The notes below the pieces were generated by a model that saw only the letters and a list, made by a program, of their open reading frames with translations, searched no databases and was not told the DNA's origin. A stretch of DNA of 64,000 nt from Actinobacteria bacterium 69-20 (GTDB lineage Bacteria > Actinomycetota > Actinomycetes > Mycobacteriales > Nakamurellaceae), in the NCBI GenBank assembly GCA_001897425.1, contig MKSW01000027.1, positions 48,499-112,498 of the forward strand, written 5' to 3'. This document shows, in pieces, positions 1 to 64,000 of this stretch (position 1 is its first letter; each line of letters starts with the position of its first letter). The translations under genes were made by a program, and so were the position numbers.

Positions 1-10
1 GGGGGCGGGA

Positions 11-1747
11 ATGCGTGACACACCCCCGCCGAGGCTTCGCGCGTGGCAAGCGGACGCCATCACCGGGTACCTGCAGGACCTTCCCAAGGATTACCTCGTC
101 ACGGCGACACCCGGTGCCGGCAAGACGACCTTCGCGCTGGCCGTGGCTCGTCATCTCCTCGATCGCCGCCTGGTGCAGCGCGTCGCCGTCGTGTGCCCGA
201 CCGACCATCTGCGGACCCAGTGGGCGGACGCGGCCGCGCACAGTGGGCTCACCCTCGACCCGACCATGACCAACGCCGACGGCCCAGTCCGGGACGGCGC
301 CGACGGGTACGTCACCACTTACGCGCAGGTCGCCGGTCGGCCGGCGATCCACGCGGCGCGCGGCCGCACCCGGCAGACGCTGGTCGTGCTGGACGAGATC
401 CACCACGCGGGTGACGGGCTGAGCTGGGGCAACGCGGTGGCCGACGCGTTCGACGAGGTGTCGCGCCGACTGTGCTTGACGGGCACGCCGTTTCGCACCC
501 GCGCCGACGAACGGATCCCGTTCGTCCGGTACGACATCACCGAGCACGCCGACGGCGACATGCTCACCTCCCTCGCCGACTACACCTACGGCTACCGGGA
601 AGCGTTGGCCGACACGGTCGTCCGGCCGGTCGTGTTCGCCGCCTACACGGGCGTCTCCCGGTGGCGGAACAGCGCCGGCGAGGTGATCGCCGCGTCGCTG
701 TCCGAGGCCGGCACGAAGTCCGTCGAGGCCGCGGCCTGGCAGACGGCGCTGGACCCGAAGGGCGGCTGGGTACCGCACGTCATCGCCGCGATGGACGAGC
801 GGATCAGCCACCTGCGCGCCTCGGGCATGCCCGACGCGGCCGGCCTGCTGCTGGCCAGCGACCAGGACTCCGCCCGCGCGTACGCCGAGCTGGTGCGGTC
901 CATCACGGGTGAGCGGCCGGCGCTGATCCTCTCCGACGATCCGAAGGCGTCGAAGAAGATCGAGCGGTTCCGCAATGCCGCGACCCGCATGGCCGTCTGC
1001 GTCCGGATGATCTCGGAGGGCGTCGACATCCCGCGGGCCGCCTGCCTGGCGTGGATGACGAACTACCGAACGCCGCTCTTCTTCGCCCAGGCCGTGGGCC
1101 GGGTGGTCCGTGCCCGCCGACGCGGCGAGGTGGCGACCGTGTTCCTGCCGGCCGTCCGGCCGCTGTTGGCATTGGCGGCGGAGATGGAGTCCGAACGCAA
1201 CGCGGTCGTCATGCCGCCTGCGCGCGCGGACGAGGACGGGCTCGATCCGTTGGACCTGCCCGAGCCGGCCGAACAGGGGTCGAACCTCGGCATCGAGACC
1301 TTGGATTCCGACGCATCATTCGCGCACGTGCTCGCGTCCGGGCAGGCGGTCACCGCCACCGCGGGGGCGACGGGTTACGAGCTCACGGTGGACGACGAGG
1401 AGTTTCTCGGCCTGCCCGGCCTGCTCACTGCAGAGCAGACCGCCGTGCTGCTCGCGCGCCGGGACTCCGAACTGCGACGCAGGGTGGCCGCGGGCCGCGC
1501 GGACCATCTGGCGGCCACCGGTACCGACGACGCGGTGTCGGTGGAGACCACCGGCGTCGGGTGGCGCAGGGCCGCGGACCTCCGCCGTGAGGTGAACCAA
1601 CTCGTCGGCCGACTCGCGGCGCGGACCGGTGAGAGCCATGCGGCCATCCACTCACGCTTGCGACGTGATGTGCCCGGCCCGGTGTCTGCGGCGGCCGGCG
1701 TCGAACTCCTTGAGGACCGCCGGGATCATCTGCTCGGCATGCTCTAG
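11..1747 (+). CDS. DEAD/DEAH-box superfamily II helicase
   Basis: Cytoplasmic ATP-dependent nucleic-acid helicase of superfamily II, 578 aa. Visible motifs in order: Walker A-like TPGAGKT (about residue 33), DEIHH in the Walker B/motif II position (about 127), LTGTPFRTR as motif III (about 156), ISEGVDIP (about 337) and the arginine-finger motif QAVGRVVRARR (about 362). After the helicase core a ~190-residue C-terminal part has no motif I recognise. The ATG at 11 follows the purine-rich GGGGGCGGGA, but the window begins there, so an upstream start cannot be excluded. The gene is convergent with the small DUF7455 gene. The substrate (DNA repair or RNA) cannot be read from the sequence. The family call is secure; the role is unknown. 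Confidence 0.9.
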   Translation: MRDTPPPRLRAWQADAITGYLQDLPKDYLVTATPGAGKTTFALAVARHLLDRRLVQRVAVVCPTDHLRTQWADAAAHSGLTLDPTMTNADGPVRDGADGYVTTYAQVAGRPAIHAARGRTRQTLVVLDEIHHAGDGLSWGNAVADAFDEVSRRLCLTGTPFRTRADERIPFVRYDITEHADGDMLTSLADYTYGYREALADTVVRPVVFAAYTGVSRWRNSAGEVIAASLSEAGTKSVEAAAWQTALDPKGGWVPHVIAAMDERISHLRASGMPDAAGLLLASDQDSARAYAELVRSITGERPALILSDDPKASKKIERFRNAATRMAVCVRMISEGVDIPRAACLAWMTNYRTPLFFAQAVGRVVRARRRGEVATVFLPAVRPLLALAAEMESERNAVVMPPARADEDGLDPLDLPEPAEQGSNLGIETLDSDASFAHVLASGQAVTATAGATGYELTVDDEEFLGLPGLLTAEQTAVLLARRDSELRRRVAAGRADHLAATGTDDAVSVETTGVGWRRAADLRREVNQLVGRLAARTGESHAAIHSRLRRDVPGPVSAAAGVELLEDRRDHLLGML

Positions 1748-1793
1748 CGCACGGTAGGACCGTGGTGGCTTCGGTGGATCGGCCAGTGGGATG

Positions 1794-1988
1794 TCAGTTG
1801 TGGTCGCGTTGGTCGTGCACCACGGCGGCCAACTCTTCGAGCCGTGCCCGGTGCTCGTTCGCGTGATGCCCACAGAACAGCAATTCGCCGCCGCCGGCGA
1901 GGACGACCCGTACTGTCGCGGCGGCTCCGCAGCGGTCGCATCGGTCGGCGGCGGTCAGTGTGATCGGGCTCGTCATCGTTGCGTTCAT
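1794..1988 (-). CDS. DUF7455-type small zinc-ribbon-like protein
   Basis: A 64-aa protein typical of actinobacteria near sigA/sigB loci. The core TAADRCDRCGAAATVRV followed by GGELLFCGHH gives a CxxC...CxxH pattern that suggests one bound metal ion. The ORF track extends it to 2102, but the ATG at 1988 is preferred: it has a strong ribosome-binding site (GGGAGGAC) just upstream, and the extra N-terminus is arginine-rich and unlike the family. The function is not known. It ends facing the helicase gene, with 46 bp between them. Confidence 0.8.
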   Translation of the reverse strand: MNATMTSPITLTAADRCDRCGAAATVRVVLAGGGELLFCGHHANEHRARLEELAAVVHDQRDHN

Positions 1989-2211
1989 GGTCGTCCTCCC
2001 GTCTGACCGCCACCGTGATCGGTGGCGCCACCTGCGTTGTCCGTCTCGGCGGTCGTTACGTTCTATCTCATGTGACGCCGCCGAGGCGGGCGTTGTTCCC
2101 ACACGAGCGCAAATCGCGTCCGAAACGTGACACCTCTCATGCTGCCCGACTTCGGCGGTCGCTATCGCCGGTTTCGCCCTCCGCGTAACGCCGCTGTCAC
2201 CCCTATCGGCC

Positions 2212-2217
2212 TAGCCT
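2212..2217 (+). promoter_or_regulatory. -10 box TAGCCT, probable leaderless promoter
   Basis: TAGCCT matches the actinobacterial TANNNT -10 consensus and ends 7 nt before the GTG of the nitroreductase. With that spacing transcription would begin at or next to the start codon. No ribosome-binding site is visible. This is inferred from spacing only. Confidence 0.5.
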
Positions 2218-2224
2218 GCCCATT

Positions 2225-2896
2225 GTGGAGTTTTCCGACGTGATCGCCCGGCGCCGGATGGTGCGCAACTACGACCCCGACCGGCCGGTTCCGGCGCCCG
2301 CCCGTGATCGCCTGCTGCGCGCGGCGCAGCGGGCGCCGAGCGCCGGGTTCACCCAGGGCACCGAGTTCCTGGTGCTGGAGAGCCCTGCGGACCGTGAGAC
2401 GTTCTGGGCCGCAACGACTCCCGCCGTGCATGAGGCGCCACCGGAACCTCCGGCACCTCCTGCGGCCCTTGCGTCGGCGGATCAATCGACCGCGATCCCG
2501 GCCGGACGGTGGCTCGCTGGCATGCGCCGCGCGCCTCTGCTCGTCGTGTGCTTCTCGCACCGTCAGGCATACGCCGACCGTTACGGCGAGCCGGATAAGC
2601 ACGAGGACGACATCGACACCCGCTGGCAGGTGCCGTACTGGCACATCGACACCGGCTTCACCGCGCTCATGATGCTGCTCGACGCGGTCGACCAAGGGCT
2701 CGGCGCCTGCTTCTTCGGCGTTCCGACCAACCGCGTCGGCGCGCTCCGCGACGCGTTCGGCGTCCCTGGGGGATACACGCCGGTCGGCGTCGTCTCAGTC
2801 GGCTACCCGGCCCCCGACCACCGGCCCGCGTCGCTGCACCGGCCTCGCCGCGGTGTCGCTGACGTCGCCCACCTCGGCCACTGGTCACGCCGATGA
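2225..2896 (+). CDS. nitroreductase family protein
   Basis: FMN-dependent oxidoreductase of the nitroreductase fold, 223 aa, the usual family length. The N-terminus (RRRMVRNYDPDRPV, then RAAQRAPSAGFTQG) is the classical FMN phosphate-binding opening of the family. The later GACFFGVPTNRV and GVVSVGYPAPDH segments match the second flavin-contacting region. A His/Asp/Glu-rich loop in the middle (HEDDIDTRW) is an insertion of unknown role. The GTG start has no ribosome-binding site but sits 7 nt behind a good -10 box. The physiological substrate cannot be told from sequence. It stands alone, upstream of a toxin-antitoxin pair. Confidence 0.85.
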   Translation: MEFSDVIARRRMVRNYDPDRPVPAPARDRLLRAAQRAPSAGFTQGTEFLVLESPADRETFWAATTPAVHEAPPEPPAPPAALASADQSTAIPAGRWLAGMRRAPLLVVCFSHRQAYADRYGEPDKHEDDIDTRWQVPYWHIDTGFTALMMLLDAVDQGLGACFFGVPTNRVGALRDAFGVPGGYTPVGVVSVGYPAPDHRPASLHRPRRGVADVAHLGHWSRR

Positions 2897-2945
2897 CGGG
2901 CCGTACCCAACTCAGCGGAAGCGGTCTCGGGGGCGATGCGGCAGA

Positions 2946-2951
2946 TACGAT
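2946..2951 (+). promoter_or_regulatory. -10 box TACGAT, probable leaderless promoter
   Basis: TACGAT fits TANNNT and ends 6 nt before the ATG of the DUF433 gene, which has no Shine-Dalgarno sequence. A leaderless mRNA for this antitoxin-like operon is likely; inferred from spacing. Confidence 0.5.
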
Positions 2952-2957
2952 GACGCC

Positions 2958-3188
2958 ATGGCGTTCGAAAGGATCAGCACCGACCCGGAAGTGATGGGCG
3001 GAATGCCGTGTGTGCGAGGGTTGCGCATCCCGGTGGCGTCCGTGGTGGCGATGGTCGCCGACGGCATGAGCGTCGACGAGATCATCGCGGAACTTCCCGA
3101 CCTTGAAGCCGCGGACATAGCCGAAGCGCTGCGCTATGCGGCAGAGGCCGTGCGCGAGCGCGAGTTGCCGTTGCGCCAGACCGCATGA
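2958..3188 (+). CDS. DUF433 antitoxin-like protein
   Basis: A 76-aa DUF433 protein, a small helical DNA-binding family that commonly pairs with PIN-like DUF5615 proteins. The family signature is plain: RISTDPEVMGGMPCVRGLRIPV, then a helical MVADGMSVDEIIAELPDLE segment that would form the helix-turn-helix. The ORF track starts at 2853, inside the nitroreductase gene; the ATG at 2958 is chosen because the family begins there and a -10 box lies directly before it. Its stop overlaps the next start (ATGA), so the two genes are translationally coupled. It probably neutralises the toxin and represses the operon, by analogy with VapB. Confidence 0.85.
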   Translation: MAFERISTDPEVMGGMPCVRGLRIPVASVVAMVADGMSVDEIIAELPDLEAADIAEALRYAAEAVRERELPLRQTA

Positions 3189-3550
3189 GGTTCCTCCTCG
3201 ACGAGAATCTCTCACCGCTTTTGGCCGACCTGCTCGCGCGGCGCGGACACGACGTCCTCCACGTCCGCGAACTTGGCCTGAAAAGCGCGCCCGACGACCA
3301 GGTATTGGATGCTGCCGCTGATCGGGATTGCGTACTCGTCAGCGCAGACACGGATTTTGGCGCGATCTTGGCTATGCGACACCTGAGCGGGCCATCGGTG
3401 TTACTCATCCGCCGCGTCGCGAATCGGCGAGCGGTTCAACAGGCGAGCCTGATCATCGCCAATCTCGACGCGGTGGCGGACGAGCTCGCCGCCGGGGCAA
3501 TCGTTGTGCTGGGCGATCGCACGATTCGGGTCCGCCGGCTGCCGATCTGA
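3185..3550 (+). CDS. DUF5615 PIN-like toxin candidate
   Basis: A 121-aa protein of the DUF5615 PIN-like family. It opens with MRFLLDENLSP, carrying the first acidic pair of the nuclease-type active site. SADTDFGAIL around residue 55 supplies the second acidic cluster, and RRVANRR and LGDRTIRVRRLP close the domain. PIN-type enzymes are metal-dependent ribonucleases; whether this one is active is inferred. It overlaps the DUF433 gene by 4 nt, the usual antitoxin-toxin order. The ~300-bp repeat that flanks the 6.2-kb cassette begins about 40 bp after its stop. Confidence 0.8.
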   Translation: MRFLLDENLSPLLADLLARRGHDVLHVRELGLKSAPDDQVLDAAADRDCVLVSADTDFGAILAMRHLSGPSVLLIRRVANRRAVQQASLIIANLDAVADELAAGAIVVLGDRTIRVRRLPI

Positions 3551-3591
3551 TCGCCGAGCCAGCGGCCACTGCTGTTACCTCGTCGCGGTGT

Positions 3592-3893
3592 CGCAGATGT
3601 CGCGCACATCGGCTCCTGTCAACGAGGGTGACGTGGGGTTGTCGACGGTTCCACGGCGAACGAGGATTCGTGGTGTCGGCAAGGGACCTCGGGCGGGTGG
3701 CTCAGATGCATACGGCAGGCACGGCATCGTGGCGTTTCGCCCACGACATCGACGAACGTCTTCACGTTGCGCTCTACATCCGCGATGCCCTTGACCTGCC
3801 GACGGCTGCCGAGGGAACCCCGCCCCGGCTCGCGAGCGAAATCCCTGACCGCTCGGGGTTACTCGGTCCCGAAGCGGCGCAGGCAGTGGCCGG
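3592..3893 (+). repeat. ~0.3-kb direct repeat, left copy
   Basis: Bases 3637-3893 match 10102-10358 with only about six differences seen by eye. A more diverged extension runs left to about 3592, matching from about 10056. The repeat contains the 5' third of the unknown gene that is complete at 10136-10837. Identity stops abruptly at GTGGCCG, inside the left arm of the terminator at 3886-3925. Confidence 0.85.
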
Positions 3894-3895
3894 TA
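3673..3895 (+). pseudogene. 5' fragment of the unknown gene found intact at 10136
   Basis: Starting at GTG 3673 the frame encodes the same first ~75 residues as the intact gene (VSARDLGRVAQMHTAG..., ending near GLLGPEAA) and then runs into unrelated sequence. The rest of the gene is missing, so this is a truncated duplicate. The reading frame stays open across the antisense of the ABC binding-protein gene, but that extension is a shadow. Confidence 0.75.
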
Positions 3896-3925
3896 CCGGT
3901 CGGGAGCCCCACCGGTACCGGCCAC
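3886..3925 (-). terminator. perfect 15-bp hairpin after the ABC binding-protein gene
   Basis: GTGGCCGGTACCGGT and ACCGGTACCGGCCAC are exact inverted repeats of 15 bp around a 10-nt loop. The hairpin lies 20 bp past the stop of the substrate-binding protein, so it probably ends that operon. There is no U-tract, as is common in high-GC actinobacteria. Its left arm straddles the boundary of the duplicated fragment. Confidence 0.75.
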
Positions 3926-3945
3926 GCCGGAACGTGCCTAGCGGT

Positions 3946-5160
3946 TCAGCCGTCGGCCCCGGCCGGTTTCGTCGTCACCGTGAAGCCCTCGGTCTGGTTC
4001 GCCTTCAAGGCATAGTCGTTGGTGAACGTGTTGCCCACGGCCACCTTGCTGACGTCCACGCCGATGACCTTCTCCATGTCGTACACGGTCTTCGCGCCGC
4101 CGGCGGGCATGATCCCGTCCGGCAGGAACTGTCCCTTGTCGGTGGTCAGCGCCGCGATGTACTGATCCTTGGTGATCGTTTTGTTGGAGACGAACTGCGG
4201 GGGCAGGGCGTTGGCGATGTCCGCCGCGGTGTGGGTCGCGATCCAGTGCATCGTCGCGACGAGGGCGTTGACAACGGCCTGCGTCTCGGTCGGGTGCGCC
4301 TTCACCCAACTCGCCTGGGCCAGAACGCATGCGGACGGCCAGTCGCCGCCCAGCGCGGCGGTGGCGCCGGCGGCGGTGGCCAGGTCGATCGCCGGATAGG
4401 CGAGCTTCTGCGCCTCGAGCTCCAGCACCGTCGGCTGGGTCGTCATCACGCAGGCCGCGGTCTTGCGCTGGATCGCGGCAATCGCCGTGGCGCCGGCACC
4501 GACCGCAAGGGGGGTGTATTCCTTGCGGGTGATGTTGTGCTGCGAGGCCATGAACTGGGTGAGTTCGTCGGTGCCGGAACCGAGGTCGGTGACGCCGAGG
4601 GTCTTGCCCTTGAAGTCGGCCGTGGAATGCACACCGCTGTCGTTGCCGCACATCTCCCGCTCGCCGGGTGCGCCGGACAGTTGCACGACGTCGATGACAT
4701 CCTTGCCCTTGGACTGGAAGTCGATGGCGTGGATGTACCAGGCGCCGGCCATGTCGACCTGCCCGGAGGCCATCGCGTCCTCCGCGCCCACACCGCCCTG
4801 CTGTTCGGTGGACAGTTCCACGTTCACGCCGTACTTCTTGTAGAAGCCCAGGTTCTGCGCCAACTGGTACGGCAGGTAGATCTGCTTGTCGATGCCGCCG
4901 ACCATCAGCCGGACGGTGGGCAGCGGCCCGGACGGCGGCGCCGCCGCGCTGCTGGACCCGCCGCCGCCCGCCGCCTGGCTGGAGGCTCCGGCGGCCGGTG
5001 AGGACGACCCGGCGCCGGACGAGGCCGACGTGCCCTGCTGGGCGGTGCTGCTCCCGGCCGGGGTGCTCGACGATCCGGCGGCGGCACCGCCGCTCGAGCA
5101 CGCCGACAATCCGAGGGTGAGCGCCCCGATCGCAGCGATCCAGGCGACGCGTTTGACCAT
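3946..5160 (-). CDS. NitT/TauT-type ABC transporter substrate-binding lipoprotein
   Basis: Extracytoplasmic solute-binding protein, 404 aa, of the NMT1/SsuA-like family. A lipoprotein signal is clear: positively charged MVKR, a hydrophobic stretch, then the lipobox LSACSS. A very long Ser/Ala/Gly linker follows to about residue 80. The binding fold starts at TVRLMVGGIDKQIYLPYQLA, with QVDMAGAWYIHAIDFQ and GKTLGVTDLGSGTDEL typical of this family. ATG 5160 is chosen over longer frames because a ribosome-binding site (GAAAGGA) precedes it and the signal peptide starts there. Last gene of an ATPase-permease-binding protein operon. The ligand is not predictable. Confidence 0.9.
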   Translation of the reverse strand: MVKRVAWIAAIGALTLGLSACSSGGAAAGSSSTPAGSSTAQQGTSASSGAGSSSPAAGASSQAAGGGGSSSAAAPPSGPLPTVRLMVGGIDKQIYLPYQLAQNLGFYKKYGVNVELSTEQQGGVGAEDAMASGQVDMAGAWYIHAIDFQSKGKDVIDVVQLSGAPGEREMCGNDSGVHSTADFKGKTLGVTDLGSGTDELTQFMASQHNITRKEYTPLAVGAGATAIAAIQRKTAACVMTTQPTVLELEAQKLAYPAIDLATAAGATAALGGDWPSACVLAQASWVKAHPTETQAVVNALVATMHWIATHTAADIANALPPQFVSNKTITKDQYIAALTTDKGQFLPDGIMPAGGAKTVYDMEKVIGVDVSKVAVGNTFTNDYALKANQTEGFTVTTKPAGADG

Positions 5161-5294
5161 GGTGCCATTCCTTTCGTTGGGGGGACTGCGGTTTCGATGA
5201 TGTAGAGACGACGGTGACGGTGCTGGACCGGATTTGCGCGTCGGGTTAGCGCGCGGGGTTCGCGGCCCGGTTTCGCGGCCCGATATCGCGCGGA

Positions 5295-6176
5295 TCAGGT
5301 CGGCTGCGACTCGGATCGGCTGGGCGGCCGCCAGGACAGCAACCGCCGCTCCACCAGGCTGAGCACGAATTCGGCGATCAACGTGACGACGCCGACCAGC
5401 AGCATGCTGGCGAAGACGGTGTCCATGTCGAACTGTCCCTGCGCCTGGGTGATGATCAGCCCGATGCCGTGCTGGGCGCCCAGCACTTCGGCGACAAGCG
5501 CGCCGATGATCGCGAACCCGAAAGCGGTGTGCAGGCTGGCGATGATCCAGGTCAGCGCCGACGGGATGGTCACGTGACGCGCCACCTGCATCGGGGAGGC
5601 GCCCAGCACCTTGACGTTGGCGACCAGGTTGGGGTCCACCTCCCGCACCCCTTGGAAGGCGTTGAAGAAGACGATGAAGAAGACCAGGACCGCCGCGAGC
5701 AGCATCTTCGGGAACGTTCCCAACCCGAAGGCGACGATGAAGATCGAGCCCAGGATGATGCGCGGGATGGAGTTGAGCAGCTTGATGTACGGGCTGAGAA
5801 CGTCCGACAGGAAACGGTTCTGGCCGAGCAGCAGGCCCAGCACGATCCCGCTGGCCATCCCCAGCAGGAATCCGTAGACGGCCTCCGTGACGGTGACGCC
5901 GAGGTTCGTCCAGATGGAGCCGAATGCAGTGCCCTGCGTGAACAGGTCGACCAGGCTCTGCCACACACCGGAGGGCTGCCCGAAGAAGAACTTGTCGACG
6001 ACACCGATCTCGGTGAGCCATTGCCAACTGCCCAACACCACCACCGGCACCAGCACCCGGCAGAGCCACAGCAGACCGGTCCGGCGGCGGCGGGCCCGCC
6101 GGGCAGCCTCCCGCAGGGCGGCGCCGGGGTCGCCGGCCTCCGCGAAGGCGGCAGATCCCACGATGGCGGTGCTCAT
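5295..6176 (-). CDS. ABC transporter permease, NitT/TauT type
   Basis: Inner-membrane permease of the SsuC/TauC type, 293 aa. After a charged N-terminus there are about six hydrophobic segments, beginning LWLCRVLVPVVVLGSW. The EAA loop that docks the ATPase is visible as VKVLGASPMQVARHVTIPSALTW (about residue 195). The start ATG overlaps the stop of the ATPase gene (ATGA), so translation is coupled. The ORF track merges it with an upstream shadow frame; MSTAIVG at 6176 is the natural beginning. Works with the neighbouring ATPase and lipoprotein. Confidence 0.9.
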   Translation of the reverse strand: MSTAIVGSAAFAEAGDPGAALREAARRARRRRTGLLWLCRVLVPVVVLGSWQWLTEIGVVDKFFFGQPSGVWQSLVDLFTQGTAFGSIWTNLGVTVTEAVYGFLLGMASGIVLGLLLGQNRFLSDVLSPYIKLLNSIPRIILGSIFIVAFGLGTFPKMLLAAVLVFFIVFFNAFQGVREVDPNLVANVKVLGASPMQVARHVTIPSALTWIIASLHTAFGFAIIGALVAEVLGAQHGIGLIITQAQGQFDMDTVFASMLLVGVVTLIAEFVLSLVERRLLSWRPPSRSESQPT

Positions 6177-7012
6177 GCGGCGCTGGCCGTCTGCGCGTAG
6201 GCGCGCTCGACCTCGTCCTTGAGTGTCGCCCAGATCTCGTTCTCCAGCTCCAGGAAATGCGCTTCGTGCCGGATCTCCTGGACCTCGCCGCGCGGCCGGG
6301 GTAGGTCGATGGCGAAGCTGCGCTTGATGGTCCCGGGGCCGCTCGTCATGATGAGCACCCGGTCCGCCAGGGCCACCGCTTCGTCCAGGTCGTGGGTGAT
6401 GAACAGCACCGACGGCCGCAGCTGATCCCACAGGCTCAGCAGCTCGGTCTGCATGATCGCCTTGGTCTGCACGTCCAGCGCGCCGAACGGCTCGTCCATC
6501 AACAGGATCCGCGGCTCGTTGATCAGCGCCGCCGCCATGGAGACACGCTTGCGCATGCCGCCGGACAGCTGGTGCGGGTAGCGATCCTCGAAGCCCGCCA
6601 GGCCGACCCGGCGCAGCCAGGCCCGTGCCAGTTCGACGGCTGACCGCTTCGACATCCCGTGCAACGACGGACCGATCATGACGTTGCCCAGCACCGTCTT
6701 CCACGGGAACAGCGCGTCGGCCTGGAACATGAAGCTCACGCCCGCGGTGACGCCATCGACGGGACGTCCGCCGACCGTCACCGAACCGGCGCTCGGCCGA
6801 TCCAGGCCCGAGACCTGGCCGAGGGTCGTCGACTTCCCGCACCCGGTAGGCCCGACGATGGCGACGAACTCGCCCGGTTGCACGGTGAACGTGACGTCCT
6901 GGATCGCGGTGAACGGCTCGCCCTTCGGGGTGAGGAATCGCTTCGTCAGCCCGGTTATCTCGATGCGCGCCCCGGTACCGGGTCCGGTCGGGTTCGGCGT
7001 TGTCTCGGCCAC
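6173..7012 (-). CDS. ABC transporter ATP-binding protein, NitT/TauT type
   Basis: Cytoplasmic ATPase that energises the importer, 279 aa. Walker A is GPTGCGKST (about residue 54), the Q-loop lies in FMFQADALFPW, the signature is LSGGMRKR (about 149), Walker B is ILLMDEPFGALD (about 168) and the switch histidine sits in FITHDLDEA. GTG 7012 has a strong ribosome-binding site (AGGAAGGAG). It is the first gene of the operon and is transcribed away from the two-component system that begins 173 bp on the other side. That divergent arrangement suggests the system controls the importer. Confidence 0.92.
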   Translation of the reverse strand: MAETTPNPTGPGTGARIEITGLTKRFLTPKGEPFTAIQDVTFTVQPGEFVAIVGPTGCGKSTTLGQVSGLDRPSAGSVTVGGRPVDGVTAGVSFMFQADALFPWKTVLGNVMIGPSLHGMSKRSAVELARAWLRRVGLAGFEDRYPHQLSGGMRKRVSMAAALINEPRILLMDEPFGALDVQTKAIMQTELLSLWDQLRPSVLFITHDLDEAVALADRVLIMTSGPGTIKRSFAIDLPRPRGEVQEIRHEAHFLELENEIWATLKDEVERAYAQTASAA

Positions 7013-7185
7013 GGTGCGGCCTCCTTCCCTGGCGATTGGGTGCCTGTTGGGAACCGACGGTATGGCGCCGGGGGCTATGGCATCTCCTTGCGCGCATAGA
7101 TTGCGGTTTTGCGCGTTCTGCTCACAGACCTTTGGCGGCGGAAGCCCTTGTCGCTCCGGGGGCCGGGCGTGACAATGGGCGCATC

Positions 7186-8871
7186 ATGAGCACCAGGCCG
7201 CGCCGCGGGCGCAAGCTCGCCACCCAGATCTTCGTGGCCCAACTGGTGATCCTGGCCGTCACGATGGCGGTGGGGTTCGTGATGCTGGCGCGCGCGGAGA
7301 GCGGCTACCTGGATGCGAACTACCAATCCCGGGCCGCGGCCATCGCCGAAACGGTTGCCGGTGTCCCGGCGATCCGCAGGTGCATGGCGGACGAAGCGCC
7401 CGGTTGCGCGGCGACGATCCAGGACTTCGCCACCACCACCCAACACCAGACCGGCGCGTCCTATGTGGTCGTCATCGATATGAACCGGGTGCGGCATTCG
7501 CACCCCATCCAATCCTTGATCGGCCAACAGGTCGCCGAGCCGATCGTGGCCGCCGACGGCAAGGTGCACCTGGGCATCGACAACGGAAGCCTGGGTCGCT
7601 CGGCCAACGCCCGCGTCCCGCTGTACGGGCCGGACGGCACCATGGTCGGCGAGATCTCCGTCGGCATCAAGGAGGACTCGGTCCTCAGCGCGCTGCGCCA
7701 GCACCTGTTTTCGTTCGCAGCCTGGTTTGCAATAGCGCTGGCCGTCGGAGCGCTCGCCTCCTGGGCGCTTGCCCGGCACCTCAAGCGGCGCACCTTCGGC
7801 CTGGAACTGGACGACATCGCCCGCCTGCTGCAGGAGCGCGAGGCGACGCTGCACGGAATTCGCGAGGGGGTGATCGCGGTGGACCGGAAGGGCGTCGTCA
7901 CCCTTGTCAACGACGAGGCGAGTGCCCTGCTGGGCCTGACCACCGCTGGTTACGGGCACGCGCTGGCGGACCTGCTGCCGCCCGGGCGCCTCAACGACGT
8001 GCTCACCGGTCGCGAGCCGGGTCCCGATCAGGTCGTCGTCACCGAGCAGCACTGCCTGGTGATCAACCGGATGCCCGTGAAGATCACCGACCGCGATCTG
8101 GGTGCCGTCATCACGCTGTCCGACCGCAGCGAGCTGGAAGGACTGGTGCGCGAACTCGACAGCGTTCGGGGGCTCACCGACGCGCTGCGCGCGCAGCAGC
8201 ACGAGTTCGACAACCGGGTGCACGCGCTGGCCGGCCTGGTGGAACTGGGACGTTACGACGAGGCGCTGCAATACGCAGGCGAGTTGTCCGGCAGGCAGGC
8301 GGGTCTGGCCGAGCGGCTGCAGGAACGCATCGACAGCCCGCAACTGGTGGGCCTTCTCGTCGCCAAGGCGGTGATCGCCGCGGAGCGCGGGGTCACCTTG
8401 ACGATCAGCGACGACTCCGCGCTGGCGGCGGGTGACGCCGATCCGCGGGCGCTGCTCACGGTCGTCGGCAACCTGGTGGACAACGCCATCGACGCCGCGG
8501 GCGGATCGGGCACGGCCGGGCAGGATCCCGCTGTCGCGGTGTCCATCCGGACCGAAGCGGACCGGCGGGTGACGGTGTCGGTCCGCGACACCGGGCCCGG
8601 CATCGCACCCGAGGACCGCCAACGGGTGTTCGTCGACGGCTACACGACGAAGCGGGCGTCCGGTCCGGGGCGTCGCGGGCTTGGCCTGGCGCTCGTGCGG
8701 CGGACCGTCGTGGGTGCGGGTGGAAGCATCACCGTCACCGGGCTTGCGGCCTCCGACGGCCGCACGTCACCGGCCGGACCGGTCGGCGACGCGACTGGCG
8801 AGCCGGCGGCCGGCACCGTCTTCACGGTGGTGCTGCCGCCCGCCCGCTCGACGGCGGATCTGCTGGCATGA
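7186..8871 (+). CDS. CitA/DcuS-like sensor histidine kinase
   Basis: Membrane sensor kinase of the CitA/DcuS/DctS type, 561 aa. TM1 spans about residues 15-37. A periplasmic-type sensor domain follows to about 174, then TM2 (FAAWFAIALAVGALASW). A PAS-like domain (IREGVIAVDRKGVVTLVNDEAS) comes next, then an unusual phospho-acceptor helix with HEFDNRVHALAGL (about 338), typical of this family. The ATPase domain has NLVDNAIDAA, DTGPGIAP and GRRGLGLALVRR. ATG 7186 is chosen over the longer frame because the TM helix follows at the usual distance. It overlaps the response regulator by ATGA. Ligands of the family are small carboxylates; the actual ligand is unknown. Confidence 0.88.
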   Translation: MSTRPRRGRKLATQIFVAQLVILAVTMAVGFVMLARAESGYLDANYQSRAAAIAETVAGVPAIRRCMADEAPGCAATIQDFATTTQHQTGASYVVVIDMNRVRHSHPIQSLIGQQVAEPIVAADGKVHLGIDNGSLGRSANARVPLYGPDGTMVGEISVGIKEDSVLSALRQHLFSFAAWFAIALAVGALASWALARHLKRRTFGLELDDIARLLQEREATLHGIREGVIAVDRKGVVTLVNDEASALLGLTTAGYGHALADLLPPGRLNDVLTGREPGPDQVVVTEQHCLVINRMPVKITDRDLGAVITLSDRSELEGLVRELDSVRGLTDALRAQQHEFDNRVHALAGLVELGRYDEALQYAGELSGRQAGLAERLQERIDSPQLVGLLVAKAVIAAERGVTLTISDDSALAAGDADPRALLTVVGNLVDNAIDAAGGSGTAGQDPAVAVSIRTEADRRVTVSVRDTGPGIAPEDRQRVFVDGYTTKRASGPGRRGLGLALVRRTVVGAGGSITVTGLAASDGRTSPAGPVGDATGEPAAGTVFTVVLPPARSTADLLA

Positions 8872-9557
8872 TCGGCACACTCGTCGTCGACGACGACTTC
8901 CGGGTTGCCGATGTGCATGCGGGCTACGTGAAGTCGGTGACGGGTTTCACGGTGGTCGGCGTTGCCCAGAGCGCTGCGCAGACGCTGCGGGCCGTCCAGG
9001 ACCGCCGCCCGGACCTGGTGCTGCTGGACCTCTACCTGCCCGACGAGCACGGCCTGGACGTGATGCGACGCCTGGATGAGGTGCCGACCCCGCCGGACGT
9101 CATCGTGGTGTCGGCCGCGCGCGACCTGGCGAGCGTCCGCCGCGCCATGCGGCAGGGCGCGGTCGGCTACGTTGCCAAGCCGTTCGGCTTCGCGTTGTTG
9201 AACGAACGGCTTTGCGCCTACCGCGATCTGCGCCGGCGGGTCGCGGCCCTGTCCACCGAAGGCTCGCAGGCGGCGGAGCAGTCGGACATCGACGCGCTGT
9301 TCGCACTGCTCGGCGGGTCCACCGTCGCACCGGCGCCGAAGGGGCAGTCCGAATCCACCATGCGGCTGGTGCGGGAGGCGGTTCGGCATGCCGCGCCGGA
9401 TATCTCCGCGGTCCAGGTCGCGGATTCCGTCGGGATCAGCCGCACGACGGCCCAGCGCTACCTGGTGTACCTCGCCCGGCACGGCGTGATCGAACTGCGC
9501 CTGCAGTACGGGTCTACCGGGCGGCCGGAGCACCGGTACCGGCCGCGCCAGGGGTGA
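8868..9557 (+). CDS. CitB/DctR-like response regulator
   Basis: Response regulator, 229 aa, partner of the preceding kinase (4-nt overlap). The receiver domain has the acidic pocket VVDDDFRV, the phospho-acceptor aspartate in LVLLDLYLPDEHG (about residue 54), the VVSAARD switch and the lysine in VAKPF. The C-terminal part (about 165-215) is a helix-turn-helix in which ISRTTAQRYLVYL would be the recognition helix, as in CitB/DctR regulators. It probably activates the divergent ABC operon; this is inferred from context only. Confidence 0.88.
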   Translation: MIGTLVVDDDFRVADVHAGYVKSVTGFTVVGVAQSAAQTLRAVQDRRPDLVLLDLYLPDEHGLDVMRRLDEVPTPPDVIVVSAARDLASVRRAMRQGAVGYVAKPFGFALLNERLCAYRDLRRRVAALSTEGSQAAEQSDIDALFALLGGSTVAPAPKGQSESTMRLVREAVRHAAPDISAVQVADSVGISRTTAQRYLVYLARHGVIELRLQYGSTGRPEHRYRPRQG

Positions 9558-9604
9558 CGGTGCGCAGGGCGGGCACCGCGGGTCTGCGGTTGCCCGGGTT
9601 CGCG

Positions 9605-10030
9605 CCGCCCGCTCAGCCCCGCTGGGCCGCGACCAGTGCCCGCCGGGTGAGAACCCTGGTCAGGTGCCGGCGACAATCCTTGTCGGCGTTCATGTCCGCA
9701 GTCGGGTCCGCGTGCGCCAGGGAACCGCCGATGGTGCTGCGGTGCCGGCCTGCGGGTCGCCGACGTGGGACGCCACCAGGCCCAGCAGCGGGGGCGGATT
9801 GCCACACCAGGTCGGGGTGACGAGGTGGGAGTGCCGGGTCAGCGCCCCGACCGCGACGCCCTCCCGGCGAAGGTACCGCAACTCGTCCAGATGCCCGACG
9901 TTCACGAGCAATCCGGGCGGAGCCGGCCTCACCTTCATCATGGGCAGCAGCGAATGGCCGCCCGCCAACAGCTTTGCCTCGTCACCGTACTTGGCGTGTC
10001 CCGCCAGAGGGTACAACAACTCATGCACTG
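9605..10030 (-). pseudogene. decayed CoxM-like FAD-binding subunit gene
   Basis: Read on the minus strand, one frame encodes GDEAKLLAGGHSLLPMMKVR, NVGHLDELRYL, GVAVGALTRHSHL and HVGDPQAG. These are hallmarks of the FAD-binding medium subunit of molybdenum hydroxylases (CoxM/xanthine dehydrogenase family). The frame then shifts, and STIGGSLAHADPTADM continues in another frame. It is joined directly to RRHLTRVLTRRAL, which resembles the family's C-terminus. So there is at least one frameshift and a deletion of roughly half the gene; no partner subunits remain. It lies between the response regulator and the right copy of the direct repeat. Confidence 0.75.
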
Positions 10031-10055
10031 ATCGCCTGCCCCCCGCCGCGCCATC

Positions 10056-10358
10056 CCGGGTTTCGCACCTATCGGCTCCCGGTGACGCGGGAGGCGAGGG
10101 GTTGTCGACGGTGCCACGGCGAACGAGGATTCCTGGTGTCGGCAAGGGACCTCGGGCGGGTGGCTCAGATGCACACGGCAGGCACGGCATCGTGGCGTTT
10201 CGCCCACGACATCGACGAACGTCTTCACGTTGCGCTCTACATCCGCGATGCCCTTGACCTGCCGACAGCTGCCGAGGGAACCCCGCCCCGGCTCGCGAGC
10301 GAAATCCCTGACCGCTCGGGGTTACTCGGTCCCGAAGCGGCGCGGGCGGTGGCCGCCC
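10056..10358 (+). repeat. ~0.3-kb direct repeat, right copy
   Basis: Near-identical to the left copy from 10102 to 10358, with a weaker match from about 10056. Here the repeat continues into the intact unknown gene. The two copies bracket about 6.2 kb carrying the ABC importer, the two-component system and the CoxM relic. Confidence 0.85.
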
Positions 10359-10837
10359 AGTGGCTGTCTTGGTGGCGTGACATAGTCACTGCGATGGCCT
10401 CGGCACAGCGGGGGCGACCGCTCGACGCAGCGGATGTGGACGGCCGGCCGCGGTATTCCGCGGATTGGCATCGGCAGATGATCGATCCGCCGGACTGGAA
10501 CTCGCTCGCGGACCGTCCAGGGCTGCGCGGCGCCGCGAAGGCGCTGTGGACGGATTCTCTTCACTGGTTCGAGCCTGCTCGGCGGCCGTACCTGCCGCCG
10601 TCATGCACCGACGTGTTCCGCTGGGAGTGGGTGCGCGACTGCGCCGAGGGCGCAGCGGCCAGGCACCACGTGAGCCCGGGTGCGATCGACGGCTGCGCCG
10701 AGGTGCTGCTCGTGGAGGGACTCTGGTGGCAGCTCGTCGCGCCCGGTGTGGCGCTGTGCTCGATCGCCGCAGCACGCGACGCGGCCATCGCGCCGGCGAT
10801 CCTCGACGAGATATTTGATTCCTATCTCGCCGGATAG
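10136..10837 (+). CDS. uncharacterised protein, possible toxin partner of the RHH gene
   Basis: A 233-aa soluble protein I do not recognise. It is rich in Trp, Asp and Arg, with no signal peptide, membrane segment or nucleotide-binding motif. Notable stretches are SWRFAHDIDERLH near the N-terminus, QWLSWWRDIVTAM in the middle and VLLVEGLWWQLVAPG near the C-terminus. GTG 10136 has GAGGA upstream at good spacing. The first ~75 codons are duplicated at 3673. A 32-bp gap separates it from a ribbon-helix-helix gene on the same strand, an arrangement often seen in toxin-antitoxin modules. A toxin role is inferred from context alone. Confidence 0.65.
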   Translation: MSARDLGRVAQMHTAGTASWRFAHDIDERLHVALYIRDALDLPTAAEGTPPRLASEIPDRSGLLGPEAARAVAAQWLSWWRDIVTAMASAQRGRPLDAADVDGRPRYSADWHRQMIDPPDWNSLADRPGLRGAAKALWTDSLHWFEPARRPYLPPSCTDVFRWEWVRDCAEGAAARHHVSPGAIDGCAEVLLVEGLWWQLVAPGVALCSIAAARDAAIAPAILDEIFDSYLAG

Positions 10838-10869
10838 CGACTGCACCGCCTTCCGGTCAAGTTCGACTG

Positions 10870-11136
10870 ATGGCACGGAGGAAGACGACGGTGTATATCG
10901 ACGGCGCGCTGTTGCGCGCGACGAAGGTTGCTGCCGCACGCTCCGGGAAGCACGAGTACGAGGTCTTCGAAGACGCGCTCCGCGAACATCTGGGGCTGGC
11001 TGGCGTCGTCGAGCGCATCTGGGCCGGTATCACCCCTGAACAGGCACCCGGTGAGGAAGCCGCCGCACGAATCGCGGCTGAGGAACTCGCGGCCGCACGT
11101 AGTTCGGCGAGCCTCGGCGACGTCACCGCTGGTTAA
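10870..11136 (+). CDS. ribbon-helix-helix protein, antitoxin-like
   Basis: An 88-aa protein whose N-terminal half looks like a CopG/Arc ribbon-helix-helix domain: the beta-strand RRKTTVYIDGALL, then helices ATKVAAARSGKHEYEVFEDALREHLG. The rest is an acidic, alanine-rich tail that could contact a partner. It follows the unknown 233-aa gene in the same direction and overlaps the convergent aminopeptidase gene by 4 nt. It probably binds DNA as a dimer; being an antitoxin is inferred. Confidence 0.65.
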   Translation: MARRKTTVYIDGALLRATKVAAARSGKHEYEVFEDALREHLGLAGVVERIWAGITPEQAPGEEAAARIAAEELAAARSSASLGDVTAG

Positions 11137-12092
11137 CTGGTTGTTGGAATGCTGATCGTCGCTCGCAGCGCGTCAGTGGCTTCGATCGTGCGTTCGGCCA
11201 GGATCGGGCCGCCGTGTCCTTCAGATTCTTCAATATGCAGTGTGCTGCCTGGCCAGCGTTTCCAGAGCCGCCACGGTATTTCTGCTGGACAGCTCACGTC
11301 GAGGCGACCGTGCAGCAGAACCCCGGGGATGCCTTCGAGCTGGTGGATGCGGTCGACGATGCGTAGTTGCCCGGGTAGGAAGCAGTCGTGCGACCAGTAG
11401 TGGGTGACCTGGGTGGCGAAGTTCTCGCGTTGGCGCCGGTCGGGGTGCAGTGGCTCGGTTCCGTGATATGGGCCTAGAGACACATGGATCGTTTCCCAGT
11501 GGTCCCAGAGGTCAGCCGCCCGGGCGCGGACCGACGGGTCCGGGTCGCGTAGAAGTTTTGCGTAACCTTCGGCGGGTCTAAGCGTGCCGGCGTGCTGTGC
11601 GAAATCGTGCCAGACCTCCGGGAACAGCCAGCCGATCTTGTCGGTGATCCAGTCGATCTCTTCTCGGCTGCCTGATGTCACGGCCATGAGCACCACCGCC
11701 GAGCATCGTTCGGGGTGTTCGAGCGCGTACGCGAGGGCGAGGGTACTGCCCCAGGAGATGCCGTGAAGCAGCCACCTTTCGATGCCGAGGTGCTGCCGAA
11801 GGGCTTCGATGTCTTCGATTTGGGCTTGGATCGTGTTGGTGTCCAACATGTTCAGCGCATCGATCGACCACGGTGTGCTACGCCCGCAGCCGCGCTGATC
11901 GAAGCCGATGATGTGGTAACCATTGGGATTGAACTTGCGTCGGTATGCCCCCTGTCCCAGCCCACTTCCCGGGCCGCCATGCAAGTAGAGCGCCGGGCGG
12001 CCGGCAGGGCTGCCTGAGGCTTCCCAGTAGAGGACATTGCCATCTGGCCGATCCAGAAAGCCGTGCCGATACGGCGCTATGGATGGGTACAC
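11133..12092 (-). CDS. pip: prolyl aminopeptidase (proline iminopeptidase)
   Basis: Alpha/beta-hydrolase, 319 aa, that removes N-terminal proline from peptides in the cytoplasm. Family marks are all present: LYLHGGPGSG (oxyanion region), the DQRGCGRS motif, the nucleophile elbow GISWGS (about residue 112), the catalytic aspartate in HGRLDVSCP and the histidine in EGHGG. The length and the SLGPYHG/W-rich cap match the S33 peptidase family. It stands alone between two toxin-antitoxin-like pairs. The ATG at 12092 gives the family's usual N-terminus YPSIAPYRHGFL. Confidence 0.93.
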   Translation of the reverse strand: MYPSIAPYRHGFLDRPDGNVLYWEASGSPAGRPALYLHGGPGSGLGQGAYRRKFNPNGYHIIGFDQRGCGRSTPWSIDALNMLDTNTIQAQIEDIEALRQHLGIERWLLHGISWGSTLALAYALEHPERCSAVVLMAVTSGSREEIDWITDKIGWLFPEVWHDFAQHAGTLRPAEGYAKLLRDPDPSVRARAADLWDHWETIHVSLGPYHGTEPLHPDRRQRENFATQVTHYWSHDCFLPGQLRIVDRIHQLEGIPGVLLHGRLDVSCPAEIPWRLWKRWPGSTLHIEESEGHGGPILAERTIEATDALRATISIPTTS

Positions 12093-12126
12093 CGAACTAG
12101 GGTAGAGCGCCTCAATGAGTGCGCGG

Positions 12127-12453
12127 CTACTGGCGTTGCAGCTCTTCGCGTGCGACGCGCCGTGCGATGGCTTCGACCTCTGCCGTAGACAGGGCGGTGG
12201 GCCGGTGCTCAGCTGCTCCTCTCAGCATCTGCCGTACGACGGCTGAGACAGGGATTCCTTCTCGCGTGGCGCGCTCGCGGAGGTAGCCGTCGAGTTCCTT
12301 GTCGATGCGCAGGTGCATCGGTACGTCGAGTGTCGCTCGGTTTTCCGCTGCCTCCGCCTCCGCGGCTTCGGATTCCTCGTCGGCGACTTCGTCCCGGATT
12401 GCCGCGTGTCGCCGTTGCCGAGCCTCACGCTGCGCATCTGCGGTATCAGCCAT
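12127..12453 (-). CDS. antitoxin-like ribbon-helix-helix protein (module A)
   Basis: A 108-aa acidic protein. The N-terminal half is a charged helix rich in Glu, Ala and Arg (DEVADEESEAAEAEAAE). The C-terminal half carries an RHH-type segment, MHLRIDKELDGYLRERA followed by GIPVSAVVRQMLRG. The ATG at 12453 has a strong ribosome-binding site (GGAAGGAG), so the longer ORF is rejected. It overlaps the upstream toxin-like gene by 8 nt. A related pair lies at 59492-60075 in the same order. Antitoxin and autorepressor roles are inferred. Confidence 0.65.
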   Translation of the reverse strand: MADTADAQREARQRRHAAIRDEVADEESEAAEAEAAENRATLDVPMHLRIDKELDGYLRERATREGIPVSAVVRQMLRGAAEHRPTALSTAEVEAIARRVAREELQRQ

Positions 12454-12757
12454 GACGTTGCTCCTTCCTGTCCAGATACTCGCGGAGGTCCGCGCCGCGG
12501 GTCTTCCACGCGGTGACGCCGGATGCATCCTCCGGATCGATGATCACGGTGACGACGAATCCTGCAGCCTTCGAATATCCGATCAAGCGGACATAAGCGA
12601 CTCGGCTTTTCGGATCCGGGTCGCGCACAATGCTGCCCGGATCCGCAGCGGCTTCGATCGTCCAATCCGGCTCGATATCGGTCGCACCCGGATAGCGAAG
12701 CGATCGGCTGCGGATGTGAGCCGCGTCCTCGTCGTCCCACCACAGATCGACCGGCAC
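12446..12757 (-). CDS. toxin-like protein of an unrecognised TA family (module A)
   Basis: A 103-aa protein that I cannot assign to a named family. Its core, SLRYPGATDIEPDWTIEAA, then VRLIGYSKAAGFVVTVI and GVTAWKTRGADLREYL, is shared with the protein at 59749-60075. The layout (small single domain, alternating strands, conserved WT, IGYS and TAW motifs) recalls BrnT/RelE-like toxins but is not clearly either. GTG 12757 is chosen because homology starts there. A perfect palindrome lies 10 bp upstream. The antitoxin-like gene follows with overlap, so both are made from one mRNA. Confidence 0.6.
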   Translation of the reverse strand: MPVDLWWDDEDAAHIRSRSLRYPGATDIEPDWTIEAAADPGSIVRDPDPKSRVAYVRLIGYSKAAGFVVTVIIDPEDASGVTAWKTRGADLREYLDRKEQRHG

Positions 12758-12766
12758 ATGCTTAAG

Positions 12767-12785
12767 CGTAGCGCAATGCGCTACG
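12767..12785 (-). promoter_or_regulatory. palindromic operator upstream of TA module A
   Basis: CGTAGCGCA-A-TGCGCTACG is a perfect inverted repeat with 9-bp arms and a single central base. It ends 10 bp before the GTG of the toxin-like gene. A symmetric site here fits a dimeric RHH repressor acting on its own operon; binding is inferred. Confidence 0.6.
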
Positions 12786-12808
12786 AGACGAAGCGACCAG
12801 ATCGGCTC

Positions 12809-13168
12809 ATGAGCGTGGCGGGTTCGGCCATTGGCGCGCATGCCGGCATGATCACGGACATGGGCGCGATGGTTGCCAGCGCGAATGGCCCCACGGTCCT
12901 AGCGCTGCCGTGGGGCGAAATGTTGATTTTCGCGGCGGTGAGCCTGCTCGCCTTGGCAGCGGTGGTCTACGTTGTCGTTGCTGCGCTTCGGGGCAGGCTG
13001 CGTCCCGGTCGAGCGTTGTTCGCTGTACTCATCGCGGTTTTCATACCGATCATCGGTGCCGTGCTCGTCGTGTGGATTGTTGCGGCCGAAGCACGCTGCG
13101 GCGAGCTGTCGGCGGACCGGCTCGTGGTTGGCGGTTCCCCGCCACGCGCCCGAGACAGGCCCCGCTGA
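12809..13168 (+). CDS. small two-helix membrane protein, PLDc_N-like
   Basis: Up to 119 aa with two membrane helices: MLIFAAVSLLALAAVVYVVV and ALFAVLIAVFIPIIGAVLVV, joined by a short basic loop (RGRLRPGR). This is the pattern of the PLDc_N (cardiolipin synthase N-terminal-like) membrane domain, here without an enzyme attached. The start is uncertain: ATGs at 12809, 12848, 12860 and 12920 are all in frame and none has a clear ribosome-binding site. The tail after about residue 97 is basic and unlike a known domain. Role unknown. Confidence 0.5.
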   Translation: MSVAGSAIGAHAGMITDMGAMVASANGPTVLALPWGEMLIFAAVSLLALAAVVYVVVAALRGRLRPGRALFAVLIAVFIPIIGAVLVVWIVAAEARCGELSADRLVVGGSPPRARDRPR

Positions 13169-13292
13169 ATGGCCAGAGGCGACGGCCGGACGATCGACGT
13201 GTGCCCGTATTGAACTGACGCTGCGCGTCACACCGTCGCCTCATCGATTCACGGCACGATCGTCATGCGCGACAGGGCGTAGCCTTCGAGCG

Positions 13293-13685
13293 TCACGATC
13301 CTTTGGGAACCGGCAGGACTGTGGGTGGCGGGTGGGCAACGTCGGCCAGTCGACCCAGATCCCCGACGTCGTCGGTGTAGATGACGCTGCCTGGGGCACG
13401 GCTGGCGACCGCGACGACGTAGGCGTCCACCACGTCACTGGTCGCCGTTCGGGCGAGCCACGTACCGATGCGCCGAGCATCACTCTCCGTGAAGCCCTCC
13501 TCGATCCTGCACCCGACCAGGACTCTGGACAGCGTGGTCCGCGGACCACCTCGCCATACCTGCGCAAGGACCGGCGCGGGTACCACGGGCCGGATACGGC
13601 GCTGGAGCATGCGCGTGTGCAACGCCAGCAGGGGCCGCTTGCCGCGTTCGGCAGCGATGAGCGCCCTCGAGTCGTAGACGATCAC
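13293..13685 (-). CDS. VapC-type PIN-domain toxin
   Basis: A 130-aa PIN-domain ribonuclease. Acidic active-site residues lie in the expected places: MIVYDSRALIAAERG at the N-terminus, the pair in DVVDAYVV around residue 85, and TDDVGDLGRL near 105. LHTRMLQRRIRPVVPAPVLAQVWRGG matches the VapC family, which cleaves tRNA or rRNA. It overlaps the upstream antitoxin gene by 4 nt. The C-terminal AHPPPTVLPVPKGS is typical of actinobacterial VapC. Confidence 0.85.
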   Translation of the reverse strand: MIVYDSRALIAAERGKRPLLALHTRMLQRRIRPVVPAPVLAQVWRGGPRTTLSRVLVGCRIEEGFTESDARRIGTWLARTATSDVVDAYVVAVASRAPGSVIYTDDVGDLGRLADVAHPPPTVLPVPKGS

Positions 13686-13924
13686 CTTTCCGCTCGAAGG
13701 GCGCGGTCGAGAGCCTCGTCCGCGGCGGCTAACTCATCGTCGGTGAATGCCCCATGCTCGGCCTGCCACTGGTCCATCGCACGCAGCCCGCGCTGCAACG
13801 CCAAATGTTCGGCCAACGCATCGTTGACCAGTGCCGACAGGCTGGTTCGCTCCCTTCGGGCTGCAGCCTCAGCTTCCTTCCAAACCTCGGGGTCGAACGC
13901 GACCGAGCGCTTCACAGCAACCAT
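13682..13924 (-). CDS. VapB-type antitoxin
   Basis: An 80-aa ribbon-helix-helix antitoxin for the adjoining VapC. The DNA-binding strand and helices are VAVKRSVAFDPEVWKEAEAAA then TSLSALVNDALAEHL. The acidic C-terminus (FTDDELAAADEALDRAL) would block the toxin's active site. The start is placed at the ATG at 13924, nine codons inside the longest frame, where the RHH strand begins. Translationally coupled to vapC by a 4-nt overlap. Confidence 0.8.
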   Translation of the reverse strand: MVAVKRSVAFDPEVWKEAEAAARRERTSLSALVNDALAEHLALQRGLRAMDQWQAEHGAFTDDELAAADEALDRALRAER

Positions 13925-14124
13925 GATCCCGATGGTAGTACCGGCGGTCACACCGCCGACGGGTCCTGTAGATCGGCGTCATCCAGCTCGGCTGTCGCCC
14001 TGCGGCGAACCTCGTCGGGGATCGGCGTCTCGGCGTGCCAGGCGGCCAGCGCCTGCGCCGGCTAGCGGTCCGGCGCCCAGGCAGGGACCGACGAAAGGCC
14101 CTGGCGCGGGCATGGCGCGGCCGG

Positions 14125-14130
14125 GATACT
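14125..14130 (+). promoter_or_regulatory. -10 box GATACT, probable leaderless promoter
   Basis: GATACT ends 6 nt before the ATG of the DUF2157 gene, and no ribosome-binding site lies between. The spacing fits a leaderless transcript; the first T of the consensus is replaced by G. Confidence 0.4.
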
Positions 14131-14136
14131 GCTCCG

Positions 14137-15213
14137 ATGGACAGCGATCTTCCCGACCGCGAGCAGGGCCTACTGGTGGCGGGACTCGACCGGTGGGTCG
14201 CCGCCGGCCTTATGACGGACGACCAGGCCCGCCGGATCGCCGACTGGGAGCGCGATCCGGACCATGCCCCCGCGGCCCCGGCAGCGCCCGCGCCGGTCAT
14301 GTCGCTCGCGGCCGAGGCACTCGCATACGTGGGCGGTGCGGTGGTCATCGCCGCGATCGCCATCGTCGCCTCCGGCTACTGGGATCGGTTGGGGTTCGGA
14401 TCGCACCTGGCGATCCCAGCGGCGGCCACGGTCCTGCTGTTGGCTGCGGGCGCCTCGGTGCCGCGGACGTGGGCGGCCGTCGGCGTGCGCATGCGTGCGG
14501 CCCTGTGGCTCACCGCGCCCGCGGCCCTGTTCGCGCTGCTCGCGGTGATCGGCGAACACGCGCACTGGAGCGGCGACCGCTCGATGCTGTTCGTCTCCGC
14601 GCCGCTGTTCGTGGCCACGGCCGTGCTCTGGTTGATCCACCGCGCCGCCCCACAGCAGATCGCGGCATTCGTCGCGCTCGAACTGCTGGGGGTCGCGGCC
14701 ACCAACATCACCATCGGCCGGTTCGACGCCCTCGCCGGGGCCTCGATGGCCGTGATCGCGATCGCCTGGGGCGCCTGCGCACGCGGTGGCCTGTTGCCGG
14801 GCGGGGGTCGATGGGCGCCGCCGGCGCAGGCGGGTCCCGCCGCCGCGGCCCTGAAACATCAACGAGGGCAACGGCGATGGGGGCTCGGCCTCGGCACCGG
14901 CGGCGCCGCGCTCGGTGGCATCGTGCTGGCCGGGGGTTGGGACACCTCGTGGATGGGCGTGATCCCGATCGTGGTGATCGTCGCGGCCGGGGTGGCGATC
15001 GGCGACCTGCCGGTGCTGATCGTCGCCGCGATCGGGACGGTGATCGTGCTTCCGATGGTCGCCGAGCGCTACACCCAGTCGACCCTCGCGACCGCGGTGG
15101 TGCTCCTCATCGTGGGTGCCGCGATGGTGGCTCTAGCCATCCTGGTGGCGCGCAGACAGACACGTCGTCATACTCGATCCGCCGACGCCGACGCGGCGAT
15201 CTACTCCAGATAG
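14137..15213 (+). CDS. DUF2157 family multi-pass membrane protein
   Basis: A 358-aa integral membrane protein. The N-terminal soluble part, [23 protein letters not shown], is the conserved DUF2157-type helical motif. About ten hydrophobic segments follow, for example [20 protein letters not shown] and [17 protein letters not shown] at the end. The ATG at 14137 is preferred to the ORF-track start because a -10 box lies just before it and the family begins there. Its end overlaps the end of sigA by 13 bp on the opposite strand. Function unknown. Confidence 0.75.
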
Positions 15214-16880
15214 TCGCGGAGCACCTGGGAGCGGGACGGGTGGCGGAGTTTGGACATGGTCTTGGACTCGATCTGCCGGATCCGCTCGCGGGTGACCCCG
15301 TAGACCTGGCCGATCTCGTCCAGGGTGCGCGGCTGGCCGTCGGTGAGACCGAACCGCAGCCGCACGACGCCCGCCTCGCGCTCGGAGAGGGTCTGCAGCA
15401 CCGACTGCAGCTGGTCCTGTAGCAGGGTGAACGAGACGGCGTCCACGGCCACGACGGCCTCGGAGTCCTCGATGAAGTCGCCGAGCTGCGAGTCGCCCTC
15501 GTCGCCGATGGTCTGGTCCAGGCTGATGGGCTCGCGGGCGTACTGCTGGATCTCCAGCACCTTGTCCGCGGTGATGTCCATTTCCTTGGCCAGCTCGTCC
15601 GGCGTCGGCTCGCGCCCGAGATCCTGCAGCAGCTCGCGCTGGATGCGGCCGAGCTTGTTGATCACCTCGACCATGTGCACGGGGATGCGGATGGTGCGGG
15701 CCTGGTCGGCCATGGCGCGGGTGATGGCCTGCCGGATCCACCAGGTGGCGTAGGTGGAGAACTTGTAACCCTTGGTGTAGTCGAACTTCTCGACCGCGCG
15801 GATCAGGCCGAGGTTGCCCTCCTGGATCAGATCGAGGAAGGCCATGCCGCGGCCGGTGTAGCGCTTGGCGAGGGAGACGACCAGGCGCAGGTTCGCCTCG
15901 AGGAGGTGGTTCTTCGCCCGCTCTCCGTCGCGTTTGACCCAGTTGAGGTCGCGGCGCAGCTGGGTGGTGATCTTCTCGCCGATCTCGGCGATCTGGCGGA
16001 GGCGCTCGACGGCGTACAGCCCGCCCTCGATGCGCTTGGCGAGGCTCACCTCCTCCTCGGCGTTGAGCAGCGCGACCTTGCCGATCTGCTTGAGGTAGGC
16101 GCGCACCGAGTCCGCGGACGCCGTGAGCTCGGCGTCCTTGCGGGCCTGCTTGAGGGCCTCGGACTCCTCGTCGTCGTCCCAGGTGAAGTCTTCACCGGTC
16201 CCGGTGCCGGTCCCAGCGCCGTTCGGCTTCTGTGCGGCGGCAGGCCCGGTCGCCGACGGGGCGACTTCCCCGTCGTCCGCATCGACGTCGTCCACCACAT
16301 CGTCATCCACGGCGTCGACCACATCGTCGGCGGGATCGGTGTCGGGTTCCTCCGCGTCGATATCGCCGTCGGACAGATCCAGATCGACGTCGCCCAGGTC
16401 CGTCTCGTCCAGATCGGCACCGTCGAGGTCTGCGACATCGCCCGTCGCGCGGCCCTTCGCGCCGGCCTTGGTCTCGGCCCGTGCGGACGTGCTGCCGGCG
16501 GACTTCGCGGTGGCGGACTTGCCGCTGCCCGCCGCTGCGGGAGGTTTGGCGGCGGCGGACTTCGCTGCCGGCGACTTCTTCGCGGCGGCCTTCGGCTTGT
16601 CGGCCACAGCGGAGCCGCGAGCAGCGGGGCGCTTCGCCGAATCCACCGCATCCACCGCAGCCGGAGCGTTCGCCGCGCCGGCCGCCGAGCCCGACTTCTG
16701 GGATGCCGCCTTGCCTTTGACGGCTGCGAGCGGTATTGCCGCGGCCCCGTCACCCTGCGGCGACTCCGCGAGATTGTGGGATCTCGGAGTGGTTCGTGTC
16801 GCCGTCGAACGGGAAGATGCTGCTGCCCCTGCCACTGATGCCCTTTCGCTGCCGGATACCGCCCGACCTTCGTACGCCAC
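15201..16880 (-). CDS. sigA: primary RNA polymerase sigma factor
   Basis: Housekeeping sigma-70 factor, 559 aa. Region 1.2 begins at [17 protein letters not shown] (about 255). Region 2 carries [26 protein letters not shown] and [17 protein letters not shown] (promoter melting and -10 recognition). Region 3 includes the [13 protein letters not shown] segment, and region 4 ends with [24 protein letters not shown] for -35 recognition. The first ~250 residues are a low-complexity Ala/Lys then Asp-rich extension, as in other actinobacterial SigA/HrdB. GTG 16880 is the first start in frame, without a good ribosome-binding site, so the true start may lie further in. Downstream of ppgK on the same strand. 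Confidence 0.95.
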
Positions 16881-16991
16881 CGACCCCGCAGGGGCGATGG
16901 CCGACGGTGTGGCCCGCTGTTACTGATTCGCTGATGCTCGATGGTGTTTCATGGTGCTGACCCGATCGACCGACCGGATGGCGGCCGTTCC

Positions 16992-16997
16992 AGTGTA
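16992..16997 (-). promoter_or_regulatory. candidate sigA -10 box TACACT
   Basis: TACACT on the minus strand fits TANNNT and lies about 110 bp before the sigA start, in the 145-bp gap after ppgK. No convincing -35 was found. It would give sigA its own promoter besides readthrough from ppgK. Confidence 0.3.
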
Positions 16998-17025
16998 ACG
17001 GCGCCGAAGCGCATCCGCGGCCCGA

Positions 17026-17793
17026 TCAGCGCTTCTTCGACATGTCGGCCGCCAGTGCAGCGCCTACGATACCGGCATTGTTCACCAGTGTCGCGATGAC
17101 CTTCGGCGTTCGTGTCTCGATGAGGTCGAACCACTTGTCCGGCCGCTTCGACACGCCTCCGCCGATGATGAACAGATCGGGCCAGAGCACATTCTCCAAG
17201 TGGCGCAGGTACTTCTGGACCTTGCCGGCCCACGTCTCCCACGTCATGTTCCGACGCTCGCGCGCCGATGCGGAGGCGCGGGATTCGGCGTCATGGCCGT
17301 CCACCTCGATGTGCCCGAGTTCCGCGTTCGGCACCAGGACGCCGTCATAGATGAGGGCGGTGCCGATCCCGGTACCGAGGGTGACCATCACGATGAGGCC
17401 TTCCCGGCCCTCGCCGGCCCCGAACCGGACCTCCGCGAGACCGGCGGCATCGGCATCGTTCAGGGTGGTAACCGGCCCCGGCAGCAGCGGTGAGAGCGTG
17501 TCGAAGAGCGAGGTGCCGGTCCAGGAGGAGTCCATGTTCGCGGAGGTCCGCACCGTGCCATGCATCACCACGCCGGGGAACGTGACACCTACCGGCCCCG
17601 TGTAGTTCGCGTTGCCCACGACGTCGGCCACCGTCTTCGCCACCGCATCCGGGGTGGAGGGGTGCGGAGTGTCGAGCCGGAACCGTTCCGAAGCCAGCGA
17701 TCCGTCGTCCAGGTCGACCACCGCGCACTTGATTCCGGTGCCGCCGATGTCGATGCCGAGGGCCTGGTGGGGGTGGTCGCTGCGCTGGGTCAC
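17026..17793 (-). CDS. ppgK: polyphosphate glucokinase
   Basis: ROK-family kinase, 255 aa, that phosphorylates glucose using polyphosphate or ATP. The phosphate-binding loop GIDIGGTGIKCAVVDL is at the N-terminus, TLNDADAAGLAEV holds the catalytic aspartate, and TLGTGIGTALIYDG and NAELGHIEV follow; LFIIGGGVSKR is the C-terminal glycine-rich motif. The usual zinc-binding cysteines of ROK repressors are absent, as expected for PpgK. GTG 17793 has AAGGA upstream. It lies next to sigA, as in mycobacteria, and would process glucose released by the alpha-glucosidases elsewhere in this window. Confidence 0.93.
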   Translation of the reverse strand: MTQRSDHPHQALGIDIGGTGIKCAVVDLDDGSLASERFRLDTPHPSTPDAVAKTVADVVGNANYTGPVGVTFPGVVMHGTVRTSANMDSSWTGTSLFDTLSPLLPGPVTTLNDADAAGLAEVRFGAGEGREGLIVMVTLGTGIGTALIYDGVLVPNAELGHIEVDGHDAESRASASARERRNMTWETWAGKVQKYLRHLENVLWPDLFIIGGGVSKRPDKWFDLIETRTPKVIATLVNNAGIVGAALAADMSKKR

Positions 17794-17878
17794 GATGGTC
17801 CTTTCCTGGTGCCGACCCGTACGGTCGGGGCGGTGCCGCGGTGATGGTACGTCGTGCTGTGCCGCGAGCGGGGGTCGC

Positions 17879-17938
17879 GGGTCTCGCGGGTGTCAGGCCG
17901 GGCGTCGCGGGTCCGGCCGGTGTCAGGCCGGGCAGCCG
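17879..17938. repeat. 30-bp tandem repeat, two units
   Basis: Two adjoining 30-bp units (17879-17908 and 17909-17938) share GGGT...CGGGTGTCAGGCCGGGC. The second unit contains the stop codon and last codons of cei, so the first looks like a duplicate of the gene's 3' end lying in the cei-ppgK gap. Confidence 0.6.
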
Positions 17939-18699
17939 CTGCGATCCGGGAGCGGCGGGATCGGCGGCAGGCTGCGCACGGACACCGTCTGGCCCTCGAT
18001 CACCGGCGGCGGCGCGGCGGCGTCCTTGGCGTTGTTGAGCCGCTGCTGTACCTGTGTGGAGATCGGCCCGACCTGGTAGCGCGCCCCGAGCGAGAGGTCC
18101 ACGCTGTTGTCCGATCGGCCGTCGAGGACCAACTGCGCGCAGGGCGCGACGATCAGAACGGTCCGGGCTTCCGCGAGACCCGCGTAGCCGTACCGGATCT
18201 CGCCGTAGCAACGCAGATCCGCCGCGGGGTACAGGGGATCGTTCTCCTGTTGCCCGACCTCCGCGAAACCGGCCGCCCGAAGTTCGTCCGTGACGGTCTT
18301 CGCCTGCCCCGTGACGGTGCTCGCGTTCAGCACCCGAACGGGCACCTGCCCGGGGTCCGCCGGGCGAACGCCGGCGAGCGTCTGGTCTGCGGTGAAGGTG
18401 CCCAGAGTCGTGGAGATCGTCGTCGATCGGCCGGACTTCGTGGTCCCCGTTGTGGTCGTCTTCGCCGTCGATGCCGTCGATGACGCGCCGGTGGGCGATG
18501 TCGTGCCTGCCGAACTGCGCGGCGTCGATACCGATGTCGTGGTGAGAGCGCCCGGTTCGTTGCATCCCGTCGCTTCGGCGGGTGCCGGCTTGAGGGCCTC
18601 GGTCCAAATCACGATGGCAGCGACGAACAGCAACGTCAGCAGCACCAGGATCGGCCAGCGGGTGCGGCGCCGGTACCGTGGCGCTGAATCGGGGCTCAC
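17923..18699 (-). CDS. cei: envelope integrity protein Cei
   Basis: A 258-aa protein with one N-terminal membrane helix (WPILVLLTLLFVAAIVIW, about 15-32) and an extracytoplasmic C-terminal LytR_C-type domain. A long Thr/Ser linker joins them. The domain is recognisable by VPVRVLNASTVTGQAKTVTDELRAAGF and by paired cysteines (DLRCYGEIRYG, IVAPCAQLVLDG). Cei supports cell-envelope integrity in mycobacteria. The GTG at 18699 is chosen over 18759 because GGGAGGTC lies 8 nt before it. First gene of the cei-ppgK-sigA series on the minus strand. Confidence 0.85.
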   Translation of the reverse strand: MSPDSAPRYRRRTRWPILVLLTLLFVAAIVIWTEALKPAPAEATGCNEPGALTTTSVSTPRSSAGTTSPTGASSTASTAKTTTTGTTKSGRSTTISTTLGTFTADQTLAGVRPADPGQVPVRVLNASTVTGQAKTVTDELRAAGFAEVGQQENDPLYPAADLRCYGEIRYGYAGLAEARTVLIVAPCAQLVLDGRSDNSVDLSLGARYQVGPISTQVQQRLNNAKDAAAPPPVIEGQTVSVRSLPPIPPLPDRSGCPA

Positions 18700-19078
18700 C
18701 GGTCGATGACCTCCCTGTCTGCGGCGTGCGCGTGGCTGCGACGCTGTGCCCGATGCCACCTATCCCCGTTCGGGCCGGGCGGCAGTTGTCCTGTGCCAGC
18801 GTAGGCGCTTGCCGCGACGACACGGTTCAATGCGCTGAAGTCGTCCCCCGCCTTTCGCCGCCCGGCGGGTATCGGCTAGCCTGCTGGCCGCGCGGTATCA
18901 CTCCTGCGGCACCATCGCTCCGAGTGATCGGCGTACCCGGGCACAAAAACATCCGCGCGTGCGTTAGGAAGCGGAGCATCCGCGGTACATGGTTCCGGCG
19001 GTCGCTCATGAGCCGGAACGACGCGCGATGTGCATGTGCCTTCTGCAGCACTGATGACGACGAGACAAAGGAACGACG
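18700..19078. other. divergent intergenic region between cei and the DUF4193 gene
   Basis: 379 bp with no supported gene. It must hold promoters for cei (leftward) and the DUF4193 gene (rightward). A TAGCCT -10-like box lies at 18877-18882 on the plus strand, which would give a leader of about 190 nt. AGGAACG just before 19079 is the ribosome-binding site. The overlapping ORF-track entries are shadows. Confidence 0.5.
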
Positions 19079-19378
19079 ATGGCAACCGATTACGACGCCC
19101 CGCGCCGCACCGAATCGGACGACGTCAGCGAGGACTCTCTCGAAGAGCTGAAATCGCGTCGCAACGACGCGCAGTCCTCGGTGGTCGACGTCGACGAGGG
19201 CGACACCGCCGAAAGTTTCGAACTGCCCGGGGCAGACCTGTCCGGCGAGGAGCTGACGGTCAGCGTGATCCCGAAGCAGGCCGACGAATTCACCTGCTCG
19301 GTGTGCTTCCTGGTTCAGCACCGGAGCCGGCTCGCCTCGGAGAAGGACGGCCGGGCGGTCTGCGTGGACTGTGCCTGA
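19079..19378 (+). CDS. DUF4193 zinc-ribbon-like protein
   Basis: A 99-aa acidic protein of the actinobacterial DUF4193 family. The N-terminus is MATDYDAPRRTESDD, and the C-terminus has two CxxC pairs (FTCSVCFLVQHR and AVCVDCA), so one zinc ion is probably bound. The family is conserved beside cei/ppgK/sigA in Mycobacteriales, which supports the synteny reading. ATG 19079 has AGGAACG upstream. Its stop overlaps the next start by 8 nt. Function unknown; a link to RNA polymerase has not been shown to my knowledge. Confidence 0.85.
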   Translation: MATDYDAPRRTESDDVSEDSLEELKSRRNDAQSSVVDVDEGDTAESFELPGADLSGEELTVSVIPKQADEFTCSVCFLVQHRSRLASEKDGRAVCVDCA

Positions 19379-19823
19379 CGACACGGCGGGCGCTGTGGGT
19401 ACCGCGGACACCGCGGACACGGTGGGCGCGATGCGGCCAGGGAGCCGGATCGCCGGCCAGGTCCGCGATTTCCACCTGGCGTATGAGCTGCCGGTCGCGT
19501 CCGCGCCGTCGGCCGGACTTTCCGACGGCCAGGCCGAGCTTCGCCAGAGCCTCATCGAGGAGGAGGTGTCCGAGCTCCGCGCCGCGGCCACCGACGCCGA
19601 TATCGTCGGTATCGCGGACGCCCTGGCAGACATCGTCTACGTCGCCTACGGCACCGCGCTGGTCTACGGCATCGACCTGGACGGTGTGCTCGACGAGGTA
19701 CATGCCTCGAATATGACGAAGCTCGGCGCCGATGGTCGTCCGGTACGCCGCGCGGACGGCAAGATACTCAAGGGTCCGGATTACCGTCCGCCGGACATCG
19801 CGGCGGTTCTGCGGCGACAGTGA
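19371..19823 (+). CDS. MazG/HisE-like nucleotide pyrophosphohydrolase
   Basis: A 150-aa all-alpha NTP pyrophosphatase of the PRA-PH/MazG superfamily. The metal-binding EExxE...D pattern is seen as LIEEEVSELRAAATDAD then GIADALADIVYVAYG (about 60-100). The C-terminus, SNMTKLGADGRPVRRADGKILKGPDY, is the typical ending of phage- and actinobacteria-type members. These enzymes hydrolyse (d)NTPs to monophosphates; some family members act on dUTP. GTG 19371 overlaps DUF4193 by 8 nt. In mycobacteria dut lies in this neighbourhood, so this gene may stand in for it; that is inference. Confidence 0.8.
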   Translation: MPDDTAGAVGTADTADTVGAMRPGSRIAGQVRDFHLAYELPVASAPSAGLSDGQAELRQSLIEEEVSELRAAATDADIVGIADALADIVYVAYGTALVYGIDLDGVLDEVHASNMTKLGADGRPVRRADGKILKGPDYRPPDIAAVLRRQ

Positions 19824-19871
19824 CCGGACGGTGACCAGAACGGCGGCAGGCACGACGGAGCGTCGTCACGC

Positions 19872-19877
19872 TAGGCT
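19872..19877 (+). promoter_or_regulatory. -10 box TAGGCT before the OB-fold gene
   Basis: TAGGCT lies 54 bp before the ATG at 19932, in the only gap within this operon. A ribosome-binding site (GGGGGAGA) precedes the ATG, so this would be a conventional short-leader promoter. Confidence 0.4.
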
Positions 19878-19931
19878 CGGAGACGCAGCGGGTCGGATCG
19901 ACGGCATGTCCATCCGGGACCGGGGGAGACC

Positions 19932-20306
19932 ATGATCATGCGCAGTCCACTCGGACGCTGGGTGCGCCGTCTGACCAGCGACGAGGGGGAGCTCGAGGCG
20001 GACACGTTGTCGTCCGAGACCGATGCGGGCGGCGCGATGCGCGCCGACTGCTGCCGGGTCGGCGAGAAGGCCGAGATCCTCGGGAAGCTGCGAATGGTGC
20101 AGGTGCAACCGTGTGACAGCCTCGCCGCGTTGATCGCGGAGCTGTACGACGGCACCGACGCCGTCGAGCTGATCTGGCTGGGCAGGCGCACGATCGCCGG
20201 GATCGAGGCCGGACGCACGGTCCGAGCCACCGGCCGCATCGCGCTGCGCGACGGGCACAAGGCGATCTACAACCCCCGCTACCAACTCTTGCCGACGAGC
20301 GTGTGA
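19932..20306 (+). CDS. OB-fold nucleic-acid-binding protein
   Basis: A 124-aa protein, counterpart of the OB-fold gene found between dut and DUF3159 in mycobacteria. KAEILGKLRMVQVQPCDSLAALIAELYDGTDAVELIWLG and RTVRATGRIALRDGHKAIYNPRYQLLP fit the five-strand OB fold, ending in the usual NPRYQL. Probably cytoplasmic and able to bind single-stranded nucleic acid, but no biochemical role is known. GGGGGAGA precedes the ATG. Overlaps the DUF3159 gene by 4 nt. Confidence 0.8.
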   Translation: MIMRSPLGRWVRRLTSDEGELEADTLSSETDAGGAMRADCCRVGEKAEILGKLRMVQVQPCDSLAALIAELYDGTDAVELIWLGRRTIAGIEAGRTVRATGRIALRDGHKAIYNPRYQLLPTSV

Positions 20307-21115
20307 TGGGTCGGCATCGCCCCCTCGCGTCCGGCACCGGCAGTGTTCCCGTGGGTCCCGTGCCGCCCCCCTGGGATGACGAGCCGACCGCTCCTGCCGA
20401 CGGGCGCGCGCCCGGCGCCGAACGGCCTGCCGCCGTCGAAGCATCCGAGGCGGGGTCGCCGGGGGAGGATGCAGCGGCGAGTCGCCCTACGCTGCTCGAC
20501 CAAATGGGCGGCCCGATGGGCATGGTCGATTCCGGCCTTCCCGTGGTGGTCTTCGTCGTTGTCAACGTGATGGCGGGGTTGACCGCGGGGATCATCGCGG
20601 CGCTGGCCGCCGGGGTCGTCATCGCGGCCGCGCGGCTCGTTCGGCACAAACCGGTCACCCAGGCCATCGGCGGCCTGGTGGCGGTGGGGATCGCCGCCTT
20701 CATCGCCTACCGCGTCGGGTCCGCCCGCGGGTACTTCCTGTTCGGGATCTGGACGTATCTGCTCTACGGCGCCGCCCTCGCACTGTCCGTGATCGTGCGC
20801 TGGCCGCTCATCGGCCTGGCGTGGGAGTCGCTCAACGGGCGGGGACGCGCATGGCGCGCCGATCGCCGTCTGCGGTACCGCTACGATGCCGCCACCCTGG
20901 TGTGGGTCGCGGTGTTCGCGCTGCGATATGTGGTGCAGCAATGGCTGTATGGGGCGGATCAGGTGGGCTGGCTCGCCGGTGCGCGGCTGGCGATGGGGTA
21001 TCCGTTGTTCGTCATCGCCGCGCTCGCGACCGTCGTCATCGTCGGATCTGCGTCCGGTGTTCGCGTGCGGGATCTGCTGCGCAGACGGCGCCCCGCCCCG
21101 ACCGACCCGCGCTGA
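20303..21115 (+). CDS. DUF3159 membrane protein
   Basis: A 270-aa multi-pass membrane protein of the DUF3159 family. About 65 polar residues (Pro/Ala/Glu-rich) come first, then TLLDQMGGPMGMVDSGLPVVVFVVVN, the conserved family opening. Five or six hydrophobic segments follow, with a conserved loop WESLNGRGRAWRADRRLRYRYD. GTG 20303 overlaps the OB-fold stop; ATG 20306 is an equally possible start. Same order as in mycobacteria: OB-fold, DUF3159, then ceoC/ceoB on the opposite strand. Function unknown. Confidence 0.8.
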   Translation: MMGRHRPLASGTGSVPVGPVPPPWDDEPTAPADGRAPGAERPAAVEASEAGSPGEDAAASRPTLLDQMGGPMGMVDSGLPVVVFVVVNVMAGLTAGIIAALAAGVVIAAARLVRHKPVTQAIGGLVAVGIAAFIAYRVGSARGYFLFGIWTYLLYGAALALSVIVRWPLIGLAWESLNGRGRAWRADRRLRYRYDAATLVWVAVFALRYVVQQWLYGADQVGWLAGARLAMGYPLFVIAALATVVIVGSASGVRVRDLLRRRRPAPTDPR

Positions 21116-21161
21116 TCGACCCCGGCTGTGTGACCCCCGCTGTGTGACCTGCCGCGTGCGG

Positions 21162-21815
21162 TCAGCTGAGCGCGCGGCGCACCTCGTCCTCGACCTCGGG
21201 CGTTGCCACGAGCAGCAATTCGTCCCCCGCCTCCAACGGTTCGTCCGCCTGCGGCACGATCACCCGGCCGCCGCGCAGGATCGTGACCAGCGCGGCATCC
21301 GGCGGCAACCGCAGGTCCCGGACGGGGCTCCCGGAGATGGCGGCTCCCGAGGGCAGCGTCACCTCCACCAGGTTGGCCTGGCCCTGTCGCAGGGTGAACA
21401 GCCGGACCAGATCGCCGACCGTCACGGCCTCCTCGACCAGCGCGGCCAGGATGCGCGGTGTCGAGACGGCGACGTCGACGCCCCACGACTCGTTGAACAG
21501 CCACTCATTGCGCGGGTCGTTGACGCGGCCGACCACGCGGCTCACGGCGAACTCGGTCTTCGCGAGCAGGGCCAGCACCAGGTTGACCTTGTCGTCCCCG
21601 GTGCAGGCGATCACCACATCGCAGGTGTGCAGTCCCGCCTCCTCCAGGGAGGCGAGTTCGCAGGCGTCGGCCTGCACCCATTCCGCCGCGTCGATCAGCT
21701 CCGGGGTGATCGCGTCGGCCGACCGGTCGATCAGCATCACCTGGTGGCCGTTGTCCACGAGTTCCGCGGCGATCGACCGCCCGACAGAGCCGGCGCCTGC
21801 GATGGCGATCCTCAT
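21162..21815 (-). CDS. ceoC: TrkA-type potassium uptake regulator CeoC
   Basis: A 217-aa regulatory subunit for Trk/Ktr potassium uptake. The N-terminal RCK domain opens with the NAD-binding motif MRIAIAGAGSVGRSIA and has acidic VMLIDRSADAI after the second strand. VIACTGDDKVNLVLALLAK and VGRVNDPRN are typical. A C-terminal RCK_C domain follows (SGSPVRDLRLPPDAALVTILRGG). ATG 21815 is chosen because the fold begins there; GGGAGAA lies just before it. A 29-codon ORF copied from its own 5' end separates it from ceoB (see that entry). Partner of ceoB. Confidence 0.9.
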   Translation of the reverse strand: MRIAIAGAGSVGRSIAAELVDNGHQVMLIDRSADAITPELIDAAEWVQADACELASLEEAGLHTCDVVIACTGDDKVNLVLALLAKTEFAVSRVVGRVNDPRNEWLFNESWGVDVAVSTPRILAALVEEAVTVGDLVRLFTLRQGQANLVEVTLPSGAAISGSPVRDLRLPPDAALVTILRGGRVIVPQADEPLEAGDELLLVATPEVEDEVRRALS

Positions 21816-21901
21816 GCAGTTTCTCCCGTGTGCGTGGCGCCGGCTGGCTCGGGCAGTGTGATGAGCCCGACAGAGCCGGCGCCCGCTATCGCGATCCTCA
21901 T
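21812..21901 (-). CDS. 29-codon leader ORF duplicated from the ceoC start
   Basis: Reading left from ATG 21901, this short ORF encodes MRIAIAGAGSVG, identical to the first 12 residues of CeoC, then LITLPEPAGATHTGETA and TGA. Its ATG overlaps the ceoB stop (ATGA), and its own TGA overlaps the ceoC ATG (again ATGA). The 86-bp distance between the two starts is not a multiple of three, so it is not an N-terminal extension of CeoC. It looks like a partial duplication that kept translational coupling on both sides. Whether it is translated is inferred. Confidence 0.55.
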   Translation of the reverse strand: MRIAIAGAGSVGLITLPEPAGATHTGETA

Positions 21902-22566
21902 GCCGACTCCTCACCGGGGCGGGCGGCGGCCCGGTCAGGGACGGCCACCAGATCCGTGCACAGTACGGCGGCGTAGACGATATCGCCGTCCTGGATCACG
22001 CTCGACTCGTCCGGAAGCAGCGCCTCGCCGAACCGGATGATCGACGCGACGTGCACCGAGAGCGCGCGTTCCAGCTGGTGCACGGGCCGGCCGATCCATT
22101 CGCGGTGGTACGGGATTGCGGCGATCGCGACCTGGCCGGTCGGGTCGCGCCATTCGCTGATCACGCCCTCCGGGATGATCTCCCGCAGCAGCCGGTCCGC
22201 CGTCCACGGCACCGTCGCCACCGTCGGGATGCCGAGCCGCTCGTAGACCGCAGCGCGCTTCTGGTCATAGATACGCGCGACCACGATCTCCACGCCGAAC
22301 TGCTCGCGGGCCACCCGCGCGGCGATGATGTTCGAGTTATCCCCGGACGACACCGCGGCGAACGCGTGGGCCTCGGCGATCCGCGCCTTGGTCAGCGTGT
22401 CCCGGTCGAAACCCATTCCCAGTACCTGGGTTCCGCGGAACTCCGGTCCCAGCCTGCGGAACGCCTCGGCGTCGCGGTCGATGACCGCGACGGAATGTCC
22501 CGCGTCCGAGAGCTGCCGGGCCAGCATCGATCCGACACGCCCACAGCCCATGATCACGATGTGCAT
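21898..22566 (-). CDS. ceoB: TrkA-type potassium uptake regulator CeoB
   Basis: A 222-aa Trk regulatory subunit. The RCK_N domain starts with MHIVIMGCGRVGSMLARQL and has VAVIDRDAEAF closing the NAD site. VSSGDNSNIIAARVAREQFGVEIVVARIYD follows, as does GIPTVATVPWTADRLL. The C-terminal RCK_C part is VHQLERALSVHVASIIRFG to DGDIVYAAVL. It probably binds NAD(H) and gates a potassium channel together with CeoC. The channel subunit is not in this window. The gene is divergent from the APC permease. Confidence 0.92.
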   Translation of the reverse strand: MHIVIMGCGRVGSMLARQLSDAGHSVAVIDRDAEAFRRLGPEFRGTQVLGMGFDRDTLTKARIAEAHAFAAVSSGDNSNIIAARVAREQFGVEIVVARIYDQKRAAVYERLGIPTVATVPWTADRLLREIIPEGVISEWRDPTGQVAIAAIPYHREWIGRPVHQLERALSVHVASIIRFGEALLPDESSVIQDGDIVYAAVLCTDLVAVPDRAAARPGEESA

Positions 22567-22782
22567 CGCGAGTTGTCCCTCTCCGGCGTCGTGTAAGGCC
22601 GAATGTCGTCATCGCAGGTCGGTGCGGCGTAGTGGCACGGCATCTCGGTGCCGGATGTCCTCGCCGCCGCGCACCGCCCCTCGACGGTACTCACGCAACC
22701 TACCGCCCGCGGCGATCCGCGCCGAACGGTGGCCACACGGCGAGGCGCGGCCCGCGCGTACCCCAGCGGCGCCGGCTCGTCG

Positions 22783-22788
22783 TAGGCT
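22783..22788 (+). promoter_or_regulatory. -10 box TAGGCT, probable leaderless promoter
   Basis: TAGGCT ends 8 nt before the GTG of the APC permease, and no ribosome-binding site is present. The spacing suggests that the mRNA begins at the start codon. Confidence 0.5.
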
Positions 22789-22796
22789 ATCCGGTT

Positions 22797-24941
22797 GTGT
22801 CGAAACGGACAGCGCCGAAGCTCCCCAGGGTCGTCAAACGACTGCTGGTCGGGCAGCCGTTTCGCAGCGACAAGCTGTCGCACACGCTGCTGCCCAAGCG
22901 GATCGCGCTGCCGGTGTTCGCGTCGGACGCGCTCTCCTCCGTCGCGTACGCGCCGGAGGAGGTCTTCGCGACCCTGTCCGTCGCCGGCCTGTCCGCCGTC
23001 ACCATGGCTCCGTGGGTCGCGGCCCTGGTGGCGTTCGTCATGCTCGTGGTTGTCGCGTCCTATCGGCAGAACGTGCACGCCTACCCCTCCGGGGGCGGCG
23101 ACTACGAGGTCGCGAGCACCAACCTGGGCCCGAACTTCGGTCTGATGGTGTCCAGCGCGCTGATGGTCGACTACATCTTGACGGTCGCGGTGTCCACCGC
23201 GTCGGGGGTGGCGAACATCGGGTCGGCCGTCGGCGTCGTCGGGGATCACGCGGTGCTGTTCTCGGTCGGGATCATCGTCGTGGTGACGGCGCTCAATCTG
23301 CGCGGCATCCGCGAGTCTGGCAAGGCATTCGCGATCCCGGTGTACGCGTTCATCGTCTCGATCCTCATCATGATCGTCACCGGTCTCGTCAAGTTCGCCC
23401 TCGGTATGACGCAGCTCTCGCCGAGCGCCGGGTTCACCATCCAGGCGACCGGGACCTTCAGCGGTGCCGCGTTCGCGTTCCTGCTGCTGCGCGCGTTCTC
23501 GTCGGGGTCCGCTGCGCTCACCGGCGTCGAGGCCATCTCGAACGGTGTGCCGTCGTTCCGCAAGCCGAAGTCCAAGAACGCGGCGACCACGCTCGCTCTC
23601 ATGGGCGTGTTATCGGTGACCATGCTGATGGGCCTGGTCGGCATGGCCGTGATCACCCACGTCCACCTGGCCGGGCCCGGGGTGACGCTGGGTGGCGCGC
23701 CGGCGGACTACAACCAAAACACGCTGGTGGTGCAGATCGCGCGCGCGGTTTTCGACGGATTCCCCATCGGCTACTACGTGGTCTCGTTCACCACGGGCCT
23801 CATCCTGATGCTGGCCTGCAACACCGCGTTCAACGGCTTCCCCGTGCTGGGCTCGATCCTTGCGCAACATCAATACCTGCCGCGCCAGCTGCACACCCGT
23901 GGCGACCGGCTCGCCTACTCCAACGGCATCGTGTTCCTGGCCGGCATCGCGCTGGTGTTGATCATCGCGTTCAAGGCGAACGTCTCCAGCCTGATCCAGC
24001 TCTACATCGTCGGCGTGTTCGTGTCGTTCACGTGTTCCCAGGGCGGCATGCTGCGGCATTGGCAGCGGCTGCTGCGGACCGAGAAGGATCGCGCCGCCCG
24101 GCTTCGCATGCGACGCGCACAGACCATCAACGCGATCGGTTTCTGCTGCACCGGAACGGTTCTGGTGATCGTTCTGCTGACGAAGTTCCTGGCCGGGGCG
24201 TGGATCGCGATCCTCGCGATGGTGATCATCTTCTTCACCATGAAGGGCATCCACCGGCACTACGCGCGGGTGGCGCGGGAACTGGCCGGTTCGGAGCAGG
24301 ACCTGGTGCTGCCGAGCCGCATCCACGGCATCGTGCTGGTCTCGAAGTTGCACCTGCCGGCCCTCCGTGCGCTCGCCTACGCCCGCGCGACCCGCCCCGA
24401 CGTGCTGGAGGCGGTGACCGTCAATGTGGACCCCGAGGACACGACCGCCCTGGCCCGTGAGTGGGAGGACCGGCAGATCCCGGTCCCGCTGAAGATCATC
24501 GACTCGCCGTTCCGGGAGATCACGCGGCCGATCCTGGACTACGTTCGTCGGGTCCGCAGCGATTCCCCGCGCGACGTGGTCACGGTCTTCATCCCGGAAT
24601 ACGTGGTCGGCCACTGGTGGGAGCAGTTGCTGCACAACCAGTCCGCGCTCCGGCTCAAGGGCCGGCTGCTGTTCACCCCCGGCGTGATGGTCACCAGCGT
24701 GCCGTGGCAACTGCTCGGCTCGGCGGACGCCGCGGAGCCCAAGTCCGGCGGCCCGCAGCGCCCCGGTCGGGCACCCGCGCGGGCGGACACCGCCGAGCGG
24801 ACCGGCTGGTTCGGCCAGACGATGGGTGCCCAGCACCCGGACGGGCAGGCGGCCGGGGGCCGGACCGGAGACGGCGCGTACGGCGCGCGCCCCTCTCCGG
24901 CGAGCCACGGGTTGCATCCGCGCCTGCGACGCCGCCGGTGA
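22797..24941 (+). CDS. APC-family permease, core-locus type
   Basis: A 714-aa inner-membrane transporter of the amino acid-polyamine-organocation superfamily. The conserved opening is LPKRIALPVFASDALSSVAYAPEEV. About twelve hydrophobic segments follow (FMLVVVASYRQNVHAYPSGGGDYEVAS is the substrate-site region), then a long cytoplasmic domain from about 480. In mycobacteria the orthologue sits between ceoB and the RNA methyltransferase, exactly as here. It is fairly often annotated as an amino-acid permease, but the location beside Trk regulators leaves a potassium-related role open. GTG 22797 follows a leaderless-type -10 box. Overlaps the methyltransferase by 4 nt. Confidence 0.87.
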   Translation: MSKRTAPKLPRVVKRLLVGQPFRSDKLSHTLLPKRIALPVFASDALSSVAYAPEEVFATLSVAGLSAVTMAPWVAALVAFVMLVVVASYRQNVHAYPSGGGDYEVASTNLGPNFGLMVSSALMVDYILTVAVSTASGVANIGSAVGVVGDHAVLFSVGIIVVVTALNLRGIRESGKAFAIPVYAFIVSILIMIVTGLVKFALGMTQLSPSAGFTIQATGTFSGAAFAFLLLRAFSSGSAALTGVEAISNGVPSFRKPKSKNAATTLALMGVLSVTMLMGLVGMAVITHVHLAGPGVTLGGAPADYNQNTLVVQIARAVFDGFPIGYYVVSFTTGLILMLACNTAFNGFPVLGSILAQHQYLPRQLHTRGDRLAYSNGIVFLAGIALVLIIAFKANVSSLIQLYIVGVFVSFTCSQGGMLRHWQRLLRTEKDRAARLRMRRAQTINAIGFCCTGTVLVIVLLTKFLAGAWIAILAMVIIFFTMKGIHRHYARVARELAGSEQDLVLPSRIHGIVLVSKLHLPALRALAYARATRPDVLEAVTVNVDPEDTTALAREWEDRQIPVPLKIIDSPFREITRPILDYVRRVRSDSPRDVVTVFIPEYVVGHWWEQLLHNQSALRLKGRLLFTPGVMVTSVPWQLLGSADAAEPKSGGPQRPGRAPARADTAERTGWFGQTMGAQHPDGQAAGGRTGDGAYGARPSPASHGLHPRLRRRR

Positions 24942-26233
24942 GCGTCCCGCCCCCGGTGGGCGTCGATCTGGACGTCGGCGACGAGCTCGAACTCGACATC
25001 GGCCCGGTGGCGCACGGCGGCGTCTGCGTCGCCCGCGCGGATGGGCGCGTGGTCTTCGTCCGGTACGCCTTGCCCGGCGAACGCGCGGTGGTGCGCGTCA
25101 CTGAGGCCCGCCCCGGCTCGTTCTGTCGCGGCGAGGCGATCCGGGTCGTGCGGGCCGATCCGCGCCGGGTCGTGCCACCGTGCGCCCACTTCGGGCCGGG
25201 CGGGTGCGGCGGGTGCGATTTCCAGCACGCTCGCGCCGACCTGCAGCGGGAGCTCAAGGCGGCGGTAGTGCGCGAGCAGCTGCGGCGGCTCGCCGGGATC
25301 GACATGCCCGTCATCGTCGAATCGCTGCCGGGGGACGGCTTCGGCTGGCGAAGCCGCGTTCGGTGGGCCGTCGGCCGGTCCGTGCCGGGCACCGGGATTT
25401 CCGAGTATGACGCTGTTCTGGGGCCGCGCCGGTACCGGTCGCACGAGGTCGTTCCGATCTCGGCGGCGCGGCCGTGCCTCATCGCCGCGCCGGGTCTGAC
25501 CGAAGCTGCCGATGCGTTGGACCTACCGCCCAGTGCCGACGAGGTGGTGTTGACACGGCGCGCGGGCGCGGACCCGGCGGTCGCGTACCTGTCCGGCGGG
25601 CGCCGGGTCGCGGGATCTTCCGTCGATCGCGCCGATAGCGACTACGGCGCAACGATTCTCACCGAACGCGCCTACGACCGGTCGTTCTCGGTGGCGGACA
25701 CGGGGTTCTGGCAGGCGCACGAGTCGGCCGCCACCGTGCTGTGCGGCGCGGTCGACGACGCCCTGGCGCACGTGGACCTGTGGGGCGGCGCGGCGTGGGA
25801 CCTCTACGGCGGGGTGGGCCTGTTCGCGGCAATGCTCGCCGACCTGGTCGGCCCCGAGGGCTCGGTACTCAGCGTGGAATCCGACCGCGCCGCTTCCGAT
25901 CTCGCCGCGACGAACCTGGCGGATCTGCCCCAGGCACGGACCGTCTCGACCCGGGTGGACCGGTTCCTGCGCAGCGCGGCCGACGAGGCGCCGGGCCGGG
26001 TCGGGGCGGTAGTGCTGGATCCGCCGCGGTCGGGCGCCGGCGAGGCGGTGTGCCGCGGCATTGCTAGGCGCTGGCCGACCGTGATCGTCTACGTCGCGTG
26101 CGACCCGGCGGCCCTGGCCCGTGACGCGGCGACCTTGGCCGGCGTGGGCTATCGGCTGGCAGCGCTGCGAGCGTTCGACGCGTTCCCGCAGACGCACCAC
26201 GTGGAGTGCGTCGCCAGTTTCACTGCGGTGTAG
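24938..26233 (+). CDS. TrmA/RlmD-type class I SAM-dependent RNA methyltransferase
   Basis: A 431-aa RNA m5U methyltransferase-like enzyme. An N-terminal TRAM-like domain (DVGDELELDIGPVAHGGVCVAR) binds RNA. A Cys cluster CAHFGPGGCGGCDFQH (about 81-96) resembles the Fe-S site of RlmD. The catalytic domain has WDLYGGVGLFAAMLAD (SAM motif I), VLDPPRSGAGE (motif IV) and VYVACDPAALARD, which carries the catalytic cysteine. The target (tRNA or rRNA uridine) cannot be decided. GTG 24938 overlaps the permease stop. It ends convergent with, and overlapping by 14 bp, the GDPD gene. Confidence 0.9.
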   Translation: MSVPPPVGVDLDVGDELELDIGPVAHGGVCVARADGRVVFVRYALPGERAVVRVTEARPGSFCRGEAIRVVRADPRRVVPPCAHFGPGGCGGCDFQHARADLQRELKAAVVREQLRRLAGIDMPVIVESLPGDGFGWRSRVRWAVGRSVPGTGISEYDAVLGPRRYRSHEVVPISAARPCLIAAPGLTEAADALDLPPSADEVVLTRRAGADPAVAYLSGGRRVAGSSVDRADSDYGATILTERAYDRSFSVADTGFWQAHESAATVLCGAVDDALAHVDLWGGAAWDLYGGVGLFAAMLADLVGPEGSVLSVESDRAASDLAATNLADLPQARTVSTRVDRFLRSAADEAPGRVGAVVLDPPRSGAGEAVCRGIARRWPTVIVYVACDPAALARDAATLAGVGYRLAALRAFDAFPQTHHVECVASFTAV

Positions 26234-27038
26234 GCGCTTTCGTTGTGCTGCCGGTGCCGGTGGTGTCACCGGTGCCGCGTGCCTGCTCGGCCTGCCAGGC
26301 GAGCAGCTCGGCGGGCCGGTTGGTGAAGATCCCGTCCACCCCCGCCGCGGTGAGCCCCGCCCATTCGTCCGGTCGGTCGGCGGTCCACGGGATCACGGCG
26401 ATCCCGGCGGCATGAAGCCTGCCCACGAGCCCGGGGTCCGCCAGCACGTCCGGAACACTGGGGTTGTAGGTGATCGCGCCGAGGCGCCTGCAGTCGCCGA
26501 CCGGGTCGGCGCCGATCGTCTCGACGAGAAGGCCGACAGGCTCGTCCGGCAGCAGCGCCCGCACGTGCCGAAGGGCCGGCACCTCGAAGGACTGCAGCAC
26601 CACGCGCCCGCGCGCGTCCGCGACGTCGATGTCGGCGATGATGGCACGGACCTGGTCCTCGGTGTGTTCGCCCTTGATTTCGAGCAGAAGCCTTCGCTCG
26701 CCCGTCATCTCGGCGAGCAACTCGGCCAGCGTCGGGATCCGCACCCCGGCGAACGACGCGCCGAACCAGGCCCCGGCGTCGAGGGCGGCCAGCTCGGTGG
26801 CGGTGTGCGACCGGACATCGCCTCTCCCGTCGGTGGTGCGGTCCACCGCGTCGTCATGGATGAGAACCCTGGCGCCGTCGCGCGTCGGCTGGACATCGGT
26901 CTCCGACCATTGCGCGCCATCGGCCCAACCCCTGCGGAACGCCGCCATGGTGTTCTCCGGCGCGGCGGCGGACGCCCCGCGATGCGCGATGACGATGGGC
27001 GCTGCCCCGTGCCGGAGGAGGGGTTCCCGAGGTGCCAT
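26220..27038 (-). CDS. glycerophosphodiester phosphodiesterase
   Basis: A 272-aa GDPD-family TIM-barrel enzyme that splits glycerophosphodiesters to glycerol-3-phosphate and an alcohol. The family start IVIAHRGASAAAPENTMAAFR holds the catalytic histidine. SETDVQPTRDGARVLIHDD supplies the metal-binding acidic residues and the second histidine. LLLEIKGE and GVDGIFTNRPAEL at the end are typical. There is no signal peptide, so it is cytosolic. ATG 27038 is preferred to the longer frame starting at 27101. The C-terminal tail is Thr/Gly-rich. Confidence 0.92.
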   Translation of the reverse strand: MAPREPLLRHGAAPIVIAHRGASAAAPENTMAAFRRGWADGAQWSETDVQPTRDGARVLIHDDAVDRTTDGRGDVRSHTATELAALDAGAWFGASFAGVRIPTLAELLAEMTGERRLLLEIKGEHTEDQVRAIIADIDVADARGRVVLQSFEVPALRHVRALLPDEPVGLLVETIGADPVGDCRRLGAITYNPSVPDVLADPGLVGRLHAAGIAVIPWTADRPDEWAGLTAAGVDGIFTNRPAELLAWQAEQARGTGDTTGTGSTTKAPTPQ

Positions 27039-27195
27039 GTTCCGGAGGCTACGCCGTCGTCCGGGCGGGCCGCACGGGGCCGCCCATACCTCCGGGATCA
27101 CCGTGATCGCGTCTCATTTCTCACATCCGCGGTGGTCAGGGCCGCGTTTTCGGCTCTATAGGCTAGAAAGGTTGCGTTTGCAGAGGAGGACATGG

Positions 27196-30100
27196 GTGCT
27201 TCGGGATCGGTTGGTCAGCGGCCAGACGACCCTCAGCCGTATGTGGCTCCTCTCGGTGGTCGCCGTGGTCCTCGGCCTCGTCGGCGGCGGCGCGGCCGTC
27301 GGCCTGTTCACGCTGATCAGCCTCATGACGCACCTCACGCTGCTCGGTGATGTCGGCTTCAGCCTGCCGTCGCTGCGCGGGTACCACCCCACGCCGTGGC
27401 TGATCGTGTACGCCGTCGCCGGCGGGCTGATCGTGTCGCTCTTCGCCGCTTGGGCGCCGGTGATCCGCGGCCACGGCATCCCCGAATCGATGGAGGCCAT
27501 CCTCGAACGCGACAGCCGGATCCGTCCGCGTGCCGCGATCGCCAAGCCGCTGTCGGCTGCCGTCACCATCGGTACCGGCGGGCCGTTCGGGGCGGAAGGC
27601 CCGATCATCGTCACCGGGGGATCCGTCGGCTCCCTGCTCGGGCAGCTCTTGTCCGTGTCGCCCGCGGAGCGCAAGATCATGCTCGCGACGGGGGCGGCGG
27701 CCGGCATGTCCGCGACGTTCAACACGCCCATTGCCGCGGTGATCCTCGCGATCGAGCTGGTGCTCTTCGAGCGGTCGCTCCGGGTCATCGTCCCGCTGTG
27801 CATCGCGAGCGGGGTGGCCGCCGCCATCCATGTGGTGGCGTTCGGCTCGGAGCCGCTGTTCATGGTTGCGACGAAGCTGCACGTCAGCCTCGCGCATCTG
27901 CCGTTGTACGTGGTCGTGGGACTCGCCTCCGGGGTGATGGCGATCGTGCTGAACAAGGGCCTGTTCGCCATGGAGGCGGCGTTCCGGCGGCTACCGATCA
28001 ACATCTTCTGGTGGCCTGCGATCGGCGCCCTCGGATTCGCACTCATCGGCCTCGCGGTCCCGCGGACCCTCTCGATGGGCTATTCGGTGATTGTCGACAC
28101 GCTGGCCGGGCGCTTCACCGCGGGCATGCTCGCCGTGCTGCTTGTCGCGAAACTGCTGTCGTGGCTGATCGCCCTGGGATCGCAGACGTCCGGCGGCACG
28201 CTCGCCCCCATGTTCCTGGTGGGTGCCACGATGGGCGCACTCCTCGGCGACGCCGTCAACGCCGTCTTCCCGGGCTGGCACGTCTCCCCAGCCGCGTTCG
28301 CACTGGTCGCCATGGGGGCGACCTTCGGTGCGGCCACCAAGGCGGTCTTCGCGGCGGTCGTCTTCGCGGCCGAAGTCACCGGCGAGTACACCATGTTGAT
28401 CCCGCTCATGATCGGCGCCGGGTTCGCAGAACTGGTTGTCGAGGCCGTGCTCTCCGACCGCATGATGACGGAGAAGCTGTCGCATCGCGGATTCCGGGTG
28501 GAGTTCCGCACGGCGGTCGATGCGCTTCGGACCAGGGTCGCGCGACAGGTGATGCGCGGGCCGGAATGGGTGCGATCGGACGCCGACCTGCAGCGGGCGC
28601 GGAACATGTTGGCGCACTTGGGGATCGACACGATCGCCGTCGCTGATGTCGATGGCCGCTACCTCGGAACGGTGACCTCCGCAGCCCTCGACCATGTCGC
28701 CGCGTCCGCGAATCAGGCTGCCTCGCCGCCGGGTGCCGGCATCGTCGCCGGGGACCTCGCGAGCGGTTCGCTCGACCCGGTGCGGCCGGACGAATACCTC
28801 GCCGAGTCGTTGGAGCGCTTCCTGGCGCATCCGGTGGACGCCCTGCCGGTGGTGCAGGACGGCCGCGTGGTCGGCCTGCTGACGCAGTCCGACCTGATGG
28901 CCGAGCGGTACCGCCGGAGCACGGGCCAGGAGCTTCGGCAGGCGGGTTGGGTCGCGTCCCTCCACCGCATCGTGCCCAGGCCGTCGCGGGGCGAAACCCC
29001 GAAGACGCGCCCGGCGGAGAGCGCCGGGCATACCGCACCGTCGGCACTGCCGAAGGCGTCGTCCACCCCGGTCGCCGTGGATGCGGCGGGAGATCCGCGT
29101 TCGGCGCCGCAGCCCGCGCCGGCGGCGTTCGGCCTGCATCGCGCACGGCATGCCACGCCCCATCGGCTGTTGCCGGTCCCGGCCGACATCACCCCCGGGC
29201 TGGGGCAGTTCGTGCTGTCGGAACGGTCCCGCATCGTCGTCGACTGGGGATCCGCGCAGGCGCGGCCGATTGCCGATGCGCTAGCGCAGCAGCTGCGACC
29301 GGCGACCGGGTTCCGGCTGTCGGTCAGCGACGGCCGCGCCTACCGAGACGACATCAGCCTGTCGCTCGCGCCGATCGACGACCTGCCTCCCGCGGGATGG
29401 GACGAGGGCTACGTGCTGTGCTCCGGCGTCTCCGGAGTCAGTCTCACGGCCCCGTCGCTGCGGGGGTTGAACCACGGCATACAGACCATTCGGCAATTGC
29501 TGCCCGTGTGGATCACCGCCGATCACCGAATGCCCGGGCCGTGGACGATGCCGGCCGTGACGATCATCGACTACCCCCGCCTCGCGGAGCGGACCGTCCG
29601 CATCGACCTGACGTGCCGTGACACTTCTAGTCGCGACATTCCGAGTCGCGACATTCCGAACCGCGACATTCCGCTCGGCGTGTTCCGCACGATCGTCGAC
29701 CGCATCAGTGACTACAAGATCAACAGGGTGAGCCTGCAGCTCCCCGACGGGGTGTGCGAGCCCCCCGCGGACATCGTGGAATACGCCGCGGCACGGTTCA
29801 TCACCGTCGTCGTGGAACCCGGGGTGCCCGCCGGCGCCGGTAGGTCGGCCGACTCCGGTTCCGCGGACGACGCCTCGCGGATCGTGGACGCGAGCGGTGC
29901 GCTCAGCGGCGCGTTGCTGGTGGCTGCGGAACGGGCCTGGTCGCACGCGAGCACTGCGGTGCCCGGACAGGACAGCGGCACTTTCGACCGCCGAGCTGCC
30001 GCCCAGGGCCCGCGGCTCGCCCTGACGGGCACACCGCTGCGGCTGACCGTCGACGCGCCCTGGCGGCTCGACCTCGTGGCGATGCCCGCTCGGGCGCACC

Positions 30101-30498
30101 GGCGGCAAGTCTCGTGGGCGCTCGGCACCCTCGTCGCCCCTGGCTTCGCCGGCGAGCATCTTCGCGTCGTCATCGACTGGGGTGACGGAGTCGCGACTCG
30201 GGGTGCGCTCACCGCGGGTGTGGCCGTCGATGGTCGTCCGGCCCCGTGGTACACGGTCACCGGTGAGCACCGCTACGCCCGACGGGGGACGTATCGCGTC
30301 GCGCTGCTCGCGACCGGGCCGGACGCCGTTCCGGCGCGCGCGAGCGTGGTGATCCACGCGGGTTCGGTCGCCGGGTCGCATCCGCGGCGAACCCCACGGT
30401 CGTCGCTCGATCCGTTGATGACGATCCACGACGGTGCGCCGCAAGGCGCCGGTACGCGCCGATCGGAACCCACCATGGCGGACCCCGCCGTCGACTGA
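27196..30498 (+). CDS. ClC chloride channel/antiporter fused to a degenerate GH20-like and PKD-like tail
   Basis: One uninterrupted frame of 1100 aa. Residues ~15-440 form a ClC channel: GHGIPESME, GTGGPFGAEGPIIV with the gating glutamate, and SGGTLAPMFLVGA. Residues ~445-580 are two CBS-type segments (VRSDADLQRARNMLAHLGIDT and FLAHPVDALPVVQDGRVVGLL). From ~655 there is a GH20 N-terminal domain (LLPVPADITPGLGQFVL, LRGLNHGIQTIRQLLP) and the start of a GH20 barrel (DYPRLAERTVRIDL, DYKINRVSLQL, YAAARFITVVVEPG). The D-E catalytic region is absent. Near 989 VVIDWGDG begins a PKD-like stretch ending in HRYARRGTYRVALLA. GTG 27196 has AGGAGGA upstream. ClC proteins end on the cytoplasmic side, so the glycan-like domain is in an unexpected compartment. 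The channel call is secure; the role of the tail is unknown. Confidence 0.85.
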   Translation: MLRDRLVSGQTTLSRMWLLSVVAVVLGLVGGGAAVGLFTLISLMTHLTLLGDVGFSLPSLRGYHPTPWLIVYAVAGGLIVSLFAAWAPVIRGHGIPESMEAILERDSRIRPRAAIAKPLSAAVTIGTGGPFGAEGPIIVTGGSVGSLLGQLLSVSPAERKIMLATGAAAGMSATFNTPIAAVILAIELVLFERSLRVIVPLCIASGVAAAIHVVAFGSEPLFMVATKLHVSLAHLPLYVVVGLASGVMAIVLNKGLFAMEAAFRRLPINIFWWPAIGALGFALIGLAVPRTLSMGYSVIVDTLAGRFTAGMLAVLLVAKLLSWLIALGSQTSGGTLAPMFLVGATMGALLGDAVNAVFPGWHVSPAAFALVAMGATFGAATKAVFAAVVFAAEVTGEYTMLIPLMIGAGFAELVVEAVLSDRMMTEKLSHRGFRVEFRTAVDALRTRVARQVMRGPEWVRSDADLQRARNMLAHLGIDTIAVADVDGRYLGTVTSAALDHVAASANQAASPPGAGIVAGDLASGSLDPVRPDEYLAESLERFLAHPVDALPVVQDGRVVGLLTQSDLMAERYRRSTGQELRQAGWVASLHRIVPRPSRGETPKTRPAESAGHTAPSALPKASSTPVAVDAAGDPRSAPQPAPAAFGLHRARHATPHRLLPVPADITPGLGQFVLSERSRIVVDWGSAQARPIADALAQQLRPATGFRLSVSDGRAYRDDISLSLAPIDDLPPAGWDEGYVLCSGVSGVSLTAPSLRGLNHGIQTIRQLLPVWITADHRMPGPWTMPAVTIIDYPRLAERTVRIDLTCRDTSSRDIPSRDIPNRDIPLGVFRTIVDRISDYKINRVSLQLPDGVCEPPADIVEYAAARFITVVVEPGVPAGAGRSADSGSADDASRIVDASGALSGALLVAAERAWSHASTAVPGQDSGTFDRRAAAQGPRLALTGTPLRLTVDAPWRLDLVAMPARAHRRQVSWALGTLVAPGFAGEHLRVVIDWGDGVATRGALTAGVAVDGRPAPWYTVTGEHRYARRGTYRVALLATGPDAVPARASVVIHAGSVAGSHPRRTPRSSLDPLMTIHDGAPQGAGTRRSEPTMADPAVD
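29616..29675 (+). repeat. four 15-bp in-frame tandem units in the GH20-like part
   Basis: Units of 15 bp repeat four times (the first degenerate, then CGCGACATTCCG-based), giving CRDTS-SRDIP-SRDIP-NRDIP in the protein. They sit just where GH20 enzymes carry the conserved Arg-His substrate-binding loop after the first barrel strand, so the expansion replaces that loop. Confidence 0.8.
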
Positions 30499-30561
30499 CC
30501 GATTCGTCCCGCGCGGGCGGATAGGTCGCGGTGCCGCGCCGTAGCGCGCGAAGATCAAGGC

Positions 30562-31581
30562 ATGGCCCCCACTCGCGTGCTCGACGTCGACCTCCCGGCC
30601 GACGTCTTCGCGATCGTGATGGCCACGGGCATCGTCTCGGTGGCGGCGGACGACCATCACTACCGGCTCATCGACTCGGTTCTCGCCGTGATTGCGTCCG
30701 CGGTGTTCGTGGTGCTGGCCGTCGGGCTCGGACTGAAGATCGTCGCGCGCCGCGACGTCCTCATCGCGGAATCGCGCGATCCGGACACGGCCTTGCGCAT
30801 GTTCACCTTCGTTGCCGCGGCCTGCGTGCTCGGGGTCGTCTGGCGCGCGGATCGTGTCGCACTGTGGATCCTTGCGGTACTCGCGGCGATCGGATGGCTC
30901 GTACTGATGCCGCTGGCCATCCGCGACGTGCGCTCCCGGCCGCACGCCGAGCTGCGGGACCACGCGCGCGGCGCCTGGCTGCTCGTCAGCGTGGCAACGT
31001 CGGGTCTAGCGACGACCGCGGCGGACTTCGGCATCGCCGGGCGTCGGTCGGCCATGGTGTGGCTCGCGGTGCTGCTGTGGGTGCTGGCGGTCGTGCTCTA
31101 TGTCGCGGTCACCTGGCTCATCGCCCGGCGCGCTCTGTCGGCACCGCTGCGGCCGGACGCGGTGACCCCGGACAGTTGGATCCTGATGGGGGCCATGGCG
31201 ATCGTGACGCTCGCCGGTGATCACATCCTCCGCGCGGCCCGCGCCTTCGCGCCGCTGCACCCGCTGGCGATCGTCGCCGCGCCCGTGACGTTCGCCGCGT
31301 GGGTCGTCGCGAGCCTGTGGATCCCGTTCTTGCTGTATGCGGCGATCTGGCGCATCGACCAGCACAGCGGATCGCTGCGGTTCGCCGGTGCATGGTGGTC
31401 CGCGGTGTTTCCGCTCGGCATGTACGCCTCCGCGACAGCCGCGACCGGCACCGACCTCGGTATCCCTAGCCTCGAAACGGTGTCGTTGGTGATGTTCTGG
31501 ATCGCCCTGGTGGTGTGGTTGATCGTCGCGGTTGGCCTGCTGCGAAAGGGGTTGGCCCGGATTCGCGCCCCGCACGTCTGA
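30562..31581 (+). CDS. TDT-family transporter (TehA/Mae1-like)
   Basis: A 339-aa membrane protein with about ten helices, the size of the tellurite-resistance/dicarboxylate transporter family. The N-terminal motif PADVFAIVMATGIVSVAA is characteristic of TDT proteins, as are WRIDQHSG and WWSAVFPLGMYASATAA in the second half. Members export or channel small anions (malate, sulfite, nitrate-like); the substrate here is unknown. It starts 63 bp after the ClC fusion on the same strand, so both anion transporters may be co-transcribed. Confidence 0.87.
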   Translation: MAPTRVLDVDLPADVFAIVMATGIVSVAADDHHYRLIDSVLAVIASAVFVVLAVGLGLKIVARRDVLIAESRDPDTALRMFTFVAAACVLGVVWRADRVALWILAVLAAIGWLVLMPLAIRDVRSRPHAELRDHARGAWLLVSVATSGLATTAADFGIAGRRSAMVWLAVLLWVLAVVLYVAVTWLIARRALSAPLRPDAVTPDSWILMGAMAIVTLAGDHILRAARAFAPLHPLAIVAAPVTFAAWVVASLWIPFLLYAAIWRIDQHSGSLRFAGAWWSAVFPLGMYASATAATGTDLGIPSLETVSLVMFWIALVVWLIVAVGLLRKGLARIRAPHV

Positions 31582-31725
31582 CGGCCCCGCCACGGCAGGG
31601 CCAGGGGCAGCGCATACCCGATCACGTCGCCCAGACACCGCCCGCGAGAACGGGATAATTCCCGGATTACCCGCGGCGCCCAGGCGACAATGCAGGCTGC
31701 CGGTGCAGCATGCCAGGATTCCGGT

Positions 31726-32319
31726 GTGGGAGTCGAACTACCGCCGCTGACCGTCGACGGGGCCGCAGCGTGGCGAGCGTGGCTGGGGGAGCATCACGCT
31801 GATCAACGCGGGGTGTGGTTGACCCTCGCGAAGAAGGGCGCCGTCGAGCCCACGAGCTTGACATATGACCAGGCGCTGGAGGAGGCGCTGTGCTACGGAT
31901 GGATCGACGGGCAGGTCCGTGGCGGCGACGAGCGCAGCTACCGGCAGCGCTTCACGCCCCGCGGGCCGCGCAGTGGATGGTCGCAGCGCAACGTCGCGAT
32001 CGCGGAGCGGTTGATTGCTGAGGTGCGCATGCAGCCGGCCGGGCTGGCCGCGATCGAACGGGCGAAGGCCGACGGTCGTTGGCAGGCGGCGTACGCCGGA
32101 CCGGCGAACATCGCGGTACCGGACGATCTCGCTGCCGCGCTGGGCGCCGATCCCGCCGCACGGGCGATGTTCGAGGTCCTCAGCGGCCAGAACCGCTACG
32201 CCGTCTTGTACCGCATCCATACCGCCAAGCGGGCCGAGACTCGTCGCCGACGGATCGAGCAGCTGGTCGCCATGCTCCACCGCGGAGAAACCATCTACCC
32301 GCAGCGGCGTCAAAGTTGA
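31726..32319 (+). CDS. YdeI/OmpD-associated family protein
   Basis: A 197-aa soluble protein of the bacteriocin-protection YdeI/OmpD-associated family. ELPPLTVDGAAAWRAWLGEHHADQRGVWLTLAKKG, then LTYDQALEEALCYGWIDGQ and RQRFTPRGPRSGWSQRNVAIAERLIA, are the conserved block. NRYAVLYRIHTAKRAETRRRRIEQLVAML is the C-terminal YdeI signature. The biochemical role is not established. GTG 31726 gives the family's usual start; the ATG at 31690 is possible but adds an atypical tail. Confidence 0.85.
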   Translation: MGVELPPLTVDGAAAWRAWLGEHHADQRGVWLTLAKKGAVEPTSLTYDQALEEALCYGWIDGQVRGGDERSYRQRFTPRGPRSGWSQRNVAIAERLIAEVRMQPAGLAAIERAKADGRWQAAYAGPANIAVPDDLAAALGADPAARAMFEVLSGQNRYAVLYRIHTAKRAETRRRRIEQLVAMLHRGETIYPQRRQS

Positions 32320-32467
32320 TGTTCCCCCACACCAGGATCCGGTGCGGAATCGGCGTGGGAGGGTGCGTGTATGGATTCTCCACGGACGCTCAGTAAGGAG
32401 TCCGCCGGTCCGCCGGGGCAGGGCTGTCCACGCCTGGAATCCGCGCATGACGGCCCTGCCACGGCAT

Positions 32468-32495
32468 GGACACGAACATCGTCATACTCGTTTCC
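32468..32495. repeat. short dispersed repeat GGACACGAACATCGTCATACTCGTTTCC
   Basis: These 28 bp recur at 52380-52407 with four differences. Both copies are in spacers just before a gene. The copy contains the 11-mer CGTCATACTCG found seven times in this window. The rest of the 297-bp gap 32320-32616 shows only a ribosome-binding site for the next gene. Confidence 0.6.
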
Positions 32496-32616
32496 CCCCG
32501 ATTCGGCAGGCGCATCGGCGACGGTGGCGAGCGACCCGGGTGCGCGATGACGCGCTGTGGCACGATAAGCGAAGGCAAAATCCGCGGAGAATGCCGCGGG
32601 GGAAAGGGCGATAGCC

Positions 32617-33981
32617 ATGAGCAGTTTCGCGGTGGTCAACCCGGCGACGGGCGAACTCCTCGAGGAGTTCCCCGAGATCGGTGCGGCGGAGCTTGACGCG
32701 GCGTTGGCGGCGGCGGACGGCGCGCATCGCACCTGGTCGCGCTCGACGACGGCGGCCCAGCGCGCCGAACTGGTGCGGCGGGTGGGCGAGCTGCACTCCG
32801 AGCGCCGCGAGGAGCTGGCCGACATCATCGTCACGGAGATGGGCAAGCCGCGGGATCAGGCGCTCGGCGAGATCGACTTCTGCGCGGACATCTACTCCTA
32901 CTACGCCGACAACGGTCCGTCGCTGCTCGCGGACGAGGCGATCGAGCTCAGCGGGGGAAGCGGATCGGCGCTCGTGCGGTACCAATCTCTGGGCGTGATC
33001 CTCGGGATCATGCCGTGGAACTTCCCCTACTACCAGGTGGCACGGTTCGCCGGCCCGAACCTGGTGATCGGCAATACGGTGCTGCTGAAGCACGCGCCGC
33101 AGTGCCCGCGGTCTGCGACCGCCCTGGTCGAGATCTACCGCGACGCCGGATTCCCGGACGGCGCCTACGTCAATATCTTCGCGACGAACGCGCAGATCGA
33201 GGGCGTGATCGCGGATCCGCGCGTGCAGGGCGTCTCGCTGACCGGATCGGAGCGGGCCGGGGCGGCCGTCGCCGAGATCGCCGGGCGGAACCTGAAGAAG
33301 GTGGTGCTGGAGCTCGGCGGCTCCGACCCGTTCATCCTGCTCAGCACGGCCGATATGGACGCGACGGTGGAGTCGGCGGTGGCCGCCCGCCTGGACAACA
33401 GCGGCCAGTCCTGTAATGCCGCTAAGCGATTCATCGTCATCGATTCGCTCTACGACGAGTTCCTCGACAAGTTCACCGACGCGCTGACCGCCGCGAAGCC
33501 GGCCGACCCGGCGCGGGACGGCGCGGCGCTCGGGCCGTTGTCCTCGGCGACGGCGACGGCGCGGCTCGGCGACCAGGTGGACCGCGCGGTCGCCTCGGGC
33601 GCGAACATCGTCGGCGGCGGGCATGACGGGAACTTCTTCCGACCGGCCGTGCTGACGGGGGTCGAGCCGGGTAACGCCGCGTACCGCGAGGAGTTCTTCG
33701 GGCCGGTGGCCAGCGTGTATCGCGCGACGTCCGAGGAGGATGCGATCGCCACGGCGAACGCGACGCCGTTCGGGCTGGGATCCTATGTGTTCACGACCGA
33801 CCCGGATCAGGCGATGCGGGTCGCGAACGCCATGGATGCGGGCATGGTCTTCATCAACGTGGTGGGCGCGGATTCCGCCGAGTTGCCGTTCGGCGGCGTG
33901 AAACGGTCCGGATTCGGTCGCGAACTCGGAAAGTTCGGGATCGGCGAATTCGTCAACAGGAAGATGATCCGGATCGGGTAG
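32617..33981 (+). CDS. NAD(P)-dependent succinate-semialdehyde dehydrogenase-like aldehyde dehydrogenase
   Basis: A 454-aa aldehyde dehydrogenase. The cofactor-binding stretch is GIMPWNFPYYQVARFAGPNL, SLTGSERAG is the NAD-contact motif, the catalytic glutamate lies in VLELGGSDPF (about 233) and the catalytic cysteine in NSGQSCNAAKRF (about 265). ELPFGGVKRSGFGRELG closes the domain. The short N-terminus and these motifs match the NAD-dependent succinate-semialdehyde dehydrogenase group, which ends GABA breakdown. It is upstream of an amino-acid permease on the same strand, which fits amine or GABA use. Exact substrate not proven. Confidence 0.88.
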   Translation: MSSFAVVNPATGELLEEFPEIGAAELDAALAAADGAHRTWSRSTTAAQRAELVRRVGELHSERREELADIIVTEMGKPRDQALGEIDFCADIYSYYADNGPSLLADEAIELSGGSGSALVRYQSLGVILGIMPWNFPYYQVARFAGPNLVIGNTVLLKHAPQCPRSATALVEIYRDAGFPDGAYVNIFATNAQIEGVIADPRVQGVSLTGSERAGAAVAEIAGRNLKKVVLELGGSDPFILLSTADMDATVESAVAARLDNSGQSCNAAKRFIVIDSLYDEFLDKFTDALTAAKPADPARDGAALGPLSSATATARLGDQVDRAVASGANIVGGGHDGNFFRPAVLTGVEPGNAAYREEFFGPVASVYRATSEEDAIATANATPFGLGSYVFTTDPDQAMRVANAMDAGMVFINVVGADSAELPFGGVKRSGFGRELGKFGIGEFVNRKMIRIG

Positions 33982-34326
33982 CCCGTCCGCGGTGGTGGCC
34001 GAAGGCGGCCGTGGCCGCGCGCCCGGTGGTCGGGCATTCATGAGAATCACAAGCCGTTCCCATGCGTGCGGGGGATTCTTCCGTTATCACACGCATTCGT
34101 CGCTGTGCCGAATGTTGCCGGAGGGCTTCGGTCTTCCCTGAGCCAGAAAGGGTTTCGGACGGCAGAGTGCGGGATGCCCCTCCCGCCACTCACCTCGACG
34201 GTGCCCGCGCCGCTCAGTGCCCGCGCCCTGATGAGTGACCGATCGGTGTTCCGCAGCGCCACGCGCGACGTGGAGATCACGTCGCGACGCGCAGGACATG
34301 GGTTGCTATCGAGGAGGCACTGCACA
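33982..34326. other. 345-bp leader/intergenic region before the amino-acid permease
   Basis: No gene is supported here. A perfect hairpin, CGCGACGTG-gagat-CACGTCGCG, lies at 34264-34286, about 40 nt before the permease start. AGGAGG follows as the ribosome-binding site. Just after the dehydrogenase stop there is a GC-rich imperfect inverted repeat (about 33990-34020) that could be a terminator. I looked for a riboswitch in the long leader and could not match a known class. Confidence 0.45.
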
Positions 34327-36030
34327 ATGGCCACTACTTTCCACGAGATCGAGGTCGTCGCTGGTGACGACCATCGTCTGAAGAAGGACTTCGGCACGGT
34401 CGGTCTGCTCTTCACCGCGATCGGGTCGATCATCGGGTCCGGTTGGTTGTTCAGTTCGTTGAACGCCTCGAAGGAGGCCGGCCCGGCCGCGATCATCTCC
34501 TGGGTCGTCGCGACCGTCATGTTCCTGTTGATCGCGCTGAGTTATGCGGAACTCGGCGTGATGTTCCCGCGCAGCGGCGGTGTCGCCCGCTACCCGCATT
34601 ACGCCTGGGGCTCGTTCGCGAGCTTCTCGATGGGCTGGGTGACGTGGCTCGCGTGCGCCGCGGTGGCGTCGGTCGAGGTCTCGGCCGTGCTGACCTACGC
34701 GACCTCGTACCTGCCGTGGATGGAGCACAAGAACGCGACGCTCACCGCGCCCGGTCTGGTCATCGCGATCGCCATCATGGCCGTGTTCGTGATCGTCAAC
34801 TATTTCGGCGTCAGATGGTTCGCCCGGATCAACAACCTGCTGGTCTGGTGGAAGCTCGCCATGATCGTGCTGGTGATCATCGCGCTCTTGGTCACCGCGT
34901 TCCACGGCGTCAACTTCGGTATTCACACCAGTAACGGCAGCGGGTTCACCCCGTACGGCCTGAAGGGCGCGTTCGAGGCGATACCGGCTGCGGGCATTGC
35001 GTTCTCGTTCCTCGGATGGCGCCAGGGAATCGAGCTGGCCGGGGAGACGCGCAACCCTCGCCGGAATGTGCCGCTCACCGTCATCGGTTCGGTCGTCATC
35101 TGCGGAATCCTGTACATCCTGCTGCAGGTCGCGTTCATCGGCGCCGTGCCGTCGGCCGCCGTCGCCAAGGGCGGCTGGGCCGAGATCGGGTCCAACCTGG
35201 TTGCCAGCGGCGGGGCCTCTGCCACGTTCAGTCCGCTGGCCGTGGTGGCATCGATCTTGGGACTCGGCTGGCTGGCCGGCTTGCTCTATGCCGACGCGAT
35301 CATCTCGCCGTCGGACACCGGCCTGATCTACACCAGCGTCACCGCCCGGATGTCGTACGCGATGGGCCGCAACCGGAACGCGCCGCGAATCCTGGCTCAT
35401 GTCAACGACAATGGGGTGCCCTGGCCGAGCCTGGTCCTCGCCTGGATCGTCGGCTGCATCTTCTTCCTGCCGTTCCCCAGCTGGCAGGCGCTGGTCTCCA
35501 TCGTGACCTCGCTGACGGTGCTGTCCTTCGGGAGCGGCTCCATCGCGCTGCTCACGTTCCGCAAGCAGATCCCGAAACAGGAGCGCCGGTACCGCCAGGG
35601 CGGGGCGTGGATCATCGCGCCGTTGGCGCTGCTATCGACGAACCTGATCATGTACTGGGCGGGCTGGGACCAGGTGTGGAAGATGATGCTCGCGATCGTC
35701 ATCGGCTACATTCTGCTGTGGATCTTCCAAATCGCCGACGCCAGCAGGAATCGCGCCCCGAAACTGGACTTCGCGCACGGCTGGTGGGTGCTCGTCTGGT
35801 TCGCGGGGATCACCGTGGTGAGCTACCTGGGCAACTACTCCGGCACCTCGGCGGTGCACGCCGGCCAGCTCGGCGTGTACAAGTTCGACGGCGGCATCAT
35901 CGCCAACATCATCCTGACCGTGATCGTGCTGGCCTGCGCCTGGTACTGCAAGCTGCCCGGCGAGCGGGTCCAGGAGATCCTGGAGGAGACCGAGGAGAAC
36001 GCGGTGGTCGGCGGTGCGCCGGCGGACTGA
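34327..36030 (+). CDS. APC-family amino-acid permease
   Basis: A 567-aa inner-membrane amino-acid transporter. LKKDFGTVGLLFTAIGSIIGSGWLFSS is the conserved TM1 with the substrate-binding GSIIGSGW. MFPRSGGVARYPHYAWG (TM2/3), GWRQGIELAGETRNPRRNVP (TM6 region) and the TM8 stretch YADAIISPSDTGLIYTSVTARMSYAMGRN are typical of the aspartate/amino-acid permease subgroup. Twelve to fourteen hydrophobic segments are visible. ATG 34327 has GAGGAGG upstream. A strong hairpin terminator follows. Placed after a semialdehyde dehydrogenase, it may import GABA or a related amine; inference. Confidence 0.9.
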   Translation: MATTFHEIEVVAGDDHRLKKDFGTVGLLFTAIGSIIGSGWLFSSLNASKEAGPAAIISWVVATVMFLLIALSYAELGVMFPRSGGVARYPHYAWGSFASFSMGWVTWLACAAVASVEVSAVLTYATSYLPWMEHKNATLTAPGLVIAIAIMAVFVIVNYFGVRWFARINNLLVWWKLAMIVLVIIALLVTAFHGVNFGIHTSNGSGFTPYGLKGAFEAIPAAGIAFSFLGWRQGIELAGETRNPRRNVPLTVIGSVVICGILYILLQVAFIGAVPSAAVAKGGWAEIGSNLVASGGASATFSPLAVVASILGLGWLAGLLYADAIISPSDTGLIYTSVTARMSYAMGRNRNAPRILAHVNDNGVPWPSLVLAWIVGCIFFLPFPSWQALVSIVTSLTVLSFGSGSIALLTFRKQIPKQERRYRQGGAWIIAPLALLSTNLIMYWAGWDQVWKMMLAIVIGYILLWIFQIADASRNRAPKLDFAHGWWVLVWFAGITVVSYLGNYSGTSAVHAGQLGVYKFDGGIIANIILTVIVLACAWYCKLPGERVQEILEETEENAVVGGAPAD

Positions 36031-36079
36031 CGGACGGCGCGCCGGTGGCATGTAGGTATGCCTGGGGCCGGGGCGCACG

Positions 36080-36122
36080 GCCCGGGAGGCGGCCGCCCTT
36101 TGTGCGCGACCGCCTCCCGGGC
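36080..36122. terminator. bidirectional hairpin terminator
   Basis: GCCCGGGAGGCGG and CCGCCTCCCGGGC form a perfect 13-bp stem with a 17-nt loop, midway between the convergent permease and LacI genes. It can end transcription from both sides. Confidence 0.8.
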
Positions 36123-36128
36123 GACCGT

Positions 36129-37181
36129 TCACCGATCGGGCGGCACCGGCCCGGTCGATTCGCGCAGCAGCAGCGCGGTGCTCAGGCGCTGTTGTCGTGG
36201 CTCGGGTTCGACCGATCCGTTGATGGCCTCGATGAGGTAATCGGCGGCGAGCCGGCCCTTGGTGGCGATCGGCTGGCGGATGGTGGTCAAGGTCGGGGTG
36301 GTCCAACTCGATTCAGCGAGGTCGTCGAATCCGGAGACGGACAGTTGCGACGGGATATCGACGCCGGCCTCGCGCGCGGCGTCGAGGATCCCGTAGGCGA
36401 TCACATCGCTGAACGCGACTATCGCGGTCGGCCGTTCGTGCCGCGACCACAAGTCCTTGAACGCGTCGACGCCCCCGGCGCGCGTGCACGGTACCTCGAC
36501 GACGGTCACCTCCTCGCTGTCGGGTGTGAGGCCCGCTGATGCGAGACCCTTGATCGCACCCTCCATGCGGCGCAGAACGGGTCCGCGCCAGTGTCGGTAT
36601 CCGCCGTCGATCCCGGTTTCGATGACGGCGAACGCGATGCGTCGGTGGCCGTGGGCGAGCAGATGTTCCACGACGTCCGCGATGCCGCTGCCGTCCTCGA
36701 TATCGACGCTAGGCACCCCGTCGTGCCATTCGCTGTCGACGAGAACGAAGGGGATCCCGCGTTTGCGGAGCGCCTGGACCTCGCCGCGGTCGGATTCGAG
36801 CCCGGCGACGATGAAACCGTCGACGGCCGCGTAGGGGATGGTCTTGAGCATCGATCCGCGCAGCGGCGGGGCCAGCAGCAGCGTGTATCCCTCCCGGTTG
36901 CAGACCTGGCCGACCCCTTGCAGAAACATTGAGTAGTAAGGGTTTTCGAAGACTTTGCCGATCTGTTGGGGGAGGAGGAGGCCGAGGCTCCCGGTGCGCC
37001 TGGTGCGCAGCATGCGAGCGGTCGGATCCTGGCTGAAGCCGAGTTCGTCCGCAGCGGCAAGGATTCGGCGCAGGGTGTCTTCCGAGAGTTTCGATGCGTC
37101 GTTGAACGCGAGCGAGACGGCCGATTTCGAGACGCCCGCGTGCTCGGCGACATCCTTCATAGTCGTTCGGCGCGCCGCCAT
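36129..37181 (-). CDS. LacI-family transcriptional regulator
   Basis: A 350-aa LacI-type repressor. The N-terminal helix-turn-helix and hinge are TTMKDVAEHAGVSKSAVSLAFND and RRILAAADELGFSQDPTARMLR. The effector domain has VDGFIVAGLES, HLLAHGHRRIAFAV and SVSGFDDLAESSWTTPTLTTIRQP, as in maltose/alpha-glucoside regulators. Its start overlaps the stop of the GH13 gene (TGATG), so it is the last gene of the importer operon. It probably represses this locus and responds to a malto-oligosaccharide-type ligand. Operators were not identified with confidence. Confidence 0.92.
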   Translation of the reverse strand: MAARRTTMKDVAEHAGVSKSAVSLAFNDASKLSEDTLRRILAAADELGFSQDPTARMLRTRRTGSLGLLLPQQIGKVFENPYYSMFLQGVGQVCNREGYTLLLAPPLRGSMLKTIPYAAVDGFIVAGLESDRGEVQALRKRGIPFVLVDSEWHDGVPSVDIEDGSGIADVVEHLLAHGHRRIAFAVIETGIDGGYRHWRGPVLRRMEGAIKGLASAGLTPDSEEVTVVEVPCTRAGGVDAFKDLWSRHERPTAIVAFSDVIAYGILDAAREAGVDIPSQLSVSGFDDLAESSWTTPTLTTIRQPIATKGRLAADYLIEAINGSVEPEPRQQRLSTALLLRESTGPVPPDR

Positions 37182-38512
37182 CACACAGCCCCCAGAATCG
37201 CGCTGCCGTGCGCGGCGACATGAATGGGCTCTGACGTGAGTCGGGACAGCGACGGGTGAGCCCAAGGATCGAGTATGACGCCGTTCCCGCGATGTGCGAT
37301 GACCACGGCGGTGTGCCCGCCGAAGGTCCGTTCGACCATCAGCGTGTCGGGATCCAGCGCCCACACCTCTTGGTCTCCTCTTCGTAGCGCCTCGCTGCCC
37401 TGTCGCATTCGCCCGAGGTCCCGAATGCCGTCGATGAGCGCGCGAGACCATCGGGTCTCGTCCCATTCCATACCCGCGCGGCAGCCGGGGTCGTTGCCCC
37501 CGATCATCCCGACCTCGTCCCCGTAGTAGATCATCGGCGAGCCCTGGCACGCGAACATCAGGGTGAAGGCCAGCAGTGTCGCGTCGTCGTTGCCCTGGTG
37601 CCGGGTCAGCACGCGTTCCGTGTCGTGGCTCCCGAGCAGGTTGAGCATGCCGCGGCGATAATCGACGGGAATTCGAGAGCTCAGCCGGCGCAAGCTTTCT
37701 GCGGTCTGCTGCGCGTCACGTGTCCGGTCGGCGGTGAATCCCAGGATCAGGTCGCGAAGCGAGTAGTTCATGGTGCCGTCGGCGGTGTCTCCGCGCAGCC
37801 ACTCCTCGGGATCGCGCCATTCCTCGGCCACGATATAAAGATCGGTGTCGATGCCCTTGACGCATTTCCGGAACTGCCGCCAGAAGCTCGTCGGCACGAA
37901 ATACGGCACGTCGAGCCGCCACCCGTCGATGCCCTGCTCGATCCAATGGCGCGCGACCGAGAGGTGATGGGCGCGGACCTCGGGGTTGTACGTGTTCCAC
38001 TTGGGCAGGTAGTAGCAGCCGGAACAGGTCTGGTAGTTCGGCTCCGGCTCGGCTCGGACGGGGAAATCCTCGGTGAAGAACCAATTCACGTAAGGCGAGT
38101 TCGCCTCGTGGGCGACGACGTCTTGAAATGCCCCATGGCCGTTGCCGCAATGGTTGAAAACCCCGTCGAGGACGACCCGCATCCCTCGGCGGTGGCAGGC
38201 ATCCAGCAGCTGCCGGAACGACGCGAGATCGCCGAGCCGGTGGTCGATCCGGAAGTAGTCGACCGCGTCATAGCGATGGTTGGTGCGGGCCTCGAAGATC
38301 GGCGTGAGGTACAGCGCGTTGACCCCGAGGCCCTGGATGTGGTCGAGGTGGTCGATGATTCCCTGCAGGTCGCCGCCGAGGAAGTTGTCGCGTGTCGGCG
38401 CGGCGTTCCAGGGTTCGGCATCCGGTGGCGTGAGCGACGGGTCGCCGCTCGCGAACCGCTCCGGAAAGATCTGGTAGAAGACGGCGTCTTTCAACCATTC
38501 GGGTGCAGCCAT
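37181..38512 (-). CDS. GH13 alpha-glycosidase, cyclomaltodextrinase/neopullulanase-like
   Basis: A cytoplasmic GH13 enzyme, 443 aa. The start APEWLKDAVFYQIFPERFASGD is typical of neopullulanase-like members lacking the N-terminal starch domain. Conserved regions: DGVFNHCGNGH (I), GWRLDVPYF with the nucleophile (about 199, II), VAEEWRD with the acid/base (about 228, III) and GSHDTERVL (about 292, IV). It hydrolyses internalised maltodextrins. It lies between the permease and LacI genes of the same operon; the ATG at 38512 is 5 bp past the permease stop. Confidence 0.9.
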   Translation of the reverse strand: MAAPEWLKDAVFYQIFPERFASGDPSLTPPDAEPWNAAPTRDNFLGGDLQGIIDHLDHIQGLGVNALYLTPIFEARTNHRYDAVDYFRIDHRLGDLASFRQLLDACHRRGMRVVLDGVFNHCGNGHGAFQDVVAHEANSPYVNWFFTEDFPVRAEPEPNYQTCSGCYYLPKWNTYNPEVRAHHLSVARHWIEQGIDGWRLDVPYFVPTSFWRQFRKCVKGIDTDLYIVAEEWRDPEEWLRGDTADGTMNYSLRDLILGFTADRTRDAQQTAESLRRLSSRIPVDYRRGMLNLLGSHDTERVLTRHQGNDDATLLAFTLMFACQGSPMIYYGDEVGMIGGNDPGCRAGMEWDETRWSRALIDGIRDLGRMRQGSEALRRGDQEVWALDPDTLMVERTFGGHTAVVIAHRGNGVILDPWAHPSLSRLTSEPIHVAAHGSAILGAV

Positions 38513-38517
38513 CGCGG

Positions 38518-39339
38518 TCAGTCCTTCAGTCCGGTCGTGGCGATTCCGCGCACGAGGGCGCGCTGGCAGAACAGGAAGACGACGATGCTGGGCACCGTTG
38601 CGGTCAGTGTGCCGGCCATGAGGTAGTTCCAGCTCGTCCCGTAGCGGCCGACGAATGCCGCCAGGCCGATCTGGATGGTTCGCGAACCGTCCGTATTGGT
38701 GACGAGCAACGGCCACAGGAAATCGTTCCAGGCGAACAGGAAGCTGAAGATCGCCAGGGTGGCGAACGCGGGTTTGCTTAAGGGAGCGACGATCCGGAAG
38801 AACACGCCGGCGCGGCTGCACCCGTCGATGCGGGCGGCGTCGTCGAGTTCGGCGGGCAAGGAGACGAAGTACTGGCGCAGCAGGATGATGCCGAACACGT
38901 CGGCGAGACGTGGCACGATCAGCGCGGCGTAGCTGTCGATCCAGCCGAGGTCCGCGACGATCGAGTAGGCGGGGATGATCGTCACGAATGTCGGCACCAT
39001 CAAAGCGGCCAGCAGGATGACGAAAATGCTGCGCCGGAACGGGAACTCGAGGCGTGCGAACGCGTAGGCGGCGAGCGCGTCGCACACCACATGGCCGGCG
39101 ACGATGCCGATCATCATGATGATGCTATTGAGGTAGTACTGCCCGAACGGCGCCGCTGTCCAGGCGCGAGCGTAGTTCTCCCAATGCCACGCCGTGGGGA
39201 AAACCGATGTGTTCGTGTAGGTTTCGGCGCGCGTCTGCAGGGACGTGGTGAACATCCACAAGAACGGCACGATCACGAACGCCGCGCCCGCGAGCAGGAC
39301 GAGATGGCGTGCCAGGCTCGACATCGTTCGCGCCGTCAT
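38518..39339 (-). CDS. sugar ABC transporter permease, MalG type
   Basis: A 273-aa permease of the carbohydrate CUT1 family with six hydrophobic segments. The EAA motif is LPAELDDAARIDGCSRAGVFFRIVAPLSKPA (about 170-200). WNDFLWPLLVTN and GLAAFVGRYGTSWNYLMAG are typical MalG-like features. Its start overlaps the upstream permease stop (ATGA). No ATPase gene is in the operon. Confidence 0.92.
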   Translation of the reverse strand: MTARTMSSLARHLVLLAGAAFVIVPFLWMFTTSLQTRAETYTNTSVFPTAWHWENYARAWTAAPFGQYYLNSIIMMIGIVAGHVVCDALAAYAFARLEFPFRRSIFVILLAALMVPTFVTIIPAYSIVADLGWIDSYAALIVPRLADVFGIILLRQYFVSLPAELDDAARIDGCSRAGVFFRIVAPLSKPAFATLAIFSFLFAWNDFLWPLLVTNTDGSRTIQIGLAAFVGRYGTSWNYLMAGTLTATVPSIVVFLFCQRALVRGIATTGLKD

Positions 39340-40310
39340 GGCCGTTCCTTGCTGGAACCGTTGACGCGGCCGGAACCGTTCGCGCGCCACTGGACGAGCG
39401 TGATGCCCAGCACCAGGATCAACGTCACAAACGCGATCGCGGTGCCGTATCCGAAGTCGCCGAGGCGAAACGCGGTGCGGTACATGAACATTCCCAGGAC
39501 GTCGGTTCCGCCGCGCGGCCCACCGCCGGTGAGTACGTAGACCAGATCGAAGGCCTGGAAGCTGGTGATGAGTGCCTGGATGACGACGAAGAACGTCATC
39601 GGGGCGAGCAGCGGCACGGTGACGAACCGGATGCGCTGCCACAGGGATGCGCCGTCCAATTGGGCTGCCTCGTAGACGCTGGTCGGGAGGGCTTGCAGAG
39701 CCGTCAGGTACAAGATCGCGTTGAACCCGATGTTCTTCCACACGGTCAGCAAGGTGAGCGCGCCGAGCGCCAACCAGCGCTGCTGCAACCAGTCCGGGCC
39801 CGCGATGCCGACCTGGCCGAGCAGGGCATTGACGAATCCGGCCGGGTCGAGCATGTATTTCCACACGATCGCCGCGGCCACGGACGACGTCACAGCCGGC
39901 AGAAAATAGACGGTGCGGTAGAAGCCGCGTCCGCGCAGCGGCGCATCCAGCAGCAGCGCGATCGCGAGCCCGGTCACCACGGAGAGCACGCACACGCCGG
40001 CCGCGTAGGCCAGGGTGACGGCGAGACTGTTCCAGAACTCCGGGTCGTGCGCCAGGCGGAGGTAGTTCGCAAGTCCCACAAACGGTTTCGTCGGTGCGAA
40101 TCCGTTCCACGAGGTGAGGCTCACATACCCGGCGTCGATGATCGGGTAGAGCACGAACACGCCGAGCACGACGGCCGCGGGGGCGAGGAACACGAACGCG
40201 GTGAGCGTCTGCTCCCGGTCCCACCTGCGCGGACGCCCCGCGCGTACGGCGGAACCGCCCGAGGGCGCTGTCCCCGGACGGTTCCGCCGTGCTGTGGACG
40301 CGATCGTCAC
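39336..40310 (-). CDS. sugar ABC transporter permease, MalF type
   Basis: A 324-aa CUT1-family permease. After a basic ~40-residue N-terminus come six helices, the first being LTAFVFLAPAAVVLGVFVLYPI. The EAA loop is LPTSVYEAAQLDGASLWQRIRFVTVPLLAPM, and the family motif VYVLTGGGPRGGTDVLGMFMYRTAF follows. GTG 40310 just after the binding-protein stop is chosen rather than the ORF-track start at 40376, which lies inside the upstream gene. It forms a heterodimer with the next permease. Confidence 0.88.
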   Translation of the reverse strand: MTIASTARRNRPGTAPSGGSAVRAGRPRRWDREQTLTAFVFLAPAAVVLGVFVLYPIIDAGYVSLTSWNGFAPTKPFVGLANYLRLAHDPEFWNSLAVTLAYAAGVCVLSVVTGLAIALLLDAPLRGRGFYRTVYFLPAVTSSVAAAIVWKYMLDPAGFVNALLGQVGIAGPDWLQQRWLALGALTLLTVWKNIGFNAILYLTALQALPTSVYEAAQLDGASLWQRIRFVTVPLLAPMTFFVVIQALITSFQAFDLVYVLTGGGPRGGTDVLGMFMYRTAFRLGDFGYGTAIAFVTLILVLGITLVQWRANGSGRVNGSSKERP

Positions 40311-40314
40311 GCGG

Positions 40315-41676
40315 TCAGCCGCCTGCGATGACGGCGTTGACGGCCTTCTCGGCATTGGCGAGTGCCGCGTCGACACTCACCTGGCCGGCGAACGCCTTCT
40401 CCATCTCCTTCGCGAACGCGAAGGAGATCTTCGGGTAGAGCGGCGTGTTCGGGCGGGCGTGCGCATCGGCCATCTGCTCGACGAACGGGCGAAGGCGCGG
40501 CTGCTTGGAATCGACCCAGCCGAGGTAGTCGCTGCCGGTGGCCACCGAGTTCAGCACCGGGAGCATGCCGGTGGCCTCGCTCCACTTGGTGACCTGCGTC
40601 GGGTTCAGGAACCACGTCAGGAAGTCCGCGGCGGCCTTGGCTTTCGCATCCGAATTGTTGAACACCATCGCCTGCTCGCCACCGAGGTTGGTGGCCGGTT
40701 TCCCGTCTGCCGGGTACGGGGCCTTCGCGACGCCGAAGTCGAACGGCGGGTCCGGTGCCCAGATTCCGACCATCCACGAGCCTTCCTGCGCGGAGCCGCC
40801 CTGACCCTTCTCGAACTCGCCCCACTTGCCGTAGGGGCTCGCTCCCGAGTTGATCAGATCCATCCAGAACTGCGCGGCCTTCTTACCTGCCGGCGTGTTG
40901 AACGCCGCCGCCGAGTTGTCCGGCGTGAGGAACTCGCCGCCGGCCTGCCACAGGTTGACCTGGAAGTTCCACGTCAGGCCCTCCCCGTTGTCGCCGGCCT
41001 GGGTGAACAGGTCGTATCCGGGCTTGCCGGTCTTCGCCAGGATCTGCTTCGCGTCGGCCTCGAGTTCCGCCCAGGTGGTGGGCGGCTTCTCCGGGTCGAG
41101 TCCGGCCTGTTTGAACAACGTCTTGTTGTACATGTATGCGAGGTTGTTCGCCGAGACGGGCACCGAGACCTGCTTCCCGTCGATCTTTCCGAACGAGGTG
41201 AGCGCCGGGTTGATGTCCTTCAGCGTGTCGGCGGGCATCAGACCGGACAGGTCGGCCAGCGTGCCGATCTGGTTGATCTGCGGGACCCACACGAGGTCGC
41301 CGATCGCGATGTCGGGCAGCGTCTTCGACGTGGCCGAGGCCCGCAGTTTCGTCAGGAAGTCGGCGTTCGGCACATTCGACGTAGTGACGGTGACGTTCGA
41401 TTGCGACGCGTTGTACTCCTTGACCATCGCGTCGAAGGTATCGGCGTTGGCGCCGTCCCAGTAATGCCACACGGTCACGTCGACGTGCTCGGCGGGCGCA
41501 TCCGAGCTGGAGCTGCCGGGGTTACTCGAGCCGCTCCCGCCCGCGGGCGAGCTACTCGAATTCGAGTCCTTGGCCGTCGACGATCCGGCTGCGCCGTTCG
41601 TCGATGAGGCGCAGCCCGTGACGGCGAGGATCCCCGCCATCACGACGGCGCCCACGGTACGTGCTTTCCAGTGCAT
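40315..41676 (-). CDS. sugar ABC transporter substrate-binding lipoprotein
   Basis: A 453-aa extracytoplasmic binding protein of the CUT1 cluster. A lipoprotein signal (MHWKARTVGAVVMAGILAVTGCASS) is followed by a Ser/Gly/Asn linker. The binding fold starts at VDVTVWHYWDGANADTFDAMVKEYN and includes PDIAIGDLVWVPQINQ and YMYNKTLFKQAGLDPEKPPTTW. By context it binds malto-oligosaccharides or a related alpha-glucan. First gene of the importer operon; the alpha-glucosidase lies upstream on the same strand, 59 bp away. Confidence 0.92.
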   Translation of the reverse strand: MHWKARTVGAVVMAGILAVTGCASSTNGAAGSSTAKDSNSSSSPAGGSGSSNPGSSSSDAPAEHVDVTVWHYWDGANADTFDAMVKEYNASQSNVTVTTSNVPNADFLTKLRASATSKTLPDIAIGDLVWVPQINQIGTLADLSGLMPADTLKDINPALTSFGKIDGKQVSVPVSANNLAYMYNKTLFKQAGLDPEKPPTTWAELEADAKQILAKTGKPGYDLFTQAGDNGEGLTWNFQVNLWQAGGEFLTPDNSAAAFNTPAGKKAAQFWMDLINSGASPYGKWGEFEKGQGGSAQEGSWMVGIWAPDPPFDFGVAKAPYPADGKPATNLGGEQAMVFNNSDAKAKAAADFLTWFLNPTQVTKWSEATGMLPVLNSVATGSDYLGWVDSKQPRLRPFVEQMADAHARPNTPLYPKISFAFAKEMEKAFAGQVSVDAALANAEKAVNAVIAGG

Positions 41677-41698
41677 CGTTACTCCCTACTGTGTCGGT

Positions 41699-41712
41699 GA
41701 CGTCGTGACGTC
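41699..41712. promoter_or_regulatory. GACGTC-GT-GACGTC inverted repeat before the importer operon
   Basis: Two copies of the palindrome GACGTC separated by 2 bp lie 22 bp upstream of the binding-protein gene. The symmetric site could be an operator for the local LacI regulator. Position and symmetry are the only evidence. Confidence 0.3.
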
Positions 41713-41735
41713 GATGGGCGGGGTGGAGATGTCGT

Positions 41736-43421
41736 TCACGATCGGCGGAACCAGGCCGCACTGTCCGGCGAAAGCGTCCGTCCGTCGGTGTGCTGGGCCG
41801 TACACACGACGGGATCGCCGAGATTCCATTCGGTGGGAATGAGACATGCGGTGCTGCCCATGTTCACGACGCAGGAGGCATCGCCACGGCGGAACGCCAG
41901 GACTCCGTCATCGGCGTCGATCCACTGCAAGTGCGCCGCTCCCGCGAACAGGTCCCGCCGAACCGTCAGCAGTCGGCGGTAGATGGCCAGCGTGGAGTTC
42001 TCATCTCGTTTTTGTGCGTCGCGTGCGAAGGGCGCGAACCAGGGCGGCTGGGGCAACCACGGTTCGGCCGCCGCGGTCGGCGGGCTGAAGCCGAGTGCGC
42101 GCCCGGGTGCACTCCATGGGAGCGGCACGCGACAGCCATCCCGGCCCAGTTCCGCGCCGCTCGACCGGTGCCAGATCGGATCCTGCCGCGAAGCATCGGG
42201 CAGGTCCAGGGCCTCCGGCAGCCCGAGCTCCTCGCCCTGATACAGGTAGGCCGTGCCGGGCAGCGCCAGCAGGAGTGCGGCGGCGGCAGTGGCGCGGCGA
42301 ACCCCGAGATCGACATCGACCGGGCCGGTCCGGCGTGCCGCCGAGATCATGTCCGACGGGTCCGGTGTGTCAAGGATCTGGGTCTGGCCGTAGCGAGTCA
42401 CCGCGCGGTGCACGTCGTGATTCGACAGCGCCCACGCTGGCGCAGGCCCGGCCGTGGCGAGGCCTCGGTTGATCGCGGCCCGCATGTGCGCTGCGCTCCA
42501 CGGCTGGACCAACAGGTCGAACCAGAACGCCTGATGGAGCTCGTCCGGACGGATGTATGCGGCCAGCCGGTCGGGGGACGGCACCCATATTTCGCCGACG
42601 AAATACCGCGGCTCCGGGTAGGAGTCGCCGACGCGTCGCCACGACCGGTAGATGTCGTGCACCTCCGGCTGATCCCACATGGCGACGTTGTGTCCCCGCG
42701 TGCCGTCGTCGTCGATCGGCTGGTCGGGCAGGCCCGCGGCCTTGATGTGTCCGTGTGCCACATCGATCCGGAACCCGTCGACCCCGCGGGCGAACCAGAA
42801 GCGCAAGATGTCCTCGAAGTAGCGGGCCACCGCGGGGTTTCGCCAGTTCAGGTCCGGCTGGCCAGGGTCGAACGAGTGCAGGTACCACTGGTTTCCCGCG
42901 CCGCCGGCCCGATCTTCCCGGGTCCACGCCGGGCCGCCGAAGACACTGAGCCAATTGTTCGGCGGGCGGTCCCCGTCCTCGCCTCGGCCGTCGCGGAACA
43001 GGAATCGGTCCCGTTCGGCGCTGCCAGGTTCGCTGGTGAGAGCGCGCCGGAACCACTCGTGCTGATCTGAGCAGTGGTTCGCGACCAGGTCCATCAGGAC
43101 GCGTAGTCCGACATCGTGGGCGCGCCGAACCATCTCGTCGAATTCGGCCATGGTGCCGTAGCTGGGATCGATCGCCGTGTAGTCGGCGATGTCGTATCCG
43201 TGATCACGCTGCGGCGATACGTAGCAGGGGTTCAGCCAGATCGCGTCACAACCGAGGTCCGCGATTTCGTCCAGGCTTGCGGTCAAGCCGGCAAGATCGC
43301 CGATGCCGTCACCGTTTCCGTCGCGGAAGGACCGGAGGTACACCTGGTAGACGACGGCACTCTCCCACGCGAAGGCAGTCCGCGAGTCCGTGTGCGGTCG
43401 GACCTCTTCAGCTGTTGTCAC
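41736..43421 (-). CDS. GH13 alpha-glucosidase (oligo-1,6-glucosidase-like)
   Basis: A 561-aa cytoplasmic alpha-glucosidase. WESAVVYQVYLRSFRDGNGDGIGDLAGL is the GH13 opening with the calcium-type DGNGDGIGD loop. The four conserved regions are DLVANHCSDQH, GFRIDVAHG (nucleophile, about 216), VGEIWVPS (acid/base, about 276) and LSNHDVHRA (about 333). YLYQGEELGLPEA is typical of oligo-1,6-glucosidase/sucrose isomerase relatives. GTG 43421 has GAGAGGGA upstream. First gene of the leftward alpha-glucan locus; releases glucose that PpgK could phosphorylate. Confidence 0.9.
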   Translation of the reverse strand: MTTAEEVRPHTDSRTAFAWESAVVYQVYLRSFRDGNGDGIGDLAGLTASLDEIADLGCDAIWLNPCYVSPQRDHGYDIADYTAIDPSYGTMAEFDEMVRRAHDVGLRVLMDLVANHCSDQHEWFRRALTSEPGSAERDRFLFRDGRGEDGDRPPNNWLSVFGGPAWTREDRAGGAGNQWYLHSFDPGQPDLNWRNPAVARYFEDILRFWFARGVDGFRIDVAHGHIKAAGLPDQPIDDDGTRGHNVAMWDQPEVHDIYRSWRRVGDSYPEPRYFVGEIWVPSPDRLAAYIRPDELHQAFWFDLLVQPWSAAHMRAAINRGLATAGPAPAWALSNHDVHRAVTRYGQTQILDTPDPSDMISAARRTGPVDVDLGVRRATAAAALLLALPGTAYLYQGEELGLPEALDLPDASRQDPIWHRSSGAELGRDGCRVPLPWSAPGRALGFSPPTAAAEPWLPQPPWFAPFARDAQKRDENSTLAIYRRLLTVRRDLFAGAAHLQWIDADDGVLAFRRGDASCVVNMGSTACLIPTEWNLGDPVVCTAQHTDGRTLSPDSAAWFRRS

Positions 43422-43596
43422 GTGGGCGCATCCCTCTCCGTGCTGGGCGGTGTCGGCCCGTTTGGTGACCTGCAGGCGCCGGGGGACGACGTTTCTCGCC
43501 CTGGCTTACGTGTTTACTAGACCGATCCAATAGCGCGTCGAACCGGCTGTCAAGACTCGGTCGGTTACGGATGTATAACGCTTCGCGGGGGCCGGC

Positions 43597-43628
43597 GGCG
43601 ACCTGCACGGCTCTGCACCAAGGTCGCC
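43597..43628. promoter_or_regulatory. inverted repeat in the divergent alpha-glucosidase/nucleoside hydrolase region
   Basis: GGCGACCT and AGGTCGCC form an 8-bp inverted repeat with a 16-nt spacer containing two GCAC segments. It sits about 75 bp before the nucleoside hydrolase. It may be an operator or a leader hairpin; nothing more in the 280-bp gap is clear. Confidence 0.3.
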
Positions 43629-43701
43629 AACCGGCGTTGTTATGGTGCGGTAGGCCACGTCGGCCTCACGCCCCGCCGTGGCATCTCTCTGGGGAGTTTC
43701 G

Positions 43702-44757
43702 GTGATATCTGATCCATCGGCACCTACGGACACGATTCCGCTCATCGTGGACGTCGATACCGGCATCGATGATTCTCTGGCCTTGCTGTATCTCATGGCG
43801 AGCCCAGAGGCGGACATTCTGGCGATCACCTGCACGGCGGGAAATGTGCCCGCTCGGCAAGTGGCGACCAATAACCTGGCCTGGCTGGACCTCTGCGCCT
43901 ACCGCGACGTGGAGGTCGCGATCGGCGCCGAAGTCCCGATCGTCCAGCCGTTGATGACGACGGAAGAAACGCACGGTCCGCAGGGCATCGGATACGCCGA
44001 ACTGCCGGCGCCGAACCGGCCGCTGTCGACGCGCCACGCGACCGCGGTCTGGTGCAGTCTGGCTCGTAGCCGCCCGGGGGAGATCACCGGGTTGGTCACG
44101 GGCCCGCTCACCAATCTTGCGCTCGCGATCAAGCTCGACCCCGAGCTTCCGCGTCTTCTCAAGCGGCTGGTGGTGATGGGCGGGGCGTTCAATCACGCGG
44201 GAAATACCCGCCCGACGACCGAGTGGAACATCGCCGTCGACCCCGATGCGGCGAAGATCGTCTTCGATGCGTTCTCCGGGCTCCCCGCGGATCGGCGTCC
44301 GATCATCTGCGCGCTGGACGTCACCGAACGCATCGAGATGACGCCGGAGCACGTGGCCGAACTCGCCCGAGTGGCCGGAAGCGTACCCGCCGAGGTCATC
44401 AGCCGCGAGGATCCGGCGGGCACCCGATCCTCCGCATCGAATCGCGTGGTTCGGCACCTTTCGGACGCGGTGCGCTTCTACATGGAGTTCCATGCGTCCC
44501 ACGACCAGGGATTCCTGGCACACATGCACGATCCGTTCGCGGCGGCCGTCGCGCTGGACGCGAGTCTGGCCGAGTTCATGGCGGCTACCGTGGATGTCGA
44601 GATCGATGGGACATTGACTCGCGGCCAAACGGTCGCCGACTGGCGCGGGATGTGGGGTCGGCCGCCGAACGTGGATGTCGTCATCAATACCGACCCGGCC
44701 GAATTCTTTCGTCGGCTGATCGATCGCGTCGGGCCCTATGCCCGCGCCGTTGGCTGA
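43702..44757 (+). CDS. inosine/uridine-preferring nucleoside hydrolase
   Basis: A 351-aa nucleoside hydrolase that splits N-glycosidic bonds of ribonucleosides. The calcium- and ribose-binding signature IVDVDTGIDDSLAL is at the N-terminus (about 14-27). VTGPLTNLALAIK, LVVMGGAFNHAGNTRPTTEWNIAVDPDAA and HDPFAAAVALD supply the rest of the active site. GTG 43702 is chosen because GGGGAG lies 7 nt upstream. It is followed by a full ECF importer on the same strand, so it should process imported nucleosides. Whether it prefers purines or pyrimidines is not clear. Confidence 0.92.
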   Translation: MISDPSAPTDTIPLIVDVDTGIDDSLALLYLMASPEADILAITCTAGNVPARQVATNNLAWLDLCAYRDVEVAIGAEVPIVQPLMTTEETHGPQGIGYAELPAPNRPLSTRHATAVWCSLARSRPGEITGLVTGPLTNLALAIKLDPELPRLLKRLVVMGGAFNHAGNTRPTTEWNIAVDPDAAKIVFDAFSGLPADRRPIICALDVTERIEMTPEHVAELARVAGSVPAEVISREDPAGTRSSASNRVVRHLSDAVRFYMEFHASHDQGFLAHMHDPFAAAVALDASLAEFMAATVDVEIDGTLTRGQTVADWRGMWGRPPNVDVVINTDPAEFFRRLIDRVGPYARAVG

Positions 44758-44818
44758 CCGCGCCGGCCGTTCCGTTCTCGTTCGCACTCGACCCGTGACC
44801 TGGCCACAGGAGGCCGCG

Positions 44819-45649
44819 ATGCCACATTCGACCAACGGCGCCGACTCTCGCCGTGCCCGTCACATCGCACTCGTCATTCTCGGGGCGCTGATCGTCGTCG
44901 CGACCTATCTCTATCTCGTGGTCTGGCGGCCGACCGAGATCGCTCACACGAGCACCGGTCGCGCGTCACTGATAGCCATCGGTGGTTACGTGATCGGCGC
45001 CGTCTTGCTCGCGGTCGGGTCGATCCACCGGTTGCCGACGACCACCGTGGCGCTGATCCCGGTCGCGATCGCGTTGAATATCGTTGTGGGACAGATCGTC
45101 TCGGTCATCGGACTACCGGTGTACCTGGATTCGATCGGCACGGTGCTCGTCTCGGTGCTGGCCGGGCCGGCGGCAGGCGTGGTGACCGGCATCCTGACCA
45201 ACGTGATCTGGGGTCTCACGCTGAGCCCGATCGCGTTGCCGTTCGCGGTCGTGCAGGTGGTGATCGGCATCTTCGCCGGTACCGCGGCGCGGTGGGGGAT
45301 GTTCCGGCGTGTCTACACCGCACCCCTCGCCGGGCTCGTCACCGGCGTGGTCGCCGCCATGGTGTCCGCGCCGATCGCGGCGTTCGTGTTCGGCGGCGCG
45401 ACCGGCGGCGGAGCAGGAGCGATCGTCGGGGCGTTCCAGGCGATGGGCCAATCCCTGCTGGGCGCAACCACGCTGCAGGGGCTGCTGTCCGACCCGGTGG
45501 ACAAGGCGATCACCTTCACCGTGGTGGCGCTGCTGCTCATCGCGCTGCCTGCCCGATTCCTGCAGCGGTTCCCGTTCGCCCGTGCGCATCGCGTCTTCGG
45601 GCGGACCGGGCCGAAGGCGGCGCAGACCGCCTTAGCACGCGAGGGCTGA
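44819..45649 (+). CDS. ECF transporter S component, probable nucleoside specificity
   Basis: A 276-aa membrane protein with about six to seven helices. TTVALIPVAIALNIVVGQIVSVIGLPVYLDSIGTVLVSVLAGP is characteristic of the ECF S-component group that carries an extra long helix region, and GILTNVIWGLTLSPIALPF follows. The S component binds the substrate and docks to the T/A/A' module encoded next. Beside a nucleoside hydrolase, a nucleoside or nucleobase ligand is the natural inference. ATG 44819 has ACAGGAGG directly upstream. Confidence 0.82.
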   Translation: MPHSTNGADSRRARHIALVILGALIVVATYLYLVVWRPTEIAHTSTGRASLIAIGGYVIGAVLLAVGSIHRLPTTTVALIPVAIALNIVVGQIVSVIGLPVYLDSIGTVLVSVLAGPAAGVVTGILTNVIWGLTLSPIALPFAVVQVVIGIFAGTAARWGMFRRVYTAPLAGLVTGVVAAMVSAPIAAFVFGGATGGGAGAIVGAFQAMGQSLLGATTLQGLLSDPVDKAITFTVVALLLIALPARFLQRFPFARAHRVFGRTGPKAAQTALAREG

Positions 45650-45654
45650 CGGCA

Positions 45655-46434
45655 ATGTCCTCGACCGTCTACGTCGACCGCGGCTCTCCGGTACATCGGC
45701 TCAACCCCATGACGAAATTGGTTGCGATGCTCTGCGTCATCGTGATCGTTTTCGCCCTGCCGGTGTGGTGGGTATCGGGTCTCGTCCTCGCTGTCGCGAT
45801 CATTCCGGTCGCCGTCATATCCCGATGCGGCAGGACGCTGTCCCGAATCAGCGCCACGATACTGCTGCCCATCCTCGTCGTCCTGTTCGTGGTGCAGGGC
45901 TTGACGTTTCCCGGCGGGAAGACAGCGCTCGTCAGCTGGGGCGTGTTCACGGTCACCAGCGAGGGCCTGCACTTCGCGCTGGGCATCGGCCTGCGCCTCG
46001 TGTGCCTGGTGCTCGCGTCGGTGCTGCTCGTCCTCACCACCCATCCTGGTGACTTGATGAGCGCCCTCACCGCGCGGGGGATGTCACCGAAGTTCGGCTA
46101 CATCATCAGCTCGACGCTGCAGTTGATCCCGGCGTTCCGCGACCGTGCGAACGCGATCCTGCTCGCCCAGCAGGCCCGGGGACTGTCGGTGAAGGGCAGC
46201 CCGCTGCGACGGATCAAAATCATGATGCCGCTACTCGGGCCGCTGATCCTCGGAATGTTCACGGACGTGGAAGACAGATCGACCGCCATGGAAGCGCGCG
46301 GATTCGGGTCGACGGCCCGACGGACATCACTGGTCCCGGTGCCTGATTCGAGCGTGCAGCGGGTGTCGCGCTGGGTGATGCCTGCGGTGTCACTCGCGGT
46401 GATCGTGGTGCCGTTCGCGACGGGGGCATTGTGA
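45655..46434 (+). CDS. ECF transporter T component (EcfT)
   Basis: A 259-aa energy-coupling transmembrane protein. RGSPVHRLNPMTKLVAMLCVIVIVFALP is the family N-terminus. LTARGMSPKFGYIISSTLQLIPAFRDRANAILLAQQARGLSVKG holds the two coupling helices with A-R-G motifs (MEARGFGS is the second). It links the S component to the ATPases. The start is 6 bp after the S-component stop, and it overlaps the first ATPase gene by 4 nt. Confidence 0.9.
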   Translation: MSSTVYVDRGSPVHRLNPMTKLVAMLCVIVIVFALPVWWVSGLVLAVAIIPVAVISRCGRTLSRISATILLPILVVLFVVQGLTFPGGKTALVSWGVFTVTSEGLHFALGIGLRLVCLVLASVLLVLTTHPGDLMSALTARGMSPKFGYIISSTLQLIPAFRDRANAILLAQQARGLSVKGSPLRRIKIMMPLLGPLILGMFTDVEDRSTAMEARGFGSTARRTSLVPVPDSSVQRVSRWVMPAVSLAVIVVPFATGAL

Positions 46435-47282
46435 TTCGGCTGGACGGAGTGTCGTATGCGTACCCGGACGCTGTTCGTCCTGTGCTGGAGAATGTGAGCC
46501 TCGACATCGGTCGCGGAGCTATTGCCGGAATACTCGGGGCGTCGGGAGCGGGGAAGACGACGCTGGCGAAGATCATGGCGGGCTTCATCCCCGCTGTCGA
46601 CGGCGGCGAGTTGAGCGGGACCGTGTCGGTCGACGGACAAGGCATGGGCGACCTGCCGCTGGCCGAGGCGGTGTCCCGTGTCGGGCTGGTGATCCAGAAT
46701 CCGTTCAACCAAATCTCGGGCGCCCGCTATACGGTTCGCGAGGAGATCGCGTTCGGCTTGGAGAATTTCGGTGTCGCACGGCCCGAAATGCAAGGCCGGG
46801 TCGACGAAGTCGCCGAGCTGCTGAATCTCGGACCGCTGCTCGATCGCTCCCCGTACGAGTTATCCGGCGGCCAGCAGCAACTCGTCGCGATCGCCTCGAT
46901 GATCGTGCTTCGAACACCGGTCCTCGTGATGGATGAACCGACATCGCAACTGGATCCGGCGGGCACACGAATGGTGTTCGACGTGCTGTCGACACTGCGC
47001 GGCACCGGGATCACGGTCGTCATCTTCGAGCACAAGCTCGAGTTGCTGCACCAGCACGCGGATGCGCTGTACGTGCTCGCCGACCGGTCGATCGTCGCCG
47101 CCGGAGACCCGACCGACATCCTCGCCGACGCGCGATTGGCCGAGTGGCACATCGGCTCGACGCGGTACACGCGGGCCGCGCGCGCGGCCCAGGATCGGGG
47201 GTTGCTGGCCGGGTTGCAGCACCTGCCGGTGTCCCTGGAGCAGGCGGTCGCGGTTTTCGCGGATGACGGCGGTGCGCGATGA
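46431..47282 (+). CDS. ECF transporter ATP-binding subunit (A)
   Basis: A 283-aa ABC ATPase. Walker A GASGAGKTT (about 34), Q-loop VGLVIQNPFNQISG, signature YELSGGQQQLVAI, Walker B PVLVMDEPTSQLDP and the H-loop variant FEHKLELL are all visible. The ISG after the Q-loop is typical of one of the two unequal ECF ATPases. It pairs with the next gene, which it overlaps by 4 nt. Confidence 0.9.
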   Translation: MIRLDGVSYAYPDAVRPVLENVSLDIGRGAIAGILGASGAGKTTLAKIMAGFIPAVDGGELSGTVSVDGQGMGDLPLAEAVSRVGLVIQNPFNQISGARYTVREEIAFGLENFGVARPEMQGRVDEVAELLNLGPLLDRSPYELSGGQQQLVAIASMIVLRTPVLVMDEPTSQLDPAGTRMVFDVLSTLRGTGITVVIFEHKLELLHQHADALYVLADRSIVAAGDPTDILADARLAEWHIGSTRYTRAARAAQDRGLLAGLQHLPVSLEQAVAVFADDGGAR

Positions 47283-48106
47283 CCGGCATGCCACTGCGTT
47301 TCGAGGAGGTGCACTACCGCTATCCCGCCGGAGTCGAAGCGATACGCGGCGTTTCACTCGCGATTGAGCCCGGCGAACGCGTGGCGATCGTCGGCCAGAA
47401 CGGCGCCGGTAAGACGACGTTGGTGCGTCATCTCAACGGCATTTTGAAGCCGACGGTGGGGGCGGTTCACGTCGGCGACTGGTTGACGGCGGACCATGAC
47501 ATCGCGGAACTGGCCGCGCGCGTGGGATACGTCTTCCAGAACCCCGACGAACAGCTCTTCGCCCGGAGCGTTCAGGCCGATGTCGAATTCGGGCCGCGGA
47601 ACCTCGGCGTGGCGCCGGAGGAAACGACGCGGCGCGCCGAGCAGGCATTGGCGACGGTGGGTCTCGTCGAGCAGAGGAACGCGCACCCGCATCATCTCTC
47701 GCTCAGCGAACGCAAGCGCGTTGCGTTGGCAGGGGTCCTCGCGATGCACACCCCGATCGTTGTCCTCGACGAACCCACGACAGGGCAGGACGCGGCCGGT
47801 ATCGACATGGTCGGGACGGTGCTGGACACGCTCGCCGCCGACGGGCGCACAGTCATCGTCATCACCCACGACATGGACTTCTGCGCCGAACATTTTAGGC
47901 GCGTCGTAGTCATGACGAACGGGCAGATTCAAGCGGACGGGGACACGCGAACCATCTTCGGGCTGGAGGAGGCCTTGGCCGAGGCAGCCGTGGAGCCGCC
48001 ACAGCTCGTTCGCCTGTCTCAGCGGCTCGGATGGGAATATTCTCCGCTGAACACCGAAGAATTCGTCGAATACTGTGCGCGCCGCAGGTCGGAACGAATC
48101 GGGTGA
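47279..48106 (+). CDS. ECF transporter ATP-binding subunit (A')
   Basis: A 275-aa ABC ATPase, the second of the ECF pair. Walker A is GQNGAGKTT (about 40), Q-loop YVFQNPDEQLFA, signature region HLSLSERKRVALAG, Walker B IVVLDEPTTGQD and the switch ITHDMDF. The signature reads LSLSERKR rather than the usual LSGGQ, so the two ATPase sites may differ in activity. It ends the nucleoside-uptake operon; a dispersed repeat lies just beyond. Confidence 0.9.
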   Translation: MTGMPLRFEEVHYRYPAGVEAIRGVSLAIEPGERVAIVGQNGAGKTTLVRHLNGILKPTVGAVHVGDWLTADHDIAELAARVGYVFQNPDEQLFARSVQADVEFGPRNLGVAPEETTRRAEQALATVGLVEQRNAHPHHLSLSERKRVALAGVLAMHTPIVVLDEPTTGQDAAGIDMVGTVLDTLAADGRTVIVITHDMDFCAEHFRRVVVMTNGQIQADGDTRTIFGLEEALAEAAVEPPQLVRLSQRLGWEYSPLNTEEFVEYCARRRSERIG

Positions 48107-48146
48107 CTGAATGGGCCTAGCGGGCGTGGCGACGCTCCAGCCAGTG

Positions 48147-48236
48147 GGCACGTCCGCCGACTCGTCGGCATGAGTATCGAGAGCGCGGGCGGGCTCAGGT
48201 CATTCGCGTCAGGCGCCGTCATACTCGGTGAAGCGC
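48147..48236. repeat. ~90-bp dispersed extragenic repeat, copy 1
   Basis: Matches 59231-59320 at roughly 85% by eye, including TTCGCGTCAGGCGCCGTCATACTCG exactly in its right half. Both copies lie just past the 3' end of a plus-strand gene. GAGTAT and ATACTC near the ends of this copy are inverted, so a folded RNA is possible. Confidence 0.7.
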
Positions 48237-48278
48237 AGTGATCCGGGGTGCGGAGGTCAGGCGGCCGAGATTCGGTGC

Positions 48279-48827
48279 TCAGCCGGCCGGGGTAGAGGCC
48301 ACGTCGACATGCACGCGGCCCCAGAGGATCAGCGTCACGCCGTCCACCAGCAGGTTGATACCGAGCAGGACGCCCAGCAGTGTAAACGTCGCCTGCACCG
48401 GGTTGAACAGCACGATCAGGCCCAGGACGATGCCGGCGATGCCGCTGACGACCAACATCCAGCGTCCCGGCACGGGTTGCACGCCCGCGATCAGGCGGAC
48501 GATCCCGGCGACCAGGAAGACCATGCCGGCCATCAGGGTGATCACGCCGGCGCCGGTCTCCGGGTGCCGCAGGATCATCAGGCCGAGCACGCCCACCAGC
48601 GCACCGGTGAGCAGCGTGGACCAGAAGCCCCCGCCCTTGCCGATCTTGAACAGCGAGGCGACTACGCCGACGATGCCCGTGATCAGCGCCATCCACCCGA
48701 GGAACAGGACAGTGACCACGGTCGCGATGACCACGTCCCCGAGTACGATCAGCCCGCCGATGATCAGCAGGATGCCCCACGCGATGTCGAAACCGGTGCG
48801 CCTGCGCTAGATCGAGATTTGCGTCAT
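48279..48827 (-). pseudogene. DUF308 (HdeD-like) membrane protein with an amber codon at position 7
   Basis: From ATG 48827 the frame reads MTQISI, then TAG (48807-48809), then RRRTGFDIAWGILLIIGGLIVLGD and on in one frame to the end: five or six hydrophobic segments with the DUF308 pattern GIVGVVASLF, LMILRHPETGAG and GVLLGINLLVDGV. Apart from TAG, the frame is intact over 182 codons. A TATATT -10 box sits 6 nt before this ATG, so it is the natural start. Either the gene is inactive, or translation restarts downstream (GTG 48734 would drop most of the first helix), or the stop is read through. Confidence 0.65.
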
Positions 48828-48833
48828 GCGGCC

Positions 48834-48839
48834 AATATA
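48834..48839 (-). promoter_or_regulatory. -10 box TATATT before the DUF308 ATG
   Basis: TATATT on the minus strand ends 6 nt before ATG 48827, with no ribosome-binding site between. This spacing indicates a leaderless transcript and supports that ATG as the ancestral start. Confidence 0.5.
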
Positions 48840-48923
48840 GGCAAACGGGCGTCGATCCGCCCAACTCGTCGGCGCGTCGTTCCCCGAGACCCAGGCCGCG
48901 GTGGAGCGGGGCGCCCCACCGCG

Positions 48924-49778
48924 TTACCGGCCGATGTTGCGATACTTCCGGGTGCACAGCAGGCCGAAGAGAAGGCCGATGCCCACGGTCCAGGCCAGTG
49001 ACTGCCACACCAACGATCCGGTGGTCGAACCGGCCAGCAGCATCTCGCGCTGGGCGCCGGTTGCCGTGTCGCCGAGGATCAACGACCGTGCCGCGTTGAT
49101 CACCACGCTCACCGGCTGGTGCGTCGCGAACCCTTGCAGCCACCCCGGCATGGTGGCCACCGGCACGAAGGCCGACGACGCGAATGTCAGCGGGAAGATG
49201 ATCGGGAACGTCGCGGCGTTCACCGCGTCCGGGCTTCGGACGGTGAGCCCGATCAGCGCATACCCCAGGCTCACCGCCAGCGCGAACAGGAGCAGCAGCA
49301 GGCCCGCCAGGATCAGACCCGACACGCTCGCCGGCCGGAAACCCACGACGAACCCGGTGGCGAGGAGTACCAGCAGGCCGATCGCGTTGTTCAGGGTGTC
49401 GGCGACGACCCGGCCGCCGAAGACCGCGCTGCGGGACATCGGCAAGGATCTGAGCCGGTTGACGAACCCCTTCTGCAGGTCGTCTGAAAGCGCGAAACCG
49501 GTCACTCCTGCACTGAACAGGACCGTTTGCACGGCGATGCCGGGGATCAGGTAATTCACGTAGTTGATCCCGTTCAGGCCGCTGATCGCGCCGCCGAACA
49601 CGTACCGGAACAGCAGCACGAACATGATGGGCGAGACGATGTTGAACATCACCATCTCGGGCTGCCGCATGAGCCGGCGCACGTTGCGGCCGGCCATGGC
49701 CATGGTGTCGCGTAACGCCCACCATGCGCCGCCGGTGGGAAGCGCGAGCGGCGGCAGGGGCGCGGACAGTTGCGTCAT
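48924..49778 (-). CDS. ABC-2 type exporter permease, DrrB-like
   Basis: A 284-aa membrane component of a drug/lipid-type ABC exporter. The soluble N-terminus leads to AMAGRNVRRLMRQPEMVMFNIVSPIMFVLLFRYVFGGAI, the usual DrrB opening, then six helices. LPGIAV-like NYLIPGIAVQTVLFSAGVTG and GFVNRLRSLPMSRSAVFGGRV are the conserved loop and coupling region. The start overlaps the ATPase stop by 4 nt. Substrate unknown; export of a hydrophobic compound is likely. Confidence 0.9.
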   Translation of the reverse strand: MTQLSAPLPPLALPTGGAWWALRDTMAMAGRNVRRLMRQPEMVMFNIVSPIMFVLLFRYVFGGAISGLNGINYVNYLIPGIAVQTVLFSAGVTGFALSDDLQKGFVNRLRSLPMSRSAVFGGRVVADTLNNAIGLLVLLATGFVVGFRPASVSGLILAGLLLLLFALAVSLGYALIGLTVRSPDAVNAATFPIIFPLTFASSAFVPVATMPGWLQGFATHQPVSVVINAARSLILGDTATGAQREMLLAGSTTGSLVWQSLAWTVGIGLLFGLLCTRKYRNIGR

Positions 49779-50791
49779 GAGTGCACTTCCCGTCGGACGG
49801 CGGTATCGGTAGCAGCGGCCGGGCCGCCGGGCGCACCGTCCGGCGGCGCGGCCTCCTCGGCGGCATGGCCGGTCAGTGCGAGGAACACGTCGTCCAGGCT
49901 CGGTTCCCGGAGCTGCAGCGACCGGGCCTCCAGACCGGCCGCATCGAGCGCGCGCACCACCTCGACGAGGGTCGAGGTGCCCTCGGCCGGAACCGTCGCG
50001 ATGTCACCGTTCACGCTGGCCTCACCGGCGCCGAGGCCGGCCACGGCCTCCCGCAGCCGGCCCGTGTGCTCCGGGTTCTCGAGCTGGATCTCGACGACAG
50101 CCCCGCCCAATTCCGCCTTGAGCTGCGCGGGCGTGCCTTCGGCGATCACCCGGCCGTGATCGACGACGGCAACCCGGTCGGCGAGTCGATCCGCCTCCTC
50201 CAGGTACTGCGTCGTCAGCAGCAGCGTGGTGCCGCCCTGCTTAAGTTCGTCGATCACGCCCCATAGATCGATGCGACTGCGTGGGTCGAGGCCCGTGGTG
50301 GGCTCGTCCAGGAACAGCACCGGCGGCCGGCAGATGAGCGCGGCGGCAAGGTCGAGCCGACGACGCATACCTCCCGAATACGTCTTGGCGATGCGTCGTG
50401 CCGCCTCCGTGAGCCCGAACTGGTCGAGCAACTCGACTCCGCGCGCCCGCGCCTCATGCGGGGACAGATGGTTCAAACGGCCGACGAGCGTCAGGTTCTC
50501 GATACCGGTCAGCATCTCGTCCACCGCGGGGTACTGGCCCGCCAACCCGAAACGGCGGCGCGCTGCTGCAGGATGCTTGACGACATCCACGTCGGCGACG
50601 AACGCCCGGCCGGCATCCGGCAGCAACAGCGTGGTGAGCACGTTCACCGCAGTCGTCTTGCCGGCGCCGTTCGGGCCTAACAGCCCGAGCACCGTGCCGG
50701 ACGGCACCGCGAACGACACCCCGTCGAGCGCTCGCACGGACTTGCCGAAGCCCTTCACCAGGCCCTCGGCAACGATGGCGGAATCGCTCAT
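49775..50791 (-). CDS. ABC exporter ATPase, DrrA-like
   Basis: A 338-aa daunorubicin-resistance-type ATPase. Walker A is GPNGAGKTT, Q-loop FGLAGQYPAVDEML, signature YSGGMRRRLDLAAAL, Walker B VLFLDEPTTGLDP and H-loop TTQYLEEADR. The C-terminal ~110 residues (GGAVVEIQLENPEHTG to REPSLDDVFLALTGHA) are the DrrA regulatory extension. ATG 50791 has AGGAGGAACC upstream. It forms a two-gene operon with the permease. Confidence 0.92.
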   Translation of the reverse strand: MSDSAIVAEGLVKGFGKSVRALDGVSFAVPSGTVLGLLGPNGAGKTTAVNVLTTLLLPDAGRAFVADVDVVKHPAAARRRFGLAGQYPAVDEMLTGIENLTLVGRLNHLSPHEARARGVELLDQFGLTEAARRIAKTYSGGMRRRLDLAAALICRPPVLFLDEPTTGLDPRSRIDLWGVIDELKQGGTTLLLTTQYLEEADRLADRVAVVDHGRVIAEGTPAQLKAELGGAVVEIQLENPEHTGRLREAVAGLGAGEASVNGDIATVPAEGTSTLVEVVRALDAAGLEARSLQLREPSLDDVFLALTGHAAEEAAPPDGAPGGPAAATDTAVRREVHS

Positions 50792-51103
50792 CGGTTCCTC
50801 CTGTTCGCGTCTCTTCTTCAGCGTTCCTTTTTGAGGGTCGCCTTCAGCGTTCCCGGCAGGCTACACGGAAGATCTGACAACGCGTCATCTATGTGCCGCA
50901 CTCATCCGGTTCGGCTCCCGACCCATTGTGTGGCCCGTTGTGTGGCGCAGCGCCGTGCCGGTTTCGTATCGCGCCGCGGAGTCCGGGCATCCGCGATGGT
51001 CACGATCTCGTAACGGCTCTTCCGCGGCTACACGCGCAGTGCTTTACTTACTACTAAACAAAGCGCTTAATAAACAATCACGCCGACCGCGAAGCGAGGA
51101 GCG
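50792..51103. other. divergent promoter region between the DrrA-like and ROK genes
   Basis: 312 bp without a gene. On the minus strand TAGCCT (50858-50863) is a likely -10 box for the exporter. Short direct repeats (CTTCAGCGTTCC twice; TTGTGTGGC twice) are present. Next to the ROK gene an AT-rich stretch at about 51050-51076 centres on the palindrome AAGCGCTT, flanked by TAAACAA and AATAAAC. It stands out from the GC-rich surroundings and is a candidate operator. GCGAGGAGCG before 51104 holds the ribosome-binding site. Confidence 0.45.
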
Positions 51104-52342
51104 ATGAGCGTCGAATCCGCGCCGATGCAGGACACGATGATCCAGTCCTCGATCCTCGGCATGCTCGGCTCCCGCGGTGCCATGTCCCGAGCCGACCTCG
51201 CGCGTGCGCTGAAGGTCAGTTCGGCCACCGTCACCCAGATCTGCAAGCTGCTGATCGCGCGCGAGATGATCGCGGAGACCGATGATCTCGCTCCCTCCCG
51301 CGGTGGCCGGCCGGCCCGGCTGCTCGAACTCGTCAGCTCCGCCGGGACCGCCGTCGGCGTCAAGGTGACCGCCGACCACATCGCCGTGGTGCAGGTCGGT
51401 CTCGACGGCACGGTCGAGTCGTCCCGCACCATCGACTTCGCGGCGCTGCGACCCGACTCCCTCGACCAGCTCGCGCGGGGCCTCGCCGATGTGATCGGTG
51501 CGCTGCCCGGCCGCCTGCTCGGCGTCGGGGTCGCGGTCCCCGGCTCGGTCGACTCGCGCGATTCCGGGATCGTCGACGCACCGACCCTGAACTGGTCGGA
51601 TGCGCAGATCGGAGCGATCCTACGCACCCGGCTCCACCTGCCCGTGCTGGTCGAGAACGACGTCAACGCCGTCGCGGTCGCCGACCGGCTCTACGGTGCG
51701 GGGCAGGATCACGACACCTACCTCGTCGTGACCATCGGTCGCGGCGTCGGCTCGGCCATCGTCATCGACGGGATCGTGCGCCGCGGCGCGAACGGCGGCG
51801 CAGGCGAGATCGGCCACATGTCCGTCGACCCCGCGGGGCCGGTGTGCGAATGCGGCTCGCGCGGTTGCCTCGAAGCCCTGATCGGCGCGCCCGCGCTCGT
51901 GCAGAAGGGCCACGAGCGGGGGGTGCTGGCCGGAAAACAGGGCGGCGCAGAGCTTCTCGAAGCCGCCCGGCAGGGCAACGACGCCGCCCGGCGGATCTAT
52001 ACCGACGCCGGCGACGCCCTCGGCCGGGCACTGTCCGGGGTGGTCCAGATGCTCGACCCGGAGATGGTGGTGCTGCTCGGCGAGGGCACCGACGCGTGGA
52101 CCTATTGGCAGCCCGGATTCGAGACCTCGTTCCGCAGCGGGCTGATGCCGTCGCGCCGCGGCGTGCCGTTCCTGGTGGAAACCTGGTCGGATTACCAATG
52201 GGCGCTCGGCGCCGCCGCACTGGTGTTGTCCGCGCCGTTCGATGCGAGCGGAGCCGGCGGCGAGCAGGGGCGGTGGGTTCGGGCCAGGCTGCAGCGCCCG
52301 GCCGAGAAGGACGCATCGCCGACGGCCGGAGCACGGCCATGA
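51104..52342 (+). CDS. ROK-family transcriptional regulator
   Basis: A 412-aa XylR/NagC-type repressor. A winged helix-turn-helix occupies residues 10-75 (AMSRADLARALKVSSATVTQICKLLIAREMI, then GGRPARLLEL). The ROK sugar-binding domain has VENDVNAVAVADRLYGAG and VTIGRGVGSAIVIDG, and the zinc motif GEIGHMSVDPAGPVCECGSRGCLE with all four ligands (H, C, C, C). It lies at the head of a sugar importer and glycosidase locus, so it most likely regulates that locus in response to a sugar. The AT-rich palindrome upstream may be its operator. Confidence 0.92.
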   Translation: MSVESAPMQDTMIQSSILGMLGSRGAMSRADLARALKVSSATVTQICKLLIAREMIAETDDLAPSRGGRPARLLELVSSAGTAVGVKVTADHIAVVQVGLDGTVESSRTIDFAALRPDSLDQLARGLADVIGALPGRLLGVGVAVPGSVDSRDSGIVDAPTLNWSDAQIGAILRTRLHLPVLVENDVNAVAVADRLYGAGQDHDTYLVVTIGRGVGSAIVIDGIVRRGANGGAGEIGHMSVDPAGPVCECGSRGCLEALIGAPALVQKGHERGVLAGKQGGAELLEAARQGNDAARRIYTDAGDALGRALSGVVQMLDPEMVVLLGEGTDAWTYWQPGFETSFRSGLMPSRRGVPFLVETWSDYQWALGAAALVLSAPFDASGAGGEQGRWVRARLQRPAEKDASPTAGARP

Positions 52343-52379
52343 CGCCAACCCCAGCGAGCTTCGCGGCGGCACGGGGCTC

Positions 52380-52407
52380 GGACACGAACAACGTCATAAC
52401 CGTTTCA
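52380..52407. repeat. short dispersed repeat, second copy of 32468-32495
   Basis: GGACACGAACAACGTCATAACCGTTTCA differs from the copy at 32468 at four positions. It lies in the spacer after the ROK gene, which argues that the permease start is downstream of it. Confidence 0.5.
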
Positions 52408-52485
52408 GCGCACCGAGATCCGGGGCGGGGCGACCGCCACAGTAGGCAGGAAGACACCCGTCTCCACTCGCATGGCGCGCGTCGG

Positions 52486-53376
52486 ATGCGTCCCGGCCGC
52501 CGCGGGTCCGGCTGGCGTAACGCGGGCTGGGTGCTCGTCTTCCTGCTGCCCAGCGCCGTTCCGCTGCTGCTGTTCACCGTGATCCCGATGCTGGCGTCGA
52601 TCTGGGTGAGCCTCACGAAGTGGAACCTGATCTCGGCGCCCACCTTCGTCGCATTCAACAACTACCGGCGTCTGCTCACCGACCCGACCACGCTCGACTA
52701 TTTCCTGCACACCGGCGCCTACATCGTCGGCTACCTGCCGCTGGTCTACATCGGCGGCCTCTCCCTCGCCTACGTGCTCGACAAGAAGCTGGTCGCGCGC
52801 TCCTTCTTCCGAGCCGCCGTGTTCCTCCCGGTGATCACGAGTTGGGTTGTGGTGGCGCTGGTCTGGCAATGGCTGCTCAACCCGGCGCACGGGGTGGTGA
52901 ACACCGTTCTCGGCGCCCTCGGACTCGGTCAACCGGGGTGGTGGACCGACCCGAACTGGGCGATGCCGTCGATCATCCTCGCCTCGGCGTGGAAGGACCT
53001 GGGCTTCGTGATGATCATCATGTTGGCCGGGCTGCAATCGATCCCGGGCGACGTGCAGGAGGCGGCGACCGTCGACGGCGCGACCGGCTGGCAACGCTTC
53101 CGCCGCGTCACCTGGCCGATGCTCTCGCCGTCCACCTTCTTCGTCGTGGTGATCTCGCTGATCAACGGCCTGCAGGTGTTCGACCAGGTGTTCGTGATGA
53201 CGGGCGGTGGGCCGCAGGGCGCGACACAGGTGGTGGTGGGCCAGATCTACAACCTCACCTTCCGCTACGGCCGCGCCGGGGACGCCGCCGCACTGTCGTG
53301 GATCCTGTTCGTCGTCATCCTCGCCATCACCGCCGGGCAACTGGCCGGGCAACGCCGGTGGGTGACCCATGCATGA
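52486..53376 (+). CDS. sugar ABC transporter permease, MalF-like
   Basis: A 296-aa CUT1 permease with six helices, starting WVLVFLLPSAVPLLLFTVIPMLASIWVSL. The EAA loop is IPGDVQEAATVDGATGWQRFRRVTWPMLSP, and VFVMTGGGPQGATQVVVGQIY is the family motif. The start is uncertain: ATG 52486 gives the usual short N-terminus, whereas ATG 52339 would overlap the ROK stop (ATGA) but reads through a dispersed repeat. It overlaps the next permease by 8 nt. The locus has no ATPase gene. Confidence 0.85.
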   Translation: MRPGRRGSGWRNAGWVLVFLLPSAVPLLLFTVIPMLASIWVSLTKWNLISAPTFVAFNNYRRLLTDPTTLDYFLHTGAYIVGYLPLVYIGGLSLAYVLDKKLVARSFFRAAVFLPVITSWVVVALVWQWLLNPAHGVVNTVLGALGLGQPGWWTDPNWAMPSIILASAWKDLGFVMIIMLAGLQSIPGDVQEAATVDGATGWQRFRRVTWPMLSPSTFFVVVISLINGLQVFDQVFVMTGGGPQGATQVVVGQIYNLTFRYGRAGDAAALSWILFVVILAITAGQLAGQRRWVTHA

Positions 53377-54253
53377 CGGATTGGTCGCGACATCGCCTGG
53401 GCCATCGAGTATGACGATGTTCCGGGGCGCGCCCCATCGCCGGATCACGGTGCGCCGGGTGCTGCTCTACCTGGCACTCGTCACGTGCGCCGCGGTGATG
53501 CTGTTCCCGTTCCTGTGGACGGTGATCACGTCGATCACACCCGAAGGGACGCTGGCGAACGGGCCGACGCTGCTGGTGAAGGACCCGACGTTGAACGCGT
53601 ACCGCACGCTGTTCGCGACGCTGCCGATGTGGCGGATCGTGATCAACTCGTTCGCGATCGCGATGGCATCCGTTGCGCTGCAACTGATCACAGGCTCAAT
53701 GGCCGGATACGCCTTCGCGCGGCTCAGCTTTCGCGGCCGCAGTGTGGTGTTCGGCGCCTATCTCGCCACTCTCATGGTTCCGCTGCAGGTGCTGGTGGTG
53801 CCGCTGTTTATCGAGATGAAGCTGCTGTCGCTGCAGGACACCTATTTCTCGCTGCTCGCGCCGTCGATGGCCTCTGCGCTGGGCGTCTTCCTGCTGAAGC
53901 AGGCGATCGAGGCCGTGCCGCGGGAACTCGACGAGGCCGCCGTGATCGACGGCGCGAGCCACCTGCGGATCTTCACGAAAGTGATTGTGCCGCTGATCAA
54001 ACCGAGCCTCGCGACGGTGACGATCCTTGCGTTCATGGCGAGCTGGAACTCGTTCCTGTGGCCGCTCGTCGTGATTCGCTCACCCGAGCTCATGACGTTG
54101 CCGCTGGGCCTGTCGGCGCTGCACGGCGAGTACACCACCGCCTGGGACGTCGTGATGGCCGGCTCGGTGGTGTCCATCGTGCCGATCGCCGTGGTGTTCG
54201 TCCTGGCCCAGCGGCACATTGTCGCCGGGCTCGCACATACCGGAATCAAATGA
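53369..54253 (+). CDS. sugar ABC transporter permease, MalG-like
   Basis: A 294-aa CUT1 permease. Helices begin VLLYLALVTCAAVMLFPFLW. The EAA loop is VPRELDEAAVIDGASHLRIFTKVIVPLIKPS, and WNSFLWPLVVIRSPELMTLPLGLSAL is the MalG-type C-terminal motif. ATG 53369 overlaps the upstream gene. A second ATG at 53411 lies inside the CGAGTATGACG motif and could also serve as start. Partner of the preceding permease. Confidence 0.9.
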   Translation: MHDGLVATSPGPSSMTMFRGAPHRRITVRRVLLYLALVTCAAVMLFPFLWTVITSITPEGTLANGPTLLVKDPTLNAYRTLFATLPMWRIVINSFAIAMASVALQLITGSMAGYAFARLSFRGRSVVFGAYLATLMVPLQVLVVPLFIEMKLLSLQDTYFSLLAPSMASALGVFLLKQAIEAVPRELDEAAVIDGASHLRIFTKVIVPLIKPSLATVTILAFMASWNSFLWPLVVIRSPELMTLPLGLSALHGEYTTAWDVVMAGSVVSIVPIAVVFVLAQRHIVAGLAHTGIK

Positions 54254-54299
54254 TCACCCCGATGCATGGCGCATCGGTCCGAATGGAAGGAACCACGCT

Positions 54300-55673
54300 G
54301 TGAAACGCACCAGAACCACCCTCGCCGTGGCCGCGATCAGCGGGCTGTCGTTGCTGCTCGGCGCATGCGCTCAGGGGTCGGCCAGCCAATCGGGCACGTC
54401 GTCGCAGTCGAGCCCAACGGGGGACACATCGTCATCGTCGTCACAAAGCTCTTCGGAATCGTCGGGATCTTCCTCGGAGTCCTCGCCGGCCGCGAGCGGC
54501 AGCGATGCCCCGGCCGACGCCGTCACCGGAGATGTGACGTACATGGAGTTCTCGTCCAACGGCGGGCACGAGGCGGACCTGAAGAAGATCGTCGACGCGT
54601 TCGAGTCGGCCAACCCCGGAATCAAGGTCACCGTCCAGACGTTGCCGTACGCGGACTACTTCACGAAGCTGCAGACGGCGATCGCGGGCGGCACGGCGGC
54701 CGACGCGTTCGAACTCGACTACCAGCACTTCGTTTCGTACTCCGCGTCCGGCGCGCTCGCGCCGCTATCGGACGTCGACCCGGCTCCGTACAAGAAGAGC
54801 CTGATCGACGCGTTCAACGTGGGCGGCAAGCAATTTGCGCTTCCCGAGTCGTTCTCCGACGTGGTGCTGTTCTACAACAAGGATCTGTTCGACAAGGCCG
54901 GGGTCGCGCCGCCGAACGCCGATTGGACGTGGGCGGACGAGAACGCCGCGGCGAAGAAGCTCACCGACAAGGCGAAGGGCGTGTGGGGCGACTACCAGCC
55001 GATCTCGTACAACGAGTTCTACAAGGTGCTCGCGCAGAATGGCGGCCAGTTCTTCAACGCCGACAAGACCGCGGCCACTTTTGCATCACCGCAAGGGATC
55101 GCGGCTGCGCACCAACTGATCGACAGGTCGGGAACCGTCATGCCGACGGCGGCCGACGGCGCCGGCACGCCGGACTTCGACACGAACCTGTTCAAGTCCG
55201 GCAAGCTGGCCATGTGGCACACCGGCATCTGGATGTTCGGGGCGCTCAAGGACGTTCCGTTCAACTGGGACATCGCCGTCGAGCCCGGAAACACGAACAA
55301 GGCGTCGGCCATGTTCGCGAACTCGGTCGCGGTGAGCGCGACGTCGAAGAACGCTGCGGCGGCACAGAAGTGGCTGGAGTTCCTCACCAGCTCTGACGCG
55401 ATGGTGACCGCCCGGCTCGCGAGCGGCTGGGAGCTTCCGCCGATCTCCGACGCCACCAAACTCGGCGCCTATCTGGACCAGCCGAAGCCGGCGAACCGCA
55501 AGGCAGTGTTCGATGCCCTGGACAACGCTGTCCTGCCACCGACCATCGAGCGGCAGCAGGAGATGCAGGACGCGATCGACAACGCGCTGACCGGTGCGGC
55601 CGCCGGGCACACCAAGATCGAGGACTCGCTGCCGGCCGCCGAGAAGACGGTGACCTCTCTGCTCGGTGGCTAG
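54300..55673 (+). CDS. sugar ABC transporter substrate-binding lipoprotein
   Basis: A 457-aa binding protein. The lipoprotein signal is KRTRTTLAVAAISGLSLLLGACAQ, then a Ser-rich linker to about residue 75. The CUT1 fold follows: VTYMEFSSNGGHEADLKKIVDAFESANPGIKV, ALPESFSDVVLFYNKDLFDKAGV, and KSGKLAMWHTGIWMFGALK. GTG 54300 has GGAAGGAACC upstream; the ORF-track start at 54219 lies in the permease. The ligand is probably an oligosaccharide cleaved by the GH31 and GH15-like enzymes encoded next. Confidence 0.92.
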   Translation: MKRTRTTLAVAAISGLSLLLGACAQGSASQSGTSSQSSPTGDTSSSSSQSSSESSGSSSESSPAASGSDAPADAVTGDVTYMEFSSNGGHEADLKKIVDAFESANPGIKVTVQTLPYADYFTKLQTAIAGGTAADAFELDYQHFVSYSASGALAPLSDVDPAPYKKSLIDAFNVGGKQFALPESFSDVVLFYNKDLFDKAGVAPPNADWTWADENAAAKKLTDKAKGVWGDYQPISYNEFYKVLAQNGGQFFNADKTAATFASPQGIAAAHQLIDRSGTVMPTAADGAGTPDFDTNLFKSGKLAMWHTGIWMFGALKDVPFNWDIAVEPGNTNKASAMFANSVAVSATSKNAAAAQKWLEFLTSSDAMVTARLASGWELPPISDATKLGAYLDQPKPANRKAVFDALDNAVLPPTIERQQEMQDAIDNALTGAAAGHTKIEDSLPAAEKTVTSLLGG

Positions 55674-55718
55674 TGCGCCGTGCGAAATCCATAGCAGCGC
55701 AACGGTATCGAGTGACGA

Positions 55719-56876
55719 TTGAAGGCGGACGGTTCGTTGTCTGTTGAGCATCAGGACGTGGCCCAGCCGGATCGGGGAGACCTGATCCGGCTGGGCCGGG
55801 TGAGCCGCGACATCATCGCGGACCTGCAGGACGTGCGCGGCGCCTACCCGGCGTGCCCTACCTTCTCAGCCTATCGCGGCTACGCGTGGCTGCGTGACGG
55901 ATCCTTTACCGCAGAAGGCATGTCACGTGCCGGTGCACCGGGGTCGGCGGATAGGTTCCATGACTGGGTGGCAGGAGTGCTCGCCGACCGAGCGGACCGC
56001 GTTGCGCGTATCGCGCAATCCGTCGCGGACGGTACCGCGCCGGAAGCGGAACTCCTGTTGCCGACCCGGTTCACGCTGCGCGGCGACGACGGCTCCGATC
56101 CATGGTGGGATTTCCAGACCGACGGATACGGCACCTGGTTGTGGTCGGTGACCACACACGGGCGGCGTCATGGACGAAACCTGGCCCAGTGGGTGGTGGG
56201 CATCGAGGTCTGCGTCGACTACTTGTGCGCCGTCGGCGAGATGGCCTGCTACGACTGGTGGGAGGAACATCGCGAACAGCGTCATACCTCGACGCTGGCC
56301 GCCGTGTATGGCGGTTTGGCGGCGGCGGCGGGCCTCGGTGAACTCGACGCCGGCAGGCGGCGCGCCGCGTACGAAACCGCCGGCCGTGTCCGGGATATCG
56401 CGGTCCGCGAGGCGATGGACAACTCGCGATCGTTGGTGAAATGGATCGGCTCGGATGCGGTCGACGGGTCGCTGCCGGCGGCGATCGTGCCGTTCGGGCT
56501 GGTGCCGGTGGGTGGCGCCGTCGCGAAGGCGACGCTTGGCCGGGTCGACCGTGAATTGAACATCAGCGGAGGGGTGCACCGCTTCCGGGCGGACGTGTTC
56601 TTCGGCGGCGGGCAGTGGCCGCTGCTGTCGTGCCTGCTGGGCTGGAACCTTTGTGCCGCAGGCGATGTGGACGGCGCGTGGCGACAGCTGCGATGGGCGG
56701 CGGGCACCGCCGACCGGGACGGGCAGTTGCCCGAACAGGTGCCGGACCATGTGCTTCATCCCGCGCACCGGCAGGAGTGGATCGACCGGTGGGGGCCGGT
56801 CGCCACGCCGCTGCTGTGGAGCCACGGCATGTATTTGATCCTCGGCGACGCGCTCGGTCTTCTGGAGGAGTTGTGA
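55719..56876 (+). CDS. GH15-like glycoside hydrolase
   Basis: A 385-aa protein related to GH15 glucoamylases. YRGYAWLRDGSFTAEGM (about 53-69) is the typical substrate-site motif W-x-RD. WWDFQTDGYGTWLWSVTTH and IVPFGLVPVGGAVAKATLGRVDRELNISGGVHRF mirror the (alpha/alpha)6 barrel. Only one domain is present and there is no signal peptide, so it works in the cytoplasm. The start is uncertain: TTG 55719 (ORF track) or TTG 55737, which has GAAGGCGG upstream. It overlaps the GH31 gene by 4 nt. Probable exo-acting alpha-glucosidase; catalytic residues were not fully traced. Confidence 0.75.
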   Translation: MKADGSLSVEHQDVAQPDRGDLIRLGRVSRDIIADLQDVRGAYPACPTFSAYRGYAWLRDGSFTAEGMSRAGAPGSADRFHDWVAGVLADRADRVARIAQSVADGTAPEAELLLPTRFTLRGDDGSDPWWDFQTDGYGTWLWSVTTHGRRHGRNLAQWVVGIEVCVDYLCAVGEMACYDWWEEHREQRHTSTLAAVYGGLAAAAGLGELDAGRRRAAYETAGRVRDIAVREAMDNSRSLVKWIGSDAVDGSLPAAIVPFGLVPVGGAVAKATLGRVDRELNISGGVHRFRADVFFGGGQWPLLSCLLGWNLCAAGDVDGAWRQLRWAAGTADRDGQLPEQVPDHVLHPAHRQEWIDRWGPVATPLLWSHGMYLILGDALGLLEEL

Positions 56877-59185
56877 CCGGACACGAGGCGGGACGCGCGG
56901 CTGGAAATACGGTGGATAGCGCGCTCCTGGTGCACCGGCCGTACGGCTCCGAGCACCCCTACGCCACCACGGCCGACCAGCGGGTGCCTGTCGTTCCGGA
57001 GGTTGGACACCCGGTGTGGCTGGGTGTGGTGGCGACGGAGCCGCTCGTCGAGGTCGTGTGTGAATGGGTCGCGGAGAGCGCGCGCGGACGGCAGCCGATG
57101 CGGATCGCGCTGGTACGTGCCGGCGCCGCGGCTAGCGCGCTGGCAGCGATCGGCGGGGAGGGGCACCTGGCCGAGGCGCAGGCGGAAGCAGGTTCTGTGC
57201 ACGGGGACGCCTGGGAGACGACAATCCCCGTTGAGCCCGGCACTCGTTACCGGTACCGGTTTCTCGCGGTCACCGCGGACGGCCACCGCGATGGGACCGA
57301 CTGGTTCACGGTGGAACCCGTGCAGTGGCTGGCCGGTCCGCCGGCGGGCGCGGAGCTGAGGATTGCGCCGGCCAAGCTGGTGCCTGGGTCGGTGAGCTGG
57401 CGCCGTGCGCGCGGCCCGGACGGCCCCGGGGCGGCCGATAGGGTTCGCTTCGCCCTGGTGCTCGCACCCGGCGAACATGTGGTGGGGTTCGGGGAGCGGT
57501 TCGATGCCCTCGACCAGCGGGGCCACACACCGGACTCGGTGGTGTTCGAGCAGTACAAGTCGCAGGGCCGCGTCGGCCGGACGTACCTCCCCATGCCGTT
57601 CGCGCACGTGGTGGGCGGCACGGGCTGGGGTTTCCACGTCGAGACGTCGCGCCGGTGCTGGTTCGACGTCGGCGGCAGCGAGCCGGATCGCATCTGGGTG
57701 GAGGTTGCCCTGGGCGGCGAGCCGCGGGTGACGGTTGCGACCTATGACGGACCTCCCCAGCAGGTGCTGGCAGCGTTCGGCGACGATGTCGGTCGAGCAG
57801 AGATGTTGCCGGACTGGGTGTTCCGGCTGTGGGCCTCGGGCAACGAGTGGAACACACAGCAGCTCGTGATGAAGCAGATGGATGCGCATCGCGATGTGTC
57901 GATCCCGGTCGGCGCCGTGGTGATCGAGGCCTGGAGCGACGAATGCACGTTCACCGCGTTCCGCGATGCTCGCTACGCCGCGAACCTCGACGGCAGCCCG
58001 CACGTGGCGGCCGACTTCACGTATGCGGCGGATGGTGCGTGGCCGGACCCGAAGGCCATGATCGATGAGCTGCACGCGCGCGGCATCAAGGTGATCCTGT
58101 GGCAGATTCCCTTGCAGCGCACCGATCTCGATGCCAGCGAGGGTAGGGAACTGGACGTGACCGGCCAGGCTCGCGCCGACGCGCAGGTGATGGCCGAACG
58201 GGGCCTTGCGGTCCGCGAGGCGGACGGGACCCCGTACCGCAATCGCGGCTGGTGGTTCCCGGGCGCGCTGATGCCGGACCTCACCGACCCCACCGCCCGC
58301 GCCTGGTGGACGGACAAGCGGCGATACCTGGTGCGCGAGTACGACATCGACGGCTTCAAGACCGACGGCGGTGAACACGCGTGGGGACACGACCTTAGCT
58401 TCGCCGCCGGCCGCGGCGACGAGGTGAACAACCTCTTCCCCGTCGCGTACGCCCGCGCATTCGGCGACCTGCTCCGCGACGAGGGCAAGGCGCCGGTCAC
58501 CTTCTCGCGCGCCGGATTCACCGGGACGCAGGCGCACGGCATCGTGTGGGCGGGCGACGAGGATTCCACGTGGGAAGCGTTTCGCTCCTCCATCACCGCG
58601 GGGGTCACGGCATCGGCGTGCGGGATCGTCTACTGGGGTTGGGATATCGCCGGATTCTCCGGTCCGGTGCCGGATGCGGAACTGTATCTGCGGGCGACAG
58701 CAGCCTCCACGTTCATGCCGATCATGCAGTACCACTCCGAGTTCAACCACCACCGGCGGCCGGTACGGGACCGCACCCCGTGGAACATCGCCGAGCAGAC
58801 CGGCGATGCCACGGTGGTCGACGAGTTTCGTCGATGGGTGCTCGTGCGAGAACAGTTGGTGCCCTACCTCGTCGAGCAGGCCCGTGCCGCCATCGACGAC
58901 GGCAAGCCCTTGATGCGTGCGCTGCTATTCGACTGGCCGACCGACCCGCGGATCTGGGAGTTCCCGCACCAGTACCTGCTCGGCGACGATCTGCTGATAT
59001 CCCCCGTGATTCGGCCGGGCGCCGGGCGCTGGCCGGTGTACCTGCCCGCCGGAGACTGGGTCGACGCTTGGACCGGCGAGAAGTGTTCCGGCGGCCGCAT
59101 TGTCGACCGGGATGTGCCGATCGACGTGGTTCCCGTCTACTGCCGCGCCGCCGCCTGGCCGTCCCTGGCGGAGATCTTCGCGTAG
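56873..59185 (+). CDS. GH31 alpha-glucosidase/alpha-xylosidase-like enzyme
   Basis: A 770-aa cytoplasmic GH31 enzyme. An N-terminal beta-sandwich of ~350 residues precedes the barrel (LPDWVFRLWASGNEWNTQQLVM). The catalytic nucleophile is in GFKTDGGEHAWG (about 495) and the acid/base in WAGDEDSTWEAF (about 561). GWDIAGFSGPVPDAELYLRATAASTFMPIMQYHSE and FEFPHQYLLGDDLLISPVI-type sequence (EFPHQYLLGDDLLISPVI) complete the family pattern. It releases glucose or xylose from imported oligosaccharides. GTG 56873 overlaps the GH15-like stop (GTGA). Confidence 0.93.
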   Translation: MTGHEAGRAAGNTVDSALLVHRPYGSEHPYATTADQRVPVVPEVGHPVWLGVVATEPLVEVVCEWVAESARGRQPMRIALVRAGAAASALAAIGGEGHLAEAQAEAGSVHGDAWETTIPVEPGTRYRYRFLAVTADGHRDGTDWFTVEPVQWLAGPPAGAELRIAPAKLVPGSVSWRRARGPDGPGAADRVRFALVLAPGEHVVGFGERFDALDQRGHTPDSVVFEQYKSQGRVGRTYLPMPFAHVVGGTGWGFHVETSRRCWFDVGGSEPDRIWVEVALGGEPRVTVATYDGPPQQVLAAFGDDVGRAEMLPDWVFRLWASGNEWNTQQLVMKQMDAHRDVSIPVGAVVIEAWSDECTFTAFRDARYAANLDGSPHVAADFTYAADGAWPDPKAMIDELHARGIKVILWQIPLQRTDLDASEGRELDVTGQARADAQVMAERGLAVREADGTPYRNRGWWFPGALMPDLTDPTARAWWTDKRRYLVREYDIDGFKTDGGEHAWGHDLSFAAGRGDEVNNLFPVAYARAFGDLLRDEGKAPVTFSRAGFTGTQAHGIVWAGDEDSTWEAFRSSITAGVTASACGIVYWGWDIAGFSGPVPDAELYLRATAASTFMPIMQYHSEFNHHRRPVRDRTPWNIAEQTGDATVVDEFRRWVLVREQLVPYLVEQARAAIDDGKPLMRALLFDWPTDPRIWEFPHQYLLGDDLLISPVIRPGAGRWPVYLPAGDWVDAWTGEKCSGGRIVDRDVPIDVVPVYCRAAAWPSLAEIFA

Positions 59186-59230
59186 GCGGCGTCATCCGCG
59201 CGGTTGCTGGACACCGCAGTGTTCCGGGCG

Positions 59231-59320
59231 GGCGCGTCCGCCGAGCCACGGGCGTGAGTGTCGAGAGCGCGAGCGGGCTCGAGTGGTTCGCGTCAGGCGC
59301 CGTCATACTCGCTGGTGCGC
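59231..59320. repeat. ~90-bp dispersed extragenic repeat, copy 2
   Basis: Partner of 48147-48236. It lies 45 bp past the GH31 stop. The rest of the 306-bp gap (59186-59491) shows no gene that I can support; the minus-strand ORF 59293-59535 has no recognisable family. Confidence 0.7.
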
Positions 59321-59491
59321 AACGGTTCCCGACAATGACACGTGCCGACCGCCGCGTCGACTCCTGCGTCGGCGCCCTCGCTCAATGACGCGCACATGGC
59401 CTGCACCGCTTCGTAGGGCGGCGTTCGCACGTGGCTGTGGATGCCGAGGCGATAACTCGCCTGTCGAACTGTGGTGCGCGCGGCGCGCGGC

Positions 59492-59752
59492 CTACGCAGT
59501 GTGTTCGAGTTGTTCCAGTAGCAGCGAACGGGCAAGTGCGGAGACGGGAAGGTGCTTCGCTTCCGCCGCCCGCTCGATGGTGTCGTATTCGGATTGGCGC
59601 AGTCGCAGCGTGAGCATGCGGGTGCGGTTCGGCTGGGAGATCACGGCTGCCGCCGGGAACTCCGCCTCGGGATCTTCGTCGGCGGCCTGCTCTGCGGCAT
59701 CAGCGAGGGCGAACAATTCCGCGGCAAGATGTGGGTCGAGTGTCTCGCTCAT
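59492..59752 (-). CDS. antitoxin-like ribbon-helix-helix protein (module B)
   Basis: An 86-aa acidic protein. The N-terminal half is helical and acidic (AAELFALADAAEQAADEDPEAEF). The C-terminal half is an RHH-type domain: RMLTLRLRQSEYDTIERAAEAKHLPVSALARSLLLEQL. The ATG at 59752 overlaps the toxin-like stop by 4 nt, so the ORF-track extension to 59803 is rejected. Same gene order as module A at 12 kb, but the two antitoxins share little beyond the fold. Likely DNA-binding autorepressor; inferred. Confidence 0.65.
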   Translation of the reverse strand: MSETLDPHLAAELFALADAAEQAADEDPEAEFPAAAVISQPNRTRMLTLRLRQSEYDTIERAAEAKHLPVSALARSLLLEQLEHTA

Positions 59753-60075
59753 AGCTGGTTCCTCTCCATATAGACACGTAGCGCTCGCCCCGTCGCCGGC
59801 CACGCCGTCAATCCGTGCAACCTGCCATGAAGGTCGCGGTATGCCAGCACGAGCAGCACCATGCCGCCGGTCGGGCTGTAGCCGATCATGGCCAGCGCCT
59901 TGATCCGCGATGCCCAGTAGGGGTCAACCTCCACCATGCCCTCGTCAGCCACTGCCTCGGCAGTCCACATCGGGTGGATATCGACTGCGCCTGGGTAGCG
60001 CTTCGAGCGAGCAAGATGTTCTATGGCCTGCTCGGACCAGCTTACGTCACGTCCACGAAAATACACGAATGTCAT
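59749..60075 (-). CDS. toxin-like protein of an unrecognised TA family (module B)
   Basis: A 108-aa protein sharing RYPGAVDIHPMWTAEAVADEG, then AMIGYSPTGGMVLLVL and GLTAWPATGRALRVYMER, with the toxin-like protein of module A (RYPGA.DI.P.WT.EA; IGYS...G; TAW...G..LR.Y). This conservation defines a family with fixed motifs and a consistent partner. ATG 60075 lies at the centre of a palindrome. Not matched to BrnT, RelE or PIN with confidence. Confidence 0.62.
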   Translation of the reverse strand: MTFVYFRGRDVSWSEQAIEHLARSKRYPGAVDIHPMWTAEAVADEGMVEVDPYWASRIKALAMIGYSPTGGMVLLVLAYRDLHGRLHGLTAWPATGRALRVYMERNQL

Positions 60076-60082
60076 ACATTCG
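60066..60082 (-). promoter_or_regulatory. palindrome over the start codon of TA module B
   Basis: CGAATGT-CAT-ACATTCG has perfect 7-bp arms, and the central CAT is the start codon of the toxin-like gene on the minus strand. A repressor bound here would block both transcription and, on RNA, ribosome access. Binding is inferred. The remainder of 60076-60238 shows no other feature. Confidence 0.55.
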
Positions 60083-60238
60083 GGGTCACGGCGCCAAAGA
60101 GATCGCATGGCGTCTTGTACCGGGTCGAACTGACGCGGGTCCGTGGTTGCGGGGCGCAGCGGCATGACCGCAATCTCGGACGGATGCGCACCGAGCCGCG
60201 CGCGACGCACGACTTCCGCAGCCGTGCCGAGAGCGCGC

Positions 60239-60856
60239 TCATGCCACGGGGTATCCGATTCGCCGGGCGGCGGCGCGGATCGCGCCGGTAAGTCCGGGGT
60301 GGGTGAGCGGCATGGACAGCTGTGGACTTTCCGGGAAGGCGTCGGCGGCGGGGAGGAAGAGCGCTGCCGCGGGGGCGCCCGTCATCGACGAGATGTAGAG
60401 CAGTCCGTCGACGCGAGCAGAGTGCGCGGCGATGGCACGCGCCCAAGCGCGACAAACGTTGTGCGGCCCCGTGTTCAGAGCGTGAGGCGCGCCGTTTCGG
60501 AGGAGCCACGTACCGGTGACATCGAGGAGCCGTAGGGCACGCGTCGGTTGCCAAACGGCGAGGTAAGGCCGGTGAGGTGCTGCCGCCCAGACGGTGCGGG
60601 TGGCTTGGAATACTTCGGCGAGGGCGGTGTCGAAGCTGCCGGCCACGTACATGACAGCCGCGTCGGGGTGGTGGCCGATCGGCGCTGGATGCGGCTCGAA
60701 CCGCGTGGGCAGGGGTCCGTAGTGGCGCAGCCGCCACCAGGGCAGCGCATGGGCACCGACGGTTCCGTGGATCCGCACCATCGGCCCCGTCCAGTCGGTG
60801 AGGTCGGCTTCGGTGATGGTGAGCGAATCGGGTGGGGTGCGCGGCAATTTCACCAT
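60239..60856 (-). CDS. RES-domain toxin
   Basis: A 205-aa protein of the RES family, whose studied members degrade NAD+. The conserved arginine region is RIHGTVGAHALPWWRLRHYGPLPTRFEP. The conserved glutamate is in VAGSFDTALAEVFQ, and the late serine lies in LLYISSMTGAPAAALF. These give the R-E-S pattern after which the family is named. The antitoxin gene lies 11 bp upstream on the same strand. NAD+-degrading activity is inferred from the family. Confidence 0.8.
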   Translation of the reverse strand: MVKLPRTPPDSLTITEADLTDWTGPMVRIHGTVGAHALPWWRLRHYGPLPTRFEPHPAPIGHHPDAAVMYVAGSFDTALAEVFQATRTVWAAAPHRPYLAVWQPTRALRLLDVTGTWLLRNGAPHALNTGPHNVCRAWARAIAAHSARVDGLLYISSMTGAPAAALFLPAADAFPESPQLSMPLTHPGLTGAIRAAARRIGYPVA

Positions 60857-60867
60857 GTGCTGCGCAA

Positions 60868-61434
60868 TTACCAGGCGAGCAGCATCGAGATGATGGAGAC
60901 GACCGACCGCGGGTCACCGCCGTCGAGCAGCCATGTCCGCGGGCTGACGGCGTGGCCGTCCACGTAGAGCTCGTCGGTGGGAGACGTCATCACGCGGCCG
61001 ACCAGAGCCCAGCTCACATCGTCGGGCTTGGCGACGATGATCTTGCGCAGGTGGGGGATCGGCCGGCCGGCTTCCATCTGCCAGGCAGGTAGCCGCCAGG
61101 TGCGCCCGACGCGTACGGCGGCGAGTGAGCCGTCGGCGATCGCGCCGCGGACCCGGCTCTCGGACCGATCCAAGGCGTGGGCCATGGCGTCGGTGGTGAG
61201 CATGTCGGCTGTCGCCGCCAGCACGTGCGCGGCCGTGGTCACGACGTCACCGGCCGCGAGCGGTGCATCGAGATCGGCTGGGGCGACGCCGATCGACTGC
61301 AGCACCCCGCGTTCGGCGGCGGTCAGTGCCCGCGGGTCTGCCTGGACGTGCGCAGCAAGCTCGCCGCGCAGCTGATCGGTGAACTCGTCGACCGTCAGCC
61401 CGTACGGCTCCACGAGTTCGGCGAGGGTCAGCAC
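60868..61434 (-). CDS. antitoxin partner of the RES toxin
   Basis: A 188-aa protein upstream of the RES gene. The N-terminal part (LTLAELVEPYGLTVDEFTDQL) and the central helix-turn-helix-like segment (MLTTDAMAHALDRSESRVRGAIADGSLAAVRVGRTWRLPAWQ) resemble excisionase/MerR-type DNA-binding folds. The C-terminal VDGHAVSPRTWLLDGGDPRSVVSIISML resembles the toxin-blocking tail of RES antitoxins. GTG 61434 is chosen because GGAGGTGATT lies 4 nt before it. A TATACT box further up is a likely -10. Confidence 0.7.
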   Translation of the reverse strand: MLTLAELVEPYGLTVDEFTDQLRGELAAHVQADPRALTAAERGVLQSIGVAPADLDAPLAAGDVVTTAAHVLAATADMLTTDAMAHALDRSESRVRGAIADGSLAAVRVGRTWRLPAWQMEAGRPIPHLRKIIVAKPDDVSWALVGRVMTSPTDELYVDGHAVSPRTWLLDGGDPRSVVSIISMLLAW

Positions 61435-61753
61435 GCCAATCACCTCCAACGTAGATCCATAGTATAGATGGACGCGCACCATTGGCAATGGTCTGCTCAG
61501 GGACGGTCTGGTGGCGCGAACGCGTCACTACCCGGTCTGTGAGGGGCTCGTCTGATGCCCGCGTGGCTCAAGGACGGCCATATCGCGAAGCTTCCGGATA
61601 CCGAGTGATTGACGACGAGCTGGTCGGCGGCGTCCACCGGATGACGGAGGGCGCCGTCGGCTGTGCTGCGCTACAAGGAGCGATCGAACTGCTACTCGAT
61701 AAGTGCCCAAGGACGCGAACGTCACCACGCCCGGAAACCGACGCGCGAACGCG

Positions 61754-61827
61754 TGGGGCCGGTGGGACTCGAACCCACACTGGCACGGACCTAAACCGTG
61801 TGCCTCTGCCAATTGGGCTACGGCCCC
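61754..61827 (-). tRNA. tRNA-Leu (anticodon UAG) with a short variable loop
   Basis: On the minus strand 74 nt fold as a cloverleaf: acceptor GGGGCCG/CGGCCCC with discriminator A, D-arm GCCC...AGGC, anticodon stem CACGG/CCGTG with loop TTTAGGT (anticodon UAG, reading CUA), variable loop CCAGT, and T-arm GTGGG-TTCGAGT-CCCAC. CCA is not encoded. Leucine tRNAs normally have a long variable arm; this one is class I in shape. It lies beside bcp, as the mycobacterial leucine tRNA leuX is remembered to do. The 265 bp between the RES antitoxin and the tRNA hold no supported gene. Confidence 0.88.
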
Positions 61828-61954
61828 AGCGCAGCCGGTGATGCGGCGTTACCGCTGTGCCGACTACACGATGCAGATTATCTGATGTGGGTCGCCGGAT
61901 CTCCGACCCGATCCTTGATCGGATCCGTAGCCCGATCCCCAGGACCGACCGACG

Positions 61955-62428
61955 TCACCCAATCCCCAGACCTTCCAGCACCCGCCCGACGTGACCGGTC
62001 GCCTTGACGTTCCGCCAGGCCCGCGTAATTCGGCCGGAGCCGTCGATCGCGAACGTCGAGCGGATCACGCCCTGCACGACCTTCCCGTAGTTCTTCTTCT
62101 CGCCATAAGCGCCGTACGCGCGCAGCACCGCCCGATCGGGGTCGGAGAGCAGCACCACGTCCAGCTTCTCCTTCTCCGCGAAACGGGCGAGCTTCTCGGG
62201 CGGGTCGGGGGAGATGCCGATCACCGTGTGCCCCGCGCTGTCAAACCTTGCGCGCGCTGCCGTGAAGTCGCAGGCCTCGGTGGTGCACCCAGGCGTCATG
62301 GCCGCCGGATAGAAATACACGATCACCGGTCTGCCCGCGAAGTCGGACAGGGAGACGTCGTGACCCGCGGCATCGCTCAGGGTGAACGGTGGGGCCGCGT
62401 CGCCCTCGGCCGGAATGGGAGTGTTCAT
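61955..62428 (-). CDS. bcp: thioredoxin-dependent peroxiredoxin, BCP family
   Basis: A 157-aa peroxiredoxin that reduces hydrogen and lipid peroxides in the cytoplasm. FTLSDAAGHDVSLSDFAGRPVIVYFYPAAMTPGCTTEACDF carries the peroxidatic cysteine (about 47) and, five residues on, the BCP-type resolving cysteine. GISPDPPEKLARFAEKEKL and VIRSTFAIDGSGRI are conserved. ATG 62428 is preferred because the family begins there and a TACCCT -10 box lies 6 nt upstream. Divergent from DUF3618, as in mycobacteria. Confidence 0.93.
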   Translation of the reverse strand: MNTPIPAEGDAAPPFTLSDAAGHDVSLSDFAGRPVIVYFYPAAMTPGCTTEACDFTAARARFDSAGHTVIGISPDPPEKLARFAEKEKLDVVLLSDPDRAVLRAYGAYGEKKNYGKVVQGVIRSTFAIDGSGRITRAWRNVKATGHVGRVLEGLGIG

Positions 62429-62434
62429 GGCGTT

Positions 62435-62440
62435 AGGGTA
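62435..62440 (-). promoter_or_regulatory. -10 box TACCCT, probable leaderless promoter of bcp
   Basis: TACCCT on the minus strand fits TANNNT and ends 6 nt before the bcp ATG, with no ribosome-binding site. Inferred from spacing. Confidence 0.5.
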
Positions 62441-62491
62441 GAGCCTGTCGCCGTCGCCGCGGCACATGGCCATTACGACCGGGAGGTTTCC

Positions 62492-62713
62492 GTGGTTCGC
62501 GATGCGCAGACGATCCAGGCCGAGATCGAGCGTGCCCGTGACGGTTTGGCCGTGGCGGTCGACGAGCTGACGACGCGCCTCGACCCCAAACGTGCCGTCG
62601 ACGAGGGCAAACGCCGGGCGCAGGCAATCTGGGCGAACCCCAAGGTCAAGCTGGCGGTGGTCGGCGTGGGAGCCCTGGTCGCATTCGTGGTGATCCGCAA
62701 GATCTTTCGGTAG
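62492..62713 (+). CDS. DUF3618 small membrane protein
   Basis: A 73-aa protein of the actinobacterial DUF3618 family. RDAQTIQAEIERARDGLAVAVDELTTRLDPKRAVDE is the conserved helical start. KLAVVGVGALVAFVVIRKIF at the end is a single membrane helix, so most of the protein faces the cytoplasm. GTG 62492 has GGGAGG upstream; the long ORF-track start is antisense to bcp. Function unknown. Confidence 0.8.
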   Translation: MVRDAQTIQAEIERARDGLAVAVDELTTRLDPKRAVDEGKRRAQAIWANPKVKLAVVGVGALVAFVVIRKIFR

Positions 62714-62755
62714 TGCGCGGCCATCACAGCCAAGAGTCGCAATACAGATTCGATG

Positions 62756-62800
62756 TGCGCCATCAGGGAATCGAACCCAGAACCCGCTGATTCTCTATTG
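62756..62800 (-). other. tRNA 3'-end-like fragment, possible attachment site
   Basis: The minus strand reads GGGTTCTGGGTTCGATTCCC then TGATGGCGCA, like a T-arm with GGTTCGATTCC and a 3' acceptor strand plus discriminator A. One T-stem pair is mismatched and no 5' half with the matching GCGCCAT was found nearby, so a complete tRNA is not supported. The position beside an integrase relic suggests an att site left by integration. Confidence 0.4.
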
Positions 62801-62950
62801 GCGAACCTTCTGTGACTACCGCCCCCTGCACAAATTCGCTGTCTCCGTGCCTGACCTGCCGATATGTGCGCGGCAGAGTTCCGGGCGACTTCGCACGCAC
62901 GGCTCCCGAGCTTTCCGGTTCAATTCGTGCCGTGGGCGTGTGGCGCTCGT

Positions 62951-63100
62951 GCCACGGACCGCGGCCAGGTGCTCGCACACGATCGCCAGGTGATTGCGGT
63001 AGGCCTTGACCGGGTTTAGCGAGTCCTTCCGGGATCGCCTCGCGACGAAGAACTGATCGACCAGCCCGACCAGGCCCGCGTCATTTTCGCTGATGCTCAC
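62951..63100 (-). pseudogene. N-terminal fragment of a tyrosine-type integrase
   Basis: The frame from GTG 63100 encodes LVDQFFVARRSRKDSLNPVKAYRNHLAIVCEHLAAV, which closely resembles the N-terminal core-binding domain of phage-type tyrosine recombinases (usual pattern S-x-x-T-V-K-A-Y-x-x-D-L). The similarity ends after about 50 residues and no catalytic domain follows, so this is a truncated remnant. It is read toward the tRNA-like fragment, the usual arrangement of an integrase and its att site. Confidence 0.6.
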
Positions 63101-63221
63101 GCTATAGACGCCGCCACACCGGGTTTCTCACGCCCGGAGGACACGCCGAAGATGATGGATATGCGCGCATATGCACCGGACTGCGGTACGCATCCCTACT
63201 GGCCGGCCGTCGACCTGGGCC

Positions 63222-63240
63222 ATACCACGGGTGGTATCCT
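63222..63240 (+). promoter_or_regulatory. palindromic operator overlapping the -10 box of the HigBA-type operon
   Basis: ATACCAC-GG-GTGGTAT (63222-63237) has perfect 7-bp arms. Its right end overlaps TATCCT (63235-63240), a TANNNT-like -10 box that ends 6 nt before GTG 63247. An antitoxin bound here would block the promoter, which fits autoregulation. Confidence 0.65.
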
Positions 63241-63246
63241 CAGTAG

Positions 63247-63573
63247 GTGTGGACGGTTGTGTACCTCCCGGATGCGGCGACGGAGCGTGACGCGTTGGAC
63301 GCCCGTGAACGGAGCGCCCTGTATAACGCGGTGAACAATCTCCAGGTGCTCGGCCAGGACCTCGGGTATCCGCACAGTAGTGCCGTGCAGGGCACGGACA
63401 GGCTTCGCGAACTCCGCCCGAGAGCGGGTAGGAGCCCGACCCGCGCACTGTATCGACAGGTCGGCGGTCGCTTCGTCATCGCAGCGATCGGTCCCGAGGC
63501 GCTACACGACCGGAAAGGGTTCGTGCGCGCGTGCCGGGCGGCAATCGACCGGCTAGGTGAACTTGAGGAGTGA
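63247..63573 (+). CDS. HigB/Gp49-like (RelE superfamily) toxin
   Basis: A 108-aa toxin of the phage-derived Gp49-like/HigB group. WTVVYLPDAATERDAL, then LQVLGQDLGYPHSSAVQGTDRLRELRPRAGRSPTRALYRQVGGRFVIAAIG and a Lys/Arg-rich C-terminus, follow the family pattern; LRELRP and the RALYR strand carry the expected catalytic basic residues. Such toxins cleave mRNA on ribosomes. GTG 63247 is leaderless by spacing. It overlaps the antitoxin start (GTGA). Toxin first is the usual HigBA order. Confidence 0.85.
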   Translation: MWTVVYLPDAATERDALDARERSALYNAVNNLQVLGQDLGYPHSSAVQGTDRLRELRPRAGRSPTRALYRQVGGRFVIAAIGPEALHDRKGFVRACRAAIDRLGELEE

Positions 63574-63899
63574 CGACGATGGTCAAGATTTCCGAACTAG
63601 AAACCGCCGACGAGATCCACGAGCGTGACCTCGTCGACCCTGGTTACCGGGCCGAATACGAACGCACCCGGTTCGCGAACGACATCGCGATCCGCGTGCT
63701 GCAGTTTCGGACCGAGCACGGGCTAAGCCAGACCGCGTTCGGTCGTCTAGTGGGCATGCGTCAACCGCATGTGGCGCGGCTCGAGGCGGCCGAACACGAA
63801 CCGTCCCTGACAACGCTCATCAGGCTCTCGGCCGCCCTGGGCGTGGATTTCACTGTGGACATCAACGCGTCGGGCGCGCAACTACGCAACACTGCCTGA
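63570..63899 (+). CDS. HigA-like XRE-family antitoxin
   Basis: A 109-aa antitoxin. The helix-turn-helix of the XRE family is QFRTEHGLSQTAFGRLVGMRQPHVARLEAAEHEPSLTTLIRLSAALGVDFTVDI (about 45-100). The N-terminal ~40 residues (DEIHERDLVDPGYRAEYERTRFANDIA) are the usual toxin-binding arm of Gp49-partner antitoxins. It overlaps the toxin gene by 4 nt and probably represses the operon at the palindrome at 63222. The last ~100 bases of the window show no feature. Confidence 0.87.
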   Translation: MTTMVKISELETADEIHERDLVDPGYRAEYERTRFANDIAIRVLQFRTEHGLSQTAFGRLVGMRQPHVARLEAAEHEPSLTTLIRLSAALGVDFTVDINASGAQLRNTA

Positions 63900-64000
63900 C
63901 CCCAGTGCGTAAGCGACCGTTCACCCGCACCGTGCTCGGTGGTGAGCAATGATCGGAACCTGTGGATGGTTTCCGGTGGGGTGACGTCAGTGGGCGCACC

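Follow-up and report, generated by a model that had tools for sequence, protein, structure and literature searches.

A predicted CBS-type ClC anion transporter extended by the non-catalytic remains of a GH20-PKD hexosaminidase in two Nakamurella-type bacteria

Introduction

ClC proteins form dimers that keep their CBS domains in the cytoplasm, and removal of a segment distal to CBS2 alters the gating of CLH-3b from Caenorhabditis elegans (PMC5362633). Extra cytoplasmic domains behind CBS2 are likewise found in the ClC-CBS-TrkA_C proteins of two genomes (L108 in G982 and L110 in G793; Pfam TrkA_C E 2.7e-12), a further case of ClCs gaining cytoplasmic modules. In the solved structures of GH20 enzymes, a GH20b domain stabilizes the catalytic domain and packs on an extra C-terminal helix (PMC4449183).

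Here, we describe a gene from a 64,000-nucleotide stretch of DNA of Actinobacteria bacterium 69-20 (the window) in which a ClC and the remains of a GH20 enzyme are encoded in a single frame. The building blocks of this fusion are ordinary and its architecture is unusual. A ClC with a cytoplasmic appendage is already a known kind, but TrkA_C belongs to the common ligand-binding domains of the cytoplasm, whereas the GH20b and PKD domains of the window fusion are normally parts of extracytoplasmic enzymes. The fusion gene is neither an assembly artifact nor a decaying pseudogene.

Organization of the fusion gene

The frame at 26470-30498 (+) is uninterrupted, and the probable start of the fusion gene within it is the GTG at 27196, giving a product of 1100 amino acids with the stop codon ending at 30498. 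Starts further upstream, as far as 26470, were rejected because they would overlap the opposite-strand GDPD gene and a good Shine-Dalgarno sequence precedes 27196. Antisense open reading frames in this GC-rich region were dismissed as chance; of the 79 substitutions that separate residues 655-1100 from their counterpart in a second species (see below), 47 occupy third codon positions of the + frame (p 1.7e-6). The encoded domains follow in the order ClC, CBS pair, Pro/Ala-rich linker, GH20b, stripped GH20 barrel, and PKD-like domain. The single 1100-codon ClC-CBS-GH20-PKD-like frame of the original prediction is thus borne out by the open frame itself, by the Pfam matches, and by conservation of the frame in the second species. 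The gene, its ClC portion, and the gene that follows it are laid out as follows:

27182..27189 (+), Shine-Dalgarno sequence AGAGGAGG, 6 nt 5' of the GTG at 27196, read directly from the sequence
27196..30498 (+), gene of the fusion (1100 codons and a stop), an open frame whose counterpart in the second species is spread over two contigs
27421..28440 (+), ClC membrane domain, residues 76-415 (Pfam Voltage_CLC, PF00654, E 9.3e-80; PDB alignment)
28543..28908 (+), CBS pair, about residues 450-571 (Pfam CBS, PF00571, two stretches, E 9.7e-13; AcuB CBS match over 450-569)
28909..28995 (+), native ClC C-terminal tail with the RQ-x-GW motif (W585), defined by the ClC relatives L133, L134, L136, L135, and L099-L101
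30562..31581 (+), SLAC1/TehA-family anion channel gene (Pfam PF03595, E 8.6e-40), 63 bp downstream of the fusion and in the same order in the second species

The Voltage_CLC domain is complete, covering profile positions 1-345 of 346. At the positions of the external gating Glu, the central Tyr, the internal proton Glu, and the Ser of GSGIP, the window protein has the gating Glu (GAEGP) and the Tyr (GEY), aligned with GREGP and DNY of EcClC, together with a Leu (AIEL) replacing the proton Glu of Cl-/H+ exchangers (E203 in EcClC) and a His replacing the Ser (GHGIP). The Leu leaves membership in the ClC family untouched and matters for whether the protein is an exchanger or a channel, and the top PDB match of this part, the EcClC mutant chain 3ejz, has Val at the E203 position. 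The ClC subgroup to which the window domain (27421-28440) belongs has GHGIP in place of GSGIP and Leu for the proton Glu. Residue roles were assigned in part from PMC5362633. Judged by its sequence, the encoded protein is a predicted CBS-type ClC anion transporter or channel.

The closest unfused proteins are 2 actinobacterial CBS-ClC orthologues (L133 in G061 and L134 in G129), 67-69% identical to the window protein over the ClC domain, CBS pair, and RQ-x-GW tail, followed by relatives in G801 and G759 with about 50% identity over the same parts. Unfused orthologues end about 5-70 amino acids past the RQ-x-GW motif, and no GH20 sequence was found in the DNA flanking L133 and L134. Of the arrangement that the original prediction had considered for orthologues, a stop codon followed by a separate GH20 gene at this place, the stop is therefore present and the separate gene is not, and the sister species has the fusion.

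With the downstream SLAC1/TehA gene, members of two anion channel families that are unrelated to each other stand in tandem, in the window as in the second species. Co-transcription of the two genes is possible, and retention of the SLAC1-family gene 63 bp 3' of the fusion in both genomes hints at a shared role in anion transport.

The fusion in a second species

The second species is represented by Nakamurella sp. MAG HJP_bin23 (JAFIHI01; hereafter, G003), of the same genus as the window genome and independently assembled. The 2 genomes have in common the gene order TrmA-GDPD-ClC, followed by the GH20 part, SLAC1, OmdA, and aldehyde dehydrogenase. In G003, the contig with the ClC runs out at about window position 28889 with the frame still open, and the contig with the GH20 part begins at W585, the GW-motif Trp (window position 28948), and continues in frame into the GH20 part. 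The gap between them amounts to 58 bp (about window positions 28890-28947), lies between CBS2 and the GW motif, and corresponds to a stretch that belongs to the coding sequence in all ClC relatives seen from this subgroup. Because the orthologues end soon after the GW Trp, the stop expected of an unfused ClC falls in a stretch of G003 that is covered and open. Although joined across 2 contigs rather than read from a single one, this sequence evidence argues strongly that G003 carries the fusion too. The large deletion within the GH20 part, described below, is also common to both genomes.

The GH20-derived part

The region behind the native ClC tail can be divided into the following segments:

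28996..29160 (+), linker rich in Pro and Ala (residues 601-655) that evolves neutrally, has no hydrophobic stretch, and shows a 15-nt in-frame indel between the species
29164..29574 (+), GH20b domain, residues 657-793 (Pfam Glyco_hydro_20b, PF02838, E 2.4e-16; PDB 4c7d, E 7.7e-25)
29581..29850 (+), kept start of the GH20 barrel (beta1, beta2, alpha2, beta3), from alignment with GH20 enzymes of G152, G134, G015, and G034
29851..29898 (+), site of the large deletion, with about 230 barrel residues gone, including H-x-G-G-D-E (BLAST blocks, alignment)
29899..30060 (+), last barrel helix plus extra helix (AERAWS...AAQGPRLALTG), from the alignment
30064..30387 (+), PKD-like domain (residues 957-1064) containing WGDG, which aligns collinearly with the C-terminal domains of G152 L085 and two G015 enzymes
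30388..30498 (+), C-terminal tail, whose last 31 residues are identical in G003 despite six synonymous nucleotide changes

Homology to GH20 enzymes begins at HRLLPVP (about residue 656), where the mature secreted enzymes start, and no signal peptide precedes GH20b (the 17-residue mean hydropathy reaches at most 0.42 in residues 575-665). The GH20b domain is shared with the hexosaminidases of Streptomyces coelicolor and S. plicatus (PDB 4c7d and 1hp4, the latter matching at E 9.2e-24), which, unlike the window remnant, are active and have a complete barrel. The best unfused relative is a secreted GH20-PKD protein, G152 L085 (774-codon frame), which has the same order of GH20b, barrel, last helix, and PKD-like domain and is 39-45% identical over GH20b; it has a start that resembles a signal peptide, the complete PF00728 domain (E 8.6e-67), and an HLGGDE motif, none of which is present in the window version. 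The "N-terminal GH20 domain" of the original prediction is accordingly a recognizable GH20 domain (PF02838), but the accessory GH20b rather than any catalytic part. Similarly, the label "PKD-like" is supported by a collinear alignment with the homologous last domain of G152 L085, but a Pfam PKD profile matches nowhere in the window protein, and the homologous domain of G152 L085 itself scores below threshold (PF00801, 18.7 bits versus a cut-off of 23.5).

The barrel has lost its active site. BLAST blocks that are 276 residues apart in a full GH20 enzyme are 45 apart in the window, the figure of about 230 missing residues counting the large deletion and a shortened loop after beta2 together. 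In an alignment with five full GH20 sequences, the column of the catalytic D-E pair (H-x-G-G-D-E) is deleted in both the window and G003, and the catalytic model PF00728 finds merely a 24-residue scrap of the window protein (E 0.3). An active GH20 enzyme was rejected on these grounds, and the earlier description of a barrel fragment without the D-E region was correct. The barrel retains strands 1-3 and its last helices, largely the portion that packs against GH20b in solved enzymes, and the remnant may fold in this manner. Together with GH20b, it makes up the stabilizing portion of the enzyme, for which no role in sugar binding is known. Structure prediction for the tail was uninformative (pLDDT 32), its alignment consisting of the window and G003 sequences alone.

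Within the barrel remnant (29617-29673) lies an in-frame micro-repeat, RDTSS-RDIPS-RDIPN-RDIP, which is 10 residues shorter in G003 and is thus expanding or contracting. Elsewhere, the host genome encodes an intact GH20 with HVGGDE and apparently no signal peptide (L023, 1519-3144 in G000:C21), possibly a cytoplasmic hexosaminidase. In G015, of the same genus, three large GH20 proteins (L082, L083, and L084) also contain S-layer homology domains, and one of the three is fused to a GH18 chitinase domain as well.

Selection on the tail

Between the window and G003, dN/dS is lowest for the ClC (0.09 over 563 codons), followed by GH20b (0.17), the PKD-like domain (0.24), the barrel remnant (0.35), and the linker (0.70), and the 2 length differences (15 and 30 nt) are both multiples of three that keep the frame. 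To gauge constraint, we simulated neutral evolution using the mutation spectrum of synonymous third positions and the 79 nucleotide differences. Residues 655-1100 have undergone 26 amino-acid changes versus 54 +/- 3.9 expected without constraint, which rejects a recent pseudogene and argues strongly against a relaxed one. GH20b, the barrel remnant, the PKD-like domain, and the tail each fall under the neutral expectation (p at most 0.0023), with none of the 31 tail residues changed, whereas the linker, with 15 changes versus 16.7 expected, is neutral.

As the degenerate form is common to the window and G003, the two diverged after the active site had been lost; because the deletion is older than the species split, the constraint seen must act on a non-enzymatic role. 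From this pattern of substitutions, a non-catalytic function of the tail is probably maintained by selection, although selection against misfolding alone could also explain the constraint.

Distribution

Among 17 genomes of the genus, only the window genome and G003 have the fusion. In 399 genomes of the order, the remaining GH20b matches are separate GH20 frames; large GH20 frames in seven genomes (980-1486 amino acids) were considered as candidate fusions and rejected, as they contain no ClC. Across 297 genomes of the class, a query spanning the ClC/GH20 junction retrieved no further fusion, and apart from G003, no ClC frame longer than 803 amino acids was found in 299 genomes of the order and 397 of the phylum (matches with E below 1e-60). 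A scan of public genomes returned nothing beyond the G003 record and a PKD match unrelated to the fusion. A literature search, whose negative outcome carries little weight, found no description of a ClC fused to GH20.

Discussion

We consider it probable that the gene encodes a single-chain CBS-ClC whose cytoplasmic end has been extended by the eroded, non-catalytic remains of a secreted GH20-PKD protein, now a structural or regulatory module. A formerly secreted GH20-PKD hexosaminidase would have become joined behind the ClC, losing its signal peptide and catalytic center. In a ClC homodimer with cytoplasmic C-termini, two copies of the module would lie side by side under the CBS dimer. GH20b and the last helices may make up a compact folded unit in place of the full barrel, and this unit, together with the PKD-like domain, could form a module for structure, assembly, or interaction by which the CBS-controlled transporter is tuned or stabilized, presumably neither binding nor cutting sugar. 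A structural or regulatory cytoplasmic appendage is favored by the cytoplasmic position of CBS domains and by the ability of a segment distal to CBS2 to affect gating. The original alternative, in which a lost stop codon merged two genes, captures the outline but is too simple, as the signal peptide was also lost, a linker of roughly 55 residues intervenes, and the arrangement has been conserved through speciation.

The same remains might instead be a neutral read-through appendage, in which a deletion joined the ClC to a dying GH20 neighbor and the product stays foldable only to spare the transporter, with no function of its own. The degenerate state of the barrel, which has undergone several deletions and carries a repeat insert, the restriction of the fusion to this lineage among those searched, and the intact GH20 elsewhere in the host genome all suit this account. 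We nevertheless regard it as unlikely: constraint extends to the PKD-like domain and to the invariant tail (0/31), although one truncating mutation would shed the whole burden, and the tail came through speciation without a stop or frameshift. An assembly chimera or sequencing frameshift joining two separate genes, as the original prediction had allowed, could be suspected because both assemblies are drafts, of 43 and about 260 contigs, and that of G003 is interrupted at the fusion locus. It is hardly credible, given that the independently assembled species has the same neighbors on both sides and the same frame, that the region of the expected stop is covered and open, and that constraint acts in the fused frame.

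Two further readings concern what the locus produces or senses. An internal start at codon 628 might yield, in addition, a separate cytosolic GH20b-PKD protein, perhaps a partner subunit of the ClC, and a candidate start does occupy the same place in both species (GTG at 29077 in the window, ATG in G003). Yet neither genome has a Shine-Dalgarno sequence ahead of this internal codon, there is no signal peptide, and the ClC lacks a stop, so that the fused protein would be made anyway; we consider this very improbable. A sensor, with the GH20-derived part still binding a GlcNAc-containing ligand in the cytoplasm and gating the ClC, would draw on the GH20 ancestry and on one Arg (residue 799), a substrate contact in the Streptomyces plicatus hexosaminidase, that appears retained in the alignment. 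Against it, the deletion has removed both the D-E pair and the later strands of the barrel, which hold the other contacts, and GH20b has no known sugar-binding role (PMC4449183). Because the signal peptide is missing and little of the sugar site is left, sugar sensing is very unlikely, and the sugar- or muropeptide-sensing module first proposed is not supported, the catalytic and nearly all substrate-binding positions lying in deleted stretches.

If the preferred reading of a structural or regulatory module holds, the locus would present an extracellular enzyme that, minus its export signal and catalytic core, has been kept by selection as an appendage of an ion transporter in the cytoplasm. 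The fusion offers a simple tail on/off test of how cytoplasmic appendages act on a CBS-ClC, and also bears on how bacterial pseudoenzymes arise, the case being based on two genomes.

The vertebrate heavy chains 4F2hc and rBAT offer a loose parallel: these transporter subunits have a GH13 domain without demonstrated enzyme activity and serve stability and trafficking (PMC8537225). By this analogy, the captured hexosaminidase could, tentatively, be an in-cis intracellular regulatory or assembly subunit, a bacterial cytoplasmic counterpart of the vertebrate dead-glycosidase heavy chains. The likeness is one of working principle only, a glycosidase-derived domain without shown activity aiding a transporter; 4F2hc and rBAT differ from the fusion in being GH13-based, extracellular, separate subunits of vertebrates, with no homology to it.
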